Shown here: one piece after another, positions 1-64,000 of the stretch
How the letters are laid out: each line of letters opens with the position of its first letter
Numbering within the stretch: position 1 is the first letter of the stretch
Assembly (NCBI RefSeq): GCF_030143255.1
Contig: NZ_JARJNR010000003.1
Coordinates: 248,001-312,000 of the forward strand
From: Frigidibacter sp. SD6-1
GTDB lineage: Bacteria; Pseudomonadota; Alphaproteobacteria; Rhodobacterales; Rhodobacteraceae
Direction of reading: 5' to 3'
Length of the DNA stretch: 64,000 bases
The notes under the pieces: model-generated
The model's input: the letters and a program-made list of their open reading frames with translations, nothing else
The model's database searches: none
What the model was told of the DNA's origin: nothing
Translations under genes and position numbers: made by a program

Positions 1-2
1 TC

Positions 3-584
3 GCGGACTGGGAAAGGGCGCAGGGCGATCCGGACTGGGAAAGGATCACCGGGCGCCCGGCGCGGATGATCGCCTTTGGCGAGACCGACTATCTGGCCCG
101 GCCCGTCACCCAGATCGATCAGAACGATGCCCATGCCTACGCCGCCTGGCTGTCGGCGAAGACCGGCCAGACCTACCGCCTGCCGTCTGAGGCCGAATGG
201 GAATATGCCGCGCGGGCGGGCACGGCGACGGCCTATTACTGGGGCGATGCGATGGAGCCGGGCCGCGCCGCCTGTTTCGGCTGCGGCGGCAATTGGGATC
301 AATGGCGAGTTGGCCCCGTCGGACTTCAGCCGCCGAACGACTTTGGCCTTTACGACATGGCGGGCAATGGCTGGGAATGGACCGAGGATTGTTTCACCCC
401 GTCTCACCCGGCATCGATCACCGACGGGTCGGCCTACAAGGGCGGGGATTGCGAGCTTGCGGTCTTCAAGGGCGGGTCGACCTTCAGCCCCGGCTGGCAG
501 GTGCGGTCGGCGATGCGGGTGGGCCCGCATCCCTATAACAACGGCGAAGGCTCGACCATCCGGCTCTTGCGGGAGATGCCGTGA
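3..584 (+). CDS. SUMF1/FGE-type sulfatase-modifying-factor domain protein, 3' part
   Basis: The gene enters the window already open, so its start lies upstream; 193 residues are visible and end in TGA. The fold is recognised from RLPSEAEWEYAARAG, GLYDMAGN and WEWTEDC, which mark the formylglycine-generating-enzyme-like domain (C-type-lectin fold). Family members either oxidise a sulfatase cysteine or serve as non-catalytic modules in other enzymes. The usual GNVWEW box reads GNGWEW here. The only cysteines in view are two in a CFGCGG stretch and two near the end, and no typical FGE active-site cysteine pair is evident, so true FGE activity is doubtful. A strong hairpin follows the stop. The substrate cannot be told from this fragment. 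Confidence 0.8.
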   Translation, partial: ADWERAQGDPDWERITGRPARMIAFGETDYLARPVTQIDQNDAHAYAAWLSAKTGQTYRLPSEAEWEYAARAGTATAYYWGDAMEPGRAACFGCGGNWDQWRVGPVGLQPPNDFGLYDMAGNGWEWTEDCFTPSHPASITDGSAYKGGDCELAVFKGGSTFSPGWQVRSAMRVGPHPYNNGEGSTIRLLREMP

Positions 585-591
585 GCGCGGA

Positions 592-616
592 GCGAGAGGG
601 CTGCCTGCCCTCTCGC
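592..616 (+). terminator. Hairpin terminator after the SUMF1-like gene
   Basis: A perfect 10-bp stem (GCGAGAGGGC pairing with GCCCTCTCGC) with a 5-base loop begins 8 bases after the stop codon. No long T-run follows, so this may stabilise the 3' end rather than act as a classic intrinsic terminator. Confidence 0.6.
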
Positions 617-620
617 GCTC

Positions 621-650
621 TCCCGGAGGTATTTGAACCAAGGTGAAGGG
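621..650 (+). repeat. Recurrent intergenic element, copy A (CCCGGAGGTATTTG box)
   Basis: The block reads CCCGGAGGTATTTGAACCAA and continues with GGTGAAGGG. It sits directly after a hairpin. The same arrangement recurs at 32942-32990, 48351-48376, 48663-48740 and 59848-59900, always in noncoding DNA. Confidence 0.6.
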
Positions 651-673
651 CAAGGCCGGTTCGGGCCTGCCGG

Positions 674-2086
674 TCAGGCGCGGCCGAATTCATCCTCGAT
701 CCGCTCGATATCATCCTCTTCCAGATAGGCGCCGGTCTGGACCTCGATGATCTCGACCGGGATCTTGCCGGGATTGGCCAGACGGTGGATGGCGCCGATC
801 GGGATATAGGCGCTTTCGTTCTCGTGCAGGACGCGGACCGTGCCGTCGACCGTCACCTCGGCGGTGCCGCGCACCACGACCCAATGTTCGGAGCGGTGGT
901 GGTGGCGCTGGAGCGACAGTTTTGCACCCGGACGAACCTGAATGCGCTTTACCCGGAACCGGTCGCCAAGGTCGGTCGTCTGGTACCAGCCCCAGGGGCG
1001 GTGGGTGCGGATATGTTCGCTTGCCGCCGGGTTGCCCGCGGCTTTCAGAGCCTCGACCAGGCCTTTCACCTCCTGCGCGGCGTCGCGATGGGCAACGAGC
1101 ACGGCATCGGGCGTCTCGACGATGGTCAGGTCCGCGACGCCGAGCGCGCAGACCGTGCGGCTTTCGGCGCGGATGAGGGTGTTCTTCGTGTTCTTCGCCA
1201 CCACATCGCCGCGCAGCGCATTGCCATTGCCGTCGCGAGCCGCGCTCTTCCACAGCGCGTTCCAGTCGCCCACATCCGACCAGCTGAAGGCGGCGGGCAC
1301 CACGAAAGCTTCGCGGGTCTTTTCCATGAAGGCATGGTCGAAAGAAATCTGGCGCACGTCCGAGAAAGCGGCGCCCGGGATCAGCATGCCGAGATCGCGG
1401 CTCATGCGCCGCACCGCTTCCTCCATCAGCGAGACATCGCCGGGGTAGAGCTTCGCCAGGGCCTCTATCAGCCAGCCGGCGCGGAAGACGAAGAGGCCCG
1501 CGTTCCACAGGCAGCCTTCGGCAATGAGCCGCGCGGCCCCGGCCTCGTCGGGTTTCTCGACAAAACGCTCCACCGCGAAGAGGCCCGGCGCTGTTTCGGC
1601 GCCCGGACGGATATAGCCATAGCCGGTCGCGGGGTCGGTGGGGGTGACGCCGATCACCACAATCCCGCCCTGGCTGGCGCGCGCGGCGGCAGCGCGCACC
1701 GCGTCGCAAAAGGCGGCCTCGCCGCTGATCAGGTGATCGGACGGCATCACCGCGAGGATCGCATCGGGATCGTCGGAGGCGGCCAGTGTCGCGGCAAGAA
1801 GGACGGCGGCGAACGTGTCGCGCCGGGCAGGCTCCAGCACGAGCGTGGTCGCGGGCGCGACCGCCTCGATCTGGTCCTTCAGGATGAAGCGCACCGGATG
1901 GGCGCCGATCACCATCGCCGGGCCGAAGCCCTCGTCGCCGGTCACACGCATCAATGTCGCCTGCAGCATGGTCCGCTCGCCCGCGAGCGGCAGAAGCTGC
2001 TTTGCCATCCCTTCGCGCGAGACCGGCCAGAGCCGCGTCCCCGTGCCGCCCGAAAGGATCACCGGCCGGATCGTCGCTGTCATCAC
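674..2086 (-). CDS. manC: Mannose-1-phosphate guanylyltransferase / mannose-6-phosphate isomerase
   Basis: This 470-residue protein would make GDP-mannose from GTP and mannose-1-phosphate and interconvert fructose-6-P and mannose-6-P, supplying cell-surface polysaccharide synthesis. The N-terminal nucleotidyltransferase signature GGTGTRLWPVSR lies at residues 13-24 and FVEKPDEA is near residue 172. A C-terminal cupin (type II PMI) domain carries HRPWGWY and the metal-binding histidine cluster LQRHHHRSEHW near residues 395-405. Length fits the bifunctional family (about 470). Two adjacent ATG codons are possible starts; the first was kept. It is divergent from manB with 195 bases between them, and the two together cover consecutive steps of the pathway. 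Confidence 0.95.
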   Translation of the reverse strand: MMTATIRPVILSGGTGTRLWPVSREGMAKQLLPLAGERTMLQATLMRVTGDEGFGPAMVIGAHPVRFILKDQIEAVAPATTLVLEPARRDTFAAVLLAATLAASDDPDAILAVMPSDHLISGEAAFCDAVRAAAARASQGGIVVIGVTPTDPATGYGYIRPGAETAPGLFAVERFVEKPDEAGAARLIAEGCLWNAGLFVFRAGWLIEALAKLYPGDVSLMEEAVRRMSRDLGMLIPGAAFSDVRQISFDHAFMEKTREAFVVPAAFSWSDVGDWNALWKSAARDGNGNALRGDVVAKNTKNTLIRAESRTVCALGVADLTIVETPDAVLVAHRDAAQEVKGLVEALKAAGNPAASEHIRTHRPWGWYQTTDLGDRFRVKRIQVRPGAKLSLQRHHHRSEHWVVVRGTAEVTVDGTVRVLHENESAYIPIGAIHRLANPGKIPVEIIEVQTGAYLEEDDIERIEDEFGRA

Positions 2087-2281
2087 TCACTCCTAGGCTT
2101 CGGTCAGGCGATAGGACTGAAATCGGTCATTTCGAGGTTCCGGGCAAGGGCCGTGCCGATCGCGGAGCCATTTCACGCCGTTTCGTGGCGATTGTCATCG
2201 CCTGCGCCGATTGTATCGCAGCACGGCCTTTTCCGGCAGCGCGTGGACGGATAGCTTGGGCCAGGACCAACAGGACAGACC

Positions 2282-3691
2282 ATGGCGCCCAAATTCGGAA
2301 CGAGCGGCCTGCGCGGCCTTGTCAGCGACCTGACCGACGATCTGTGCGCGCGCTATGTACGGGCCTTCCTCGATGTCATGCCGCCGGGCGATCTGCTTTA
2401 TGTCGGGCGCGACCTGCGCCCCTCTTCGCCGCGGATTGCCGCGGCGGTGGCGGGGGCGGCGGACGGGCGGCGGGTGGTCGACTGTGGCGCCCTGCCGACG
2501 CCCGCGCTGGCGCTTGCAGCAATGGCGGCGGGCGCGCCGGCGGTCATGGTGACGGGCAGCCATATCCCGGCCGACCGGAACGGGTTGAAGTTCTACCGAC
2601 CGGAAGGCGAGATCACCAAGCAGGACGAGGAAGCGATCAGCGCGCGCGCCGGGGCGGCGAGCGGCACGATCCAGCCGACGGGGCGCGAGGCATTCGATGC
2701 GGCGGCGGCCTATGCGGCGCGGTATGTCGATTTCTTCGGGCCGCGTGCACTGTCGGGCCTGAAGATCGGGGTGTATGAGCATTCGACCGTCGCGCGCGAC
2801 GGCCTCGCCTCTGTCCTTCCTGCACTCGGGGCCGAGGTCGTGCGCTTTGGCCGGTCCGACATCTTCATTCCGGTCGATACCGAGGCGGTCAGCCCCGACA
2901 TGCGCGCCGCGCTTGGCGCTTGGGCGCGAGAATACGGCGTCGATGCGATCGTGTCGGCGGACGGCGACGCGGATCGCCCGCTTCTGACCGACGCTTCGGG
3001 CCGGGTGGTGCCGGGCGATGTGCTTGGTGCGCTGACCGCGATGGCGCTTGGCGCCGATCTGGTCGTGACCCCGGTCTCTTCCAACACATTGATCGAGCGG
3101 AGCGGCGCCTTTCGCTGCACGCTGCGCACCCGGATCGGCTCGCCCTATGTCGTGGCGGGGCTTGCCGAGGTCGCGGGCGAGGGCGGCCGCCCGGTGGGGT
3201 TCGAGGCGAACGGCGGCTTCCTTCTGGGCTTCACGGCGGAACGCGGCGGGCGGCGTCTGCCGCCGCTTCTGACCCGCGACGCCTTCCTGCCGATCCTCGC
3301 CGTCCTCGCGGTGGCCCGGGCCGAGGGCAACGGCGTGGCGGGGCTTCTCGCGCGCCTGCCACAGCGTCACACCGCCGCCGACCGGCTGGAGGAGGCGCCG
3401 ACCGATCTGTCGAAGGCCCTGGTCGCGCGCCTCAGCGGTGACGAGGCCGCGCGTGCTGCTTTCTTCGACGGATATGGGCGAGAGGAGGGGCTCGATCTGA
3501 CCGACGGTCTGCGGGTGACCTTCGAACGCGGCCTGATCCTGCACCTGCGCCCCTCCGGCAACGCGCCGGAACTGCGCGTCTATGCCGAAGCGGCAGACCC
3601 GGAAGAGGCGGAGCGCGCGATGCGGGATGTCCTTGCGCGGGCATGGCGCGCGCTCAAGGGTGATGGTCGGTCTTCCGTGCAAGCCTGTTGA
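2282..3691 (+). CDS. manB: Phosphomannomutase (alpha-D-phosphohexomutase family)
   Basis: The 469-residue enzyme interconverts mannose-6-phosphate and mannose-1-phosphate, the substrate of the divergent ManC. Four-domain phosphohexomutase landmarks are present: FGTSGLRG at residues 5-12, the catalytic serine loop TGSHIP at 91-96 (S93, where many relatives have TASHNP), the metal loop DGDADR near 227-232, and the phosphate-contacting RPSGNAPELR near the C-terminus (a variant of RxSGTEP). The start ATG follows an AGGACA ribosome-binding sequence. Phosphoglucosamine or phosphoglucomutase activity is an alternative, but the manC neighbour favours mannose. Confidence 0.9.
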   Translation: MAPKFGTSGLRGLVSDLTDDLCARYVRAFLDVMPPGDLLYVGRDLRPSSPRIAAAVAGAADGRRVVDCGALPTPALALAAMAAGAPAVMVTGSHIPADRNGLKFYRPEGEITKQDEEAISARAGAASGTIQPTGREAFDAAAAYAARYVDFFGPRALSGLKIGVYEHSTVARDGLASVLPALGAEVVRFGRSDIFIPVDTEAVSPDMRAALGAWAREYGVDAIVSADGDADRPLLTDASGRVVPGDVLGALTAMALGADLVVTPVSSNTLIERSGAFRCTLRTRIGSPYVVAGLAEVAGEGGRPVGFEANGGFLLGFTAERGGRRLPPLLTRDAFLPILAVLAVARAEGNGVAGLLARLPQRHTAADRLEEAPTDLSKALVARLSGDEAARAAFFDGYGREEGLDLTDGLRVTFERGLILHLRPSGNAPELRVYAEAADPEEAERAMRDVLARAWRALKGDGRSSVQAC

Positions 3692-3766
3692 CGGTGACGA
3701 AGTTATCCCGGCGCGCTGTTGTGTGTGGGGTCTTCGGTTTGTTGGTGAACGCGACACCCGGATTTG

Positions 3767-4900
3767 TCAGATTTGCAGGATGTCTAACAAGGGATCGAAT
3801 GCATAAAGTGCTGCGCGACGACCTGACGATGGTTCGAGCGTACGAAGAAACCCCGCCTCGGTCAGCCGCCGCGTGATACCACGAGCGGACGAGGCCGGAA
3901 TTCCCGCGCGATCGACGAAACGATCATTGCGAAAGACCGGGTTGCCGAAGACATAGTCAAGTGCCTGATCGTGATATTGGGAATTGAGAACGGTCCGAAA
4001 CCGTTCGCGCATCGCGCCATAGAGCGTCAGGATTTTGTCTGCAATGGCGATGTTGACCCTTGCCTGTTCGTGCAGGGCGGTCAGAAAGAACTCGGTCCAT
4101 CCTGTCCAGTCGCCGTTCGCCGACACATTCCGCATACGCTCGACATATTCTTCCTTGTGTGTCTCGAAATATCCCGAAACGAAGAAGTGCGGTCGACTGA
4201 GGATGCCAAGCTTCCACAACATCAGCGTGATGAGCATGCGCCCGATCCGGCCATTACCGTCCTCGAAAGGGTGGAGGGCTTCGAACTCGACATGGGCCAA
4301 TGCAGTGCGGATCAGTGGTCGGTGCCGGTCGTCGTTGATGTAGGTGACCAATGATTGCATGGCCTGGGGCAGGTGCACATGCGAAATGGGAACGAAGTGG
4401 ATGACACGTCGGCGATCGTCCGCAACATAGTTCTGGTCGCGCTTGTATTGGCCGGGGTTCTTGCGCATGCCCCGTCCGAATGACAACAGCACGTGATGTA
4501 TCGAGCGTATGAGATGCTCGTCGATCGACTGACCTGCTTCGATCGCCTGCTGGGCACGCATCATTGCCCGAGAGTAGAGGAAAGTTTCGATATCGTCACT
4601 GCGAGCCTCGCGATAGGGATCGAGAGTCTGCGCGTCCTCTTCTGCCTCAAGACGGTAGATTTCGTCGATCGTCGAGATCGTACCTTCCATCCGCGAAGAG
4701 ACAACGGCGTCCTGGCGGCGTAGTGGCGCGAGAAGCAAGGCGCTGCTCACCATGCTTTCCATCTTGGCGTCATAGCGCGCCAGCGAGGCGGCGGCGTCTT
4801 CGATTGCCGGGATAAGACGCTGGTAGTCGAGAGTGACCGGAGGGAATGCGCCGGAATGGTAATGGACCGCTTGCGAGAAATCCGGCTCGTTGAGATTCAT
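3767..4900 (-). CDS. Class II Fic-domain protein with C-terminal winged helix
   Basis: The 377-residue protein has the canonical Fic motif HPFEDGNGRIGR (residues 210-221), which transfers AMP from ATP to target hydroxyl groups. An inhibitory-helix motif of the S-x-x-x-E-G type (S68 to G73, SSRMEG) places it in class II, where an N-terminal helix blocks the active site. The last ~65 residues look like a winged helix-turn-helix (DRAGIPASSARGITRRLTEA), giving a possible DNA-binding role. An upstream in-frame ATG at 4993 was rejected because that extension is encoded by operator-like repeats; ATG at 4900 gives MNLNEPDF. GC is low for the window (28/60 in 4141-4200), suggesting transfer. No antitoxin gene is adjacent, so a self-regulated enzyme is more likely than a toxin pair. 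Confidence 0.9.
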   Translation of the reverse strand: MNLNEPDFSQAVHYHSGAFPPVTLDYQRLIPAIEDAAASLARYDAKMESMVSSALLLAPLRRQDAVVSSRMEGTISTIDEIYRLEAEEDAQTLDPYREARSDDIETFLYSRAMMRAQQAIEAGQSIDEHLIRSIHHVLLSFGRGMRKNPGQYKRDQNYVADDRRRVIHFVPISHVHLPQAMQSLVTYINDDRHRPLIRTALAHVEFEALHPFEDGNGRIGRMLITLMLWKLGILSRPHFFVSGYFETHKEEYVERMRNVSANGDWTGWTEFFLTALHEQARVNIAIADKILTLYGAMRERFRTVLNSQYHDQALDYVFGNPVFRNDRFVDRAGIPASSARGITRRLTEAGFLRTLEPSSGRRAALYAFDPLLDILQI

Positions 4901-4943
4901 TTTCGGGCGTTTCCTGTCGTCAAACAAGCTTGCCGGCACAGTA

Positions 4944-5039
4944 TTGACAGCAAGCAGGGTTGACAACAGATTTCGCGCATATCTTGTTGTCAATCCGGGT
5001 TGCTGTCATTCAAGCGCCAGCAAGTCATATTGACGGCAA
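4944..5039. promoter_or_regulatory. Operator-like cluster of five TTGNNGTCA repeats upstream of fic
   Basis: Two 24-bp arms at 4945-4968 and 4985-5008 form an inverted repeat with 21 of 24 matching positions and a 16-base spacer. Each arm contains two copies of a TTGYTGTCA-like half-site: TGACAGCAA 4945-4953, TGACAACA 4961-4968, TTGTTGTCA 4984-4992, TTGCTGTCA 5000-5008. A fifth related copy, TTGACGGCAA, lies at 5030-5039. The array begins 44 bases upstream of the fic ATG, the place for a repressor or autoregulator to bind. Confidence 0.65.
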
Positions 5040-5061
5040 AAATCGCCCTGATTTTGAAAGC

Positions 5062-5095
5062 AAAGTGGCCCCGGCGCTGCCGCCGGGGCCACTTT
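5062..5095 (-). terminator. Intrinsic terminator of pnp
   Basis: A perfect 15-bp stem (AAAGTGGCCCCGGCG with its complement) and a CTGC loop lie 19 bases past the pnp stop. Read on the minus strand it ends in TTTGCTTTC. The A/T ends make it usable in both directions, so it also separates pnp from the fic operator region. Confidence 0.85.
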
Positions 5096-5114
5096 ACATC
5101 AAGAATAAAGAAGC

Positions 5115-7265
5115 TCAGCCCTCGGCTGCCTCTTCCTTTTCCTTCTTCTCGGCCACGATCTCGGCGCCGGTTTCCTGGTCGACCATCTTCATGCCGAGCC
5201 GAACCTTGCCGCGATCGTCGAAGCCGAGAAGCTTCACTTTCACTTCCTGGCCTTCCTTCAGCAGTTCGTTCGGGTGGTTCAGGCGCTTGGAGGAAATCTG
5301 GGACACGTGCACCAGACCGTCGCGCTTGCCGAAGAAGTTCACGAAGGCACCGAAATCGACGAGCTTCACCACCTTGCCGGTGTAGATCTTGCCCTCTTCC
5401 GGTTCCGCCACGATCGAATAGATCATGTCATAGGCGCGCTTGATTGCATTCGCGTCGCTCGATGCGATCTTGATCACGCCGTCGTCGTTGATGTCGACCT
5501 TGGCACCCGAGGTTTCCACGATCTCGCGGATGACCTTGCCGCCCGAGCCGATCACTTCGCGGATCTTGTCGGTCGGGATCGACATCGTCTCGATCTTCGG
5601 CGCGTATTCGCTGAAGCCTTGCGGGGCACTGAGCGCCTTGGCCATTTCACCGAGGATGTGCAGACGGCCGTCCTTGGCCTGCGCCAGAGCCTGCTCCATG
5701 ATCTCGGGCGTGATGCCCGCTACCTTAATGTCCATCTGCAGGGACGTGATGCCGTTCGTGGTGCCCGCGACCTTGAAGTCCATGTCGCCGAGGTGATCCT
5801 CGTCGCCGAGGATGTCGGTCAGGACCGCCCAGCGGCCGTCATCTTCGAGGATGAGGCCCATGGCCACGCCCGCGACCGGCGCCTTCAGCGGAACGCCCGC
5901 GTCCATCATGGAAAGCGATCCACCGCAGACAGACGCCATCGAGGAGGAGCCGTTCGATTCGGTGATCTCGGAGACGACGCGGATCGTGTAGGGGAAGTCG
6001 GTCGCGGCCGGCAGAACCGCCTGCAGCGCGCGCCAGGCAAGCTTGCCATGGCCGATCTCGCGGCGGCCGGGCGAACCGACGCGGCCAACCTCGCCGACCG
6101 AATAGGGCGGGAAGTTGTAGTGCAGGAGGAAGTTAGACCGCCAGTTGCCGTTCAGCGCGTCGATGATCTGCTCGTCTTCGCCGGTGCCGAGCGTGGTCAC
6201 GACCAACCCTTGGGTCTCACCGCGGGTGAAGAGGGCCGAGCCATGGGTACGCGGCAGGATGCCGGTTTCGCAGACGATCGGGCGGACGGTTTTCGTGTCG
6301 CGGCCGTCGATGCGGGTGCCGTTGGTCACCACGTCGCCGCGCAGGATCGACGATTCCAGCTTCTTGATCGCCGAACCGAGGTTGGCATCGGCCTGATCTT
6401 CCTCGCCCAGCGCGGCCTTGATCGCCTCGACCGCCGCCGAGATGGCGTTGGTACGCTCCTGCTTGTCGCGGATCGCGAAGGCGGCGCGCATCTGCGCCTC
6501 GCCTGCCGCCTTCACCTTGCCGTAGATGGCCGAGATGTCGGGGGGCGAGAAGTCGAAGGGCTCTTTCGCGCAATCTTCGGCGAAGTCGACGATCAGGTCG
6601 ATGACCGGCTGCATCTGGGCATGGCCGAACTTCACCGCGCCCAGCATTTCCGCCTCGGTCAGCTCGTAGGCTTCCGATTCCACCATCATCACGGCGTCCT
6701 TCGTGCCGGCGATGACAAGGTCCAGACGCTGGTCGGGATTGTTCCGAAGCTGGTTCATGTCGTCCATGGCCGGGTTCAGGACATATTCGCCGTTCGAGAA
6801 GCCGACGCGCGCCGCGCCGATCGGGCCCATGAAGGGGACGCCCGAAATGGTCAGCGCCGCCGAGGCCGCGATCATCGCCACGACGTCGGGGTCGTTCACG
6901 AGGTCACAGGAGAGCACGGTCGCCATGACCAGAACTTCATGCTTGAAGCCCTCGACAAAAAGCGGGCGGCAAGGTCGGTCGATCAGGCGGGAGACCAGCG
7001 TTTCCTTTTCAGAAGGACGCGCCTCGCGCTTGAAGAAGCCGCCGGGGATCTTGCCCGCGGCATAGTATTTTTCCTGGTAATGCACGGTCAGGGGGAAAAA
7101 GTCCTGGCCGGGCTTGGGGGATTTCGCGAAGGTCACGTTGGCCATGACCTGGGTTTCGCCGAGCGTCGCGACCACCGAGCCGTCTGCCTGGCGCGCAACT
7201 TTCCCGCTTTCCAGTGTGAGCGTCTCATTGCCCCACTGGATGGATTTCTTCGTCACATTGAACAT
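5115..7265 (-). CDS. pnp: Polyribonucleotide nucleotidyltransferase (PNPase)
   Basis: The 716-residue protein is a 3'-5' phosphorolytic exoribonuclease of the RNA degradosome. Order of domains: first RNase PH-like domain from [12 protein letters not shown], with [12 protein letters not shown] near 78-90; a helical linker; second RNase PH domain with [12 protein letters not shown] and [11 protein letters not shown]; a KH domain ([21 protein letters not shown], about 560-590); and an S1 domain ([18 protein letters not shown], about 628-695). Length matches the family. The ATG is preceded by GAGGAAAC. A hairpin sits just upstream of this SD. The rpsO gene, which commonly precedes pnp, is not found here; a broken toxin-antitoxin pair occupies that side. 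Confidence 0.97.
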
Positions 7266-7280
7266 CTATCGTTTCCTCAA

Positions 7281-7309
7281 GGAGGCATCCCGGCCCCTGC
7301 CGGTCCTCC
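7281..7309 (-). promoter_or_regulatory. Hairpin in the pnp 5' leader
   Basis: GGAGG (7281-7285) pairs with CCTCC (7305-7309) and CCGGC with GCCGG inside, around a CCCT loop. It lies about 15 bases upstream of the pnp ATG. A leader hairpin cut by RNase III controls pnp in E. coli; a similar role here is inference only. Confidence 0.4.
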
Positions 7310-7333
7310 GTTTGCATGGCGGCCCCATTGCCG

Positions 7334-7367
7334 CCGCCCCCTATCCTTTGCATGCGGCCGGGGGCGG
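7334..7367 (-). terminator. Possible terminator between doc remnant and pnp
   Basis: CCGCCCCC (7334-7341) and GGGGGCGG (7360-7367) form a perfect 8-bp stem with an 18-base loop, downstream of the doc reading frame on the minus strand. No T-run follows, so termination is uncertain. Confidence 0.3.
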
Positions 7368-7431
7368 GCCTCACGTCACAGATGGCGCGGGCCATACAGG
7401 AAAACGGGGGGGTTGGGAAGGAGGGATGACA

Positions 7432-7806
7432 TTAGGGCATCTTGCGAATGCGCGACTTGAACCAGTCGACGATCGCGCCGAAGTCCATTTGCCCGGCGGC
7501 GACCGTGACCACGAGGTCGTCGAGGCGTTCGGTTTCGGCGACTTCGATATGATAGCCGCTGCGGCGCACCAGCAATTCGACCATAAGCAAGGCGGTCCGC
7601 TTGTTGCCGTCGACGAACCAATGATTGCCAACCATGCTTTCAAGAAGCGCGGCCGCTTTCGACGCAATGTTCCGGTGATAGCCGGAGTAAGGCCTTCCCA
7701 GCGCGGACTCGGTCAGATGCAGGCTGGTGATCCCCGGTCAGCCGCCATAGGTCAGGGCTTCGTCATGCGCTGAAATCGCGTCGGCCAAGGTGACGCGGTA
7801 ATGCAT
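7432..7806 (-). pseudogene. Doc-family (Fic fold) toxin gene interrupted by one TGA codon
   Basis: Reading through one stop gives a 124-residue protein, the usual length of Doc. It starts MHYRVTLADA, and continues LTYGG-stop-PGITSLHL, SALGRPYSGYHR, then the motif NHWFVDGNKRTALL (HxFx-D-G-N-K-R). The TGA is codon 23 (plus-strand TCA at 7738-7740), where relatives usually have arginine in GGRPG; a single CGA-to-TGA change explains it. The rest is clean and uninterrupted, so inactivation looks recent. Restart at the internal ATG at 7635 would give a 67-residue fragment that keeps the Fic motif but loses the N-terminal helices. The frame begins one base after the antitoxin-like gene ends, a typical antitoxin-toxin order. 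Confidence 0.85.
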
Positions 7807-7807
7807 C

Positions 7808-8029
7808 CTAGCGATCGGCCAATCGCTTCAGCGCATCATACCTGTCCCGGGATGCCGACTTGATCGCAGACTCGGATTCAGGTTTCGCGCGATAGGTGCC
7901 CGTTTCCGTTTTCACTTCGACAAAGCGGCCGGTCGTTTCATCGCGCTTGACCCAGCCACCTTTGACTGAATCGATGGACCGGCGCCCCCCGGGTTCCTTG
8001 ACAACTCGCGCCTTGCTTGACCCAGCCAT
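7808..8029 (-). CDS. Small basic protein, probable antitoxin of the Doc pair
   Basis: This 73-residue protein begins MAGSSKARVV at the ATG at 8029; a longer frame from 8062 adds an unconvincing segment. It ends one base before the doc start codon, so the two form an operon. It does not resemble Phd. Charged repeats such as GGWVKRDETTGRFVEVKTE and a C-terminal helix SRDRYDALKRLADR are the visible features. The assignment as antitoxin rests on position, size and coupling; the sequence itself does not reveal a known DNA-binding fold. It remains intact although its partner is broken. Confidence 0.6.
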   Translation of the reverse strand: MAGSSKARVVKEPGGRRSIDSVKGGWVKRDETTGRFVEVKTETGTYRAKPESESAIKSASRDRYDALKRLADR

Positions 8030-8169
8030 GATCTTCCCGATGCCCAATGCCATACATGTCACAAAGATGGCCTCGGATGTTTTGATTCACAAGCATTTAA
8101 GGACAGGTTACCGGCGCGAACCTTCCGGCAAACGGCATCATGCCGCCGCAGGGCAAGCCTATCGCTACA

Positions 8170-8898
8170 TCACTCCCCCGGCTGGGCCCGCTTCATCCCC
8201 GGCTTCGGCGGCAGGCCGTAGGCCTTGCGGGCGGTCACGAGCCGCAAATCCTCCGGGTCCATGCCGATGGATAGGATGGTCTTGCGGTCGAAGCGGGCCT
8301 TGGCGGTTTCGGCGTCGTGGCCGGTGCCGAACAGCCGGTCGATCCAGCCCATGCCAAGGCTGACGTGGAAGGTCGCGTGATGGTCCTGATAGTGGTGGGC
8401 CAGGTGGTCGCGGGTGATCTTCTGGCCGATCCAGCCCTTGGGCACGTTCAGATGCGCTAGCGTGTGGCAATATTCGTAGAAGGCGAAGGCCGAGACCGAG
8501 CCCGCGAAGAGGCCGACGAAGGCGAAGGTGAAGGCGGGGCCGAGGCCGAGGAAGGGCCAGAGGGCAGCCGTGTGCAGCGCGACCGAGATCAGGCCGAAGC
8601 GGACCGGGTACCAATGGTCGTCGCCGGTGAAGAGTTCGGGGTCGGCGGGAAACTCGTGGTGGCCGATATGGCTGCGGTAAAGATGGTTGAAGATCCCCTG
8701 CTCCGTCGGGGGCTTCCTGTGCAGCAGGAACCGGTGCATCGCATACTCGACGAAGAATTGCAGGATGAACCCGTAAAGAACCGCGAGGATCAGCCAGGGC
8801 GTCCAGCCCCACACCGCCAGCGCGATGGCCGCGAGCCAGAAGGGAAAGAGCCGCTGCAGGCTGCCCATGTGCAAAAGAACGCGCAAGGTCGGGATCAT
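8170..8898 (-). CDS. Fatty acid hydroxylase / sterol desaturase family membrane protein
   Basis: The 242-residue integral membrane protein carries the histidine boxes of the di-iron hydroxylase family: HRFLLH (55-60), HLYRSHIGHH (72-81), HTLAH (about 148) and HLAHHYQDHHATFH (about 164-178). Hydrophobic segments near residues 20-50 and 105-145 anchor it. Such enzymes insert oxygen into lipid chains or related hydrophobic substrates. It lies tail-to-head with the membrane AraC regulator gene (32 bases apart) and may be transcribed with it. The substrate cannot be told from the sequence; carotenoid or ornithine-lipid hydroxylation are alternatives. Confidence 0.8.
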   Translation of the reverse strand: MIPTLRVLLHMGSLQRLFPFWLAAIALAVWGWTPWLILAVLYGFILQFFVEYAMHRFLLHRKPPTEQGIFNHLYRSHIGHHEFPADPELFTGDDHWYPVRFGLISVALHTAALWPFLGLGPAFTFAFVGLFAGSVSAFAFYEYCHTLAHLNVPKGWIGQKITRDHLAHHYQDHHATFHVSLGMGWIDRLFGTGHDAETAKARFDRKTILSIGMDPEDLRLVTARKAYGLPPKPGMKRAQPGE

Positions 8899-8930
8899 CG
8901 GCGGGCTCCGGCAAAGCTGAACGGGTGAGT

Positions 8931-9977
8931 TCAGATGTGCGACCGGCCCGGCTCGCGCGTCAACAGGAACGCCGCGTCACCCCCGGGGACAGGGCCTCGC
9001 CACCGGCTTGGCGGCATTCCGGTGACTCGCCGGAATTCGCGGTTGAAGTTGGACTTGGTGTTGAAGCCGCTTTCCAGCATCGCGCCCGTCACCGACTGCC
9101 CGGCCTCGATCAGCCCGCAGGCATGGCGGATGCGCCAGCCGTTGATATGGCGCGAGACATTCTCACCTGTCGCCCGGTTGACCGCAGCCGACAGGCGCTT
9201 TTCCGGCAGATGCAGGCGGCGGGCCAGACGAACAAGCGTCAGGCCCGCGTCGAGATGGATCTGTTCCCGTGCCATGAGCGCATCGAGGCGGTCCAGGATG
9301 GCGGCATCCTCGGCCTCGGTCTCGGCCGGCACGGCCGGTGCCTCGGGCACCTCCTCCTCGCTGCCGCCATCGGTGGCCGACGGCGCGGCGCTGAGAAGCC
9401 CGATCGCGATCAGCGCCAGCGTCGCCGAGGACCCGATAAGCGGCGCGGCCCAGTCGGGATGGCCGCTCGCATAGGCCAGAACCACCAGGAGATCGGTCAG
9501 GGCGGACCCGATCAGCGCCCAGCCGAGCGCCATCCAGATCCGCGCGGGCAGCCCCCCCGCCTCGATCCGGGCCAGCGGCAGGTCGCGCACGGCGCCAACC
9601 TGCCACAGGATTGCCGCGCCGTAGGCCACGAAGGTCAGCGACACGACGCCGTCAATGGTCGCGGGCGCGAAGAGGCGGCAGAAGATCGCGAAAAGCGGCG
9701 CGCCAAGATGAGGCAGGACCTGCGCCCAGTCCGGCCGGCGGAAAAAGGCGGCGCGGAAGTTGATCCAGGTCAGGGGCGGGATGACCGTCGCCCCGACCGG
9801 CAGAAGCGGGCGCAACGCCGTCACGCCATAACCATGCACCAACGCCACGGTCATCAGCTGCAGCGCCGTCGCCCCCAGAAGCAGGGCCAGCAGCCTCGGC
9901 CCGCCGGACAGAAGCGTCCGCAGTGCGAGATAGGCGAGGACAAGCGCGCCGAAGGCGGGGACAGGCAGGTTGGGCAT
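8931..9977 (-). CDS. AraC-family regulator with N-terminal membrane domain
   Basis: The 348-residue protein begins with about 200 residues rich in hydrophobic helices (for example ALVLAYLALRTLL and ALGWALIGSALTDLLVVLAYA). An acidic linker EEEVPEAPAVPAETEAED follows, then a C-terminal AraC double helix-turn-helix with LARRLHLPEKRLSAAVNRATG and the second HTH MLESGFNTKSNFNREFRRVTG. This is the architecture of membrane-tethered AraC regulators. It is divergent from a secreted alpha/beta hydrolase gene with 124 bases between, so the hydrolase is a likely target. The gene downstream on the same strand is the fatty acid hydroxylase. The sensed signal is unknown. Confidence 0.85.
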   Translation of the reverse strand: MPNLPVPAFGALVLAYLALRTLLSGGPRLLALLLGATALQLMTVALVHGYGVTALRPLLPVGATVIPPLTWINFRAAFFRRPDWAQVLPHLGAPLFAIFCRLFAPATIDGVVSLTFVAYGAAILWQVGAVRDLPLARIEAGGLPARIWMALGWALIGSALTDLLVVLAYASGHPDWAAPLIGSSATLALIAIGLLSAAPSATDGGSEEEVPEAPAVPAETEAEDAAILDRLDALMAREQIHLDAGLTLVRLARRLHLPEKRLSAAVNRATGENVSRHINGWRIRHACGLIEAGQSVTGAMLESGFNTKSNFNREFRRVTGMPPSRWRGPVPGGDAAFLLTREPGRSHI

Positions 9978-10101
9978 CGGGAACCTCCTGCACCCTTCTG
10001 GTCCTCAATCCCGATCCTGGCGACCTCTTTTCGGGATTTCGGACGCCAAAGCCGTGGCAGGGCGGCATCCCGGCCACAGCGTTCAGATCAAGGAGGTTCC
10101 G

Positions 10102-11118
10102 ATGAAACGCCTGACACTTTCTTTCGCACTGTCTCTGGCCACCGCGCTGCCCGCCGCGGCCGACATGCTGCCGGGCTATGACCGGTTCGATGTCCAGTCC
10201 GTCCACCGCGCCCGCCCGATTGCCGCCTCGCTCTGGTATCCGGCGGCCAATCCGACCTTCCGCGCGCCGATCGGCGAGAACCCGATCTTCAGGCCCATCA
10301 TGGCCTTCATGGGGCCGGCGGTCGCCGAAGGCCGCCATCCGCTTGTTCTCTTCTCGCACGGTTCGGGCGGCAGGGCCGATGGGCTCGGCTGGCTCCTCTC
10401 GGCGCTCGCCGGTCGCGGCGCGATCGTTCTTGGCGTCGATCACCCCGGGTCGACCGGCGGCGACAGCTCGCCCCGCCGCTCGGTCGATCTTCAGGCCCGG
10501 GCCGGGGACCTGAGTGCAGCGCTCGACCAGATCCTGACCGACCCTGCCTTCGCGCCGTTCATCGACGAGGACAATGTCAGCGTCGTCGGTTTCTCGCTCG
10601 GAGGCTCCACCGCGCTGAACCTCGCGGGCCTGCGCTTTGACGGCGCCATGCAGGACGAACGCTGCACCACCGGCCCCGACGCCGCGGACTGCTGGTTCTT
10701 CAAGCGTGGCGGGGTAAGCTTTGCCTCCGTCCCCGGGTTCTCCGCAGATGCGCGCGATGCCCGGATCGTCCGCGCAGTCGCCATCGATCCGGGTTTTGGC
10801 GGCGCAGTGATCGCCGACAGCCTGCGGGCGGTGACGGCAGGGGTTCATCTGGTCAACCTCGGCGACGCAGCCGATCGTATTGACGCGACCGACGTCGGAC
10901 CGGACGGCAACGGCCTTGCCGCCCGCCTGCCGGGCGCGACCTATTCGGTCGTGGCGCCCGCGAACCACTTCACCTTCCTCGCGCCCTGCAAGGACGGGGC
11001 CGAGGCGATCTTGCAGGACGAGGGCGAAGACCCGCTTTGCAGCGATCCGGAGGGAGCGGTGCGCACAGAGGTGCATGACCGGCTCGTCGCCGACATCGCC
11101 GCCGCGCTCGGCTTGTGA
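10102..11118 (+). CDS. Exported alpha/beta hydrolase (dienelactone hydrolase/PAF-acetylhydrolase-like)
   Basis: The protein is 338 residues from the ATG at 10102, which follows a perfect AAGGAGG; the longer frame from 9970 lacks an SD. A signal peptide is clear (MKRLTLSFALSLATALPAAA). The hydrolase core shows LVLFSHGSGG (oxyanion region), the nucleophile elbow VVGFSLGGS near residue 166, and a late histidine in APANHFTFL. Paired cysteines suggest periplasmic disulfides. The family hydrolyses esters or lactones; the substrate is unknown. The divergent membrane AraC protein probably controls it. Confidence 0.85.
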   Translation: MKRLTLSFALSLATALPAAADMLPGYDRFDVQSVHRARPIAASLWYPAANPTFRAPIGENPIFRPIMAFMGPAVAEGRHPLVLFSHGSGGRADGLGWLLSALAGRGAIVLGVDHPGSTGGDSSPRRSVDLQARAGDLSAALDQILTDPAFAPFIDEDNVSVVGFSLGGSTALNLAGLRFDGAMQDERCTTGPDAADCWFFKRGGVSFASVPGFSADARDARIVRAVAIDPGFGGAVIADSLRAVTAGVHLVNLGDAADRIDATDVGPDGNGLAARLPGATYSVVAPANHFTFLAPCKDGAEAILQDEGEDPLCSDPEGAVRTEVHDRLVADIAAALGL

Positions 11119-11152
11119 CGATCCGGGCGAGTGTGTGCGGTCGGCGGGGCGA

Positions 11153-12202
11153 TCACACCGGTCGCCCCCCGAGGCGCGCGACCGCCCAGCGGGCCGCGTC
11201 GGCGACTGCCTCGTCGGCGGCGTCCAGATGGGCGGCGGCGTGGGGGGCCAGCGACGGGTCGGCGGAATTGCCGATGGCATAGAGCACGTTACGCAGGAAG
11301 CGGTCGCGGCCGATGCGCTTGATCGGGCTTCCGGAGAAGAGCGCGCGGAAGGCGGCATCGTCCAATGCGGCGAGGTCCGCGAGTTTCGGCGCCTCGGCGA
11401 AGCGGCTGGCGTAACCCGTCTCGGACGCCGCTTGCGCGAACTTGTTCCAGGGGCAGGCGGCGAGGCAATCGTCGCAGCCATAGATGCGGTTGCGAAGAAG
11501 CGGACGCAGCTCTTCGTCAACCGGCCCCTTGTGCTCGATCGTCAGGTAGGAAATGCAGCGGCGGGCGTCGAGCTGGTAGGGCGCGGGGAAGGCCTTCGTC
11601 GGGCAGATGTCGAGGCAGGCGGTGCAGGAGCCGCAATGGCTGACTTCCGCCGGATCGGGATCAACGTCCAGCGTCGTGAAGATCGCGCCAAGAAAGAACC
11701 AGCTGCCGAGATCGCGCGACAGAAGATTCGTGTGCTTGCCCTGCCAGCCGAGCCCCGCCGCCGCCCCGAGCGGCTTTTCCATCACCGGGGCGGTATCGAC
11801 GAAGACCTTGATCTCGCCGCCGCCCGCGCCGATCAGCCAGCGTCCCAGGCGCTTGAGGCGCTTCTTGACGATGTCGTGGTAATCCTTGCCCTGCGCATAG
11901 ACCGAGATCGCCGCCCGGTCTCTCTGCTCCAGAACCGTCAAAGGGTCGTGCGGTGGCGTATAGGCCTCGGCCAGCATGATCACTGTGCGCGCCTCTGGCC
12001 AGAGTGCGGCGGGATCGCCGCGCCAGTTCATCCGTTCCGCCATCCAGCCCATCTGGCCATGGCGGCCATCGCTCACGAAGGTGGCAAGCCGCCCGGCGGC
12101 GTCGGGGATGGCGCCCGGACGACAAAAGCCGAGGGCGGAAAAACCCTCGGCCTTGGCCTGTTCGATGATCAGGGATTTCAGACCGGCGGGCGCGCCCGTC
12201 AC
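11153..12202 (-). CDS. queG: Epoxyqueuosine reductase
   Basis: The 349-residue enzyme performs the last step of queuosine synthesis on tRNA, reducing epoxyqueuosine with cobalamin and two [4Fe-4S] clusters. The ferredoxin-type motifs [16 protein letters not shown] (near 188-203) and [13 protein letters not shown] (near 243-255) bind the clusters, and a C-terminal helical repeat segment (HEAT-like) follows. Its start overlaps the dnaJ stop by 4 bases, so it is translationally coupled as the last gene of the dnaK-dnaJ-queG run. Length fits the family. Confidence 0.93.
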
Positions 12203-13338
12203 CGTGTCATCCCGTCCCAGAAGTTCTTGACCTTCGAGAAGAAGGACGAGCCTTCGGGGTTGTTGTTGGCCTCGATCGCGTCGAACTCGCGCAAGATTTC
12301 CTTCTGCCGCGCCGTCAGGTTCACCGGCGTCTCCACCGCGAACTCGATCAGCATGTCACCAACGCCGCCACCGCGCAGCGCGGGCATGCCCTTGGCACGG
12401 AGTCTGAGCTGTTTGCCGTTCTGCGCGCCCGCAGGCACCTTGACCAGACTGCGCCCGCCGTCGATCGTCGGCACCTCGACCTCGCCGCCAAGCGCGGCGG
12501 TCGGCATAGATACCGGGATGCGGCAGTAAAGGTTCACGCCATCGCGCTGGAAAAGCGCATGCTCCTTCACCTCGATGAAGATATAAAGATCGCCCGCCGG
12601 TCCGCCGCGCAGGCCCGCTTCGCCCTCGCCACCCAGGCGGATGCGTGTGCCGGTCTCCACCCCCGCGGGGATATTGACCGACAGCTGGCGTTCCTTCTCG
12701 ATCCGGCCCGCGCCACGGCAGGCCTTGCAGGGATTCTTCACGATCTGGCCCGCGCCATTGCAGGTCGGACAGGTGCGTTCGACGGTGAAGAAGCCTTGCT
12801 GGGCGCGGACCTTGCCCATGCCCGAGCAGGTCGGGCAAGTCTGGGGTTCAGACCCGCTTTCCGCGCCGGTGCCGTTGCACGCCCCGCAATTGACCGCCGT
12901 TGGCACGGTGATCGCCTTCTGCACGCCCTTGTAGGCTTCTTCGAGCGTGACACGCAGGTTGTAGCGCAGGTCCGACCCGCGCGTCGCGCGCTGCCGTCCG
13001 CCGCCACCGCCCCGGCCACCCATGAAATCGCCGAAAAGGTCCTCGAACACGTCCGAGAAGGCAGAAGCGAAATCGCCCTGCCCGCCGCGCGGACCACCGC
13101 CCCCCATACCGCCCTCGAAGGCCGCATGGCCGAACCGGTCATAGGCTGACTTCTTCTGGTCGTCCTTCAGGCAGTCATAGGCCTCGTTCACTTCCTTGAA
13201 CGCGGCTTCAGACGCGGGATTGTCCTTGTTGCGGTCGGGGTGAAGTTCTTTCGCCTTGGTCCGGTAGGCCTTCTTGATCTCGTCGGCCGACGCCCCGCGC
13301 TGGACGCCAAGAACCTCGTAATAGTCGCGTTTTGCCAT
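12199..13338 (-). CDS. dnaJ: Chaperone DnaJ (Hsp40)
   Basis: The 379-residue co-chaperone stimulates DnaK ATPase and delivers substrates. It has an N-terminal J domain ([14 protein letters not shown] in ELHPDRNKD), a Gly/Phe-rich linker ([11 protein letters not shown]), four zinc-binding CxxCxGxG-type repeats ([32 protein letters not shown]), and the C-terminal substrate domain. An ATG six bases upstream (MRMAKRD) is possible but the standard start was taken. It follows dnaK after an 73-base spacer with a hairpin, and overlaps queG by 4 bases. Confidence 0.97.
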
Positions 13339-13364
13339 TCTCAACCCACTTTCGGGAAACGCGC

Positions 13365-13396
13365 GGGGCCGGCCCGGCCAAAACCGGACCGGCCCC
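13365..13396 (-). terminator. Hairpin in the dnaK-dnaJ spacer
   Basis: GGGGCCGGCCCGG (13365-13377) pairs with CCGGACCGGCCCC (13384-13396) with one mismatch around a CCAAAA loop. There is no T-run, so partial termination or protection of the dnaK transcript end, lowering dnaJ relative to dnaK, is the likely effect. Confidence 0.55.
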
Positions 13397-13411
13397 CGGG
13401 TTCAGGCGGCC

Positions 13412-15331
13412 TTAGCGGCGCCGCTTGTCTTCACCAAGGTCCTCGAAGTCGGCATCGACGATATCATCGTCGACGCTGCGCGGACCTTCTTCCTCGTCAT
13501 CGGCCTTGGCGGCGCCTTCGGCCTGGCTCGCCTTGTAGATCGCCTCGCCGAGCTTCATCGACGCATCCATGACGTTCTGGATGCCGCCCTTGATCTTGCC
13601 GGCATCCTCGGACTTGAGCGCTTCCTCAAGCGCGCCAATGGCCAGTTCGATCGCCTCGACGGTCGAACCATCGACCTTGTCGCCATGCTCTTCCAGCGAC
13701 TTCCTGGTCGAATGGATCAGGCCCTCGGCCTGGTTCTTGGCCTCGACCAGTTCCTTGCGCTTCTTGTCGCCTTCGGCATTGGCCTCGGCGTCCTTGACCA
13801 TCTTCTCGATCTCGTCATCCGACAGACCGCCCGAGGCCTGGATCGTGATCGCCTGTTCGCGACCCGTCCCCTTGTCCTTGGCCTTGACCGACACGATGCC
13901 GTTCGCGTCGATGTCGAAAGTGACCTCGATCTGCGGCAGGCCGCGCGGCGCGGGCGGGATTTCCTCAAGGTTGAACTGGCCGAGCAACTTGTTGTCGGCC
14001 GCCATCTCGCGCTCGCCCTGGAAGACGCGCAGCGTCACGGCATTCTGGTTGTCCTCGGCGGTCGAGAAGATCTGGCTCTTCTTCGTCGGGATCGTGGTAT
14101 TGCGGTCGATCAGACGGGTGAAGACACCGCCGAGCGTTTCGATGCCGAGCGACAGGGGGGTGACGTCCAGAAGAACCACGTCCTTCACGTCGCCCTGAAG
14201 CACGCCGGCCTGGATCGCGGCACCAAGCGCCACGACCTCGTCGGGGTTCACGCCCTTGTGCGGTTCCTTGCCGAAGAAGTTCGTCACTTCCTCGATCACC
14301 TTGGGCATGCGGGTCATGCCGCCGACCAGAACCACCTCGTCGATGTCGCCTTTCGAGACGCCAGCATCCTTCAGCGCTGCATCGCAGGGCTTCAGCGACT
14401 TCTTGATCAGGTCGCCCACGAGGCTTTCCAGCTTCGAGCGCGTCAGCTTCATCACCATGTGGAGCGGCGTGCCCGACTTCATGTCCATCGAGATGAACGG
14501 CTGGTTGATTTCGGTCTGCTGGCTCGACGACAGTTCGATCTTGGCCTTTTCGGCGGCTTCCTTCAGGCGCTGAAGGGCCATCTTGTCCTTCGTCAGGTCG
14601 ACGCCATGTTCCTTTTTGAACTCGTCGGCCAGATAGTTGACGATGCGCATGTCGAAGTCTTCGCCGCCGAGGAACGTATCCCCGTTGGTCGATTTCACTT
14701 CGAAAAGACCGTCGTCGATCTCGAGGATCGTGATGTCGAACGTACCGCCGCCGAGGTCATAGACCGCGATGGTCTTGGTCTCTTTCTTGTCGAGGCCGTA
14801 GGCCAGCGCCGCCGCCGTCGGTTCGTTGATGATGCGCAGAACTTCAAGGCCCGCGATCTTGCCTGCATCCTTTGTGGCCTGACGCTGGGCGTCGTTGAAA
14901 TAGGCCGGAACCGTGATGACGGCCTGCGTGACCGACTCGCCAAGGTAGGATTCGGCGGTTTCCTTCATCTTCTGCAGGATGACGGCAGAGATCTGGGCGG
15001 GGCTGAACTTCTCGCCGCGCACTTCGACCCAGGCATCGCCATTGCCACCGTCGACGATCGAATAGGGAACGAGTTTGCGGTCCTTTTCCACTTCCGCGTC
15101 GGTGACGCGGCGGCCGATCAGGCGCTTGACGGCGAAGACGGTGTTCGACGGGTTGGTGACGGCCTGACGCTTGGCGGCCTGGCCCACAAGGCGTTCGCTG
15201 TCGGTATAGCCCACGATCGAGGGCGTGGTGCGGGCGCCTTCCGAATTCTCGATCACGCGGGGCTTCGACCCGTCCATGATCGCGACGCAGGAGTTGGTGG
15301 TCCCGAGGTCGATCCCGATGACTTTGGCCAT
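13412..15331 (-). CDS. dnaK: Chaperone DnaK (Hsp70)
   Basis: The 639-residue Hsp70 starts [14 protein letters not shown] at 15331; the open frame continues upstream to 15724 only as noncoding read-through. The nucleotide-binding domain has [19 protein letters not shown] and VGGMTRMP. The substrate-binding domain follows the linker [14 protein letters not shown], with a helical lid and the acidic tail ending in DLGEDKRRR. It folds and protects proteins in the cytoplasm with DnaJ and GrpE. A heat-shock-type promoter lies about 110 bases upstream. It is divergent from alkB. Confidence 0.98.
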
Positions 15332-15436
15332 AGTAATTCCTCTTCCTTCGGCGATGATATGGAGCCGGGTCCCATAAGGCCCCCGCCTCCGATCCCAGAT
15401 TGTGATCGGGGTGCCCCCCGACCGGCTTCTGGGCGT

Positions 15437-15465
15437 ATATAGGGAGGGGAAATTGCCCCTGCAAG
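15437..15465 (-). promoter_or_regulatory. Sigma-32-type heat-shock promoter of dnaK
   Basis: On the minus strand CTTGCAG (15465-15459) is followed after 14 bases by CCCTATAT (15444-15437). This closely fits the alphaproteobacterial RpoH consensus CTTG...CCCTATNT. It would place the transcript start near 15430, about 100 bases upstream of the dnaK ATG. Confidence 0.7.
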
Positions 15466-15497
15466 CGGCGAGAGAAGCGGAAAAGCGGAAAGAAATC

Positions 15498-16133
15498 GTG
15501 GAAAAGCCGGACAGTTCTTCCTCTTTTCCATCGCCGTCGGCGGTGATCCGCGGAATGCGCCTGCATGCGGGCTGGATCGCGCCGGACGAACAGCGCGCGC
15601 TGGTCGCAGATCTGCGCGCGGTCATCGCCGCAGCGCCGCTCTTTTCGCCGCTGACCGGCTGGGGCAAACCGATGAGCGTACGCATGACCTCGGCGGGGCG
15701 CTTCGGCTGGTATTCCGACCGCAAGGGCTACCGCTACATCGACCGGCATCCCTCCGGCGGCGCCTGGCCGCCGATCCCGGAACGTGTGCTTCAGGTCTGG
15801 CGTGCTCTGTCGGGCTCGGCGCGCGACCCCGAGTGCTGCCTGATCAACTGGTACAGGCCCGAGGCGCGCATGGGCCTGCATCAGGATCGCGACGAGGCTG
15901 ATTTCAGCCAGCCGGTCCTGTCGATCAGTCTCGGTGACGATGGCCTCTTCCGGGTGGGCAATATCGAACGAGGCGGGCCAAGCGAAAGTGTCTGGCTGCA
16001 CTCCGGTGACGTTCTGGTGATGGAGGGCGCTTCGCGCCTTCTTCATCACGGTATCGACCGTATCGCGCCCGGCACATCCGCGCTTCTTGAACGCCCGGGC
16101 CGGATCAATCTGACCTTGCGTGTGGTGACCTGA
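15498..16133 (+). CDS. alkB: AlkB-type alkylated-DNA repair dioxygenase
   Basis: The enzyme is a 2-oxoglutarate/Fe(II) dioxygenase that demethylates 1-methyladenine and 3-methylcytosine. The iron motif HQDRDE (HxD) lies near residue 130 of the 211-residue product, the distal histidine in LLHHGIDR, and the 2-oxoglutarate-binding arginines in RINLTLRV at the end. The substrate lid region [20 protein letters not shown] aligns with E. coli AlkB (216 residues). The start is uncertain: an ATG at 15402 would lie inside the dnaK promoter region, so the GTG at 15498 is preferred; an ATG at 15555 would cut into the fold. Confidence 0.9.
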
Positions 16134-16234
16134 GCAACGAGGCGATGGCCGATCCGGCGCAGGGCCGGAGAGGGGGCAGCTGACGGATGTCGGTCACGGG
16201 TATCTGGTGGCGGCGCACTGAGGCTGCGCGCCGG

Positions 16235-17260
16235 TCAGCGCAGCCAGCGTTCGGCGAGCGGGGCCAGCAGGATCACCAGGATGATCCGCAATAGATGGTG
16301 GCTGACGACGTAGGCCAGATCGGCGCCCGCGACGATGGCGATCACCACCATTTCCGCCTGCCCGCCGGGCAGGAAGGCGAGAAAGGCCTCGCGTGCTGGC
16401 GCGATGCCGGAACGGTGGATGACCTCGATCAGCGCAAGCGACAGGCAGCCGAGCAGCAGCGCGTGTACAAGGCCCGCCCCGACGATGCGTTTCAGCTCGG
16501 CCCAGGTGATGCCGGAATATTTCGACCCGACGGCGATGGCGATGAAGAATTGCGCGGCCCAGATGATTTCGGCCGGGGGGCGCATGGTGATGAGGCCCGC
16601 AAGCGAGAGGATCGCGGTCAGGATCAGCGGCCCGAGGATCGAGGCGCCGAATAGGCCCGCGCGCTCGGCGATCTTCCAGCCAAGGAAGCCCGACGCTACC
16701 ATCAGGGCGATCTGCAAGGGCGGCGCGTCTGCTGCGGGCTGGCCCGGCGGACGGGTCAGGTCGACCGACCAGACATGGGTCATGATGACCGGGGCGAGCG
16801 TCACGATGAAGAGAACGCGGGTGGCGTGGATCAGCGACAGGGCGCGCGGATTGCCGCCCGCCTCTTCGCCGAAGATCAGCATGTCCTGCAGCCCGCCGGG
16901 CATGGCCGCGTAGAAGGCCGTGGCGTGGTCGAAGCCGAGGACCCGGCGGAAGAGCGGATAGCCGAGCCCGCCGATGGTCAGAACAAAGACGGGAACGAAG
17001 AGGAGCGACAGCGCGAAATCGGGGATATGGCCAAGCGTGGCTGGCTGGATCGACGATCCAACCGCGACACCAAGGAAGGTGCGCATGAAGGTACCGAGTA
17101 TGCCCGCATCGCGCATGCGGATACCCGACAGCGCGGCGACAAGGCAGGCCGCCAGCGGGCCAAGCAGAAGCGGAAGCGGCAGGTGAAGGACCAGGAAGAG
17201 TGCCGCGCCCGCCGCAGCGGCGGCGAAGGTGGTCAGGCGGCCACGGTCGAGATAGCTCAC
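16235..17260 (-). CDS. AbrB/AmoA-like polytopic membrane protein
   Basis: This protein of about 341 residues has roughly ten hydrophobic helices and the duplicated AbrB-type membrane domain (often labelled AbrB family regulator although it is a membrane protein). Repeated pieces such as AFYAAMPGGLQDMLIFG and AFLAFLPGGQAEMVVIA mark the two halves. The GTG at 17260 overlaps the DUF4387 stop as GTGA, so it was chosen over the ATG at 17290. It is the last gene of the TctCBA-AtuA-DUF4387 run. The family's function is not established; a transport or export role for the same compound is plausible from context. Confidence 0.8.
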   Translation of the reverse strand: MSYLDRGRLTTFAAAAAGAALFLVLHLPLPLLLGPLAACLVAALSGIRMRDAGILGTFMRTFLGVAVGSSIQPATLGHIPDFALSLLFVPVFVLTIGGLGYPLFRRVLGFDHATAFYAAMPGGLQDMLIFGEEAGGNPRALSLIHATRVLFIVTLAPVIMTHVWSVDLTRPPGQPAADAPPLQIALMVASGFLGWKIAERAGLFGASILGPLILTAILSLAGLITMRPPAEIIWAAQFFIAIAVGSKYSGITWAELKRIVGAGLVHALLLGCLSLALIEVIHRSGIAPAREAFLAFLPGGQAEMVVIAIVAGADLAYVVSHHLLRIILVILLAPLAERWLR

Positions 17261-17553
17261 ACCTCGATCTCTTCCAGAAGATGCGCCCATTGCGCGCCAT
17301 GCATGTCCCGGTCCTCGCGGCTGCCCTGGATCACCGGGCGGGGCAGCGAGAATTTCACCACCGAAAGACCCTCGATGTCAAAGCGCTTGAGCGTCTGACG
17401 CGGCGTGGCGAAGAGACGCGCAACCTCGCCCGTGTCCAGCGCGGCGCTAACCCGCGCGAACCGATCTGCATCGCCGCAGAAAATGTCCACCGTCAGCCAG
17501 AAGGGACCGGCGTTCTTCGAGCGCACCTTCAGGACCAGATCGCCCAGCTTCAT
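17257..17553 (-). CDS. DUF4387 protein, small partner of AtuA
   Basis: The 98-residue protein shows the DUF4387 signature RSKNAGPFWLTVDIF near residues 11-25 and SLPRPVIQGSREDRDMHGAQ later. In many genomes this domain is fused to, or directly follows, an AtuA/DUF1446 protein, which suggests they form one enzyme. Here its ATG overlaps the AtuA stop by 4 bases and its stop overlaps the next gene's GTG, so all three are translationally coupled. No catalytic role is established for it. Confidence 0.85.
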   Translation of the reverse strand: MKLGDLVLKVRSKNAGPFWLTVDIFCGDADRFARVSAALDTGEVARLFATPRQTLKRFDIEGLSVVKFSLPRPVIQGSREDRDMHGAQWAHLLEEIEV

Positions 17554-18908
17554 GCGCCGACCTCCGTCACAAGGATGCGGAAGGCCGCCATCGGGTCGTC
17601 GAGCATCAGGACATGGTTCAGCGCGAATTCGTAAAGCGCGCCACGGTCGGTCGTGGCGGGCGAATAGGGGAAGGCGAAGGTGGGCAGTTCCTCCTCCTCG
17701 GTCAGCGGATAATGAAGGACGAAAGGGTTGATGAGCTTGCCGATTTCGGCCGCCGTTTCCTGCGTTGCCGCCGTGACGATCCCCAGAACGCCGATTTCCA
17801 CCGGCTGGCCGCTGCGGTTCTCAAGGCTCCCGAGCGCTCCGTCGGCGCCGATCAGCCGGAAGTCGATTGTATAGTCGGCGGGTGACAGGCCCATTCGGTT
17901 TGCGATTTCCCCCTGAAGGAAGGCGTGCAGCCTTTTCGTCCATTCCCGCGCGGCGGCGACATAGCGGGGCGCGCGCAGGATGGCGAGGATCGTTGTCTGG
18001 TAGCCCGCGATCCGCGCCCCTTCGAGTTTGACCGTATAAGGCCCGGGCACCCATTCCGACCCTTCGACCCGGACCCGCCGCGCGTCGAGCGCGCGGTAGC
18101 GCGCGCCCGTCACGTCGAGATGCCCGCCCGGCTCATAAAGGCGGAACGGGTCGGAATTTTCGTAAAGCATATGGGCCGAGACCGAATGCGGCGTACAAAG
18201 CGCGCTTTCGGCCATCGCCTCGACAGTGAAACCGGTCTCGTCGAAATCGACGAGGATCACCCCCGACGTCGGGTTCGTTGAACAGAGCGCCCCGCATTCG
18301 GCGATCTTGGCGCCGTGCCAGGCCGCACCCGGATGATCGCCGCGCGCAAGCGGCAGGGCGGCGATGGTCGCCGTGTCGGTGGTGCGTCCGGCGATGACGA
18401 TATCAGCGCCGGTGGCGAGGGCCGCCTGAATCTGTTCGGCGCCTGCAAGGGCGACGATATTGGTCATCTCCGCAAGCGCCGCCGCATCGACCGGCGGCGC
18501 GGGGTCGAGCGGGCGTACCTCACCCGCCGCCAGAGCCTTGGTGATGCGGTCCCTGGGCTGGCTGGAATAGAGCCGCGCCACGCGGACGCTCTCGCCCAGT
18601 TCCGCCGCCAGTTCCTCGGTGATCGCATACATCCAGTCGACGGTTGCGTCGGTGCCGCAGGTGCCCGCCGTGCCGATCACCAAAGGTACGCCCGCCTCGG
18701 CGCGGGCCTGCATCAGATGCCGCCATTCGGCCTTTGTGGCGGCGCGGGAATATTTTGATACACCCGCGCCGAGGGAATAGGGTCCGCTGTCGGTCGAGCC
18801 CCCGTCTATGGCGATGATGTCGGGCCGTGCCGCCACCCCGCGCGCCAGCGCCGCCCGGTCGAAACCGAGGCCGAGAACGCCCGAAGGCACCAGAACGCGC
18901 GTCGCCAT
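17550..18908 (-). CDS. AtuA-family (DUF1446) acyclic terpene utilization-like protein
   Basis: The 452-residue protein from the ATG at 18908 carries the family start VLVPSGVLGLGF, an early glycine-rich IAIDGGSTDSGPYSLG, GTAGTCGTDATVDW, and ADIVIAGRTTDTATIAALPLA. AtuA was named for Pseudomonas acyclic terpene utilization, but most relatives sit with organic-acid genes and their reaction is unsettled. Here it lies 7 bases after tctA and overlaps DUF4387 by 4 bases. It probably acts in the cytoplasm on the compound taken up by TctCBA. The true substrate is unknown. Confidence 0.85.
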   Translation of the reverse strand: MATRVLVPSGVLGLGFDRAALARGVAARPDIIAIDGGSTDSGPYSLGAGVSKYSRAATKAEWRHLMQARAEAGVPLVIGTAGTCGTDATVDWMYAITEELAAELGESVRVARLYSSQPRDRITKALAAGEVRPLDPAPPVDAAALAEMTNIVALAGAEQIQAALATGADIVIAGRTTDTATIAALPLARGDHPGAAWHGAKIAECGALCSTNPTSGVILVDFDETGFTVEAMAESALCTPHSVSAHMLYENSDPFRLYEPGGHLDVTGARYRALDARRVRVEGSEWVPGPYTVKLEGARIAGYQTTILAILRAPRYVAAAREWTKRLHAFLQGEIANRMGLSPADYTIDFRLIGADGALGSLENRSGQPVEIGVLGIVTAATQETAAEIGKLINPFVLHYPLTEEEELPTFAFPYSPATTDRGALYEFALNHVLMLDDPMAAFRILVTEVGA

Positions 18909-18915
18909 CCTTCCC

Positions 18916-20439
18916 TCAGTCTCTGTCGTAGCTGTCTGTTGCGGGCACCGGCGGCCGCTTAAGCACACCGCGCAGGAACATCGGCGCGACAAAGCCAAGT
19001 GCCGCGGCAAGCCAGAGGCCCACAGAGATCGGCGAGGAGAAGAGATAGGTCCAGTCGCCGTCCGACAGAACCATCGCGCGGCGCAGGTTGTCCTCCATCG
19101 CATTGCCGAGGAGGATGCCGAGGATCACCGGCACGGTCGGAATGTCGAGCTTGCGGAAGACATAGCCCATCACGCCGAAACCGATCATCATCAGCATGTC
19201 GAAGCTCGATCCGGTCAGCGAATAGATCCCCACGAAGGCGATCATCGTGACGCCGGGCAGAAGGATCGCGCTTGGCACAGACAGGATATGGACGAAGATC
19301 TTCACCATCGGCACGTTCATGACCAGCAGCACGATGTTGGCGATGAGAAGCGCGGCTATCAGACCCCAGACAACCTCGGGCCGGTCGGTGAAGAGAAGGG
19401 GCCCGGGCGTGATGTTCAGCGTCAGAAGCAGAGCCAGCAGCACCGCCGTCGTCCCCGACCCCGGCACGCCAAGCGTCAGCATCGGCACCAGCGCACCGCC
19501 CGCCGCCGCGTTGTTCCCGGCCTCCGGCGCCGCCACGCCGCGCGGGTTGCCCTTGCCGAAGCTCTCGGGGTCACGCGCGATGGCTTTTTCGCCCATGTAG
19601 GCGAGGAAGGACCCAATCGAGGCGCCCGCGCCCGGCAGGACGCCTGCGGCAAAGCCGATGACCGTACCGCGCAGCATGGTCCAGCGGGTGGACCAGAGCT
19701 TTGCCCAGTCGACGGTGATCTTGCCCAGCTTGACCCCGATGGCGCTGTCACGCCCATGGCTTTCGATGAAATGGAAAACCTCGGCCACCGCAAAGAGGCC
19801 GACGATGGCGACAAGGAAGCTGATCCCGTCGTTCAGATGCATGTTACCAAAGGTGAAACGGGGCATGCCCGTCGTCTTGTCGTATCCGATCATCGCAGTT
19901 CCGAGGCCGATGGCGACAGCCATCGCGGACTTGGCCTGATTGTTGGAGCCGATGCCGCCGAGCGTGCAGAAGGCGAGGGCATAGAGGGCAAAATAGTCCG
20001 CCGGTCCGAATTTGTAGACGACCTGAACGAGCAAGGGCGCCAGTAGCATCAAAGCGATGGTGGCGAGGAAGGCACCGACGAACGAGGCGACACCGGAAAT
20101 CACCAGCGCGTCCGAGGCGAAGCCCTGCTTGGCCATCGGATAGCCGTCGAGTGTCGTCATAACTGCCGGTTCATCGCCGGGAATGTTCAGAAGGATCGAG
20201 GAGATACGCCCGCCATACATCGCGCCGTAATAGACCGAGGTCAGCAGCACCAGCGCCGAGATCGCGTCGAGTCCCATCGAGAAGGAGATCGGGATCAGCA
20301 GCGCCACGCCGTTCGAGGGGCCAAGGCCGGGCAGGGCGCCAATGATCGTGCCGACGAAGGCGCCGATCACCGCAAGCATAAGCGTCCAGGGCGTCAGCGC
20401 GATGGAAAAGCCCATGGCGAGGTTCGAAAGAATGTCCAT
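18916..20439 (-). CDS. tctA: Tripartite tricarboxylate transporter, large permease
   Basis: The 507-residue TctA permease has about 12 membrane helices. Two family motifs are visible: GALPGLGPSNGVALLIPISF near residue 35 and GAGASIGSFLAYMGEK near 260, the duplicated glycine-proline-rich re-entrant loops. It drives uptake of a carboxylate with TctB and the binding protein TctC, using ion gradients. It lies 10 bases after tctB and 7 before atuA. Confidence 0.95.
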   Translation of the reverse strand: MDILSNLAMGFSIALTPWTLMLAVIGAFVGTIIGALPGLGPSNGVALLIPISFSMGLDAISALVLLTSVYYGAMYGGRISSILLNIPGDEPAVMTTLDGYPMAKQGFASDALVISGVASFVGAFLATIALMLLAPLLVQVVYKFGPADYFALYALAFCTLGGIGSNNQAKSAMAVAIGLGTAMIGYDKTTGMPRFTFGNMHLNDGISFLVAIVGLFAVAEVFHFIESHGRDSAIGVKLGKITVDWAKLWSTRWTMLRGTVIGFAAGVLPGAGASIGSFLAYMGEKAIARDPESFGKGNPRGVAAPEAGNNAAAGGALVPMLTLGVPGSGTTAVLLALLLTLNITPGPLLFTDRPEVVWGLIAALLIANIVLLVMNVPMVKIFVHILSVPSAILLPGVTMIAFVGIYSLTGSSFDMLMMIGFGVMGYVFRKLDIPTVPVILGILLGNAMEDNLRRAMVLSDGDWTYLFSSPISVGLWLAAALGFVAPMFLRGVLKRPPVPATDSYDRD

Positions 20440-20449
20440 TCAGGCGCTC

Positions 20450-20890
20450 CTAACCCATCAGGAAACGCGGCAGGCCGTGAAGGCCGAGACCGAGAACCGT
20501 CTTGAAGAGAACGTAAAGGCCGATCCCCAGACCCGCGCCTGCGAGCGCGGCCTGAGCCGGGCGGCGGCTGATCTGCCAGGACAGGAAACCCGAGACGAGC
20601 ATCGTCGGCAGGATAAAACCCAGGGGCTTGATCGTCAGCGCATAGAGCACGAGCGCGAGAAGGGCCGCGCCAAGTGTCATCACCATCGCCGGGCCCGGCC
20701 AGTCGACGTCCGGATCGGGGCGCAGCACCATCACCAGCGCGCAGATCAGCACCAGCCCGCCGATCATGTAGGGAAAGACCCGTGGCCCGACAGGATCGGA
20801 CATGAAGCTGGTCTCTACGGTAGAGGCGCTGAGGAGATACCCCAGCGCCACGACCATCATGACCAGACCGAAGATCCGGTCACCTTTCAT
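20450..20890 (-). CDS. tctB: Tripartite tricarboxylate transporter, small membrane subunit
   Basis: The 146-residue protein has four hydrophobic helices and the TctB features MKGDRIFGLVMM, VGPRVFPYMIGG and a late amphipathic loop ISRRP. The ATG at 20890 overlaps the tctC stop by one base (TGATG), which supports coupling. The longer frame upstream is only the tctC gene read in another frame. It forms the membrane complex with TctA. Confidence 0.92.
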   Translation of the reverse strand: MKGDRIFGLVMMVVALGYLLSASTVETSFMSDPVGPRVFPYMIGGLVLICALVMVLRPDPDVDWPGPAMVMTLGAALLALVLYALTIKPLGFILPTMLVSGFLSWQISRRPAQAALAGAGLGIGLYVLFKTVLGLGLHGLPRFLMG

Positions 20891-21855
20891 CACTGGATGA
20901 TCCCGATTTCTTTCGAGATATTCGTGATCTCGGCGATGTTCTCGCCCACGAAGGTCTCGAAATCGGCACCCGTGACCGTGTAGGGCGCAAGGCCGTTCTC
21001 GGTCATGACCTGCTTCCACTGGTCCGAGGCCGCGACCTTGTTCAGCGCATCCACCCACTTCGCATAGTCGTCGTCCGAGATACCCTTCGGCACATAAAGG
21101 CCGCGCCAGTTCATCGCGACGAGATCGACGCCCTGTTCCTTGGCGGTCGGGATATCGTCGAAGCCGGTGACGCGTGCATCCGACAGGACCGCAAGCGCGC
21201 GCACATCGCCGGATTTCAGGAAGCCGCCAACCTCCGACAAGTCGCCGGTCATGGCTTGCGTAAAGCCGCCCACCGTCTGGGTGATCGCGTCTGCGCCGCC
21301 GTCGAGGCCGATGTACTTGACCGATTTTGCATCGGTGAAGCCTGCCCGGTTCAGAAGCATCAGGACCTTCAGGTGGTCGAAGCCGCCCACGGCCGAGCCG
21401 CCTGCGAAGGAAACGGCGGCCGGATCGGCCTTCACCGCCTCGATCAGGTCGTTGATCGACTGGTAAGGGCTGTCCTTGCCCACGACGATCACGCCCGGAT
21501 CGCCGGCGATCGCGCCGACCCAGCGCACCTGGTCGGCCGTCGCGCCTGCGAAGGCGTTCTGGGCAAGCCGGGTGGTGGTGGCGGACGAAGCCGCGACGAT
21601 CAGGTCGGCATCCTCGTTCCGGTCGGCGACAACCGCCGAATAGGCGACACCGCCGCCCGCACCCGCCATGTTGGTCACCTGAACAAGGTTCGGCGTCACG
21701 CCGATTTCCTGCAGGATACGACCGATCTGGCGGCAGGTGAAATCCCAGCCGCCGCCGGGGTTCGCAGGCGCGATACATTCGGTGGCCGACGCCGCACCAG
21801 CGGCCGAAAAAGCAGCGACAGCGGATAGCGCCAGCGCCTTGAAAGTGGTTTTCAT
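20890..21855 (-). CDS. tctC: Tripartite tricarboxylate transporter, periplasmic binding protein
   Basis: The 321-residue protein has a signal peptide (MKTTFKALALSAVAAFSAAGAASA) and the binding-protein core with the family's NPGGGWDFTCRQIGR near residue 32, NMAGAGGGVAYS and FAGGSAVGG. TctC proteins bind citrate or other carboxylates in the periplasm and deliver them to TctAB. A GGAGG lies 8 bases before the ATG. It is the first gene of the operon, transcribed away from tctD. The ligand is not known; the neighbours AtuA and DUF4387 suggest a hydroxy or branched carboxylate. Confidence 0.94.
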   Translation of the reverse strand: MKTTFKALALSAVAAFSAAGAASATECIAPANPGGGWDFTCRQIGRILQEIGVTPNLVQVTNMAGAGGGVAYSAVVADRNEDADLIVAASSATTTRLAQNAFAGATADQVRWVGAIAGDPGVIVVGKDSPYQSINDLIEAVKADPAAVSFAGGSAVGGFDHLKVLMLLNRAGFTDAKSVKYIGLDGGADAITQTVGGFTQAMTGDLSEVGGFLKSGDVRALAVLSDARVTGFDDIPTAKEQGVDLVAMNWRGLYVPKGISDDDYAKWVDALNKVAASDQWKQVMTENGLAPYTVTGADFETFVGENIAEITNISKEIGIIQ

Positions 21856-21864
21856 CTGTTCCTC

Positions 21865-21974
21865 CCATGGTTCAGTCGCGCCCCGGTGCGCTTGGCTGCC
21901 CGGGGATTGCGAGGGGCAGTCAAACCTGAAAAGCTGACATGAACCTGTCACGGGCCATGGTTCGCCCAAGGTTC
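21865..21974. promoter_or_regulatory. tctC/tctD divergent control region
   Basis: The 137-base spacer contains CCATGGTTC twice (21865-21873 and 21955-21963), AACCTG twice (21923-21928 and 21942-21947, 19 bases apart), GGTTC spaced 11 bases (21959 and 21970), and an inverted TGACA-6-TGTCA (21935-21950). Direct repeats at about one or two helical turns suit an OmpR-type regulator, so TctD binding is inferred. Confidence 0.45.
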
Positions 21975-21992
21975 ATCGCAAAGGGGAGGGCG

Positions 21993-22658
21993 ATGCGGTT
22001 CCTGCTGGTCGAGGATAATGCCGATCTTGCGGCCTCGGTCGCTGCGCGGCTGAAGCTCGACGGTCATGCCGTCGACAGCGCCGCGACCCTTGGCGAGGCC
22101 GAGGCCTGTCTGGGCGTTGCCGGTTACGATCTCATCCTCCTCGACATGATGCTGCCCGATGGCGACGGGCGGGATTTTCTGGCGCGTCACCGCAAGGCCA
22201 GCCGCGAAACGCCGGTCATCGTGATGACTGCGCGCTCTGCCGTCACCGACCGGATCGACGCGCTCGATACCGGGGCGGATGACTATGTCACGAAGCCTTT
22301 CGACTTCGCCGAACTGGAGGCGCGCTGCCGTGCAGTCCTGCGGCGGCGGGGTGGCGGGGCGCAGACACTCAGGACCTACGGGGATCTGACCTTCGATCCG
22401 CTCGCGGCGACGCTGGCGGTCGGCAACGAACGGCGGGAACTCCGTTCGCGCGAGGTCCGGCTTTTTGAACTCTTCCTCAATGCGCCTGACCGGATCCTGT
22501 CGAAGGAACATCTGTGTGACCGGCTTTTTTCCTTTTCCGAACCGGTCAGCGACAATGCCATCGAGGTCTATGTCGGGCGCCTGCGCAAGAAACTTGCGGG
22601 CAGCCGCGCGCGGATCGAAACCGTGCGTGGCCTTGGCTACCGTTTGACGGGCGGCTGA
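21993..22658 (+). CDS. tctD: OmpR-family response regulator
   Basis: The 221-residue regulator has a receiver domain starting MRFLLVEDNADL, with phosphoacceptor aspartate D51 in DLILLDMMLPDGDG, the conserved T in VIVMTARSA and K in YVTKPFDF. A C-terminal winged helix carries LRSREVRLFELFLNAP and NAIEVYVGRLRKKL. The ATG at 21993 follows GGGGAGGG; the longer frame from 21939 runs through the promoter. It ends two bases before the kinase gene. By position it controls the divergent TctCBA operon, as TctD does in Salmonella. Confidence 0.93.
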   Translation: MRFLLVEDNADLAASVAARLKLDGHAVDSAATLGEAEACLGVAGYDLILLDMMLPDGDGRDFLARHRKASRETPVIVMTARSAVTDRIDALDTGADDYVTKPFDFAELEARCRAVLRRRGGGAQTLRTYGDLTFDPLAATLAVGNERRELRSREVRLFELFLNAPDRILSKEHLCDRLFSFSEPVSDNAIEVYVGRLRKKLAGSRARIETVRGLGYRLTGG

Positions 22659-22659
22659 C

Positions 22660-24054
22660 ATGGCGCAGCAGTCAGTCACACCCTCCCTCTCGCCGGTATC
22701 GCTGAGGCGCCGCCTGCTCCTGCAGCTTCTGCTGCTGGCCGCCTGCCTGTCGGTCGGGCTTTACGCCGCCGTGCGACTTGGCGCCGACCGCGCGTCGGAG
22801 GCAACATTCGATGCCGTCCTCGGGGCTGCCGCCGGAAGCCTCGCCGAAGAGGTGCGGGTTGCCGAAGGGGGTATCGCGGTCGACCTGCCGCCCGCGACCT
22901 TCTCGATGCTCTCGGCGATGGGGGAGGAGCGGATATTCTACCGTGTCGATGTCGATGGCGTGCCGGTGACAGGCTATGGCGACCTGCCCTTGCCGGAACT
23001 GCCGCCAACAGCCCTTGCGCCGAGCTTCTATGACGCCCGCTATCGCGACACCGATGTCCGGGTCGCAGCCATCCTGCGCAGCATCAGGATCGAGGGGCGC
23101 GCGGCGCCGCTTCTGGTGCTACTTGCCGAGACGCGCCAGGGGCAGGGGGCGATCGCGGCGCGGCTTGGCAACCGGGCGGCGGTTCTGGGGCTTGGGATCT
23201 TCCTCGCCGCCATCCCCTTTTCTCTTTACTTCGCGCGCAGCTTCCTCAGCCCGATCGACCGTCTGGCCGAGGCGGTGGGACGGCGCGGGGCCCGCGACCT
23301 GCGCCCGCTGCGCCATCCGGCGCCTAGCGAACTGCAACCGTTCGTCACCGCGCTGAACAGCTTCATCGCCCGGCTGCGCGGCACCCTCAGCCAGACCGAG
23401 ACCTTTCTGGCCGAGGCCGCGCATCATATCCGCACGCCTCTGACGGTGATGCGAAACGAGGCGGAACTGGCGCTTCGGCAGTCGGGCGAGGAGGAAACCC
23501 GCGCCCGGCTGCGCGGCCTGATCCGGGCGGCTGACGAATCGGCGCGCTCGGCAAGCCAGCTTCTGGATCATGCGACCGTCCTTTACCGGGCCGAACAGGC
23601 CGACTGGGCCGAGGTCGATCTGGCGAAACTTGTCCGCGATCTGGTGGAACGCTTCCGCCCGGCGGCAGAGATGCGGGATATTTCGGTTCGGCTGGAGGTC
23701 CGTGGCACGCTGCCCACGCGGTCAGACCCGGTGCTGGTCGAGGCGGCGCTGAGGAATATCATCGACAATGCCGTCAAATATTCGGCGCCGGACGGGCTTG
23801 TCGAGGTGGTGGCCGAGGCAGTCTCGGGCGAGGGGCGCGTGACTGTGATGGACCGCGGGCGCGGTCTGGCGGGGGTCGTGGAACAGGGGCTCAAGCGCCG
23901 GTTCCGGCGCGGTGCCAATGTAAGCGACGTGCCGGGATCGGGCCTTGGCCTGACCATCGTCGAGGAAGCCGCACAGGCGATGGGCGGCCGCTTCGCCATC
24001 GGCCCGCGAGAGGGAGGGGGAACATGCGCCGTCTTTTCGCTGCCGCTTCTGTAA
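22660..24054 (+). CDS. tctE: Sensor histidine kinase of the TctE type
   Basis: The 464-residue membrane kinase has a hydrophobic helix near residues 18-40, a periplasmic sensor domain of about 120 residues, and a second helix near 175-192 (FLAAIPFSLYFA). A HAMP-like linker follows, then the H box AAHHIRTPLTV (H255), N box NIIDNAVKYSAP, and G boxes DRGRGL and GSGLGLTIVEEA. It phosphorylates the upstream response regulator. Its last 31 bases overlap the start of the next gene, a periplasmic binding protein, which may feed the sensor. Confidence 0.92.
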   Translation: MAQQSVTPSLSPVSLRRRLLLQLLLLAACLSVGLYAAVRLGADRASEATFDAVLGAAAGSLAEEVRVAEGGIAVDLPPATFSMLSAMGEERIFYRVDVDGVPVTGYGDLPLPELPPTALAPSFYDARYRDTDVRVAAILRSIRIEGRAAPLLVLLAETRQGQGAIAARLGNRAAVLGLGIFLAAIPFSLYFARSFLSPIDRLAEAVGRRGARDLRPLRHPAPSELQPFVTALNSFIARLRGTLSQTETFLAEAAHHIRTPLTVMRNEAELALRQSGEEETRARLRGLIRAADESARSASQLLDHATVLYRAEQADWAEVDLAKLVRDLVERFRPAAEMRDISVRLEVRGTLPTRSDPVLVEAALRNIIDNAVKYSAPDGLVEVVAEAVSGEGRVTVMDRGRGLAGVVEQGLKRRFRRGANVSDVPGSGLGLTIVEEAAQAMGGRFAIGPREGGGTCAVFSLPLL

Positions 24055-25073
24055 GGCTGTTCTTCGGCGCCCTGTGGCTTGCGCTTGTCGTGGCGACGAC
24101 CGCGCGGGCATTCGAAATCGAGGCGGTGGAGGACTTCGGCAGCGGCGCGCAGCGCATCGACGTGCTGTCCACCACCGACATCGCCTATATGCAGCCAGTG
24201 ATTGACGCCTATCTGGCGCGCCACCCCGATGTGACCCTGCATTATGTCGTCGCCTCCAGCCAGGAGGTCTACCGCGCCGTGGCGGAGGAGGACGCGCCCT
24301 TCGATCTGGTGATCTCCTCGGCGATGGACCTGCAGATGAAGATCGCCAATGACGGGCTGGCGCGCCCGCTCCCGGCCGCGCTCATGTCGGGCCAGCCGGG
24401 CTGGGCGCGCTGGCGCGGCCTTCTGGTCGCGGTGACACAGGAACCGGTGGTGCTGCTTCTTGGTCGTGATGCCCTGCCGCCCGGCGTTTCCCCACCCACG
24501 ACGCGGCGCGAGCTGATCGACCTTCTGCGCGACCATCCCGACCGCTTCCGGGGCAAGGTCGCGACCTACGATCCGGCCGTGTCCGGCGCGGGCTATCTGT
24601 TCGCGGTCCAGGATGCGCGGCTGTCCGACGCATTCTGGCGTCTGGCGGAAGTGATGGGACGGCTCGACACGAAGCTTTACTGCTGTTCTGCCGGCATGAT
24701 CGGCGACATTGCCGAGGGGCGGATGCTGCTTGGCTATAATGTCCTTGGCTCCTACGCACCGGGAAACGACGCGGACGGGCTAAGGATCGTCGAGCTTCAG
24801 GATTATACGCTGACGCTTCTGCGCACGGCACTTGTGCCGCAGGGCGCCCGCGCACCGGAGGCCGGGGCTGAGTTTCTGGCGTTCCTTCTGTCCGCCGAGG
24901 GGCAGGCGCTTGTTGCCGAGGGTGCGGGTTTGCCCGCGCTGGACGCCGATGCCTTCGACCGCAACCCGCATCTGCGCCCGATCCGGCTTGATCCCGGCCT
25001 TCTGGCGAACCTCGACCAGATCACCCGGCGGCGGTTTCTGGAAGAATGGCGCGCGGCCCTCATTCAGCCTTGA
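24024..25073 (+). CDS. Periplasmic solute-binding protein (iron/organic-acid type) linked to TctDE
   Basis: The 349-residue protein opens with a signal sequence (MRRLFAAASVRLFFGALWLA) and resembles type II extracellular binding proteins of ABC transporters: IDVLSTTDIAYMQPVIDAY, VVASSQEVYRAV, DLVISSAMDLQMKIAN, and GYLFAVQDARLSD. No permease or ATPase gene is nearby. Its start lies inside the kinase gene (31-base overlap), so the two are co-expressed. A role as a ligand-presenting partner of the sensor kinase is therefore more likely than transport. Confidence 0.82.
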   Translation: MRRLFAAASVRLFFGALWLALVVATTARAFEIEAVEDFGSGAQRIDVLSTTDIAYMQPVIDAYLARHPDVTLHYVVASSQEVYRAVAEEDAPFDLVISSAMDLQMKIANDGLARPLPAALMSGQPGWARWRGLLVAVTQEPVVLLLGRDALPPGVSPPTTRRELIDLLRDHPDRFRGKVATYDPAVSGAGYLFAVQDARLSDAFWRLAEVMGRLDTKLYCCSAGMIGDIAEGRMLLGYNVLGSYAPGNDADGLRIVELQDYTLTLLRTALVPQGARAPEAGAEFLAFLLSAEGQALVAEGAGLPALDADAFDRNPHLRPIRLDPGLLANLDQITRRRFLEEWRAALIQP

Positions 25074-25164
25074 CGGCCTTGCGTTGCGACCCCGGGCGCG
25101 GTTGCCGCGGCTTGCAAACTGTGGCAAGACTGAGTAAAGCCAAACTAAACCATTGAGTTCAGAA

Positions 25165-25818
25165 ATGACCGATTACGCCGCCGCCCGCACGATGATGGTC
25201 GATACGCAGGTCCGCCCCAATGACGTGACCAAGTTTCCGATCATCGAAGCGATGCTGACGGTGCCGCGTGAGGCTTTCGTGCCTGAAGCGGCCAAGGGCG
25301 CGGCCTATCTCGGCGACAATATCGCGCTGAACCCGGGCCGGGTGATGCTGGAACCCCGCACGCTCGCCAAGCTGCTGGACGCTTTGGATGTCGGGCCGGG
25401 CGACAAGGTGCTGATCGTCGGCGCAGGGCTTGGCTATTCGGCCGCCCTCTTGGCGCGGATGGCGGGCACGGTCGTGGCGCTTGAGTCGGAAGCGGGCCTT
25501 GCGGCAGCGGCGCGTGACCGTCTGTCGGCGCAGGGTGCCGCCAATGTCACGGTCCGTGACGGCGCACTTGGCGATGGTGCGAAAGCCGACGGGCCGTACG
25601 ACCGGATCCTCGTGGAAGGCGCGATCGAGACATTACCCGAGACGCTGGCCGCGCAGCTGTGCGAGGGTGGCCGCATCGGCGCGGTCTTCATGGATGGCGC
25701 GCTTGGCACCGCCCGCATCGGCCACAAGATCGACGGCGCCATCAGCTGGCGCTTTGCGTTCAACGGCGCGGCCCCGGTTCTGCCGGGCTTTGCCGCGAAA
25801 CGGGAATTCAGCCTGTAA
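25165..25818 (+). CDS. pcm: Protein-L-isoaspartate O-methyltransferase-like protein
   Basis: The 217-residue SAM-dependent enzyme family repairs isoaspartyl residues. It shows the SAM loop [18 protein letters not shown] near residues 76-93 and [11 protein letters not shown]. The early [16 protein letters not shown] is typical of the alphaproteobacterial branch, in which the repair activity itself is not always proven. ATG 25165 was preferred over the TTG at 25153. A possible promoter, TTGCAA-17-TAAAGC, lies at 25112-25140. The next gene is tolC, as in many alphaproteobacteria. Confidence 0.88.
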
Positions 25819-25897
25819 GCCCGCCCGCTCTTCGCGGACAGCTGGCCGGTCAGGCGACAATAGTCCGGGTCCGAACCCGGCGGCAGGAGGCAAGAGA

Positions 25898-27280
25898 ATG
25901 GCAGGTCATGTGGCGCGCACGCTGAGGGCCCTCGCGGCCGGGTCGGCCATGCTCGCGCTTCTCTCCGGGCAGGTCCAGTCGGAAACCCTGGGGGACGCGC
26001 TGGTGTCAGCCTATCGCAACTCCAACCTCCTGGATCAAAACCAGGCGGTGCTGCGTGCCGCCGACGAGGATGTGGCGACAGCCGTCGCGACGCTGAGGCC
26101 GGTGATCAGCTATATCCTCAAGGGCACCTACAGCGAGGGGCGCAGCCCGCTCTTCGGCACCGGGGTGAACAGCCGCACCGCCGAGCACATCATCAGCCTG
26201 GACTGGACGCTTTACGATTTCGGCCGCTCGCGGTTTGGGATCGACATTGCCAAGGAAACCGTCCTGTCCACCCGGCAGGCGCTTCTGCAGGTCGAACAGG
26301 GCGTGCTGCTGGACGCCGTTCGCGCCTATATGGACGTGCGTCGCGCGACCCAGGCGGTCGAGATCAACCGCACCTCGGTCAACGTGATTTCCGAACAGCT
26401 GCGCGCCGCGCAGGACCGGTTCGAGGTTGGCCAGATCACCCGCACCGACGTGGCGCTTGCCGAGGCGCGTCTGGCGGCGGCGCGCGCGGGCCTTGCCGCG
26501 GCCGAGGGCGACCTGAAGGTGGCGCGGGCTGCCTATACCGCCGCCGTCGGCCATGAAAGCGACGGGCGCACCAGCCTGCCCGGCACCCCCGCCTTCCCCA
26601 AGACACTCGCCGAGGCGCAGGCGCTGGCGCAGAAGCTGCATCCGGCGATCCTGAGGGCCCAGCATCAGGCCAAGGTCGCGGACCTGCAGTTCGAACTGGC
26701 GCGCGCCCAGCATTTCCCGACTATCGAGGCAGGCGCTCAGGCCCTGCGCGACGACGATGGCGAGACCTCCGGTCAGGCGACAGTGCAGCTTGTCCAGCCG
26801 TTGTTCACCGGCGGCAAGATCGCTTCGGCCGAACGCAAGGCCATCGCCGGGCGCGATGCGTCGCGCGCGGCCCTGACGCAGACGGCGGTCGAAGTGGCCG
26901 AGCAGGTGTCCAATGCCTGGTCGGCGATAGAGGTCGCGCGCGCCCAGATCGGTGCCATCGACCTGCAGATCGAGGCAGCCCAGTCGGCCTATGACGGCAC
27001 CAAGGAAGAGGCGGCGCTTGGCGCCCGCACGACGCTCGACGTGCTGGACGCCGAACGCGAGCTTCTGTCGGCCAAGTCAGACCGCACCACGGCCGAGGCC
27101 AATCTTCAGGTAGCATTTTATTCACTTCTCGCCTCTATGGGTCTTCTGACGGCGGAAAACCTGAAACTCGGGATCCCGGTCTATGACCCAGAGGCCTATT
27201 ACAACGTGGTCAGGAAGGCGCCCCTCTCGGCGCAGGGGGCGAAGCTCGACCGTGTCCTCAAGGCCATCGGCAAGAACTGA
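25898..27280 (+). CDS. tolC: TolC-family outer membrane efflux/secretion channel
   Basis: The 460-residue protein from the ATG at 25898 (preceded by GGCAGGAGG) has a signal peptide and the paired outer-membrane-efflux repeats. Landmarks are LGDALVSAYRNSNLLDQ and SLDWTLYDFGRSR in the first half and VQLVQPLFTGGKIASAERKA in the second, plus long coiled helices such as LLQVEQGVLLDAVRAYMDVRRATQAV (seen in part). It forms the trimeric exit duct for type I secretion and RND efflux. The frame from 25430 only continues through pcm in another phase. Confidence 0.93.
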   Translation: MAGHVARTLRALAAGSAMLALLSGQVQSETLGDALVSAYRNSNLLDQNQAVLRAADEDVATAVATLRPVISYILKGTYSEGRSPLFGTGVNSRTAEHIISLDWTLYDFGRSRFGIDIAKETVLSTRQALLQVEQGVLLDAVRAYMDVRRATQAVEINRTSVNVISEQLRAAQDRFEVGQITRTDVALAEARLAAARAGLAAAEGDLKVARAAYTAAVGHESDGRTSLPGTPAFPKTLAEAQALAQKLHPAILRAQHQAKVADLQFELARAQHFPTIEAGAQALRDDDGETSGQATVQLVQPLFTGGKIASAERKAIAGRDASRAALTQTAVEVAEQVSNAWSAIEVARAQIGAIDLQIEAAQSAYDGTKEEAALGARTTLDVLDAERELLSAKSDRTTAEANLQVAFYSLLASMGLLTAENLKLGIPVYDPEAYYNVVRKAPLSAQGAKLDRVLKAIGKN

Positions 27281-27358
27281 TTGTTACAGAAGTCTCATTT
27301 TTGATGTGACGTACGGCCGCCGGTCTGCTGTTATCATGGCAAGGCAGGAGCGGTTGAG

Positions 27359-28477
27359 ATGAGCACATCCCCGGCGAATATGGAAATCAACGACGTCCTT
27401 TCCTCGATCCGGCGGCTGGTGGCCGAGCGTCGGCACGTGATGCCCGACGAGGCAGCGCAGGCTGGCGGCGCGGCTGCAGCGCCCGCTTCGGCTGCCCCGT
27501 CTGTTTCCGCGCCCGCTGCTCTGGCCGAGAGTGCCGACAGCCGCCTTGTGCTGACCGCTGCCCACCGCATCCCCGCCGAGGATGCCGCGCCTGCCGTCGC
27601 GTCCGGGACGGCCGCCGAATGGGAGGCCGATATCGCCGCCGAGGTAGAGGAGACGCCGCTCCTCCTCGACCTGCCGCCGGAGGTCGAGGCCGAGCCGCTT
27701 CTGGCGGAGGCGGCATCCCTGGAAGAAACCATCGCCGAACTGGAAGCCGCCGTCGCCGATATCGATGAGCCCTTTGAACCCGATCTTGGCGATGCCGAGG
27801 CCCTGGAGGATGCTGACTGGACGGCGGACGCCGCCGATCCCGCGCCGGAGGCCGCCAGCCGGGCGGGAGAAGCGCCTGCAGAGCAGAAGCCGTCAGGCTT
27901 CCACGGGATCATGGCCGGTTTCGAAATGTCGGCGCCCGAAGACCGCCTCGATGCGCCGATCATCGGTGATATTGCGATGCCGCTCATGCGTCGCGGCGAC
28001 AGCTGGCGTGTCTCGCTCTCGCCCGCGGCCCCCGAAGGCGATCTGTCCGAGCCGCCGGGCAGCGCAACTCCGGTCGCCGACGACATCAGCGGCGCGGCGC
28101 AGGATCTTTCCGAAAGCCTGTCTGACGGCAGCGGTGACCCCGAAAGCCGGGATGAGCAGCCCCTCGGCGACGCCGCACAGGCGCAAGCGGTCGAACCTGC
28201 TGGTCGGCTGCATCTGTCGCTGACGGCCGTTGCCCTGCCGGACGTTGCAGACGACACGCCCGAGGACGGGGAAGACAGCCTTCTCGCGGACGAGCTGGAC
28301 GAGGCTGCCGCGCCGTGGCCCGACGAGGAAGCCGGGAAGGCCGCCGGACAGTCGGACGGCATGTTACGCGACCTGATCGCCGACATCCTGCGCGAGGAGA
28401 TGCAGGGCGAGTTCGGTGCCCGCCTTGTCAGCCGCATCGAGGCAGCCATCGCCGAGGCGCTGCAGACGCGCCGGTGA
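27359..28477 (+). CDS. PopZ-like polar organizing protein (DUF2497 type)
   Basis: The 372-residue protein is mostly a disordered, acidic, alanine- and glutamate-rich region between two short conserved ends. The N-terminus MEINDVLSSIRRLVAE matches the PopZ start MEEILASIRRII in style, and the C-terminus LRDLIADILREEMQGEF leads into an amphipathic helix. PopZ forms condensates at cell poles and anchors the centromere complex in Caulobacter, where it is 177 residues and lies near valS. The pcm-tolC-popZ-valS order is common in alphaproteobacteria and supports the call, although valS is displaced by about 4 kb here. Length about twice that of Caulobacter PopZ is odd. Confidence 0.6.
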   Translation: MSTSPANMEINDVLSSIRRLVAERRHVMPDEAAQAGGAAAAPASAAPSVSAPAALAESADSRLVLTAAHRIPAEDAAPAVASGTAAEWEADIAAEVEETPLLLDLPPEVEAEPLLAEAASLEETIAELEAAVADIDEPFEPDLGDAEALEDADWTADAADPAPEAASRAGEAPAEQKPSGFHGIMAGFEMSAPEDRLDAPIIGDIAMPLMRRGDSWRVSLSPAAPEGDLSEPPGSATPVADDISGAAQDLSESLSDGSGDPESRDEQPLGDAAQAQAVEPAGRLHLSLTAVALPDVADDTPEDGEDSLLADELDEAAAPWPDEEAGKAAGQSDGMLRDLIADILREEMQGEFGARLVSRIEAAIAEALQTRR

Positions 28478-28538
28478 GGGCAGCGGTCCGTCACCGGCCC
28501 TTGCCAGCAAGCAACGGGCGGCGCACTCTGCCGCCGCC

Positions 28539-29108
28539 ATGAACACGCCCGCCCATCTTCTCTTCGGCGCCGCGCTCTTCGCGCGCCCGTCGCACCCGGG
28601 AACGACCGTCGCCGCTGTTCTCGGCGCGCTTGTACCCGACCTGTCGCTGTATCTCATGGCCACGGCCTCGATCTGGCTCATGGGCATCCCGGCAGAGCGG
28701 GTGTTCCGAGAGCTTTATTTCTCGACCGAATGGCAGGCGGTTTTTGCAGTCGATAACAGTATCCCGCTCTGGGGCATCGTCCTGGCCTTCGCCCTTTGGC
28801 GGGGCAGGACCGCTGTCATCGCCTTCGCGGCGGCGGGGCTTTTGCATGTGACCTGCGACCTCGTGCTGCACAACGAGGATGCACGCCGCCATTTCTGGCC
28901 GGTGTCTGACTGGATGTTCCGCAGCCCGGTCAGCTACTGGGATCCGCGCCACCATGGCCAGATTGTCGCGCCGGTCGAAATGGCGCTCGCGATTCTCTGC
29001 ACCGCCTGGCTCTGGCGGCGTTTCTCGGGCTGGCGGGCGCGGGCTTTCTTCGCCGCGCTGCTCGCACTCGAACTCACGCCGCACCTGATGTTCCACTATC
29101 TGCTCTGA
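28539..29108 (+). CDS. Small polytopic membrane protein of unknown function
   Basis: The 189-residue product starts MNTPAHLLFGAALFARPS and has about five hydrophobic helices. The early histidine, the motif GALVPDLSLYLM and the later VTCDLVLHNEDARRHFWPVSDW are histidine- and aspartate-rich and resemble the YbcI/DUF457-type membrane metal-dependent hydrolases. Relatives in this order are sometimes labelled cobalamin biosynthesis protein, for which I see no support here. It follows the PopZ-like gene by 61 bases and ends at a terminator hairpin. Confidence 0.7.
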   Translation: MNTPAHLLFGAALFARPSHPGTTVAAVLGALVPDLSLYLMATASIWLMGIPAERVFRELYFSTEWQAVFAVDNSIPLWGIVLAFALWRGRTAVIAFAAAGLLHVTCDLVLHNEDARRHFWPVSDWMFRSPVSYWDPRHHGQIVAPVEMALAILCTAWLWRRFSGWRARAFFAALLALELTPHLMFHYLL

Positions 29109-29123
29109 CCCGGACACGAAAAC

Positions 29124-29141
29124 GCGCGCCCTTGGGCGCGC
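29124..29141. terminator. Bidirectional terminator hairpin
   Basis: GCGCGCCC and GGGCGCGC form an 8-bp stem between two convergent genes, 15 bases past the upstream stop codon. The very short loop and lack of T-run leave its efficiency uncertain. Confidence 0.55.
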
Positions 29142-29167
29142 TGTGTGACCGGACTGCCGGGCGCTGA

Positions 29168-29488
29168 TCAGGCCGCTTCGGCCTCTTCCGCGGCATGACG
29201 GCGTTCGCTTTCCTCGCGCGACAGCGCGACCGAGGTGCGCACGCCCTTGCCCACGAATTCCATCAGGCCCTTCACCACCCGCTCGTTCGGGTCGATCCCC
29301 GCGCAGGACAGAACCTCGCGGCCATCGCGCGACCGCGCCCAGCGGGCGATCTGGTCGGGGCCGTTGCCGTATTTCTTGTCATCGGCGATCGCATCGTCGA
29401 GCGCAGCCAGAACCACCGCGGCAAAGAGTTTGCGCGACCGCTGACCCTGCTCGTAATTGAAAGCCGTACCATCCACGAAGTCGCGCAT
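29168..29488 (-). CDS. DUF6280 family small protein
   Basis: The 106-residue protein begins MRDFVDGTAFNYEQGQRSRKLF and contains KKYGNGPDQIARWARSRDGREVL and a charged C-terminus SREESERRHAAEEAEAA. I recognise it as the DUF6280 family, restricted to Rhodobacterales-like bacteria, with no known function. The ATG at 29488 was chosen over 29584 because the extension is AT-rich and not protein-like. The 250 bases upstream are relatively AT-rich and probably hold its promoter; no other gene is seen there. Confidence 0.75.
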   Translation of the reverse strand: MRDFVDGTAFNYEQGQRSRKLFAAVVLAALDDAIADDKKYGNGPDQIARWARSRDGREVLSCAGIDPNERVVKGLMEFVGKGVRTSVALSREESERRHAAEEAEAA

Positions 29489-29740
29489 TCCATTCGTCCT
29501 GTTATTGCTCTTGCGTTTCCCGAAGTGCCGTGAATATGACGATTTATTCGTGATTCGGTATTTCTGGTTTCGAATGCCTGTCATGCGCCTGACGCATGGC
29601 TTTGCGGTCGCAGCATCAATATCTGGCTGAAGTTACCGCAAACGCAGGTCCAGATATGGGGAGGTTCTTCGCCGCGTCAAGTCGCCCATGCGATTCTTTT
29701 GCGGATTTGACCAGACGGTCGATCAAGAACCCGATCGAGG

Positions 29741-30493
29741 CTACGCGCGCCGAACCGTGGCTTCTCCCGCCCGCATTTTGCCCTCCGCCCGGTCAAATCG
29801 CAGGTAGGCGATCGCATTATTGCCGGAACGTGTACAAATCTCCCCCGCTTCCTTGCCGTCCGCAAGGATCGGGGTGCCAGGTGCTGCCTCCCCGGCGATC
29901 TCGACCCGGGCAAGACCCTTGCGCAGCTCGGTCTTGTGCTTCATCCGCGCGGTGACCTCCTGCCCGACATAGCAGCCCTTGCGGAAATCGACACCGTTCA
30001 ACCGCTCGAACCCCATTTCCAGAATATAGCTGTCATCGGGATGCAATTCGGTCAGGCTTTCGGGGATCAGCTCGGCCACGCGTATCGCATCCCAGTCGGT
30101 GGTCGGCGCGGCGCCGGGACCATTCGCCACGGCACGCCAGCCCATCGCCGGATGGCGCGGATCGGGGAATGCACCCGCAGGGGCGGGCCCAAGGCCGCGA
30201 TGGACGTGAAGTGCGGTGCGCTCGAGCGTGACATCGGCCCGCAGCCGGTAGAGTGACAGGCGGCGCACCAGCCCTTCGGCTAGCGGTTCGGCCACGTCGA
30301 GCAGCACTGCCTCCTCGGCCGGGTAGAGGAAGAAATCGGCCAGGTACTTGCCTTGCGGGGTCAGAAGGGCTGCATAAACCGCCCCGTCTTGGAGCCTGCG
30401 CAGGTCGTTGGTGACAAGCCCCTGCAGGAAGCTTTCGCGATCCTTGCCGCTGATGCGGATGATGGTCCGGCCCGGGGCCTCTTCGCCTGTCAT
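29741..30493 (-). CDS. ygfZ: Folate-binding protein YgfZ
   Basis: The 250-residue protein belongs to the GcvT-like family that binds tetrahydrofolate and helps iron-sulfur enzymes mature. The family motif K-G-C-Y-x-G-Q-E appears as KGCYVGQEVTARM near residues 180-192, and IRISGKDRESFLQGLVTNDL at the N-terminus. The ATG at 30493 has AGGAGGG three bases away and was preferred over 30538. It is divergent from the aminotransferase gene, 117 bases apart. Confidence 0.9.
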   Translation of the reverse strand: MTGEEAPGRTIIRISGKDRESFLQGLVTNDLRRLQDGAVYAALLTPQGKYLADFFLYPAEEAVLLDVAEPLAEGLVRRLSLYRLRADVTLERTALHVHRGLGPAPAGAFPDPRHPAMGWRAVANGPGAAPTTDWDAIRVAELIPESLTELHPDDSYILEMGFERLNGVDFRKGCYVGQEVTARMKHKTELRKGLARVEIAGEAAPGTPILADGKEAGEICTRSGNNAIAYLRFDRAEGKMRAGEATVRRA

Positions 30494-30610
30494 GATCCCT
30501 CCTGTCGCGAGGCCAAGATATAGCGCAGGCTCCGGCATGCGAAAGGGGCGGGGCGCATTGTCTTCTCAACGGACGCGTCGTAGCGTCGCGCCGACTGTAG
30601 GAGCTTTCCC

Positions 30611-31810
30611 ATGAACCTGTCGCAGGGCCGTCGCTATCTGGCCATCCCCGGCCCGTCCGTCATGCCCGACCGGGTGCTGAGTGCCATGCACCGTGCGGCG
30701 CCCAATATCTATGAGGGGCCGCTGCATGACCTGACCGCAAGGATCATGGCCGACCTGCGCCGGGTGGCCCGCACCTCGGCCCATGTGGCGATCTATATCG
30801 TCAACGGCCATGGCGCGTGGGAGGCGGCGAATGCCAACCTCTTCTCGCGCGGCGACAGGGCGCTGGTGGCTTCGACCGGCCAGTTCGGGTTGAGCTGGGC
30901 CAATTCGGTCCGCCGCATGGGGGTCGAGGTCGAGTTTCTGGATTTCGGCCGCTCGGCGAAGGCCGACGCGGGCCGGATCGAGGCGGCGCTGCGGGCTGAT
31001 CGCGGCGGCCGGATCAAAGCGGTGCTCCTGACCCATACCGACACCGCCTCGACCGTCAGGAATGACGTGGCAGAGGTGCGGGCGGCGATCGACGCGGCGG
31101 GGCATCCGGCCCTTCTGGCGGTCGATTGCATCGCCTCGATGGGCTGCGATCCGTTCCTGATGGATGAATGGGGTGTCGATGTTGCCGTGGCGGCGAGCCA
31201 GAAGGGGCTGATGGTGCCGCCGGGTCTCGGCTTTGTCTGGTTCTCCGACAAGGCGCTTGCCGCCTGCAAGGGATCGGACCTCAGGACGCCCTACTGGGAC
31301 TGGGAGCCGCGCGCCTTTGCCGAGGAATATTGGCAGCATTTCTGCGGGACCGCGCCCACGCATCATCTGTTCGGCCTGGGCGAGGCGCTGACGATGATCC
31401 TCGACGAGGAGGGGCTTTCAAATGTCTGGGCGCGGCACGAACGTTTGGCGCGCGCGGTCTGGGCCGCGGTCGATGCCTGGGGGACGGGCGGTGACATCGC
31501 GCTGAACGTGGCGGCGCCGGACCAGCGCGGCACATCGGTGACGGCGGTGCGCTTCGGCGGCGGGGCGGGCGGCAGGTTGCGCCGCTGGAGCGAGGAGGTG
31601 GCGGGGGTGACGCTGGGCATCCCGCTCGGCATGGCGCACTCGAACGAGCCCGCCTATGGCGACTATCTCAGGATCGGTCATATGGGTCATGTGAATGCCC
31701 ATATGGTGCTAGGCGTCCTGTCGGTGATCGAGGCGGGAATGAAAGCCCTGCAAGTGGCGCACGGCGCAGGCGCGCTAGACGCGGCTACGGCGATGATCGC
31801 CGGGGCGTGA
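30611..31810 (+). CDS. Alanine/serine-glyoxylate aminotransferase family protein
   Basis: The 399-residue class V aminotransferase uses PLP bound to a lysine in AASQKGLMVPPGLG near residue 198. Other landmarks are IPGPSVMPDRVLSAM at the start, YEGPLHDLTARI, VNGHGAWEAANANLFSRGD, THTDTASTVRND and the C-terminal YLRIGHMGHVN. Members convert glyoxylate to glycine with alanine or serine as donor, a step in photorespiration-like or serine-cycle metabolism. The ATG follows TAGGAG. It converges on hisC with three bases between stops. Confidence 0.88.
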   Translation: MNLSQGRRYLAIPGPSVMPDRVLSAMHRAAPNIYEGPLHDLTARIMADLRRVARTSAHVAIYIVNGHGAWEAANANLFSRGDRALVASTGQFGLSWANSVRRMGVEVEFLDFGRSAKADAGRIEAALRADRGGRIKAVLLTHTDTASTVRNDVAEVRAAIDAAGHPALLAVDCIASMGCDPFLMDEWGVDVAVAASQKGLMVPPGLGFVWFSDKALAACKGSDLRTPYWDWEPRAFAEEYWQHFCGTAPTHHLFGLGEALTMILDEEGLSNVWARHERLARAVWAAVDAWGTGGDIALNVAAPDQRGTSVTAVRFGGGAGGRLRRWSEEVAGVTLGIPLGMAHSNEPAYGDYLRIGHMGHVNAHMVLGVLSVIEAGMKALQVAHGAGALDAATAMIAGA

Positions 31811-31813
31811 GGC

Positions 31814-32920
31814 TCAGGACGAGGCCCGCGCGGCCTCAAGGGCCCGTGGCAATGCCTCGGCGAAGGCGGCGAGGTCTTCGGGGCGGCCGCAGCTCACACG
31901 TATGCAACGGTCGTGCGGGGCAACGAAGGGCATTCGGACGAAGATATCGCGGGCGATGAGTTCGGCGACGAGGCGGCGGGCGAAGGCGCCGTCGCGCCCG
32001 GCGTCGATGGTGACGAAATTGGTCGCCGACGGCAGCGGGGCGAGACCGTTGGCTTCGGCGATCCGGGCGATTTCCGTGCGGGCCGCTTCTACGGCGGCGC
32101 GGGTGCGAGGCAAGTGGCCACTGTCTGCAAGCGCGGCGAGGGCGCCCGCTTGGGAGATGCGGGACATGCCGAAATGGTTGCGGATCTTGTCGAAGGCGCG
32201 GATGAGGTCGGGATGGCCGATCGCATAGCCGACCCGGGCGCCGGCCATGCCGTAAGCTTTCGAGAAGGTACGCATGCGGATGACATTCGGGTTCGCGGGG
32301 GCGAGGGCGGGGGCGGTGCCGTCGGGGGCGAACTCGACATAGGCTTCGTCAAGGACGAGGAGGCAGGCCTCGGGCACGGCGTCGATCATCTGCTGGACGG
32401 TTTCGGCCGGGTGCCATGAGCCCATCGGATTGTCGGGGTTGGCGAGGTAGATGAGTTTCGCGCCGGTTTCGCGGGCCTTGGCGATCAGGCCCTCGGGGTC
32501 TTCCCGGTCGCCCTTGTAGGGGACCTTGTGGAGGGTGCCGCCGAAGCCCGCGACATGGAAGTTGAAGGTAGGGTAGGCGCCGTCCGAGGTCACAACCGGA
32601 TCGTCGGGGCCGATGAGGAGGCGGCAGAGATAGCCGAGGAGGCCGTCGATCCCTTCGCCAATCACGATATTTTCCGCAGCGATCCCATGATGGTGCGCAA
32701 GTGCCTGCTTCAGGTCGTGGTTTTCGGGGTCGCCGTACATCCAGACGTCGCGGGCGGCCTTTTCCATGGCCGCGACGGCCATGGGCGAGGGCCCGAAGAT
32801 ATTCTCGTTCGCGCCGAGGCGGGCGGTGAAGGCACGGCTGCGGGCGCGTTCCTGGGTTTCGGGGCCGACGAAGGGGACGGTCGAGGGGAGGCTGTCGACG
32901 AGGGGCGTGAAGCGGGGCAT
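31814..32920 (-). CDS. hisC: Histidinol-phosphate aminotransferase-like PLP enzyme
   Basis: The 368-residue fold-type I aminotransferase contains the PLP lysine in MRTFSKAYGMAGARVGYAIG near residue 218, IYLANPDNPMGSWH and VLDEAYVEFAPDG. HisC makes histidinol phosphate in histidine synthesis, but close relatives act on aromatic amino acids, and no other his gene is nearby, so its main substrate is less sure. It lies downstream of valS on the same strand with the repeat element copy B between them. Confidence 0.8.
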   Translation of the reverse strand: MPRFTPLVDSLPSTVPFVGPETQERARSRAFTARLGANENIFGPSPMAVAAMEKAARDVWMYGDPENHDLKQALAHHHGIAAENIVIGEGIDGLLGYLCRLLIGPDDPVVTSDGAYPTFNFHVAGFGGTLHKVPYKGDREDPEGLIAKARETGAKLIYLANPDNPMGSWHPAETVQQMIDAVPEACLLVLDEAYVEFAPDGTAPALAPANPNVIRMRTFSKAYGMAGARVGYAIGHPDLIRAFDKIRNHFGMSRISQAGALAALADSGHLPRTRAAVEAARTEIARIAEANGLAPLPSATNFVTIDAGRDGAFARRLVAELIARDIFVRMPFVAPHDRCIRVSCGRPEDLAAFAEALPRALEAARASS

Positions 32921-32941
32921 CGGTCCTCCTATTGGCGAAGG

Positions 32942-32990
32942 CCGGGGGCTCTGCCCCCGGACCCCCGAGGTATTTGGGCCAAGATGAATG
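32942..32990 (+). repeat. Recurrent intergenic element, copy B
   Basis: The hairpin CCGGGGGCTCTGCCCCCGG (32942-32960) is followed by ACCCCCGAGGTATTTGGGCC and AAGATGAATGGG. It fills the valS-hisC spacer and has the same order of parts as the copies at 621 and 59848. Confidence 0.7.
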
Positions 32991-32992
32991 GG

Positions 32993-35900
32993 TCAGACTG
33001 CTTCGGAAAGACGGGTTAGCGCCGCTTTCAGTTTGGCGGCTTCTTCCTCGTTGAGGGCGAGGTTGGCGCGGGTTTCCTCGATGACTTCTTCGGGCGCGGA
33101 GGCCACGAATTTCGGGTTGTTCAGACGTCCGCGCAGGCCGGACATGTCTTTCTCGAGCTTCTCCAAAGTCTTGGAAAGACGGGTCTTTTCGGCGCCGATG
33201 TCGATGATGCCTTCGAGGGGAAGGGCGAAAGCGCCGCCTTCGACCGGGATGGTGATCGCGCCTTTCGGGGCGGTGCCTTCGCTCAGGCCGTCGATGCGGG
33301 CGAGGCGGTCGATGATGGCGCGGTTGCGGGTGAGCGCCGCGCGGCCCTTGTCGTCGAGGGCGGTCAGGATCATCGGCAGTTTGAGGCCCACCGGCACGCG
33401 CATCTGGGTGCGGGCGGAGCGCACTTCCTCGATCAGGCGGATGACCCAGTTCATCTCGGCATCCGCCGTTTCGTCAATGATTTCAGCGCCGTAGGTTGGC
33501 CAGTCGGCATGGACGAGCATCTTGGCGCGCTCGCCGGTCAGGCCCCAGAGTTCCTCGGTGATGAAGGGCATGATCGGGTGCATGAGGATGTAGCACTGGT
33601 CGAGCACCCAGGCCATGGTGGCCCTTGTTTCGTTGGCAAAATCGCCGTCCATCAGGGGCTTGGCAAACTCGACGTACCAGTCGCAGACCTTGCCCCAGAC
33701 GAACTTGTAAAGCGCGTCCGCCGCGTCGTTGAAGCGGAAGGCTTCCAGCGCCTCGTCCACGGCGAGGCGGGCGCGCGCCGTCTCGCCGATGATCCAGCGA
33801 TTGACGGTATGGCTGGCGTCGGGCATCCGTCCCGCATCCGTCCCGACAACGTCCCGACAAAGGGCGGCGTTCATTTCGGCGAAGCGGGTGGCGTTCCAGA
33901 GTTTCGTGCCGAAGTTCCGGTAGCCCGCGATGCGGTTCATGTCGGCCTTCAGCACACCGCCGAGCGAGGCCATGGCGGCGTTCGCGAACCTGAGGGCGTC
34001 GGCGCCGTATTCGTCTATGATCTCGAGCGGGTCGATGACATTGCCCAACGACTTCGACATCTTCTTGCCCTTGGCGTCGCGGACGAGGCCGTGGAGGTAG
34101 ACGGTGTGGAAGGGGATTTCGCCGACGACGGCCAGTTGCATCATCATCATCCGGGCGACCCAGAAGAAGAGGATATCCTGGCCCGTGATCAGGACCGAGG
34201 TGGGGAAGTATTTTTGCAGTTCGGGCGTATCCTCGGGCCAGCCGAGGGTGCCGATGGGCCAGAGGCCGGAGGAGAACCAGGTGTCGAGGACATCGGGGTC
34301 GCGCCACACGGAGATGGCGCTGCTTGGATCCTTACCCGCTTCCCATGCATCAAACGCTTCGATGAGATTTCTTGCAGCTAGGCCATCCTTGGCACGTTGT
34401 TGCAGGCTGAAATCGGATGGTGGTCCTTCGACAAGGCGAGGACAAATCCCGTAGTGCCTCGTGAACTCGACGAGAGCTTCCTCTTCGTTAGGAGCGCAAA
34501 TCCGAAGCTCACTTCTCAAGTCAATAGTAACCGAACCATTCTCATCGCGCGACACGCCCGGCCCATACCACACCGGAATCTGATGCCCCCACCAGAGTTG
34601 GCGGGAGATGCACCAGGGTTCGATATTCTCCAGCCAGTGGTAATAGGTCTTCTCGCCCGACGGCGGGATGATCTTGGTCTTGCCCGAGCGCACCGCCTCG
34701 AGCGCCGGTTCGACGATCTTGGCTGTGTCGACGAACCATTGGTCGGTCAGCATCGGCTCGATCACCACCTTCGAGCGGTCGCCGTGCGGCTGCATCATCT
34801 TGTTCTGTTCGACGAGCGGGATGCGTTCCAGATGTTCGGCGCCGGTTTCCTTGTCGATCGACTTTTCCAGCACGGTGACGGCCAGCCCCTCGCGGGTGAT
34901 CTGGTCAATCACGCGCTTGCGGGCCTCGTAGCGGTCGAGGCCGCGCAGGTCGTCGGGGACGAGGTTGACCGCGTCGACCTCGGCCTCGGTCAGCGTCCGT
35001 TCGCCGCGCGCGACGGCATTGGCGATGGTGGCGGCTTCCGCATAGGGGGCGCCGTCGGCGCGCATCTGGGCGCGGGTGTCCATCAGCCGGTAGCAGGGGA
35101 TGTTGCCGCGCTTGGCGACGGCATAGTCGTTGAAGTCATGCGCGCCGGTGATCTTCACGGCACCTGAGCCGAAGGTCGGGTCGGGATATTCGTCGGTGAT
35201 GATCGGGATGAGGCGACGGTGCTCCTTCGGCCCCACCGGAATTTCGCAGAGGAGGCCCACGATGGGCGCATAGCGTTCGTCGGACGGGTGGACGGCGACC
35301 GCGCCATCGCCCAGCATGGTTTCGGGCCGCGTGGTGGCGATGGAGATATAGTCGCGGGTCTCGCGGAAGGTGACGTTTCCGTCTTCATCCTTTTCCACAT
35401 ATTCATAGGTGGCGCCGCCCGCGAGCGGGTATTTGAAATGCCACATCTGGCCCTGGACCTCGATCTGCTCGACCTCGAGGTCGGAGATCGCGGTCTCAAA
35501 ATGGGGGTCCCAGTTCACCAGCCGCTTGCCGCGATAGATCAGGCCCTTGTTGTAGAGATCGACGAAGACCTTGATGACGGCATCGTGGAAGTTGCCGTCC
35601 TCGCCGGGCGGGCAATTGGGCGCGCCGGACATGGTGAAGGCCTCGCGGTCCCAGTCGCAGGAGCAGCCGAGGCGCTGGAGCTGGCCGACGATATTGCCGC
35701 GCGATTTCTGCTTTTGCTGCCAGACGCGGGCGGTGAAGGCCTCGCGCCCCATGTCACGGCGGCCCTTGTTGCCTTCCTGAGCCAGTTCGCGTTCGACGAC
35801 CATCTGGGTCGCGATGCCCGCATGGTCGGTGCCGGGCTGCCAGAGCGTGTCATGGCCGCGCATCCGGTGCCAGCGGATCAGGATGTCCTGCAGCGTGTTG

Positions 35901-36085
35901 TTGAACGCGTGCCCCATGTGAAGCGAGCCGGTGACGTTCGGCGGCGGGATGACGATGGAGAAGGCCTCGGCGCCCGGCTTTGCGTTGGCGCCGGCCGCGA
36001 AGGCCTTTTTCTCGATCCATTCGGCCGAGATGCGGGCCTCGGCCTCGGCGGGGGTGAAGGTCTTTTCCATCGGCATGTCAGTCAT
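32993..36085 (-). CDS. valS: Valyl-tRNA synthetase
   Basis: The 1030-residue class I enzyme charges tRNA-Val in the cytoplasm. The HIGH signature is [13 protein letters not shown] (near 49-61) and the KMSKS loop is [11 protein letters not shown] (near 675-685). The CP1 editing domain lies between, followed by an anticodon-binding region and a C-terminal coiled coil ([19 protein letters not shown]). Residues about 511-590 (34318-34556) are encoded by lower-GC DNA with codons that are rare nearby (AGA, ATT, CTA, CCA) and add a stretch, [16 protein letters not shown] and onward, before [12 protein letters not shown]. The rest is normal. Confidence 0.96.
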
Positions 36086-36158
36086 CCCTTGCTTACGCCT
36101 CCTCTAGCGGGAGAGAGGCGAAAGGCCAAGGGTTACGGATGCAGTGCTGGGTGAGAGG

Positions 36159-36923
36159 CTATTTCGGGCCGACGAGGGCGAAGGCCGCGCCCTGCGGGTC
36201 TTGCGCGACGCAGATGAAGGCGCCGCCGGGCACTTCCATCGGGCCGTTCAGCACGGTGCCGCCGTTCGCCGTGATCCGGCCGATTGCGGCGTCAATCCCG
36301 TCGGCGCCGAAATAGGGCAGCCAGAAGGGCACGCCCGGCCCCGGCATGCCGGGGGCGATGGCCATCATGCCGCCGATGTCCTGACCCTGATGGGAGAAGA
36401 GCTGGTAGGTGCCGATCGGGCCCATGTCCACCGCGGTCGAGGCTTTCCAGCCGAAGAGCCTGCCGTAGAAGGCGAGCCCGGCTTTGGGGTCGGAGGACAT
36501 CAGTTCGTGCCAGTTGCCGTGTCCGGTCTTCATCGGACCGAACGCCTCGCCCGCGTCGTCCATCGCGAGGATCGAGAAGGCGGCGCCCTGCGGGTCGGCC
36601 AGCGCGGCAAAGCGGCCGACGTCGGGGATGTCGGTCGGTTCCATGTAGACCGTGGCGCCATCGGCCCTGGCGCCCTTTGCAGCGGCATCGCAATCATCGA
36701 CGGCGAAATAGATGCCCCAGTTCGGCGGGATGCCGGGGGCGGGGGGCAGCATCATGCCGGCGACCATCGCCTCGCCCGCCTTCGCGATGCGGTAATCCAT
36801 GCCTTCCATGCCGCTGCCGGCGACCGTCCAGCCGATGACCGTTTCATAGAATCGCTGGGCGGCGTCCAGGTCGCCGGTCGTCAGTTCATACCAGCAGGGG
36901 GTTCCTTGCGCGGGTCTGGTCAT
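36159..36923 (-). CDS. Two-domain VOC (glyoxalase/bleomycin resistance) protein
   Basis: The 254-residue cytoplasmic protein repeats the VOC fold: TPCWYELTTGDLDAAQRFYE in the first half and GNWHELMSSDPKAGLAFYGRLFGW in the second. Each half carries the beta-alpha-beta-beta-beta pattern with histidine and glutamate metal ligands. Such proteins bind or modify small electrophiles; the substrate is unknown. It shares its strand with the glutathione transferase gene 20 bases upstream, suggesting a detoxification pair. Confidence 0.85.
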   Translation of the reverse strand: MTRPAQGTPCWYELTTGDLDAAQRFYETVIGWTVAGSGMEGMDYRIAKAGEAMVAGMMLPPAPGIPPNWGIYFAVDDCDAAAKGARADGATVYMEPTDIPDVGRFAALADPQGAAFSILAMDDAGEAFGPMKTGHGNWHELMSSDPKAGLAFYGRLFGWKASTAVDMGPIGTYQLFSHQGQDIGGMMAIAPGMPGPGVPFWLPYFGADGIDAAIGRITANGGTVLNGPMEVPGGAFICVAQDPQGAAFALVGPK

Positions 36924-36943
36924 GGCTTGTCCTTTCGGTCGGG

Positions 36944-37627
36944 TCAGGCGACGGCGGCGCGGGCGGCGTCGGCTGCAGCCCAGTGCGCCATCTGGTCGGC
37001 GTGGGCCTTGCGGAAGGCGGGCCGGGCGGTGGCGCGGGCGACATAGGATTGAAGGACAGGATAGCCCTCGAGACCGCCCTTGTCACCGGCGATCCTGAGG
37101 ACATCGGCCATCAGGATGTCGGCGATGGTGAAGTCGCCCGCCAGCCAGTCGCGGGTGGTCAGGACGGTTTCCATCGCGCCGAGCCTCGTTTTCATGCGCT
37201 GGGCGAGGCGTTCGATCACTTCGGGCGCGGGGGCGGGGCCGAAGATCTGCGGCGCGGCCAGCGATGCAGCGGCGAAGATCCAGGGCTGGGTCGACATTTC
37301 AACCGAATTGGCGGCGGCGAAGAGCCATTCGGTGATCTCGGCGCGGCGCGCCTCGGGCAGGAGCCTGTCGTGCCCGGTGGCGAGGCCCAGAAGGATCGCG
37401 CCGGTTTCGAACCAGTTCCGGCCGCGCCAGCGCACCGCCGGAACCTGACCGAAGGGCTGCATCGCCAGATGTTCGGCGCTTTTCGGGGCGAAGGGGACGG
37501 TCTCGACCCGGTAGGGCTGATCCATCTCGTGAAACAGCCAGCGGATGCGCAGGTCGCGCACATAGCCGCGCGGGAAGTCGGGCACCCATTCATAGGTGAA
37601 GAGGATCGGCATGTCGGCGTCGGGCAT
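36944..37627 (-). CDS. Glutathione S-transferase family protein
   Basis: The 227-residue protein has a thioredoxin-like N-terminal domain (ILFTYEWVPDFPRGYVRDLRI to FGQVPAVRW) and a helical C-terminal domain (TTRDWLAGDFTIADILMADVLR, with the conserved N-capping box TIAD). It conjugates glutathione or reduces thiol compounds. The ATG at 37627 has GGGAGC seven bases upstream; the frame to 37687 has no SD. A divergent HxlR regulator and a palindromic site lie immediately upstream. Confidence 0.88.
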   Translation of the reverse strand: MPDADMPILFTYEWVPDFPRGYVRDLRIRWLFHEMDQPYRVETVPFAPKSAEHLAMQPFGQVPAVRWRGRNWFETGAILLGLATGHDRLLPEARRAEITEWLFAAANSVEMSTQPWIFAAASLAAPQIFGPAPAPEVIERLAQRMKTRLGAMETVLTTRDWLAGDFTIADILMADVLRIAGDKGGLEGYPVLQSYVARATARPAFRKAHADQMAHWAAADAARAAVA

Positions 37628-37672
37628 CGGTCGCTCCCTGTTGAGTCGTTTTCGGGAAGGGTAGGTCAAGAT

Positions 37673-37709
37673 GCTTGCAAAAAACAACTGATACTTTATT
37701 TTTGAAAGC
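37673..37709. promoter_or_regulatory. Inverted-repeat operator between GST gene and HxlR regulator
   Basis: GCTTGCAAAAA (37673-37683) and TTTTTGAAAGC (37699-37709) are inverted copies matching at 10 of 11 positions with a 15-base spacer. The site sits in the middle of the 101-base divergent spacer, in an AT-rich stretch, as expected for the HxlR dimer. Confidence 0.6.
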
Positions 37710-37728
37710 GAAGAGAGACAGGTGACAT

Positions 37729-38364
37729 TTGCCGAAAAGCTACGGGGAAGGCTGTCTGGCGGCCCATGCGCTCGATCTGATCGGCGATCGCTGGACGTTG
37801 CTCATCGCGCGCGAGCTGATGCTGGGGCCGAAGCGGTTCGGCGCGATCCGGGCCGGGGTGCCGGGGATTGCGACCAACATGCTGTCGCAGCGGCTGGAGG
37901 AGATGGTGGCGGCGGGGCTTCTGGTCCGCGAAACCCTCGCACCGCCCGCGTCGGTCGTGGTCTACGGGCTGACCGACGCCGGAGAGGGGCTCTGGCCGAT
38001 CCTCAAGGCGCTGTGCGACTGGGGCGTGCGACAGCCGGGGCACGATCCGACGCTTTTCATCAGCCCGACCGCGCTGATGCTGTCGATGCGGGCGATGGCG
38101 GATCGCGGCGGTCAACCCATGACCGCGGGCTTTGCGATGGAGGAGGAGCGGTTCGAGGTGCGGTTGGGCGGTGGCGCCTATTCCGTCCGCCGGGTGGCCG
38201 CACCGGGCCGGGAACTTTGCTTCCATGGCCATGCGAACGGCCTTGCCGCGATGATCTATGGCGCGCGTCCGGTCGCGGAGGCGATAGCGGCAGGTCTTGG
38301 CAGGGTGGAGGGCGACCCTTCGTGGGCCCAGCGGTTTGTCGACAGGTTCAGCCTGCCCGGCTGA
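37729..38364 (+). CDS. HxlR-family transcriptional regulator with extra C-terminal domain
   Basis: The 211-residue protein starts at a TTG and has the HxlR winged helix in its first 110 residues (IGDRWTLLIARELMLGPKRFGAI, LSQRLEEMVAAGLLVR). About 95 more residues follow, with FAMEEERFEVRLGGGAYSVRRV, an SCP2-like sterol-carrier fold seen in some relatives. It likely binds the palindrome at 37673-37709 and controls the divergent GST and VOC genes in response to a hydrophobic ligand held by the C-terminal domain. Confidence 0.85.
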   Translation: MPKSYGEGCLAAHALDLIGDRWTLLIARELMLGPKRFGAIRAGVPGIATNMLSQRLEEMVAAGLLVRETLAPPASVVVYGLTDAGEGLWPILKALCDWGVRQPGHDPTLFISPTALMLSMRAMADRGGQPMTAGFAMEEERFEVRLGGGAYSVRRVAAPGRELCFHGHANGLAAMIYGARPVAEAIAAGLGRVEGDPSWAQRFVDRFSLPG

Positions 38365-38386
38365 CCCTCTGACCCATCGGCGCGAC

Positions 38387-38818
38387 CTAGACGGCGCGGT
38401 CGATCTTCGTGGACAGATGGATGAGGCTTTCGGACGATTTCACCCCGGTCATCTCGCCGATCTGGTCGAGGATGCCGTCAAGCACCGCCGTCGTGGTCGC
38501 CGAGACCTGCAGAAGGAAATCAACGCGGCCCGAGGTGGTGTGAACGCGCTCGACCTCGGGGATCGACTTCAACCGGGTGAGGATCGAGGCCTGGGCGCGC
38601 GGTTCGATGGCTAGAAGCACGGTCGCGCGGATGCGTCCCTGACGCGCCGCCTCGCCGAGCTTGACGGTATAGCCCGCGATCACGCCGCTGGTCTCCAACC
38701 GCTCCAGCCGCGCCTGGATGGTCGAGCGGGCGACCTTCAGCCGCCGCGCCAGCGTCGCCACCGATATCCGCGCATCGGCGCCGAGAAGGGCCAGAAGCGA
38801 GCGGTCGAGGTCATCCAT
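38387..38818 (-). CDS. Lrp/AsnC-family regulator
   Basis: The 143-residue protein starts MDDLDRSLLALLGADARISV and has an N-terminal helix-turn-helix (VATLARRLKVARSTIQARLERLE) and a C-terminal RAM domain (ILTRLKSIPEVERVHTTSGRVDFLLQV) that binds amino acids. The longer frame to 38920 crosses the promoter. It is divergent from the ornithine-type decarboxylase gene with about 220 bases between, which contains the palindrome CGTTATAACG at 38852-38861, a candidate operator. Confidence 0.9.
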   Translation of the reverse strand: MDDLDRSLLALLGADARISVATLARRLKVARSTIQARLERLETSGVIAGYTVKLGEAARQGRIRATVLLAIEPRAQASILTRLKSIPEVERVHTTSGRVDFLLQVSATTTAVLDGILDQIGEMTGVKSSESLIHLSTKIDRAV

Positions 38819-38851
38819 GCCGTTCTCCGTCGGATTAACCGGAATTTTCGG

Positions 38852-38861
38852 CGTTATAACG
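38852..38861. promoter_or_regulatory. Palindrome CGTTATAACG in the Lrp/decarboxylase spacer
   Basis: A perfect 10-bp palindrome lies 34 bases upstream of the Lrp-type gene in otherwise AT-richer DNA. Lrp-type proteins often bind short palindromes near their own start, so autoregulation is possible. Confidence 0.3.
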
Positions 38862-39040
38862 ACTTTCGCAGGCAAATCTACTCTTTTGATCGGTGAAAAT
38901 GTGCCCCATATCGCGGCCATTCGTTCAGGTGAAAGGGCGCCTCATTCGCACCTGGCCTGGTTGGTGGACCGCGTAAGCGTCTTCTGACCCGTAAAGCCGG
39001 GGAAAAAGGTGGCTGCGCCTTGTTGGCAGAGGATGCGCCG

Positions 39041-40186
39041 ATGGGGCTCTCGAAAACGATATGGACGAATCCGTCCGAATTCCTGCGTTCGCAACAGCCG
39101 GACAATCCGGTGATGTTCTTCGCGCCCGCCGTTCTGCAGGCGACCGCGCGCCGGTTTATCGACGGCTTTCCGGGGATGGTCACCTATGCGGTGAAATCGA
39201 ACCCCGACGAGATGGTGATCCAGAATCTGGCGGCCGCCGGGGTCAAGGGTTTTGACGTGGCCTCTCCCGCCGAGATCGCGCTGATAAAGCGTTTGGCGCC
39301 GGGTGCGGCGATGCACTACAACAACCCGGTCCGTGCCCGCCACGAGATCGCCTATGCGGTCGAGCAGGGCGTGGTGTCCTATTCGGTCGACAGCGCGAGC
39401 GAGCTGGAGAAACTGATCGAGATCGTGCCTGCGGACGGCACCGAGATCACCGTGCGCTTCAAGCTGCCGGTGAAGGGTGCTGCCTACAATTTCGGCGCCA
39501 AGTTCGGCGCGACGGTCGAGGTGGCGGCGGAGCTTCTGAAGCGCGTGGCGGCAGCGGGCTTCATCCCCTCGCTGACCTTCCATCCCGGCACGCAATGCAT
39601 CCGGCCGATGACCTGGGACGCTTACCTGCGCGCTGCGGCCGAGATCTGCCAGCTTGCGGGCGTGAAGGCGCGGCGGCTGAACACCGGGGGCGGCTTCCCC
39701 TCGTACCGCGTGGCGGGCGAGGTGCCGGACCTTGAGGCGATCTTCGAGACGATCGATCGGGTGACGGGCGAGGTCTTTGGCGACGACCGCCCGGCACTGG
39801 TGTGCGAGCCGGGGCGCGGGATGGTGGCCGAAAGCATCACCAGCGCCGCCCGCGTGAAAGGCGTGCGCGACGGGGCGCATGTGTTCCTGAACGACGGTGT
39901 CTATGGCTGCATGGACGAGCTGCCGCTGACCGGCATGATCGACCGGGTGTCGGTGGTGACGCCGGAGGGCAAGAAGCGTCAAGGCGCAAGGGAAGGCCGC
40001 ATCGTCTTTGGCCCGACCTGCGATTCCGTCGACCAGCTGCCGGGCGAGGTCATGCTGCCGGGCGATATCGCCGAGGGCGATTATCTGCTGATCGAGGGGA
40101 TGGGCGCCTATTCGACCGCGACCAACACGCTGTTCAACGGCTTCGGCGCGGTGGTGATGGTCACTGTCCTGAGCCCGGTACCCTGA
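39041..40186 (+). CDS. Type III PLP decarboxylase (ornithine/diamino-acid decarboxylase-like)
   Basis: The 381-residue enzyme has the alanine-racemase-like barrel. The PLP lysine is in VTYAVKSNPDE near residue 50, the phosphate-binding glycines in LNTGGGFPSY, and the active-site cysteine in FGPTCDSVDQL near 329. It would decarboxylate ornithine or a related diamino acid to make polyamines. The ATG at 39041 follows AGAGGA; a TTG at 39020 is less convincing. The divergent Lrp-type gene may regulate it. A terminator follows. Confidence 0.9.
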   Translation: MGLSKTIWTNPSEFLRSQQPDNPVMFFAPAVLQATARRFIDGFPGMVTYAVKSNPDEMVIQNLAAAGVKGFDVASPAEIALIKRLAPGAAMHYNNPVRARHEIAYAVEQGVVSYSVDSASELEKLIEIVPADGTEITVRFKLPVKGAAYNFGAKFGATVEVAAELLKRVAAAGFIPSLTFHPGTQCIRPMTWDAYLRAAAEICQLAGVKARRLNTGGGFPSYRVAGEVPDLEAIFETIDRVTGEVFGDDRPALVCEPGRGMVAESITSAARVKGVRDGAHVFLNDGVYGCMDELPLTGMIDRVSVVTPEGKKRQGAREGRIVFGPTCDSVDQLPGEVMLPGDIAEGDYLLIEGMGAYSTATNTLFNGFGAVVMVTVLSPVP

Positions 40187-40212
40187 CCGGATCAGCGTCG
40201 CGCAATCGTGAC

Positions 40213-40243
40213 GGCGGGGGGCGATTGTTGATCGCCCTCCGCC
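40213..40243 (+). terminator. Terminator after the decarboxylase gene
   Basis: GGCGGGGGGCGAT and ATCGCCCTCCGCC form a 13-bp stem with one mismatch and a TGTTG loop, 26 bases past the stop codon, followed by TTTGCG. Confidence 0.65.
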
Positions 40244-40289
40244 TTTGCGATGCCGCAACCTTCTGTAAAATTCCTTCAGCTAGTATGGT

Positions 40290-41420
40290 ATGCGGGAAGG
40301 CAGAGGAACTGGCCCTGTGCGGGAGTGGCTGACAGACCGTCTGATGAGGATGCTGCGCATCGGCCGCCGGGTCGAGGTGCAGAACCCGAGGCCCGCGCCT
40401 GCGAGTGCGCCGGCCGAGCGGCGCCGGACCGATCATGTGATCCTGCTCGACGGCACGCTCGGCGATCTGACCCCGGGGCAGGAGACGAATGTCGGCCGCA
40501 TCTACCGGCTCTTGAAGGCCGCCCCCGCCTCGGCCCGTCTGTCGCTTTATTACGAGGCGGGCGTGCAATGGCACATGTGGTCCGACACGCCCGGCGTTGC
40601 CATGGGGCGCGGAATAAACCGCCAGATCCGCCGGGCCTATGGCTGGCTTGCCAGCCGCTACCGGCCGGGGGACCGGATCTTCCTGATCGGCTATTCGCGC
40701 GGGGCCTATGCGGTGCGATCCCTTGCCGGGGTTCTGGATCAGGTGGGATTGTTGCGCGCCGAGAGTGCGACCGAGCGCAATGTGCAGCTCGCCTACCGCT
40801 ATTACCAGGCCAAGGATCAAAGCGCGGCGGAGGCGGATTTTTCCCGCATCCATTGCCATCCCTCGGTCGAGGTCGAGATGATCGGCGTTTTCGATACGGT
40901 GAAGGCGCTGGGCGTCAGGCTGCCCTTCCTGTGGATGTGGACCGAGCCGCAGCACGAGTTCCACAATCACGCCCTGTCGGCGGTGGTGCGGCATGGCTAT
41001 CAGGCGCTGGCGCTCGACGAGACGCGGGCGGCCTTCGATCCGATCCTGTGGCAGACACACCACGGCGACTGGCAGGGACGGGTCGAGCAGGTCTGGTTCC
41101 GCGGCGCCCATGGCGATGTCGGCGGGCAATTGTCGGGGTTCGAGGCGGCGCGACCGCTGTCGAACATTCCTCTCGTCTGGATGCTGGAGCGGATCGAGGG
41201 GTGCGGCCTGCCCTTGCCCGAAGACTGGCGGGCGCCGTTGAAATGCGATGCGTCTGCCCCTTCGGTCGGTACGACGCGCGGCTGGGGCAAGGCCTTCCTT
41301 CTGCGCGCCCGGCGGCAGGTGGGCGGCGATCCGTCCGAAAGCATCCACAAGAGCGCCCGCGACAGCCGCCGCGGGCAATTCTGGCTGAAACGTGCCCCGC
41401 AACTGGCGGGCGAGGTCTGA
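40290..41420 (+). CDS. DUF2235 alpha/beta hydrolase-like protein
   Basis: The 376-residue protein belongs to the DUF2235 family, known from type VI secretion phospholipase effectors and from housekeeping hydrolases. Landmarks are DHVILLDGTLGDL near residue 48, the nucleophile elbow IGYSRGAYAVRSLAG near 130, VEMIGVFDTVKALG, and VWFRGAHGDVGGQ with the acidic and histidine residues. The N-terminal 45 residues are basic and variable. No immunity or secretion gene is adjacent, so an intracellular lipase-like role is as likely as an effector role. Confidence 0.82.
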   Translation: MREGRGTGPVREWLTDRLMRMLRIGRRVEVQNPRPAPASAPAERRRTDHVILLDGTLGDLTPGQETNVGRIYRLLKAAPASARLSLYYEAGVQWHMWSDTPGVAMGRGINRQIRRAYGWLASRYRPGDRIFLIGYSRGAYAVRSLAGVLDQVGLLRAESATERNVQLAYRYYQAKDQSAAEADFSRIHCHPSVEVEMIGVFDTVKALGVRLPFLWMWTEPQHEFHNHALSAVVRHGYQALALDETRAAFDPILWQTHHGDWQGRVEQVWFRGAHGDVGGQLSGFEAARPLSNIPLVWMLERIEGCGLPLPEDWRAPLKCDASAPSVGTTRGWGKAFLLRARRQVGGDPSESIHKSARDSRRGQFWLKRAPQLAGEV

Positions 41421-41425
41421 GGGGC

Positions 41426-41591
41426 CGCTCATCGTCGCACTGCGTGCGCTCTTCGCTGGTGACGGCCGATCCGCCGAAGGTCGGGTTTCCGTCTTTGACG
41501 TGAGGCGGGGCTTTGCGGCTATCGCTGTTGACGTGCGTCGCCCGTGATTGTCCCGGCGGTGCGAAGAGCGCACGCAGTGCGACGATGAGCG
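41426..41591. repeat. 166-bp segment bounded by perfect 31-bp inverted repeats
   Basis: Bases 41426-41456 and 41561-41591 are exact reverse complements (31 of 31). They enclose 104 bases without a gene. The segment begins 5 bases after the DUF2235 stop. It may be a small nonautonomous inverted-repeat element or a large RNA hairpin; no target-site duplication is obvious. Confidence 0.7.
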
Positions 41592-41603
41592 CCGCGACAA
41601 AAA

Positions 41604-41625
41604 AACGCGCCCCGGGGGGCGCGTT
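41604..41625 (-). terminator. Intrinsic terminator of metF
   Basis: AACGCGCCCC and GGGGCGCGTT form a perfect 10-bp stem. On the minus strand it is followed by a run of seven T residues, the classic intrinsic form, 28 bases past the metF stop. Confidence 0.85.
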
Positions 41626-41653
41626 GACCCGACATGCGGGCAGGGAGATCGGA

Positions 41654-42523
41654 TCAGGCGACCTTTTCCAGCGTGACCTGCGGCGTGACGCCAAGCGCGT
41701 GGCAGACGTCGCGGGTCATGTGCGGGCGGTTCAGCGTGTAGAAATGCAGCTCCTCCACCCCTTCGCTCACCAGCCGGTCGCAGAGGACGGTGCACTGGGT
41801 CAGCGCCAGAAGCTCCTCGCGTCCGTCGCGGATCGCATGGGCGAAGCCCTCGTCCAGCGTCGGCGGCACATGGGCGCCGCAGCGGGCGGCGAAACGCTTG
41901 GCACCGTCCCAGGAGATGATCGGCAGGATGCCGGGCACGATCGGCGCGTCGATCCCGGCCTTGGCGCAAGCGTCGCGGAACCTGAGGAAGGTCTCGGCCT
42001 CGAAGAAGAACTGGGTGATGGCGCGGCTGGCGCCCGCGTCGATCTTGCGCTTGAGCCAGTCGACATCGGCCTGGGCGCTTGCCGCTTCGGGGTGCGGTTC
42101 GGGATAGGCGCCGACGGCGATGTTGAACTTGCCGGTGCGGGCCAGCGCCTCCACGAGCTCCACCGTATTGGCGAAGCCCTCGGGGTGCGGAATGAACCGG
42201 TCCGCGCCCTTCGGCGCATCGCCGCGCAGCGCCACGATATCGGTCACACCGGCGGCGGCGTAGCTTTCGGCGATGGCGAGGGTTTCTTCGCGGCTTGCGT
42301 CGACGCAGGTCAGATGCGCCGCGACCCTGAGGCCGTAGTTCTGGCCGATGGTGCGGACCGCCTCATGGGTCAGCGCCCGTGTCGTACCGCCCGCACCGTA
42401 AGTGACGGACACATAGTCGGGCGAGAGCGGCGCCAGCATCTGCACCGTCTCCCAAAGCCGGAAGGACGCGTCGAGCGTCTGGGGCGGGAAGAATTCGAAC
42501 GAGATGCGGGGCGCTTTGGACAT
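41654..42523 (-). CDS. metF: 5,10-methylenetetrahydrofolate reductase
   Basis: The 289-residue flavoenzyme makes 5-methyl-THF for methionine synthesis. It opens MSKAPRISFEFFPPQ and contains VSVTYGAGGTTR near residue 40, DIVALRGDAPKG, AITQFFFEAETF and VPGILPI, all typical of the FAD/folate TIM barrel. ATG 42523 was chosen over 42556. It is divergent from a MetR-like LysR regulator gene, the usual partner of met genes, with possible operators between. Confidence 0.95.
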   Translation of the reverse strand: MSKAPRISFEFFPPQTLDASFRLWETVQMLAPLSPDYVSVTYGAGGTTRALTHEAVRTIGQNYGLRVAAHLTCVDASREETLAIAESYAAAGVTDIVALRGDAPKGADRFIPHPEGFANTVELVEALARTGKFNIAVGAYPEPHPEAASAQADVDWLKRKIDAGASRAITQFFFEAETFLRFRDACAKAGIDAPIVPGILPIISWDGAKRFAARCGAHVPPTLDEGFAHAIRDGREELLALTQCTVLCDRLVSEGVEELHFYTLNRPHMTRDVCHALGVTPQVTLEKVA

Positions 42524-42547
42524 GATCGGGCCTTTCCTTTGCGCCTC

Positions 42548-42607
42548 TTGTCTCATGCGGCGGGTTGTGAGACAAATTCATAATCTTCAAGATCAACATG
42601 AATTTCA
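42548..42607. promoter_or_regulatory. metF/metR operator candidates
   Basis: TTGTCTCA (42548-42555) and TGAGACAA (42568-42575) form a perfect 8-bp inverted repeat with a 12-base spacer. TGAATTTCA (42599-42607) is a palindrome close to the MetR half-site TGAA/TTCA. Both lie in the 101-base divergent spacer. Confidence 0.5.
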
Positions 42608-42624
42608 CTTGAGAAGCCCAGCCG

Positions 42625-43530
42625 ATGCATCTCGACTTCCGTCATCTGCGCACGATCAAGGCGATCCACGAGGCGGGCGGCATGGCGCGCGCGGCCGAGG
42701 TCTTGAACATCACCCAGTCCGCCCTCAGCCATCAGATGAAGGGGCTGGAGGATCAGGCGGGGGTGGAATTGTTCGTCCGCCGCTCGAAGCCATTGAAACT
42801 GTCACCCGCGGGGCAGCGGCTGTTGCGCGCCGCCGACCGGATCCTGCCCGAGGTCGAGGCTCTGGCCGAGGAGTTCCGGGCGCTTCGCATGGGCCGCACC
42901 GGGCGGCTGCATATCACGCTCGAGTGCCATGCCTGTTACGACTGGCTATTCCCGGTGCTGGAACAGTTCCGCCATGCCTGGCCGGAGGTCGATGTCGATA
43001 TCCGCCCCGGCCTCGCCTTCGACGCCATGCCCGCGCTCAGGCGCGAGGAGGTCGATCTGGTGATCACCTCCGACCCCGTGAAGCTGGACGAGGTGATCTT
43101 TCATCCGCTCTTTGACTATCAGCCGACGCTGATTGCCGCGGCCCAGAACCCGATTGCGGCGAAGCCTTTCGTCGAGGCCGAGGATTTCCGCGATCAGGTG
43201 GTGATCACCTATCCGGTCGACCGGTCGCGGCTGGATATTTTCACCACGCTCCTCACGCCCGCACGGGTGGAGCCGCGCGCACACCGGCAGGTGGAACTGA
43301 CGGCGGTGATCCTGATGCTGGTTGCCTCGGACCGCGGCGTCTCGGTCCTGCCGGACTGGGTACTGCGCGAGGTGAAGTACCAGCCCGACTATGTCACGCG
43401 CCCGATTGGCAAAAACGGCATCACGAAGCGCATGTATGCCGCGACCCGGGGCGAGGATGCGACCCAGCCCTATATGGCGCATTTTCTCAAACTCGCCCGG
43501 TCAGAGCCGGTGAAGCTGCAAAGGGGTTGA
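42625..43530 (+). CDS. metR: LysR-family regulator, MetR-like
   Basis: The 301-residue protein has the LysR N-terminal helix-turn-helix (IHEAGGMARAAEVLNITQSALSHQ) and a periplasmic-binding-protein-like effector domain (TLECHACYDWLFPVLEQFRH, VVITYPVDRSRLDIF). The CHACYDWL stretch is typical of MetR, which responds to homocysteine. Its divergence from metF supports the name. It probably activates metF and represses itself. Confidence 0.88.
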   Translation: MHLDFRHLRTIKAIHEAGGMARAAEVLNITQSALSHQMKGLEDQAGVELFVRRSKPLKLSPAGQRLLRAADRILPEVEALAEEFRALRMGRTGRLHITLECHACYDWLFPVLEQFRHAWPEVDVDIRPGLAFDAMPALRREEVDLVITSDPVKLDEVIFHPLFDYQPTLIAAAQNPIAAKPFVEAEDFRDQVVITYPVDRSRLDIFTTLLTPARVEPRAHRQVELTAVILMLVASDRGVSVLPDWVLREVKYQPDYVTRPIGKNGITKRMYAATRGEDATQPYMAHFLKLARSEPVKLQRG

Positions 43531-43578
43531 CCGGCGCGGCGTCTCGGGCATGATCGCACGGAACGAAATGGGTCTGCC

Positions 43579-43647
43579 GTGAAAACCATCTTCACCCGAG
43601 AACGCCGCCCCGGCCCTGTGTCTGCCCTGCTGTTGAAGCAGGGCTGA
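43579..43647 (+). CDS. 22-residue leader peptide upstream of the ABC-F gene
   Basis: A GTG-started frame encodes 22 residues beginning MKTIFTRERR and ending VSALLLKQG-stop. Its last seven codons form the first arm, loop and second arm of a perfect hairpin. The stop is 71 bases before the ABC-F start. The start context is weak. Short peptides of this kind control ABC-F genes by ribosome stalling in Firmicutes; the same is inferred here, not shown. Confidence 0.5.
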   Translation: MKTIFTRERRPGPVSALLLKQG

Positions 43648-43713
43648 CCGGAGGCTTCATCCCAAGGTCCGCCCTTTCCGGCGCCGATTGCGCCTTTTCT
43701 GATTTGCGGACCT
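43624..43713 (+). promoter_or_regulatory. Attenuator with nested hairpins before the ABC-F gene
   Basis: Three structures are visible. GCCCTGCT/AGCAGGGC (43624-43644, GTTGA loop) lies in the leader peptide end. GGCGC/GCGCC (43680-43694) is followed by TTTTCT and resembles a short intrinsic terminator. AGGTCCGC (43665-43672) pairs with GCGGACCT (43706-43713) around it and would cover the region just before the ABC-F start codon at 43719. Confidence 0.6.
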
Positions 43714-43718
43714 GACCC

Positions 43719-45233
43719 ATGAGCCTTCTTGCCGTCAAAGACCTCTCGCTGACCCTTGGCGAGCCCCTTTTCACCGATCTTTCCTTCACCCTGCAGCCCG
43801 GCGACCGGCTGGGACTGGTGGCCGCGAACGGGCGCGGCAAATCCTCGCTTCTGAAGCTGATTGCCGGGGCGATTGAACCGACCTCGGGCGACATCACGCG
43901 CGCCCGCGGGTTGAAGATCGGCCATGTGGCGCAGGATGTGCCGACGGCGCTGATGGCCCTGACCTTCCGCGATGCCGTGCTGGAGGCGCTGGAGCCTGAG
44001 GCGCGGGACTATGAAAGCTGGCGGGCCGATGTGCTGATGGACGATCTGGCGGTGCCGGAACCCTTCCGCGAACAGCCGCTGGGCGGTCTGTCCGGTGGCT
44101 GGCAGCGCACGGCGCTTCTGGCGCGGGCGGCAGTGCAGGAGCCGGATATCTACCTTCTGGACGAGCCGACGAACCATCTGGATCTTGGCCGGATCGGCAA
44201 GCTCACCGACTGGCTTGCCGGATTGCCCCGCACGGTCGGCGTGATCGCGGCCAGCCATGACCGGGCGTTTCTGGACGAGGCGACGGGGCGGACGCTTTTC
44301 CTGCGCGCCGCCGCGAGCCGGTTCTTCGCGCTGTCCTATGGTCCGGCGCGGGCGGCTCTGGCCGAAGCCGATCAGGCCGATGCCCGCACCTATGACAACC
44401 GGATGAAGGAGGCGGAGCAGCTCAGAAAGCAGGCGGCGAAGCTGAAGAATATCGGGATCAATTCCGGCAGCGATCTTCTGGTGGTCAAGACCAGGCAGCT
44501 GAAGGAACGGGCCGAGAAGATCGAAGAGGCGGCGCGCCCTGCCCATCAGGAAAGGTCGGCGGGTGCGATCCGGCTGGCGAATGCGGGCACCCATGCCAAG
44601 GCGCTGATCGCCCTGAATGACGCGTGGGTCCGCACGCCGGACGGGCGCGAGCTGTTCCGGACCGGCGAGACATGGATCGAACGCGGCGACCGAGTGGTGC
44701 TGCTGGGACCGAACGGCGCGGGCAAGACGCGGATGATCGAGGCGGTGCGGGCGGCCTGTCTGGGTGCAGACAGCCCGATCCGCGCGGCGGCGACGCTGGT
44801 GCTTGGCCACAGCGATCAGGGTCTGGCGCATCTGCCCGACGGCGCCACGCCCTTTGACCTGATCACCCGTTTCGATGTGGGCGATCAGGCGGCGCGGACG
44901 CTTCTGGCGGGGGCGGGCATCAGGCCGGACCGGCAGGGCGCGAAGGTGGCGACGCTCTCGGGCGGGCAGAAGGCGCGGCTCGCCATGCTGGTCCTCAGGC
45001 TGACGCGCCCGAACTTCTATCTGCTCGACGAACCCACCAACCATCTGGACATCGAGGGGCAGGAGGCCCTGGAGGCCGAACTGATGGCGCAGGGCGCGAC
45101 CTGCCTGCTGGTCAGCCACGACCGGCAGTTCGTGCGCAACGTTGGCACCCGGTTCTGGCAGATCGACAGGAAGCGGCTGATCGAGGTCGACGACCCCGAA
45201 CCCTTCTTCGATACCGCCCGTGCTGCGGGGTGA
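43719..45233 (+). CDS. ABC-F family ATPase
   Basis: The 504-residue cytoplasmic protein has two ABC domains joined by a charged linker and no membrane part, the ABC-F architecture of translation factors that act at the ribosomal E site. Walker A motifs are NGRGKSSLLK (near 42) and GPNGAGKTRM (near 331); signature motifs are LGGLSGGWQ and TLSGGQKARLA; Walker B lines are YLLDEPTNHLDL and YLLDEPTNHLDI. The linker MKEAEQLRKQAAKL carries the charged arm. No classical SD is visible, which fits control by the upstream attenuator. Whether it gives antibiotic resistance or is a housekeeping Uup/EttA relative is open. Confidence 0.9.
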   Translation: MSLLAVKDLSLTLGEPLFTDLSFTLQPGDRLGLVAANGRGKSSLLKLIAGAIEPTSGDITRARGLKIGHVAQDVPTALMALTFRDAVLEALEPEARDYESWRADVLMDDLAVPEPFREQPLGGLSGGWQRTALLARAAVQEPDIYLLDEPTNHLDLGRIGKLTDWLAGLPRTVGVIAASHDRAFLDEATGRTLFLRAAASRFFALSYGPARAALAEADQADARTYDNRMKEAEQLRKQAAKLKNIGINSGSDLLVVKTRQLKERAEKIEEAARPAHQERSAGAIRLANAGTHAKALIALNDAWVRTPDGRELFRTGETWIERGDRVVLLGPNGAGKTRMIEAVRAACLGADSPIRAAATLVLGHSDQGLAHLPDGATPFDLITRFDVGDQAARTLLAGAGIRPDRQGAKVATLSGGQKARLAMLVLRLTRPNFYLLDEPTNHLDIEGQEALEAELMAQGATCLLVSHDRQFVRNVGTRFWQIDRKRLIEVDDPEPFFDTARAAG

Positions 45234-45370
45234 ACCTTGCGGTATTTTCACCGGCCGTGCGTCTGCGCGATTGCGCGGGCGCCGCGCATGGCCTATGGCC
45301 AAGAAAAAAGGGGAGCGGTGCCAGAGCCGATGGCCGGAGCATCGCAGAGGAAATGGGGAAGCAGTCAGCG

Positions 45371-46414
45371 ATGAGCGATGCCAATGCGCCGTCTGGCGTG
45401 GAGCCTGCACAGAGGTCGGGGCGTGACTGGGTGCAGATACTGGCGCGCTATCGCGAGCCGCATCACGGCCGCAGCGCGCTGGAGCTGGCGCTGACATTGG
45501 TGCCGCTGGTCGCGCTTTTTGCCTTCGCCTGGTGGCTTCTGTCGGTCAGCTATCTTCTGGCGGCGGCGGTCGCGGTGGTGAATGCGGGCTTCCTGCTGCG
45601 TGCCTTCGCGATCCAGCATGATTGCGGGCATGCCTCTTTCTTTCGCAGCCGTGGGCTGTCTGACTGGGTGGGGCGCGGTCTTGGGGTCTTGACGCTGACG
45701 CCTTACGATGTCTGGCGCCGGTCGCATTCGATCCATCATGCCTCGTCGGGCAATCTCGACAAGCGCGGGATCGGCGATGTGATGACGCTGACGGTCGATG
45801 AATATTACGCCCTGTCGAGATGGGGGCGGCTCGGCTATAGGCTCTACCGCAACCCGTTGGTGCTGTTCGGCCTTGGCCCGGCCTATCTGTTCATGCTGCA
45901 GAACCGCCTGCCCATCGGCTTCATGCGCGCGGGCTGGAGCTATTGGACCAGTGCCATGGCGACCAATGCGGCAATTGCGCTGGGCATTGGGTTGATGGTC
46001 TGGTGGGGCGGGCTGATGCCGCTCCTGCTCGTCTGGCTGCCGACGGCGCTGATCGCCGCGACGCTGGGCGTGTGGCTTTTCTATGTGCAGCATCAGTTCG
46101 AAGAGACGCACTGGCAGTCGGGCGCGGACTGGCAGTTGCATGACGCGGCACTTGCAGGCTCGTCGCATTACGTCCTGCCCGCACCGCTGCGCTGGATCAC
46201 GGCGAATATCGGTATCCATCATGTGCATCACCTCTACAGCCGCATCCCCTTCTACCGGTTGCCGGAGGTGCTGCGCGACCATCCGGTGCTGGCGGAAAGC
46301 CAGCGCATGACATTGTGGGAAAGCTTCCGTTGCACAAGGCTTCATCTGTGGGACGAGAAGGGCAGGCGGCTTTTGTCCTTCGCGAACGCCCGGCAGCTGC
46401 GGATGGCTGGGTGA
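45371..46414 (+). CDS. Fatty acid desaturase
   Basis: The 347-residue membrane enzyme has the three histidine boxes of acyl-lipid desaturases: HDCGHASFF (near 88), HSIHHASSGN (near 120) and HHVHHLYSRIP (near 285). Four or more hydrophobic helices flank them. It introduces a double bond into fatty acyl chains with di-iron and oxygen. The ATG at 45371 has GGGGAAG upstream and was chosen over 45353 and the much longer frame from 45230. It stands alone, before suhB. Confidence 0.87.
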   Translation: MSDANAPSGVEPAQRSGRDWVQILARYREPHHGRSALELALTLVPLVALFAFAWWLLSVSYLLAAAVAVVNAGFLLRAFAIQHDCGHASFFRSRGLSDWVGRGLGVLTLTPYDVWRRSHSIHHASSGNLDKRGIGDVMTLTVDEYYALSRWGRLGYRLYRNPLVLFGLGPAYLFMLQNRLPIGFMRAGWSYWTSAMATNAAIALGIGLMVWWGGLMPLLLVWLPTALIAATLGVWLFYVQHQFEETHWQSGADWQLHDAALAGSSHYVLPAPLRWITANIGIHHVHHLYSRIPFYRLPEVLRDHPVLAESQRMTLWESFRCTRLHLWDEKGRRLLSFANARQLRMAG

Positions 46415-46484
46415 AGGCCGGGGCCCTTCACATCCCGCGCGCGCTTGACTATAGGGGCCACTTGACCGATCGGAGCCCGAGACG

Positions 46485-47276
46485 ATGCAAGGCAGCGCCA
46501 ACCTCAACCTGATGATCAAGGCCGCCCGCAAGGCGGGCCGCAGCCTGGTGAAGGATTTCCGCGAGGTCGAGAACCTGCAGGTCTCGCTGAAGGGCGCGGG
46601 TGATTTCGTCAGCCGCGCTGATATCGCGGCCGAGAAGATCATCAAGGAAGAGCTGATGGGCGCCCGCCCGACCTACGGCTGGCTGGGCGAGGAGACGGGC
46701 GAGACCGATGGTCAGGACCCGACCCGGCGCTGGATCGTCGATCCGTTGGACGGGACCACGAACTTCCTGCACGGCCTGCCGCATTGGGCGGTGTCGATCG
46801 CGCTGGAACACAAGGGCGAGATTGTCTCGGCAGTCGTGTTCGATCCGGCCAAGGACGAGATGTACTGGGCCGAGAAGGGCCAGGGTGCCTGGATGAACGA
46901 GGCGCGTATCCGTGTCTCTGGCCGCCGGTCGATGTCGGACGCGGTTTTTGCGACCGGCGTGCCGTTCGGCACGAAGAAGACGCTGCCCGCGACGATGCGC
47001 GACCTTGCCCGCCTGATGCCTGCCTGTGCGGGCGTGCGGCGCTGGGGATCGGCTGCCTTGGACCTCGCCTATGTGGCGGCCGGGCGCTACGATGGCTACT
47101 GGGAGCGTGAGCTTGGCGCCTGGGACATGGCGGCGGGGCTGCTTCTGGTGCGCGAGGCGGGCGGTTTCACTGCCGCCGTGCGCGAGGGGCGCGAGATTTT
47201 CGAAAGCGGCTCGGTCATCGCGGCGAATGGCGAGTTGTTTCAGCCGCTCTGCGACGTACTGCGCGAACCTGCGTGA
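46485..47276 (+). CDS. suhB: Inositol-1-monophosphatase
   Basis: The 263-residue Mg-dependent phosphatase carries GDFVSRADIAAEK near residue 42, the metal motif DPLDGTTNFLHGLPHW near 87-102, and ELGAWDMAAGLLLVREAGG near 210-228. SuhB also acts in rRNA antitermination in enteric bacteria. The last 37 bases overlap the convergent SRPBCC gene. The final 123 bases (47154-47276) have a diverged copy at 48515-48637, mainly with synonymous changes. Confidence 0.95.
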   Translation: MQGSANLNLMIKAARKAGRSLVKDFREVENLQVSLKGAGDFVSRADIAAEKIIKEELMGARPTYGWLGEETGETDGQDPTRRWIVDPLDGTTNFLHGLPHWAVSIALEHKGEIVSAVVFDPAKDEMYWAEKGQGAWMNEARIRVSGRRSMSDAVFATGVPFGTKKTLPATMRDLARLMPACAGVRRWGSAALDLAYVAAGRYDGYWERELGAWDMAAGLLLVREAGGFTAAVREGREIFESGSVIAANGELFQPLCDVLREPA

Positions 47277-48211
47277 GCTTCCGCCCGGTCGCGGATAAGC
47301 GCAAGGATCCCTTTGTGGATTCCGTCGAAGAAGAAGTGATGCCAGAATTCGGCATAGACGCCGAATTTGGAAGAGTCGTAGGTCCAGGTGGTGAGCGTGA
47401 GGCGGGTCCGACCGTTCAAATCCTCAAGCAGGTATTCACCCGCTAGCACGTCGAAATAGCGCCCTCCGACCGCGACATGCGGGTCGTCCACGCCGTCGGG
47501 CAGCCAACCGGCCGGAATGTCGAATTCCCAGGCGATGCGGCGACCCGCCTCGTAGGCCGTGATCTTTTCCCGGAAATGCACACCGCCTGCCCAGTAGGAA
47601 TGACGTACCGCACCTTTCGGCGTTTCCTTCCAGACCGCCCGCGTTGCTTTCGGAATGCCCAACAGGTGTATGAGGCGGGTTTCAATTTCTTCAGGGTGGA
47701 TATCGGGGACATCCTTGATCATCGCAAAGACGGTCTGAGGTGGGGCGGCAATGACGATGGAATTGGACGTAAGATATGTCTTGGGTTCGGTGGGCAGCAA
47801 GTCGAGGAAGATGAGCGCGAGTGCGGGGATCACGAGGGCGCCCGACGCCCCCCTTGTGTCGGCCCGCCAACGCAAGGCCAGCAAAGAGATCGTCCCGCCC
47901 AACATCGCAAAGAAGACGATGGGAAAGATCCCCATCGCAATGCAGATCATGCCTTCCAGCCCGTCGATGAACGCCAAGGCAACGGCTAGGCACATGATCG
48001 TTGTGAGCCAGGCCATGGCGGGCAGAAAGCGCTGAAAACGATCTTTGGGCCGGAAGAAAACGATCACAGCACCGGCAACGAACGGAAAGCCCAGAAGAAA
48101 ACCAAGGCTCGCTGTGTCGATCCGTAGCCACCGTGCAAGCAGGTAAGAGATGAAGAGGCCGCCCGCGAGGGCCAGTGTCGGCCAAACGATTTGGGACAGG
48201 CGGCGGATCAT
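47240..48211 (-). CDS. Membrane protein with C-terminal SRPBCC domain
   Basis: The 323-residue protein has about five hydrophobic helices in the first 150 residues (for example LALAGGLFISYLLARWL and GMICIAMGIFPIVFFAMLGG). A periplasmic or cytosolic SRPBCC (START-like) ligand-binding domain follows (SIVIAAPPQTVFAMIKDVPDI, WAGGVHFREKITAYEAGRRIAWEF). GC is lower than in flanking genes (32/60 in 47761-47820). It lies between suhB and the duplicated suhB end, so it is likely carried by the imported segment. Function unknown. Confidence 0.8.
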   Translation of the reverse strand: MIRRLSQIVWPTLALAGGLFISYLLARWLRIDTASLGFLLGFPFVAGAVIVFFRPKDRFQRFLPAMAWLTTIMCLAVALAFIDGLEGMICIAMGIFPIVFFAMLGGTISLLALRWRADTRGASGALVIPALALIFLDLLPTEPKTYLTSNSIVIAAPPQTVFAMIKDVPDIHPEEIETRLIHLLGIPKATRAVWKETPKGAVRHSYWAGGVHFREKITAYEAGRRIAWEFDIPAGWLPDGVDDPHVAVGGRYFDVLAGEYLLEDLNGRTRLTLTTWTYDSSKFGVYAEFWHHFFFDGIHKGILALIRDRAEAHAGSRSTSQSG

Positions 48212-48350
48212 GGGTCAGGGTCCTATGCTCGTTCGCGCACGTCGTGGCACGCCTTCGCCGTGCGCGCAACCCAGTCGATTCGCCGGATGGTGTTGTGGGC
48301 GAAGGAAAGGGGTCCCCTTTGCTCCTTCTGCGGTCCGCTGTGCCGCATTC

Positions 48351-48376
48351 ACCCCCGAGGATATTCTTGAACAGGA
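48351..48376 (+). repeat. Recurrent intergenic element, partial copy D
   Basis: ACCCCCGAGGATATTCTTGA followed by ACAGGAA matches the box part of the element, with no preceding GC hairpin. It lies in the spacer of the duplicated region. Confidence 0.4.
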
Positions 48377-48390
48377 AATCGGGGCGCAGG

Positions 48391-48514
48391 CTACTTCCAG
48401 CGCCTCACGAGCGGGATGTTTGCGGGGTCGTACTGAAGCTCGGCGTGGGGCGGGCGGCCGTGGGTTTCGCGCCACCAGCCGCCTGCGCCGCGCCCAAAGC
48501 GGCAGCGTGAGCGC
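48391..48514 (-). pseudogene. 3' remnant of a rhomboid protease gene
   Basis: Read on the minus strand this matches the end of the intact rhomboid gene at 49138-49266, including the final NIP-VRR-K-stop pattern (TAG here, TGA there) and LALTLPLWAR. A 5-base deletion relative to the intact gene shifts the frame. It stops abruptly where the suhB remnant begins. Confidence 0.85.
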
Positions 48515-48637
48515 GAGGCAGGTGGCTTCACGGCCGCCGTGCGTGAAGGCCGCGAGATTTTCGAAAGCGGCTCGGCGATCGCCGCGAATGGCGAGCTGTT
48601 TCAGCCGCTTTGCGACATCCTGCGCGCGCCCGCCTGA
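48515..48637 (+). pseudogene. 3' remnant of a suhB-like gene
   Basis: The 123 bases encode 40 residues and a TGA, matching suhB residues 224 to the end (EAGGFTAAVREGREIFESGS, PLCDILRAPA). Of the changed codons, about a dozen are synonymous and three change the residue, so the copy diverged as a working gene before it was cut. It has no start and no upstream half. Confidence 0.9.
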
Positions 48638-48662
48638 GGGACGGGCGGGGGTTTCACACCCC

Positions 48663-48740
48663 GTCGTCCATTGGTTCTCAAACCAATGGCGCACCAATGG
48701 ACGACCCCCGTGGAGTACTTCCGGACAGAAAGTGAGAAGG
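48663..48740 (+). repeat. Recurrent intergenic element, copy E, with two competing hairpins
   Basis: GTCGTCCATTGGT (48663-48675) is a perfect inverted repeat of 48693-48705. The inner CCATTGGTT can instead pair with AACCAATGG (48681-48689, CTCA loop). CCCCCGTGGAGTACTT then GGACAGAAAGTGAGAAGG follows, the box part of the element. It fills the spacer between the suhB remnant and the GFA gene. Confidence 0.6.
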
Positions 48741-48745
48741 GCCGC

Positions 48746-49141
48746 CTAGGGTGCGGGCCGGTCGGAGGGGTGGTTGACGCCGTCGCTCCATTTCACCTCG
48801 CCCAGGTCGCGCGGGTTAAGGCCGTCGAGGCAGGCGGCATTCACGCCATACTCGTTGGGGTTCGAGCGGCGCTGGTGGTGGGTGTAGATGCCGCAGATCG
48901 AGCAGAAATAATGTTTCGCGGTCTTCGTGCCCCATTGGTAGAGCGTGAGCTTGTCTTCCCCCTTGATGACGCGCAATCCGCCGAGCGGTGCGGACACGGC
49001 GATGGCTCCCCGGCGGCGGCAGAAGGAACAGTCGCAGCGCCGCGCGGTCGCGAGGCCGCCTTCGGCGAGCGAGACCTCAAGTTCGACCGCGCCGCAATGG
49101 CAGGTGGCGCGATGCGGGCGGGTGATTTCAGGCAGGGTCAT
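48746..49141 (-). CDS. GFA (glutathione-dependent formaldehyde-activating) domain protein
   Basis: The 131-residue zinc protein has the family cysteines CHCGAVELEV (residue 15), CDCSFCRRRG and YFCSICGIYTHH. Members bind zinc and, in some cases, speed the adduct of glutathione and formaldehyde; many have other roles. Its ATG overlaps the rhomboid stop by 4 bases (ATGA), so it is translated with the protease gene. Relatives are common next to metabolic genes, so the specific role is unknown. Confidence 0.88.
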   Translation of the reverse strand: MTLPEITRPHRATCHCGAVELEVSLAEGGLATARRCDCSFCRRRGAIAVSAPLGGLRVIKGEDKLTLYQWGTKTAKHYFCSICGIYTHHQRRSNPNEYGVNAACLDGLNPRDLGEVKWSDGVNHPSDRPAP

Positions 49142-49878
49142 TTGCGGCGCCTCACGGTGGGGATGTTTGCGGGATTGTACTGAAGTTCGGCGTGAGGCGG
49201 GCGGCCGTGGGTTGCACGCCACCAGCCGCCTGCGCCGCGCCGCGCCCAGAGCGGCAGGGTGAGGGCGAGGCCGGCGGCAAAGCCCGCCGCATGGGCCCAA
49301 TAGGCGACGCCGCCCGCTTCGGTCGAATGGCCAAGGCCGCCCATGATCTGAAAGGCGAACCAGAGGCCGAGCATCACGAAGGCCGGGATCGAGAAGACCC
49401 TAAAGAAGATGATGAAGATGATCAGGATATCGACGCGCGCGCGCGGGAAGAGGAGGAGATAGCCCCCCATCACCCCCGCGATGGCGCCCGAGGCGCCGAC
49501 CATCGGGATGGTGGAGCCCGGGTCGGGCAGGATCTGGCCGAAGGCGGCGGCGATGCCGCAGGCGAGGTAGAAGATCAGGAAACCTGCGTGCCCCATCTGG
49601 TCTTCCAGATTGTCGCCGAAGATCCACAGGAAGAGCATGTTGCCCGCAAGATGCATGAAGCCTGCATGCAGGAACATGTGGGAGAGAAGCGCGTGGACCT
49701 CGCCGCCCTCCGTCACCGCCGCAGGGAAGAGCGCCCAGTGATAGAGGAAGGCCGCGCTCGCCTGCTCGTCGGAGGCGAGCGACCATTGGTAGAGGAACAC
49801 CAGAATGTTCGCGATCAGGATCGCGTAAGTGACGAAAGGTGTCCGTTCGGACGGGTTGTGATCGCGGATCGGGAACAT
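49138..49878 (-). CDS. Rhomboid-family intramembrane serine protease
   Basis: The 246-residue protein has six or more membrane helices with the catalytic serine in MVGASGAIAGVMGGY near residue 129 and the partner histidine in the later helix (YWAHAAGFAAG near 195). LSHMFLHAGFMHLAGNMLFLWIFGDN near 65-90 is the family's conserved HxxxN region. It cleaves membrane proteins in the lipid bilayer. The C-terminal tail is duplicated as a remnant at 48391-48514. Confidence 0.92.
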   Translation of the reverse strand: MFPIRDHNPSERTPFVTYAILIANILVFLYQWSLASDEQASAAFLYHWALFPAAVTEGGEVHALLSHMFLHAGFMHLAGNMLFLWIFGDNLEDQMGHAGFLIFYLACGIAAAFGQILPDPGSTIPMVGASGAIAGVMGGYLLLFPRARVDILIIFIIFFRVFSIPAFVMLGLWFAFQIMGGLGHSTEAGGVAYWAHAAGFAAGLALTLPLWARRGAGGWWRATHGRPPHAELQYNPANIPTVRRRK

Positions 49879-49909
49879 GGCGCGACCGTTCCCGATCCGG
49901 ATTGGTTCG

Positions 49910-52900
49910 TCAAGCCTCGCCGGCTTCCGCCAGAAGGGCGGCGTTGCCGCCCGAGGCGGTGGTGTCGATGCACAGGTGCCGCGCCTCGGTCACATGGCCG
50001 CGGTCGGGCAGGCCGGTGATCAGCGGCAGGATCGGCCCCTTGCGGGCGGCGAGCGCCTGGACAAGCGCACGCGCCTCGGCCTCGGGCCCCCACCAGAGCA
50101 CTCCGGAGAAGCCGTCGAGCGTCGTCAGCACCTCTGCCGGAAGGCGGCCCGGCGCCTCGATGGCGATACCGCCGAGGGCGCGGACTTTCGTCGCCTGATC
50201 GCGGGCCGCTTCCGCCCCCGGCCCAAGGCAGAGGAGGGGCGCGCGCGGGTGAAGCGACAAGCGGTTCGATTCGCCGGTCGGGCCCGGCAGGGCCTCCTCG
50301 GAGAGGGTCGCGTGCGAGGCTGCGGCGAGCAGCGATTTCCTCAGCCCGTCGGGGTTCACCGCCGCGCCAGCGGCCTCGCCCGCAAAGCGGGCGGGGTTGG
50401 CCGCGAAGCGGCCGAGATAATCCGGCCCGCCCGCCTTGGGACCGGTGCCCGACAGCCCCTCGCCGCCGAACGGCTGGGAACCCACTACCGCGCCGATCTG
50501 GTTGCGGTTGACGTAGATATTGCCGACGCGCAGCGCCTCGCACACTTCCTGCACGCGGTTGTCGATGCGGGTGTGAAGCCCGAAGGTCAGGCCGTAGCCG
50601 GTGGCATTGATCGCATCGACGATTTTCGGCAGCTCCTCGGACCGGAAGGTCGCGACATGGAGGACCGGGCCGAAGATTTCGCGCTTCAGATCGGCGATGC
50701 CTTTCACCCTGATCACCGCGGGGGCGATGAAATGGCCGTCCTTCGGGCGGGAGAGCTGGCGCAGAAGCCGCCCCTCGCGCCGCGCGGTTTCCACGTGGGC
50801 GCGAATGCCCGCCTCGGCCTCCTGGTCGATCACCGGGCCGAGGTCGGTCGAGAGAAGCCAGGGATCACCGAGCTTCAACTCCTCCATCGCGCCATAGAGC
50901 ATGTCGAGGAAATGCGGGGCGATGTCCTCCTGCACATAGAGGCAGCGCAGCGCCGAACAGCGCTGACCCGCCGACTGGAAGGAGGAGGCGATGACATCGC
51001 GCACCGCCTGTTCTGGGAGCGCGGTCGAATCGACGATCATCGCGTTCAGCCCGCCGGTTTCGGCAATGAGCGGCGCGCCGGGGGCGAGATGGCGCGCCAT
51101 CGCCTTGCGGATCAGAAGCGCGGTTTCGGTCGATCCGGTGAAGCAGACACCCGCGACGCGCGGGTCGGAGGTGAGCGCCGCGCCGACGGTGGCGCCGTCG
51201 CCGGGCAGAAGCTGCAGCGAGGCGACCGGCACGCCTGCCTTGTGGAGAAGCCCCACGGCATAGGCGGCGATGAGCGGTGTCTGTTCGGCGGGCTTGGCCA
51301 GTACGCCGTTGCCCATGGCCAGTGCTGCCGCGATCTGGCCGGTGAAAATCGCGAGCGGGAAGTTCCAGGGGCTGATGCAGGTGAAGATGCCCGCGGGGTC
51401 ACCCGCCTCGGTGAGTGAGCGGGCGGCATAGTAGCGCAGGAAATCCACCGCCTCGCGCAGTTCGCTGACGGCGTCGGCGAGCGTCTTGCCCGCCTCGCGC
51501 GCCAGAAGCGTGAAGAGAAGGCCGAAGTTTTCCTCGTAAAGGTCGGCGGCGCGGTTCAGGATCCGGGCGCGCTGGGCGACCGGCGCGGACCAGACCCTGG
51601 CCGCACCAAGCGCGGTCTGCACATCGGCGGGGCCCGCATCGGTGACCTTGCCGATATGCTTGCCGGTCGCCGGGTCGGAAACGCGGCGGACCGGCAGGCC
51701 GATGACATGGCCCGCGATGATCGGGTCGGCGAGGAATTCCTCACTCGCATGCGGGTCGCGCGCCTCGTCGATCAGCGCCAGCGTTCCGGCATCGGTCAGA
51801 TCGAAGCCCTTCGAATTCACGCGTTCGGGGGCAAACAGCTCCGGCCCCTTGCGGATGGCCTTGTTGGCGATGTGCGGCAGCGCCGTCTCGATCCGGGTGA
51901 TCGGGCATTGCGCCACGATCTCTGGCGCCACGTCGAGGTCGACGATCTTGTGAACGAACGAGGAGTTGGCGCCGTTTTCCAGAAGTCGGCGCACGAGGTA
52001 GGCCAACAGGTCGCGGTGAGCGCCCACGGGGGCATAGATGCGGCAGCGGGTGCCGTTCGCGCGGTGGACGATGTCATGCAGCCGCTCGCCCATGCCATGC
52101 AGGCGCTGGAATTCGAAGGCCTGGCCGGGTTTCACCATGTCGAGGATCGCCGCGACCGTATGGGCATTGTGGGTGGCGAACTGCGGATAGACGCGGTCGG
52201 TCATGCCGAGGAGCTTCCTGGCATTGGCGATGTAGGACACATCCGTCGCCTCTTTCCGGGTGAAGACCGGGAAATCGGTCAGGCCCATGACCTGCGCGCG
52301 CTTCACCTCGGCGTCCCAGTAAGCGCCTTTGACCAGACGGATCATGATCTTGCGATCGAGCCTTTGGGCAAGGTCATGTAGCCAGTCGATGGTGGCCCCG
52401 GCGCGGCGGCCATAGGCCTGCACAACGATGCCGAACCCGTCCCAGCCCTTCAGAGCGGGGTCCGAGAGGACCGCCTCGATCACCTTGAGCGACAGCGTCA
52501 GCCGGTCGGCTTCCTCGGCGTCGATGTTGAAGCCCATGCGGGCAGTCGCGGCCTTGCGGGCAAGGTCGCGCACGACCGGTACTAGTTCTTTCATTACGCG
52601 GGCTTCCTGTGCCACTTCGTAACGGGGATGAAGGGCGGAGAGCTTTACGGAAATGCCGGGGTTGGTGCCGATGTCCTCGCGGTCACAGGCCGCGGCGATC
52701 GCGTCGATCGCCAGCGCATAGGCGGTCGCATAGCGCCTGGCGTCATCGGCGGTCTTCGCTGCCTCGCCCAGCATGTCGTAGGAGTAGGTGTACCCTTGCG
52801 TCTCCATCTCCTGCGCCCGGATCATCGCGGACTTGATGGTCTCGCCCAGCACGAACTGCTTGCCCATCTCCTTCATCGCGCGCTGAACCGCCTTGCGGAT

Positions 52901-53377
52901 CACCGGCTCGCCCAGACGGCGGACGGCGGCGCGCAGGTGACCGGCGACTCCCGGCTCCTTCTCCTCCAGCACCTTGCCAGTCAGAAGAAGCGCCCAGGTC
53001 GAGGCATTGACGAGCGGCGAAGAGGAGCGGCCGAGGTGCTTGCCCCAGTCGGACGGCGCGATCTTGTCTTCGATCAGCGCATCCATGGTGCCCGCGTCCG
53101 GCACGCGCAGAAGCGCCTCGGCGAGGCACATGAGCGCGATGCCTTCCTCGGTCGAGAGGCCGTACTCGGCGAGGAAGACCTCCATAAGGCCCGGTCGCAC
53201 ATCGGCGCGAATCTTGGTGACAAGGTCGGCCCCGGCGGCGGCGATCCGCGCCCGGTCGCCCGCGTCGAGCCCGGCCGCGGCGATCAGCCGCGTCAGCAGG
53301 GCGGCTTCGTCCTGAAGGGTTCCGGCCTTGATGGTGTTCCAGAGGGTCTCGGTGTGGTCGGATTGATCGGCGGGCAT
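49910..53377 (-). CDS. putA: Bifunctional proline dehydrogenase / P5C dehydrogenase
   Basis: The 1155-residue enzyme oxidises proline to glutamate. The N-terminal half holds the FAD-dependent proline dehydrogenase barrel (for example [18 protein letters not shown] near 320). The C-terminal half is an aldehyde dehydrogenase with the glutamate in [13 protein letters not shown], the catalytic cysteine in [10 protein letters not shown] near 815, and [18 protein letters not shown]. It lacks the ribbon-helix-helix DNA-binding domain of enteric PutA, so it does not repress itself; the divergent PutR is the regulator. ATG 53377 was chosen over 53464. Confidence 0.96.
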
Positions 53378-53474
53378 GGGGAAATCTCCTGATTTGGCCC
53401 ATGATACAGCTTGTCGTGAAGGCGTTTCGCCCATATTCGTTGAGACTGAAGGTAATTCGTCCAATCGAGGGGCA

Positions 53475-53945
53475 ATGAGCAGTCCGGCGCAGGTTCCCGA
53501 TCTCGACAGGTTCGATCAGGCGATCCTGCGCGCGCTGTCGGGCGAGGGGCGGATGACGATGACCGACCTTGCGCGCAAGATCGGTCTGACCAAGACCCCC
53601 ACCCAGGCGCGGGTGAAGCGGCTGGAGGAGATGGGGGTGATCGCGGGCTACCGCGCCGTCCTCAGCCCGATCCGCATGGGGCTGGCGCATGTCGCCTTCG
53701 TCGAGGTGCGGCTGTCGGACACGCGCGAGGCGGCGCTGCAGGCCTTCAACCGCGCGGTCCGCGCGGTGCCGGAAATCGAGGAATGCCACATGATGGCCTC
53801 CTCCTTCGACTATCTCCTCAAGGTCCGCACCGGCGATATCCAGGATTACCGCCGCATTCTGGGCGAGCGGATCTCGACCTTGCCGCATGTCGCCTCGACC
53901 TCGACCTTCGTCGCGATGGAGGCGGTGAAGGAGGCGGGACTTTGA
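53475..53945 (+). CDS. putR: Proline-utilization regulator PutR (Lrp/AsnC family)
   Basis: The 156-residue protein has an N-terminal helix-turn-helix (MTMTDLARKIGLTKTPTQARVKRLE) and a C-terminal RAM domain (VPEIEECHMMASSFDYLLKVR). Its divergence from putA matches the PutR activator known in Rhodobacter capsulatus and other alphaproteobacteria, which switches on putA when proline is present. ATG 53475 follows GAGGGG. A strong hairpin follows its stop. Confidence 0.93.
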   Translation: MSSPAQVPDLDRFDQAILRALSGEGRMTMTDLARKIGLTKTPTQARVKRLEEMGVIAGYRAVLSPIRMGLAHVAFVEVRLSDTREAALQAFNRAVRAVPEIEECHMMASSFDYLLKVRTGDIQDYRRILGERISTLPHVASTSTFVAMEAVKEAGL

Positions 53946-53951
53946 GTGCGT

Positions 53952-54012
53952 CGCTCGGCGGCCCTTGCAGGCCTTCTCGCTGAGCGAAGAGCCCTGCGAG
54001 GGGCGATGAGCG
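53952..54012 (+). terminator. Long imperfect hairpin after putR
   Basis: Arms at 53952-53981 and 53983-54012 match at 23 of 30 positions with almost no loop. The ends, CGCTCATCG and GCTCTTCGCT when read on the minus strand, equal the ends of the 31-bp repeat at 41426-41456. It lies 6 bases after the putR stop, as that one follows its gene. Confidence 0.55.
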
Positions 54013-54168
54013 GCCCTGTCCCGGCCAGGGGCAAATCGCCGATGATGGACGGGCTGCGGGAGTTCAGCCGCAGCTCGGCCCGCGCCTCCGGATGCACGTC
54101 GCCCATCGGGTCTTGCTGACGGTTGCATCTTTTCCCCCGCCGCGCCCGCCGCTATGGTCGCGCCGGCC

Positions 54169-54254
54169 GCCCGCGTGGTGAAATGGTAGACACAGGGGAC
54201 TTAAAATCCCTAGGCCGGAAGGTCGTGCCGGTTCAAGTCCGGCCGCGGGCACCA
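54169..54254 (+). tRNA. tRNA-Leu (anticodon UAA)
   Basis: An 86-base class II tRNA with GCCCGCG/CGCGGGC acceptor arms, anticodon loop CTTAAAA (UAA at the centre), a long variable arm and GTTCAAGTC T-loop. The CCA end is encoded. It reads UUA and UUG. An antisense open frame over it is an artifact. Confidence 0.96.
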
Positions 54255-54343
54255 GTAACATACGGGGCGCTCTCTTGGCGCCGGGCCTTCCGCCCGTTGT
54301 CTGAGGCTGCTAGAGCGGTACGAAAGGCAGAACGAGGCGCGAC

Positions 54344-54667
54344 ATGATCCTTTACGGCATCCCTACCTGCGACAGTTGCAAGAAGGCGCTGAAGGCGCTT
54401 GAGGCGGCGGGGCGGCAGGTCACGTTCCGCGACGTGCGCGCGGCGCCCCTGTCCGAGCCGGAGATAGCCGAGATCGTGCGCGAGTTCGGCGACCGGGTGA
54501 TCAACAAGCAATCGACGACCTACCGCGGCTTTTCCGATTTTCTGAAACTGTCGGAACCCGACGCCCAGATCGCGGCGCAGCCGACCGTGATGAAGCGCCC
54601 GGTCATACGGGATGGCGACCGCTGGCATCTGGGCTGGGACGACAAGGTACAGGCGGCTCTTCAGTGA
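54344..54667 (+). CDS. ArsC/Spx-like thioredoxin-fold protein
   Basis: The 107-residue protein starts MILYGIPTCDSCKKALKAL with a CxxC in the thioredoxin-fold position, and has TTYRGFSDF, VMKRPVIRDGD and DDKVQAAL, typical of the YffB/ArsC-related branch. Arsenate reductase activity needs a further cysteine pattern that is not seen, so a general thiol oxidoreductase role is more likely. It is 90 bases from the tRNA gene. Confidence 0.85.
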   Translation: MILYGIPTCDSCKKALKALEAAGRQVTFRDVRAAPLSEPEIAEIVREFGDRVINKQSTTYRGFSDFLKLSEPDAQIAAQPTVMKRPVIRDGDRWHLGWDDKVQAALQ

Positions 54668-54680
54668 GGCCGAAAACAAA

Positions 54681-54700
54681 GCGGCCCCCGAAGGGGCCGC
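54681..54700. terminator. Convergent terminator between ArsC-like and cold-shock genes
   Basis: GCGGCCCC and GGGGCCGC form a perfect 8-bp stem with a CGAA loop, 13 bases past the first stop and 21 before the second gene's stop. Confidence 0.7.
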
Positions 54701-54721
54701 CGAAGCATCGCCTGACCCTGG

Positions 54722-54928
54722 TCAGAGCAGTTTGAGATCGCTTGCCGAAGAGCGGCCGTCGCGGCCCGCCTGCAGTTCATAGGCGATCTTCTGATTGTCG
54801 TTGAGGCTCTTCAGCCCCGCCCGTTCGACAGCCGAGATATGGACGAACACGTCCTTCCCGCCGTCATCAGGGGCGATGAAGCCATAGCCCTTCGTCGTGT
54901 TGAACCATTTTACGGTGCCGGTGGCCAT
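54722..54928 (-). CDS. Cold-shock protein, CspA type
   Basis: The 68-residue OB-fold protein has both RNA-binding motifs, KGYGFIAPDDGG (RNP1) and KDVFVHISAVERAG (RNP2). It melts RNA secondary structure at low temperature or in growth transitions. ATG 54928 (MATGTVKWFN) is standard; the longer frame is upstream leader read as protein. The 150-base region upstream is long enough for a cold-shock 5' leader. Confidence 0.95.
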   Translation of the reverse strand: MATGTVKWFNTTKGYGFIAPDDGGKDVFVHISAVERAGLKSLNDNQKIAYELQAGRDGRSSASDLKLL

Positions 54929-55078
54929 CCCGTACTCTCCCTCTTTGGTCTCCCCTCGCGCGATTGCCAGGGGCCGTGCAGCCAGGTCTTTCGGATCTTC
55001 CGGCTGCCCCAGTAAGAGGGAGGCGGTAGGAAAGTCTGCGGTCACGCGGGTGTGATGATCGCCGATTCCCCGAAAAAA

Positions 55079-55639
55079 TCAAGGAATTTGCGGTGTCCGG
55101 CGTCTGGACAGAAGCCTGTCAAGCGAAAAGCGCCCAGCACCGAGGAAGGCGAGGATGAGGAGGACCGCAACCCACATCAGCCGCTGGTCGAGGATCAGCG
55201 CGCCCGAGGCCGCGTCGAACCAGCGGCCGAGATCGTCGCCGCCCACCCCATGGCCCCAGACGTCGGTCAGGCTTTGCACGAGGATGAAGCCGATCATCCC
55301 GAGGCTCGCCAGCCGGGTGAAGAGGCCGAGGAGTAGCAGCAGCGGGAGGATCAGTTCAGCGAGCGTGCCCGCCGTGACGACAGCCCAGTGGAAGACGGTC
55401 AGTTGCGACACATCGTAGCCCACGGCCTCGACCGCCTTGGGGAAGATCTGGATATAAGCGCCGTCGGACGGCGAGAGGAAGCCGAACAGCCCCTCGCCGA
55501 GCTTGGTGCGGGCGGAGTTCCAGAAATAGACCAGAAGGACCGCCGCGAAGGTGAATCGGGCGATAAGTGGCAGCGCCTTGGGTGCGAGTCTTGTGGCGGT
55601 ACGCGCAGCGCGGTCGTGGAGCGAGAGGAGGGCGTTCAT
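55079..55639 (-). CDS. DoxX-family membrane protein of the bufferin operon
   Basis: The 186-residue protein has four hydrophobic helices (RFTFAAVLLVYFWNSA, VVTAGTLAELILPLLLLLGLFTRL, LGMIGFILVQSLTDVW, LMWVAVLLILAFLGAG) of the DoxX type. It is the last gene of the operon, overlapping the bufC stop by 4 bases. DoxX genes often accompany DUF2282/DUF692/DUF2063 genes. Its role is not settled; it may support redox or copper handling in the membrane. Confidence 0.85.
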   Translation of the reverse strand: MNALLSLHDRAARTATRLAPKALPLIARFTFAAVLLVYFWNSARTKLGEGLFGFLSPSDGAYIQIFPKAVEAVGYDVSQLTVFHWAVVTAGTLAELILPLLLLLGLFTRLASLGMIGFILVQSLTDVWGHGVGGDDLGRWFDAASGALILDQRLMWVAVLLILAFLGAGRFSLDRLLSRRRTPQIP

Positions 55640-56379
55640 GGGGCCTCTTGGTCGTTGATTGCGGTGATGGCGCCGCCAGCCAGAAGAATGCCGAAGGCGG
55701 CGGTCAGATCGAATGTGCCCGCCTTTTCCAGCGCGGCGCCGAAGGGTTCGCCCTGAAGAAGGGCGGCGATGAAGTCCCCCGCACCGGCTGGCAGGAGCAT
55801 GGGTTCGGGGTCGTACTCGGGCCGGACGATCAGCACGTCCTGCGCCTCGGCTTTCGCGGGCGCGGGCGTGCCGCGCATGTTTGCCGACCAGATCGCATGG
55901 ACAGGCCAGCGTGACCGCAAAAGGCGGACGGCGGGCGCGAAGGTCAGGCGCGACGCCATCAGCCGGTCGGGCGGCAGCGCCTGAAGCACCTCGGGCGCCA
56001 CCGGCGCAGCATCGGCTGCGTGGTAGGCGCGGCGCAGGGCCAGCTCCAGCCGCGCCACGTCGGGCAGATAGCCCAGATGGGCGACCGGCGGGAAGCTTTC
56101 CAGAAATGCGGGCATCGCCTCGCCATAGAACATCATCAGCGGCGAGGCGGGCGGATGGGCGCGCAGATGTTCGCGGGCCATGGCGGCGAAGAATTCCTCG
56201 CCCACCAGTTTCAGGATCGTCGGAAAGGATTGGCGCAAGGCCTCGGTCAGGCTGACGGTGACATTGTTGCGATAGACGCCGAAGCGGCGCGCATCCACCC
56301 GGCCCTCGGGGTCGGTGATGCCGGGGGGCACGGGCAGGTGCGGGTCGAGGATCGCGGCGCGGAAGGCGGACTGGCTCAT
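55636..56379 (-). CDS. bufC: BufC/HvfC-type partner of the MNIO enzyme (DUF2063)
   Basis: The 247-residue protein has the DUF2063 N-terminal domain with [22 protein letters not shown] and [15 protein letters not shown], and a more variable C-terminal part. In bufferin systems this partner presents the precursor peptide to the iron enzyme. It overlaps bufB and doxX by 4 bases on either side. Confidence 0.85.
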
Positions 56380-57230
56380 GCGGGGACCCGGTCGAGGATC
56401 GCGGCTGCGCGGGCGGCTTCTTCGGCCAGCACCGGCCAGTCGGGCACGTCATTGTCCCATTCGATCAGCGTGGGTTTCGGCCCGCCGCTGCGGATCGTTT
56501 CGGCATAGAGCTTCCACACCGGGTCCACTACCTCGCGCCCGTGACTGTCGATCAGAAGCGGCGCGCCGCTTTCGTCCTGATCCTCGTCGTGGCCGCCCAG
56601 ATGGATCTCGCCCACCAGGTCGTGCGGGAAGCGGGCGATATAATCGTAGGCGTCGGTCTTGCGGTTGGTGCAGCTGACAAAGACGTTGTTCACGTCCAGC
56701 AGCAGCCCGCAGCCGGTACGGCGTGCGACCTCGGTCAGGAATTCGATCTCGCCCATGTTGGTCTCGGTGAACGAGACATAGACCGAGGGGTTTTCCAGCA
56801 GCATCTGGCGACCGACCACCTCCTGCACCTCGTCGATATGCGCGCTGACGCGGGCAAGCGTCGCCTCGGTATAGGGCAGCGGCAGCAGGTCGTTCAGGAA
56901 ATCCATGTCATGGGTGGACCAGGCGAGATGTTCGGAAAAGCTAGCCGGTTCCAGCCAGCCGCAGAGGTGCTTCAGCCGGGCGAGGTGGTCACGGTCGAGC
57001 CGACCCTCGCCGCCGATGGAGAGGCCGACGCCATGGACCGACATCGGGAAGCGGTCTGCCAGATGGCGCAGCTGGGCAAGCGGGCGGCCGCCTTCGCCCA
57101 TGTAATTCTCGGCATGAACCTCAAGCCAGCACACGGCACCGGCATCGGACAGAATGTCGGAAAAATGCTGGGGCTTGTAGCCGATGCCAGGGCGTGCAGG
57201 CAGATGAGAGCGGTGGCTGGCGTCGAGCAT
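56376..57230 (-). CDS. bufB: MNIO-family (DUF692) peptide-modifying enzyme
   Basis: The 284-residue TIM-barrel protein belongs to the multinuclear non-heme iron-dependent oxidases. Metal-ligand stretches include [67 protein letters not shown] and [15 protein letters not shown]. Relatives such as BufB convert cysteines of a precursor into thiooxazole groups. The precursor gene is just upstream and bufC overlaps downstream. Confidence 0.9.
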
Positions 57231-57260
57231 TTTTCAGGAACTCCGGGTAACGACTGGGAC

Positions 57261-57290
57261 AGGCCTCCCCGGCGGCGGCCGGGGAAGCCT
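57261..57290 (-). promoter_or_regulatory. Stable hairpin between bufA and bufB
   Basis: A 13-bp stem with one mismatch (57261-57273 with 57278-57290, GGCG loop) lies in the 71-base spacer. There is no T-run, so it probably protects the bufA transcript or lowers read-through, giving more peptide than enzyme. Confidence 0.5.
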
Positions 57291-57301
57291 TCTGGATAGG
57301 A

Positions 57302-57598
57302 TCAGCCCTGCGGCAGGTCGCGGTCCAGCGCCTCGAGCGAGCCCATGCGGCCGTCGGGCAGTTCCATCGTGGCGCAGGTGCCTGCCGGGACGAGCTTCCA
57401 GGAATTGCCCTGATAGTCGACTTTCGAGGTGCCTGCGCAGGTGGTGCCGGCGCCCGCGGCGCAGTCATTCTGGCCGGCGAGTGCGACGCCGAAGCACTTT
57501 TCCTTGGCTTCGTCGGCCGAGGCAGCGGTGGTGAAGTGAGCCGAGAGAGCGGCTGCGAGCGAACCGGCAACGGCGAGCGTCTTGATCGTGTTGGACAT
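57302..57598 (-). CDS. bufA: Bufferin-type precursor peptide (DUF2282)
   Basis: The 98-residue precursor has a signal peptide ([20 protein letters not shown]) and four cysteines at residues 35, 46, 54 and 75 in [18 protein letters not shown] and VPAGTC, the DUF2282 pattern. After modification by BufB the family binds copper in the periplasm. ATG 57598 was chosen over 57625. No ECF sigma factor gene, which often controls such operons, is present in the window. Confidence 0.88.
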
Positions 57599-57742
57599 GG
57601 TCATTCCCTTGTGTGAGCGTTTCACTGTCGTTTGGTCGACGCGGAAAACCTAGATCGACGCAGGCGCCTCATTCCACTCACGAACCCGTTGGACACGCGT
57701 GCGTGAGCGGAGTTTATCGCGAAAGCGGAAGGCGCACAAAGG

Positions 57743-57779
57743 AAAAGGCGCGCCGCTTTTTCAAGGTGACGCGCCTTTT
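57743..57779 (-). terminator. Terminator of thrS
   Basis: AAAAGGCGCG and CGCGCCTTTT form a perfect 10-bp stem with a 17-base loop, 20 bases past the thrS stop. The A/T ends suit both directions. Confidence 0.75.
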
Positions 57780-57798
57780 ATTGTTTGAAATCAGTATT

Positions 57799-59754
57799 TT
57801 AAGCCGATTTCATGTCCGGCGGCAATGCGTCATCCATCAGGGCGGCCACCGCCTGATCGAGGGCAAGCGTTTCAGTCCGGGTCTCGCCGAGGCGGCGGAT
57901 TGAAACAGTCCGCTCCTCGACCTCCTTCATTCCGATGGCCAATATTACAGGCACCTTGCCCACGGAATGCTCGCGGACCTTGTAGTTGATCTTCTCGTTG
58001 CGCGTATCGGCCTCGGCGCGGATGCCCCTGGCTTTCAGCGCATTCGTCACCTCGTGCACATAACCGTCGGCGTCCGAGACGATCGAGGCGACGACAACCT
58101 GACGCGGCGCGAGCCAGAAGGGCAGCTTGCCCGCATAGTTCTCGATCAGGATGCCGATGAAGCGCTCGAACGAGCCGAGGATGGCGCGGTGCAGCATGTA
58201 GGGCCGGTGCTTGGCGCCATCCTCGCCCACATATTCCGCGCCGAGCCGGTCGGGCAGGTTCGGGTCGACCTGGAAGGTGCCGCATTGCCATTCGCGGCCG
58301 ATCGCGTCGGTCAGCTTGAAATCGAGCTTCGGGCCGTAGAAGGCGCCGTCGCCGGGATTGATCTCGTAGGGCAGGCCAAGCTTCTCGATTGCGCCGGTCA
58401 GCGCGCCCTCGACCTTGTCCCAGGTCTCGTCCGAACCGATCCGCACCTCGGGCCTTGTCGAGAGCTTGATGTCGAACGCCTCGAAGCCAAGATCGCGGTA
58501 GACCGAGGAGAGAAGCGCGATGAAACCCGCGCATTCCTGCTCGATCTGATCCTCGGTGCAGAAGATATGGGCGTCATCCTGAGTGAAGCCGCGCACGCGC
58601 ATGAGGCCGTGCATGGAGCCCGAGGATTCGTAGCGGTGGCAGGAGCCGAACTCCGCGAGCCGCAAGGGCAGGTCGCGGTAGCTTTTCAGGCCCTGGTTAT
58701 AGACCTGCACATGGCAGGGGCAGTTCATCGGCTTCAACGCGTTGATGCGCTTTTCCTTCGCCCCTTCCTCGTCCACCTCGACGATGAACATGTTCTCGCG
58801 ATAGGCCTCCCAATGGCCCGACTTTTCCCACAGCACGCGGTCGACGACCTGGGGCGTCTTGATCTCGCGATAGTCGGCGCGGCGCAGGCGGCGGCCCATG
58901 TAATCCATCAGCGTGCGATAGATCGTCCAGCCGTTCGGGTGCCAGAAGACCATGCCCGGCGCTTCTTCCTGCAGGTGGAACAGTTCCATCTCGCGGCCAA
59001 GCTTGCGGTGGTCGCGCTTGGCGGCCTCTTCCAGCATCGTGAGGTAGGCTTTCAGGTCATCACGGTTCTTGAAGGCGACGCCGTAGATGCGCTGAAGCTG
59101 CTTGTTGCGGTGATCGCCGCGCCAGTAGGCGCCCGCGACCGACATCAGCTTGAAAGCGTCGGCGGGCAGCTGGCCCGTATGCTGCAGGTGCGGGCCACGG
59201 CAGAGGTCCTGCCAAGGCCCGTGCCAGTACATGCGGATCGGTTGGCCATCGTCGGGGATCGCCTCGACCAGCTCGACCTTGAAGGGCTCATTCTTCGATT
59301 TGTAATAGGCGATGGCGTCCGCGCGGGACCAGACTTCGGTCCGGACCGGGTCGCGGGCGTTGATGATCGCCTTCATTTCCTTCTCGATGGCGCCAAGGTC
59401 TTCGGGCGTGAAGGCCTCCTCCCGGTCGAAATCGTAATACCAGCCATTTTCCACGACCGGGCCGATGGTGACTTTCACGTCGGGCCAGAGCGTCTGGACG
59501 GCGCGGGCCATCACATGGGCAAGGTCGTGGCGGATGAGTTCGAGCGCGGGGGCGTCGTCCTTCATCGTATGGATGGCGATGGAGGCATTCTGCGTGATCG
59601 GCCATTGCAGATCGAAATGCCTGCCGTCGACAGAAGCCGAAATCGCCGCCTTGCCGAGCGACGGCGCAATCGAGGCCGCCACTTCGGCAGGCGTCACGCC
59701 GGCGGCGAATTCGCGCTTGTTGCCATCGGGAAATGTCAGGGAAATCTGGCTCAT
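57799..59754 (-). CDS. thrS: Threonyl-tRNA synthetase
   Basis: The 651-residue class II enzyme has an N-terminal TGS domain ([16 protein letters not shown]), an editing domain with [12 protein letters not shown], and a catalytic core with [23 protein letters not shown] (part shown), EFGSCHRYE and [17 protein letters not shown]. The anticodon domain follows ([16 protein letters not shown]). ATG 59754 begins MSQISL; the longer frame is upstream read-through. No T-box is present, as expected in this phylum. Confidence 0.97.
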
Positions 59755-59847
59755 GGCCTTTCTCCTCGTCGGTTTGGCGCCTACGGGTGCGCCCGGTTGC
59801 GGGTATGTCAGGGCTTCTTTCACGGGTTTGGGCGCGCTTGTCAATCG

Positions 59848-59900
59848 CCGGGGGTTCCACCCCCGGGCCCCCGGGAGTATTTGGACAAAGAAGAAGGGGA
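59848..59900 (+). repeat. Recurrent intergenic element, copy C, leading into a ribosome-binding site
   Basis: The stem CCGGGGG/CCCCCGG (59848-59866, TTCCA loop) is followed by CCCCCGGGAGTATTTGGACA and AAGAAGAAGGGG. Its tail runs straight into GGGGAGG, the SD of the hydrolase gene that starts at 59909. Confidence 0.75.
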
Positions 59901-59908
59901 GGATCGGG

Positions 59909-60670
59909 ATGAGCGACTATCTGGACACGGCAGCCGGACGGCGGATTGCCTATGACCGGACCGAAGGCACAGGCCCCGGGGTCGTGTTCCTCGGCGGTTT
60001 CGTGTCGGACAAGGAGGGGACGAAGGCGGTCGCGCTCGAGGCGTGGGCAAGGCAGCGCGGGCGGGCCTCTCTGAGGTTCGATTATTCGGGGCATGGATCT
60101 TCGTCAGGGGCCTTCACTGATGGTTGCATCGGCGACTGGTTCGAGGACGCGCGCGCAGCGCTGATGGAACTGACCCAAGGTCCGCAGGTTCTGGTCGGTT
60201 CGTCCATGGGCGGCTGGATTTCGCTTCTGCTGGCGCGCGAGTGCCCGGAGAAGGTGGCCGGTCTGGTGACAGTAGCGGCGGCGCCGGACTTTACCGAGGA
60301 TCTGACCTGGGCGGAGTTTTCCGAAGACCAGCGGCGGGCGCTGATGGATGAGGGTCGAGTTGTCCTGCCTTCGGACTATGCGGCAGAGGGTTATGTGATC
60401 ACCCGGCGGCTGATTGAGGACGGGCGGTCGCGGCTGGTGCTGAGGACGCCCCTCGATCTGCCGATGCCGGTCAGGTTCCTGCAAGGAACAGCGGACAGGG
60501 ACGTGCCGATGGCGGTGGCGCTGCGGCTGATGGATCATGTGAGCGGGCCGGATATCAGGCTGACGCTGGTCAAGGGGGCCGATCACAGGTTCTCGACGCC
60601 TGATTGTCTGAGGCTGATCGAGCGGTCGGTAGAGAAGGTCATTCAGCGGGTGGAGCGCGCGGATGCGTAG
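59909..60670 (+). CDS. Alpha/beta hydrolase (ABHD10-like serine hydrolase)
   Basis: The 253-residue cytoplasmic protein has an oxyanion strand [15 protein letters not shown] near residue 25, [12 protein letters not shown] near 60, the nucleophile elbow [16 protein letters not shown] near 95, and a late histidine in [12 protein letters not shown]. It resembles the ABHD10-type thioesterases or esterases. Its SD is partly supplied by the repeat element upstream. The stop overlaps the next hydrolase gene by 8 bases. Substrate unknown. Confidence 0.82.
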
Positions 60671-61643
60671 ATTTGCGGCGGCCACGGCGATCTTTCTCGG
60701 GGCCGCTGCCCTCCTTCTTGCCGTGATGCTGACCTTTGGGCCGCGTGAGAGGCTCGACCTGACGCCGCGGTTCGATGGGGCCGCCCTGCCTGCCGATCTC
60801 GACCGGTATCTGGCCGCGCAAGAGGCCGGGGTCGGTGGCATCCTGCCGGGGGCGGAAAAGCGGATCGTCTGGGCGGGTGCGGCAAATGCGAAGACCGAGG
60901 TGGCGGTCGTCTATCTGCACGGGTTCTCGGCGACGTCGGAGGAGATCCGGCCGGTGCCCGATCTGGTGGCCAAGGCGCTGGGCGCCAACCTTTATTATGT
61001 CCGCTTCGCGGGCCATGGGCTCGGGTCGGAGCGATTCGCGGGGCCCAGTGCGCAGGACTGGATCGACGATACCGCCGAGGCCTTGGCCATCGGGCGGCGG
61101 ATCGGCAGGCGCGTTGTGGTGATCGCGACCTCGACCGGGGGGACGCTGGCGGCGGAAGCGGCGCTGCAGCCCGCGATGATGCGGGATGTGGCGGGGATCG
61201 CCTTCGTCTCGCCGAACTTCGGAATTCAGGCGCGGGCCTCGGTGATCCTGACCTGGCCTGGCGCGCGTTGGTGGGCGCCGGTGATTGCGGGACGCGAGCG
61301 GTGCTTCGAGCCGGTGAACGAACGGCATCAGCGCTTCTGGACGACCTGCTATCCGACGGTGGCGCTGCTGCCGATGGCGGCTTTGGCCGAACATGCGGGG
61401 GCGGCGGATTATGCGGGCGCCACTGTGCCCGCGCTCTTTCTCTTCGCCGAGGCCGACCAGGTGGTATCGCCGGACGCGACGAAGGCGGTTGCGGCGCGAT
61501 GGGGCGGCAAGGCGACGCTGGCGCCGCAGGTGGTCGGCGCGGGCGATGACCCCTACAGCCATGTCATCGCGGGCGATGTTCTCAGCCCTTCGATGACCGG
61601 GCCAGTCACCGATGCAATCGTCGCTTGGGCGCGGGGCCTCTGA
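60663..61643 (+). CDS. Membrane-anchored alpha/beta hydrolase
   Basis: The 326-residue protein begins with one hydrophobic helix (FAAATAIFLGAAALLLAVML) that would anchor or export it. The hydrolase part has AVVYLHGFSATSEEIRPV, RFAGHGLGSERFAG, the elbow VVVIATSTGGTLAAEA (serine in TSTGG), and a final histidine in DDPYSHVIAGD. It overlaps the preceding hydrolase gene by 8 bases, so the pair is co-translated. It ends one base before the phaZ stop on the other strand. Confidence 0.8.
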   Translation: MRRFAAATAIFLGAAALLLAVMLTFGPRERLDLTPRFDGAALPADLDRYLAAQEAGVGGILPGAEKRIVWAGAANAKTEVAVVYLHGFSATSEEIRPVPDLVAKALGANLYYVRFAGHGLGSERFAGPSAQDWIDDTAEALAIGRRIGRRVVVIATSTGGTLAAEAALQPAMMRDVAGIAFVSPNFGIQARASVILTWPGARWWAPVIAGRERCFEPVNERHQRFWTTCYPTVALLPMAALAEHAGAADYAGATVPALFLFAEADQVVSPDATKAVAARWGGKATLAPQVVGAGDDPYSHVIAGDVLSPSMTGPVTDAIVAWARGL

Positions 61644-62912
61644 TCAGACGGCGCGAATCTTCGCGCCCCGGACCTTTGGCGCGCCGGAATTGCGGTCGAT
61701 GAAGTCGAGCACCAGCGGGCGGATGTTCGTCCGCCAGCTCTTGCCCGCGAAGATGCCGTAATGCCCGGCCTCGGGTTCGAGGTGGCTGGCCTTCTTCTGG
61801 TCAGGCAGGCCGGTCAGCAGGCCGAGCGCGGCGAGGCACTGGCCAGGGGCGGAGATATCGTCCTTCTCGCCCTCGACCACCTTGACGGCGACCTGGGTGA
61901 TCTTGCCGATATCGACCTGTTTGCCCGCGACGGTGAAGGCGTTCGTCGCAATCTCGCGCAGTTTGAAGATGCGCTCGACGGTCGAGAGGTAGAATTCGGC
62001 CGTCATGTCCATGACCGAGAGATATTCGTCATAGAAGCGGTTGTGCTTGTCGCGTTCGCCCGCCTCGCCGCGCGCGGCGCGGACGATCTGGTCCTGGAAG
62101 GCCTTCGTGTGGGTCGGCAGGTTCATCGAGATGAAGGAGGCAAGCTGCAGAAGCCCTGGATAGACCTTTCGGCCCGCGCCCGCATATTTGAAACCGACCT
62201 GCTGGATCGCCAGATGTTCAAGCTGGCCCATGGTCAGGCGGCGGCCGAAGTCGGTCACCTCGGTCGGCGCCGCGTCGGGGTCGATCGGGCCGCCGATCAG
62301 CGTCAGCGTGCGCGGCTGGGCGGCAGGGTCTTCCTCGGCCAGATAGGCGGTCGCGGCGAGCGTCAGCGGCGCGGGCTGGCAGACGGCGACGACGTTGATG
62401 TCAGGCCCGAGATGGCGCATGAAATCGACGAGGTAGAGCGTGTAATCCTCGATATCGAACTTGCCCTCGCTGACCGGAATGTCGCGGGCATTCTTCCAGT
62501 CGGTCACATAGACTTCGCAGTCCGGCAGAAGCGAGGCGACGGTCGAGCGCAGGAGCGTCGCGTAATGGCCCGACATGGGCGCGACCAGAAGGATGCGGCG
62601 GGCGCGGGCTGGGCGGCCCACGGCGCGGAAATGGATGAGGTCGCCGAAGGGGCGGCAGACGAGCGTATCGACCTCGACGATATGGTCGCGGCCATCCTCG
62701 CCCACCACGGTGCGGATGCCCCAGTCGGGCTTGATGACCATGCGGGCGAAGCTGCGTTCGGTGATTCGGCCCCAGGCGGACATGACCTTGAACATCGGGT
62801 GCGGCACCAGACCCCAGACCGGGTAGGAGGCCATGGCGCGGGCCGAGGCGCCCAGCCATTCATTGGTATTGCGGACGCTTTCCATCCAGTCGTAGGTCGC
62901 CATGTCCTTCAT
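61644..62912 (-). CDS. phaZ: Intracellular polyhydroxyalkanoate depolymerase
   Basis: The 422-residue enzyme breaks down stored PHA granules. It has an alpha/beta-hydrolase-like core with the catalytic cysteine in VVAVCQPAPLTLAATAYL near residue 180, preceded by LLVAPMSGHYATLLRSTV and VTDWKNARDIPVS. The MKDMATYDW start at 62912 is used; ATG 62903 is possible. It is divergent from the PHA synthase gene, the common arrangement in this family. Confidence 0.93.
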   Translation of the reverse strand: MKDMATYDWMESVRNTNEWLGASARAMASYPVWGLVPHPMFKVMSAWGRITERSFARMVIKPDWGIRTVVGEDGRDHIVEVDTLVCRPFGDLIHFRAVGRPARARRILLVAPMSGHYATLLRSTVASLLPDCEVYVTDWKNARDIPVSEGKFDIEDYTLYLVDFMRHLGPDINVVAVCQPAPLTLAATAYLAEEDPAAQPRTLTLIGGPIDPDAAPTEVTDFGRRLTMGQLEHLAIQQVGFKYAGAGRKVYPGLLQLASFISMNLPTHTKAFQDQIVRAARGEAGERDKHNRFYDEYLSVMDMTAEFYLSTVERIFKLREIATNAFTVAGKQVDIGKITQVAVKVVEGEKDDISAPGQCLAALGLLTGLPDQKKASHLEPEAGHYGIFAGKSWRTNIRPLVLDFIDRNSGAPKVRGAKIRAV

Positions 62913-63004
62913 CACGCACCCTTTGCCCTTCACCAATCCAAGCTTCCCCCAAAGCCCGGGCAGCGTTATGCTGCAGTGCAGGAGAGTAGGGGGGATTTGT
63001 TACC

Positions 63005-64000
63005 ATGACAACAAAAGTTGCGAACTCTCCGCCAGATCTTGAGAAATTGAACGCGAACGTGGCGCGGATCGAGGCTCTGTCACAGCGGCTGATTGCTGCG
63101 ATTGCACAAAAGCGCGTGCCCAATCCGGCGCTGGAGGCGCCGGGGTTCGAGCTTTACGCCAAGGCGGCGGGCGCCTGGTGGGCCGAGGCATTGCAGAACC
63201 CCACGAAGGTGATGGAGCAGCAGGTCAGCTACTGGGGGCAGGCGCTGCAGCATTATGTCGAGGCGCAGAAGGCGCTGGCGGAGGGCGAGATGAAGGCGCC
63301 CGACGATCCGACGCCGAACGACCGGCGCTTTTCCAACCCGCTGTGGAAGACCCATCCCTATTTCAACTTCATCAAGCAGCAATATCTGCGCAATGCCGAG
63401 GCGATGCAGGAGGCGATCGGCAATCTTGAGGGGCTGGATGCGCGCGACAGGGCTCGGGTCGGCTATTTCTCGAAGCAGATCCTCGATCTGATGGCGCCGA
63501 CGAATTTCCTCGCCACCAACCCCGACGCGCTGGAAAAGGCAGTGGCGACCGAGGGCGAGAGCCTGGTGCAGGGGCTGGAGAACCTCGTGCGCGATATCGA
63601 GGCCAATCACGGCGATCTGGTCGTGACGCTCGCCGACCGAGAGGCGTTCAGGGTCGGCGGCAATATCGCCACGACTCCGGGCAAGGTCGTCTATCGCAAC
63701 CGCCTGATCGAACTGATCCAGTACGCGCCCACGACCGAGAAGGTCCGCGAAGTGCCGATCGTCATCTTCCCGCCCTGGATCAACAAATTCTACATCATGG
63801 ACCTGAAGCCGCAGAATTCGCTGATCAAGTGGATCGTGGATCAGGGTTTCACGCTTTTCGTCGTCAGCTGGAAGAACCCCGACGCGAGCTATGCCGATGT
63901 CGGCATGGACGATTATGTCGAGGACGGCTTCCTTGCGGCGATCCGCGAGGCCAAGGCCATCACCGGCGAGGACAAGGTCAATGCCGTCGGCTATTGCATC
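63005..64000 (+). CDS. phaC: Class I polyhydroxyalkanoate synthase, 5' part
   Basis: The 332 residues in view polymerise hydroxyacyl-CoA into PHA. They show the N-terminal region QVSYWGQALQHYVEAQ, FLATNPDAL, IVIFPPWINKFYIMDLKPQNS and VVSWKNPDASYADVGMDDYV, and break off at GYCI, just before the catalytic cysteine box (GYCxGG) continues. The ATG at 63005 lies 92 bases from the divergent phaZ. The gene runs out of the window. Confidence 0.95.
   Translation, partial: MTTKVANSPPDLEKLNANVARIEALSQRLIAAIAQKRVPNPALEAPGFELYAKAAGAWWAEALQNPTKVMEQQVSYWGQALQHYVEAQKALAEGEMKAPDDPTPNDRRFSNPLWKTHPYFNFIKQQYLRNAEAMQEAIGNLEGLDARDRARVGYFSKQILDLMAPTNFLATNPDALEKAVATEGESLVQGLENLVRDIEANHGDLVVTLADREAFRVGGNIATTPGKVVYRNRLIELIQYAPTTEKVREVPIVIFPPWINKFYIMDLKPQNSLIKWIVDQGFTLFVVSWKNPDASYADVGMDDYVEDGFLAAIREAKAITGEDKVNAVGYCI

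Follow-up and report, generated by a model that had tools for sequence, protein, structure and literature searches.

A conserved Gly-Pro leader peptide and competing RNA helices predicted to control an ABC-F gene in alphaproteobacteria

Does the 188-nt spacer ahead of an ABC-F gene in Frigidibacter sp. SD6-1 sense the state of the ribosome, and if so by what mechanism would it control the gene? The spacer lies in a window of 64,000 nucleotides, this being the whole stretch of DNA analysed. A MetR-like LysR gene (42625-43530) ends directly before the spacer on its upstream side, and on its downstream side lies the presumed regulated gene, encoding an ABC-F ATPase of 504 aa (43719..45233, + strand) in which ABC_tran was matched in two stretches. 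The closest named relative found is Frigidibacter sp. RF13 (Rhodobacterales), whose ABC-F is 95% identical. In Gram-positive bacteria, leaders that sense the ribosome have been characterised for ABC-F genes (PMC10201436 and others). An earlier note on this DNA had proposed that the ABC-F gene is controlled by a ribosome-sensing leader peptide with competing hairpins, and this proposal is well supported by the conservation and covariation described below. The spacer probably contains a ribosome-mediated attenuator, most likely a translational one, controlling the ABC-F ribosome-associated ATPase.

A sigma-70-type promoter for the leader, TTGACC-16-CATGAT, was predicted by a consensus scan at 43527..43554 on the + strand. 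Scanning 42900-44000 gave one such promoter-like pair against 0.1 expected in shuffles, and TTGA[CT] was found no more than 70 nt upstream of the short upstream frame (uORF) in 26 of 66 leaders, about 9.7 being expected from DNA further upstream. Transcription would start near 43561, leaving about 18 nt ahead of the leader's GTG. The region 43531-43740 folded better than its shuffles (z -5.4, with 0/200 as good), a high score which is partly due to the contribution of an upstream inverted repeat. This repeat is long and imperfect (43531-43613) and overlaps both the promoter prediction and the first part of the uORF. No obvious Shine-Dalgarno sequence was seen before either the uORF or the ABC-F gene in the window.

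The leader peptide is encoded at 43579..43647 (+ strand, GTG start; MKTIFTRERRPGPVSALLLKQG; peptide (V/M)KTIFTRERRPGPVSALLLKQG). This 22-codon frame is where the earlier note had placed it and it is kept as a conserved leader peptide in orthologs. The upstream regions of 78 ortholog ABC-F loci were searched and 77 were assessable; these loci count one genome twice (L002 and L031) and contain several Brucella near-duplicates. L061 was left out as not assessable, being at a contig edge with its leader sitting on a separate contig, L167. A short frame with the motif Gly-Pro-x-x-Ala or a near variant was present at 72 of the 77 assessable loci, and removal of identical windows (L031, L037, L038, L039 and L048) reduced these 72 leaders to 67 distinct ones. 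L094, where the ABC-F start is unclear, was excluded from all structure counts, and L037, L038, L039 and L048 were also excluded from the sets of 66 leaders used in the helix permutation, inner-hairpin, masked-folding and unconfined strand-4 tests.

The conserved core of the peptide, as judged from the 67 leaders, is formed by the Gly-Pro-Val codons at 43612..43620 (+ strand), the presumed stall region. Gly was kept in 64/67 distinct leaders (exceptions L035, L077 and L104) and Pro in 65/67 (exceptions L005 and L102), while the residue following them was Val in 45/67, Arg in 13 and Asp in 5. All four synonyms were used for the Gly codon (GGC 39, GGT 13, GGA 8, GGG 4), and on an ABC-F tree of 49 leaves the Gly position had undergone at least 13 codon changes against at least 2 amino-acid changes. 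Mean diversity at codon positions 1, 2 and 3 was 0.31, 0.43 and 0.61 over codons -4 to +2. An ATG or GTG was found 9-13 codons upstream of Gly in 63/67 distinct leaders and the position of the uORF stop after Gly-Pro was free, ranging from 7 to 20 codons. A Shine-Dalgarno-like sequence preceded the uORF in 51/66 leaders, the window itself being without one. Comparison of the leaders shows protein-level selection at Gly-Pro and a near-constant length of peptide up to it, and these comparative signs indicate that the short uORF upstream of the ABC-F gene is translated. The earlier note had named the LLLKQG end of the peptide for checking. The conservation lies mainly in the preceding R-x-x-G-P-[V/D/R] instead, the LLLKQG end being largely encoded by the hairpin strands.

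Arg and His are abundant ahead of Gly-Pro, with the register of Arg being variable (R at -3 in 40/67 and at -2 in 10/67). The macrolide stalling motif is +x+. It was not adopted as a general stall signal, R/K-x-R/K being found directly before Gly in only 16/67. Translational coupling was also rejected, given that the uORF stop lies a variable 57-172 nt before the ABC-F start; in two repeat-carrying leaders the distance is about 300 nt.

The uORF had been described as ending inside a perfect 8-bp hairpin. The hairpin exists, its 5' arm, strand 1 (GCCCTGCT, 43624..43631), lying in the last codons of the uORF and its 3' arm, strand 2 (AGCAGGGC, 43637..43644), following on the same + strand, but the stop codon at 43645-43647 comes directly after the hairpin. 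The Ala codon two codons past the Val position is GCC in 67/67 leaders and always begins 12 nt from the first nucleotide of the Gly codon (67/67); the next codon is CTG or CCG/CCA. The Ala codon is frozen as GCC because it is one arm of the hairpin. Taking strand 2 as the best among the positions tried, 7/7 positions of strand 1 were paired in all 70 leaders that differ from one another over the stretch up to the ABC-F start. In alignment A1, which has 64 rows, hairpin 1:2 had 94.2% of its cells paired against at most 49.4% in slid controls, and 65 cells were changed on both sides against 20.4 in shuffles. Shuffle, swap and permutation tests do not remove relatedness, and tree counts were added for that reason: at pair 5 the tree requires at least 8 independent switches between T-A and C-G, and the pair was formed in 49/49. 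Covariation of the stems in relatives, which the earlier note had named as a check, is seen as compensated changes in hairpin 1:2, with permutation support for the two helices described next. The overlap of hairpin 1:2 with the last codons of the uORF would place it such that a stalled ribosome covers strand 1.

Two further helices can be formed by a strand 3 (AGGTCCGCCC, 43665..43674, + strand), identified by pairing and permutation. In one of them, helix 2:3, the part of strand 3 at 43666-43674 (+ strand, GGTCCGCCC) pairs with an extension of strand 2 at 43641..43649 (+ strand, GGGCTGACC) found by counts on alignment A2 and by permutation. In the other, helix 3:4, strand 3 pairs with strand 4 (GCGGACCT, 43706..43713, + strand), which occupies -13 to -6 from the ABC-F start. 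The latter corresponds to the 8-bp pairing of 43665-43672 with 43706-43713 seen in the earlier note, and between its end and the ABC-F start at 43719 there are indeed 5 nt. In alignment A2, which has 51 rows, helix 2:3 had 88.6% of its cells paired against at most 54.4% when slid. When each leader's own partner was compared with permuted partners, strand 3 being placed by a fixed consensus, pair 8 was kept in 56/66 leaders against 41.3, pair 5 in 37 against 25.1 and pair 9 in 50 against 44.6, the remaining pairs hardly varying. The mean duplex energy of helix 3:4 was -12.6 kcal/mol with own partners and -10.3 kcal/mol with swapped ones, and that of helix 2:3 was -15.4 against -14.3 kcal/mol, with 0/2000 permutations as low in either case; the effect is one of averages only, as the own partner had a median rank of 9/66 for 3:4 and 20/66 for 2:3. 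In an unconfined search the first nucleotide of the best strand 4 had a median position of -13 relative to the ABC-F start, and it fell within -25 to -5 in 49/66 leaders against 17.6 expected. In only 45/66 was the pairing of strand 3 stronger ahead of the ABC-F start than within the first codons of the gene. RNAalifold run on the 51 rows of A2 recovered hairpin 1:2 alone and neither 2:3 nor 3:4, because these two helices compete and their spacing varies, and they were assessed by anchored permutation instead. The comparisons show 2:3 and 3:4 to be mutually exclusive helices sharing strand 3, with strand 4 just upstream of the ABC-F start.

The above arrangement suggests the following mechanism. 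During normal translation of the leader, hairpin 1:2 would form and strand 3 would pair with strand 4, closing the ribosome-binding region of the ABC-F gene. A ribosome stalled at Gly-Pro would cover strand 1 so that strand 2 could pair with strand 3, and with helix 2:3 formed strand 4 would be left free and the ABC-F translated. More tentatively, the ribosome may stall because an antibiotic has bound at the peptidyl transferase centre or in the exit tunnel, and the ABC-F might then protect against that antibiotic.

The mechanism was examined by computed folding of the leaders. In the free RNA (n=66) the mean probabilities were 0.93 for 1:2, 0.11 for 2:3 and 0.42 for 3:4. Masking the RNA as far as 18 nt beyond the first nucleotide of the Gly codon, which mimics a ribosome with Pro in the P site, raised 2:3 at equilibrium from 0.11 to 0.48 and lowered 3:4 from 0.42 to 0.28 (n=66), although 3:4 dropped by more than 0.3 in only 15/66. 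The accessibility of the region before the ABC-F start showed a small gain, from 0.35 to 0.44 (n=66). An earlier, crude accessibility test had been weak, with a mean gain of 0.063 against 0.026 in shuffles (p 0.007) and a gain above 0.15 in 15/70. The RNA of the window itself did not switch at equilibrium, 2:3 remaining at 0.00 when masked, the 3:4 stem persisting and the computed accessibility not changing. When strand 4 was omitted as not yet transcribed, masking lifted the mean of 2:3 from 0.18 to 0.81, with values above 0.5 in 60/66 leaders, and in the window RNA it lifted 2:3 from 0.00 to 0.89. Given that the window switches in computed folding only without strand 4, the switch is best read as acting during transcription, by co-transcriptional folding.

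The distribution of the leader was examined with a covariance model, R1, built from the leaders and run on samples of genomes from the family (394), class (385) and phylum (299). The Frigidibacter genome contained one strong match, the window leader (E 7.8e-15, this leader being among the rows from which the model was built), with the next best at E 0.011. In the family sample an ABC-F ortholog (E 1e-120) was present in 45/394 genomes and all 45 had the leader; strong leaders (E <=2.3e-7) were present in 46 genomes, the 45 and G306. In G306 (L164, 828-2030) an intact leader stands before an ABC-F gene with an internal stop, a deletion and a frame change, and the leader here outlives its gene. 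In the class sample the ABC-F (E 1e-110) was found in 14/385 genomes, 12 of the 14 having the leader, and a thirteenth strong leader, in G667, precedes an ABC-F cut by the contig end. Re-finding leaders in the family and class samples is no test, as they come mostly from the genomes used to build the model; since this is so, the actual test is that no other gene had a strong match. The phylum sample gave 17 strong leaders in 299 genomes, all in the class of the window. Four of the 17 had been used in the model; the 13 that had not each had the ABC-F directly downstream in the stretch fetched. In one of these 13, G835 (L162, 1712-2860), the leader is intact and the ABC-F is about 90 residues short internally relative to the window protein, either through deletion or through assembly. 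Weak matches were put down to chance; there were 18 of them in the family (E 3.9e-5 to 7.8e-4), 3 in the class and 4 in the phylum. Three of the weak family matches were antisense over a true leader and one that was looked at, L165, was without an ABC-F; all seven from the class and phylum were looked at, two having weak ABC-type matches and five none.

Matches span ten families by handle label and the leader is present in Rhodobacterales as well as in Rhizobiales/Hyphomicrobiales records. The earlier note had held that a case in an alphaproteobacterium would be unusual; the leader is not an isolated oddity. The ABC-F is also present on 12 plasmid records (H1-H12), and the leader peptide could be read in the five that were fetched (L183-L187). 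Six of the 12 plasmid records were typed as conjugative, and the records include Sinorhizobium meliloti pSymA and Ketogulonicigenium vulgare. The leader was absent at 5/77 assessable ortholog loci (L033, L034, L046, L098 and L109). Three of these, L033, L034 and L046, are MAGs which keep a promoter-like TTGACG and an open ABC-F frame and have no leader peptide, TTGACG lying about 100 nt from the ABC-F start against 169 in L032. It looks as though the leader peptide and the strands were lost from them by deletion, which is reminiscent of the constitutive leader-deletion alleles of inducible resistance genes. In L038 and L039 (environmental Brucella/Rhizobiales) the leader is about 144 nt longer than in relatives, apparently because a short repeat was inserted downstream of hairpin 1:2 and ahead of where strand 3 usually lies, and the uORF is intact. 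In the Brucella cytisi and B. oryzae records (L048 and L049) the ABC-F frame appears frameshifted, by sequencing error or decay.

The ABC-F protein itself has two ABC domains joined by a helical linker, as required of an antibiotic resistance (ARE) ABC-F. The best NCBIfam model was ribo_prot_ABC_F with 277.3 bits against a cut-off of 380, and among the best 25 of 187 NCBIfam matches the specific ARE models were far below their cut-offs. In the AlphaFold model (mean pLDDT 89.8) the linker consists of two long helices (207-249 and 252-275) with a very short tip, and the linker-tip stretch LRxQAAKLKNIGxNSGSDLL is highly conserved in 53 orthologs. Structure matches included VgaL and VmlR2 (Z 33.7), VgaA (32.6), EttA (32.0) and PoxtA (31.9); fold similarity, as judged from the model, does not separate resistance from housekeeping ABC-Fs. 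Patchy presence within genera has been used as a criterion for AREs (PMC6723617), and presence in 45/394 genomes together with plasmid copies fits a resistance-type ABC-F. The genome has further ABC-F-like frames elsewhere, of 609 and 617 codons with two matching stretches each. PADLOC matches were set aside, as they look like general ATPase-domain matches.

The output of the leader could be at the level of transcription rather than translation. The earlier note had pointed to a short GC stem followed by TTTTCT, and this terminator-like element, an inner 5-bp GC hairpin at 43680..43694 (+ strand), is indeed present and was recovered by the consensus scan too. Given that the inner GC hairpin occurs in 55/66 leaders and that Firmicutes ABC-F genes use terminators (VmlR, PMC9226507; CplR, PMC10201436), the stem and U-run might terminate transcription unless a drug-stalled ribosome relieves it. 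This is very unlikely to be how the leader works. A U-rich tail follows in just 13/66 leaders, the U-run is already gone in the 95%-identical ortholog L002, the window is without a U-run after strand 4, and in the window the stem is clear of both 2:3 (43641-43649/43666-43674) and 3:4 (43665-43672/43706-43713). Since the inner hairpin shares no position with either alternative helix, it would not come under the control of the conserved switch, and the drug-relieved termination suggested in the earlier note is not well supported: a terminator was rejected as the main mechanism, with U-tracts missing and the stem compatible with both folds. An attenuator of the VmlR kind was likewise rejected, neither a conserved intrinsic terminator nor an antiterminator exclusive with the terminator being found. 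That the conserved switch reaches to just ahead of the ABC-F start argues for attenuation of translation, and the layout fits the ermC type of translational attenuation better than a drug-relieved terminator. A variant of this is possible, though rather unlikely, in which 3:4 closes ABC-F translation and Rho then ends the untranslated mRNA, leaving the output mostly at transcript level; the same leader logic is found in the Gram-negative E. coli toiL-topAI, where control has been proposed to end in Rho-dependent termination (PMC12121999). Translational and transcriptional attenuation act jointly in CplR (PMC10201436), and a terminator or Rho may contribute in some species as a dual mechanism.

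The cause of the stall may also be other than a drug. Gly-Pro could be slow by itself, the leader stalling when the ABC-F or EF-P is scarce and so giving drug-free autocontrol. RAPP, RGPP and SecM-type RAGP stall ribosomes drug-free (PMC12992588), a role in carrying ribosomes through proline-rich stretches has been proposed for ABCFs (PMC11381351) and all the strong leader matches looked at stand before this ABC-F, yet patchy presence and carriage on plasmids are unlike a housekeeping factor and the Arg register varies between -3 and -2 as given above, so that such self-monitoring seems unlikely. A further proposal, likewise unlikely, treats the R-x-x-G-P-[V/D/R] leader as a new arrest peptide that is freed from its stall by its own ABC-F, drugs acting only by deepening the stall. 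The leader would then gauge ABC-F activity on Gly-Pro nascent chains that are hard to translate, and if true there would be a feedback loop in which the ABC-F reads out its own ribosomal substrate. Stalling for want of charged Arg, His or Pro tRNA would suit the Arg- and His-rich peptides before Gly-Pro, but there is no conserved run of a single codon, the conserved Gly-Pro has free codon choice and the ABC-F is neither a biosynthetic nor a tRNA-charging gene, making amino-acid attenuation highly improbable. That the spacer, which folds strongly in the window, is a mere structured 5' UTR or a chance feature of GC-rich DNA is scarcely credible with third codon positions free at Gly and Pro, compensated changes in the hairpin and, in each genome, a single strong match that goes with a single gene.

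The ermC attenuator follows a four-strand logic with an ermCL peptide of sequence other than R-x-x-G-P-V, and msrD also has a leader peptide. The alternative helices 2:3 and 3:4 sharing strand 3, which characterise the ermC type, were found in the present leader. As here, ermCL is a short peptide at which a stall re-pairs the mRNA, exposing the Shine-Dalgarno of the main gene (PMC10219788); ermC/ermCL differs in controlling a methyltransferase whereas the present leader would control an ABC-F, and in alphaproteobacteria. The msrD leader of streptococci likewise regulates expression of an ABC-F, in response to macrolides (PMC10314930), but both its peptide and its lineage differ from those described here. 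The CplR, VmlR, VmlR2 and LsaA leaders of Gram-positive bacteria also place a uORF before an ABC-F, these uORFs being minimal with the consensus sequences MR[I/M], MIN, MK[L/Q] and MAGN (PMC10201436). In contrast the leader here has about 20 codons with a conserved motif at approximately residues 10-14, and its terminator is unconserved. The toiL uORF of E. coli topAI-yjhQ is Gram-negative too and stalled ribosomes, produced by several drug classes, open a ribosome-binding site; it is set apart in regulating a toxin-antitoxin system (PMC12121999), unlike the ABC-F here. The arrest core of the RAPP/RGPP peptides is Gly-Pro or Ala-Pro after Arg (PMC12992588), and Gly-Pro is shared by the present leader. 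Membership of the RAPP/RGPP peptides was rejected, with GPP in 0/67 leaders and Arg directly before Gly-Pro in only 18/67.

Rfam release 15 gave no gathering-score match in the leader, and a focused Rfam search with E up to 1 returned mir-638 alone, on the other strand (E 0.97, 21.8 bits against 87). A tRNA gene at 54169-54251 is the sole Rfam gathering-score match in the window. No prior description of the leader was found in the literature searched, which consisted of the main text of journal papers, for the most part ones free of subscription. Within that scope the attenuator logic is known, and what is new is the motif of the peptide, the lineage and how tightly the leader goes with this ABC-F clade.

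The leader belongs to a large and well-defined alphaproteobacterial family, with a peptide longer and more conserved than the minimal leaders of Gram-positive bacteria. With its distance from the start nearly constant, Gly-Pro offers a ready-made context for stalling, and the cause of the stall could name the substrate of this ABC-F clade. Follow-up of the uORF consensus against the resistance spectrum of ABC-Fs has been called for (PMC10201436). The natural losses of the leader and the copies on plasmids bear on the evolution and movement of inducible ribosome protection.
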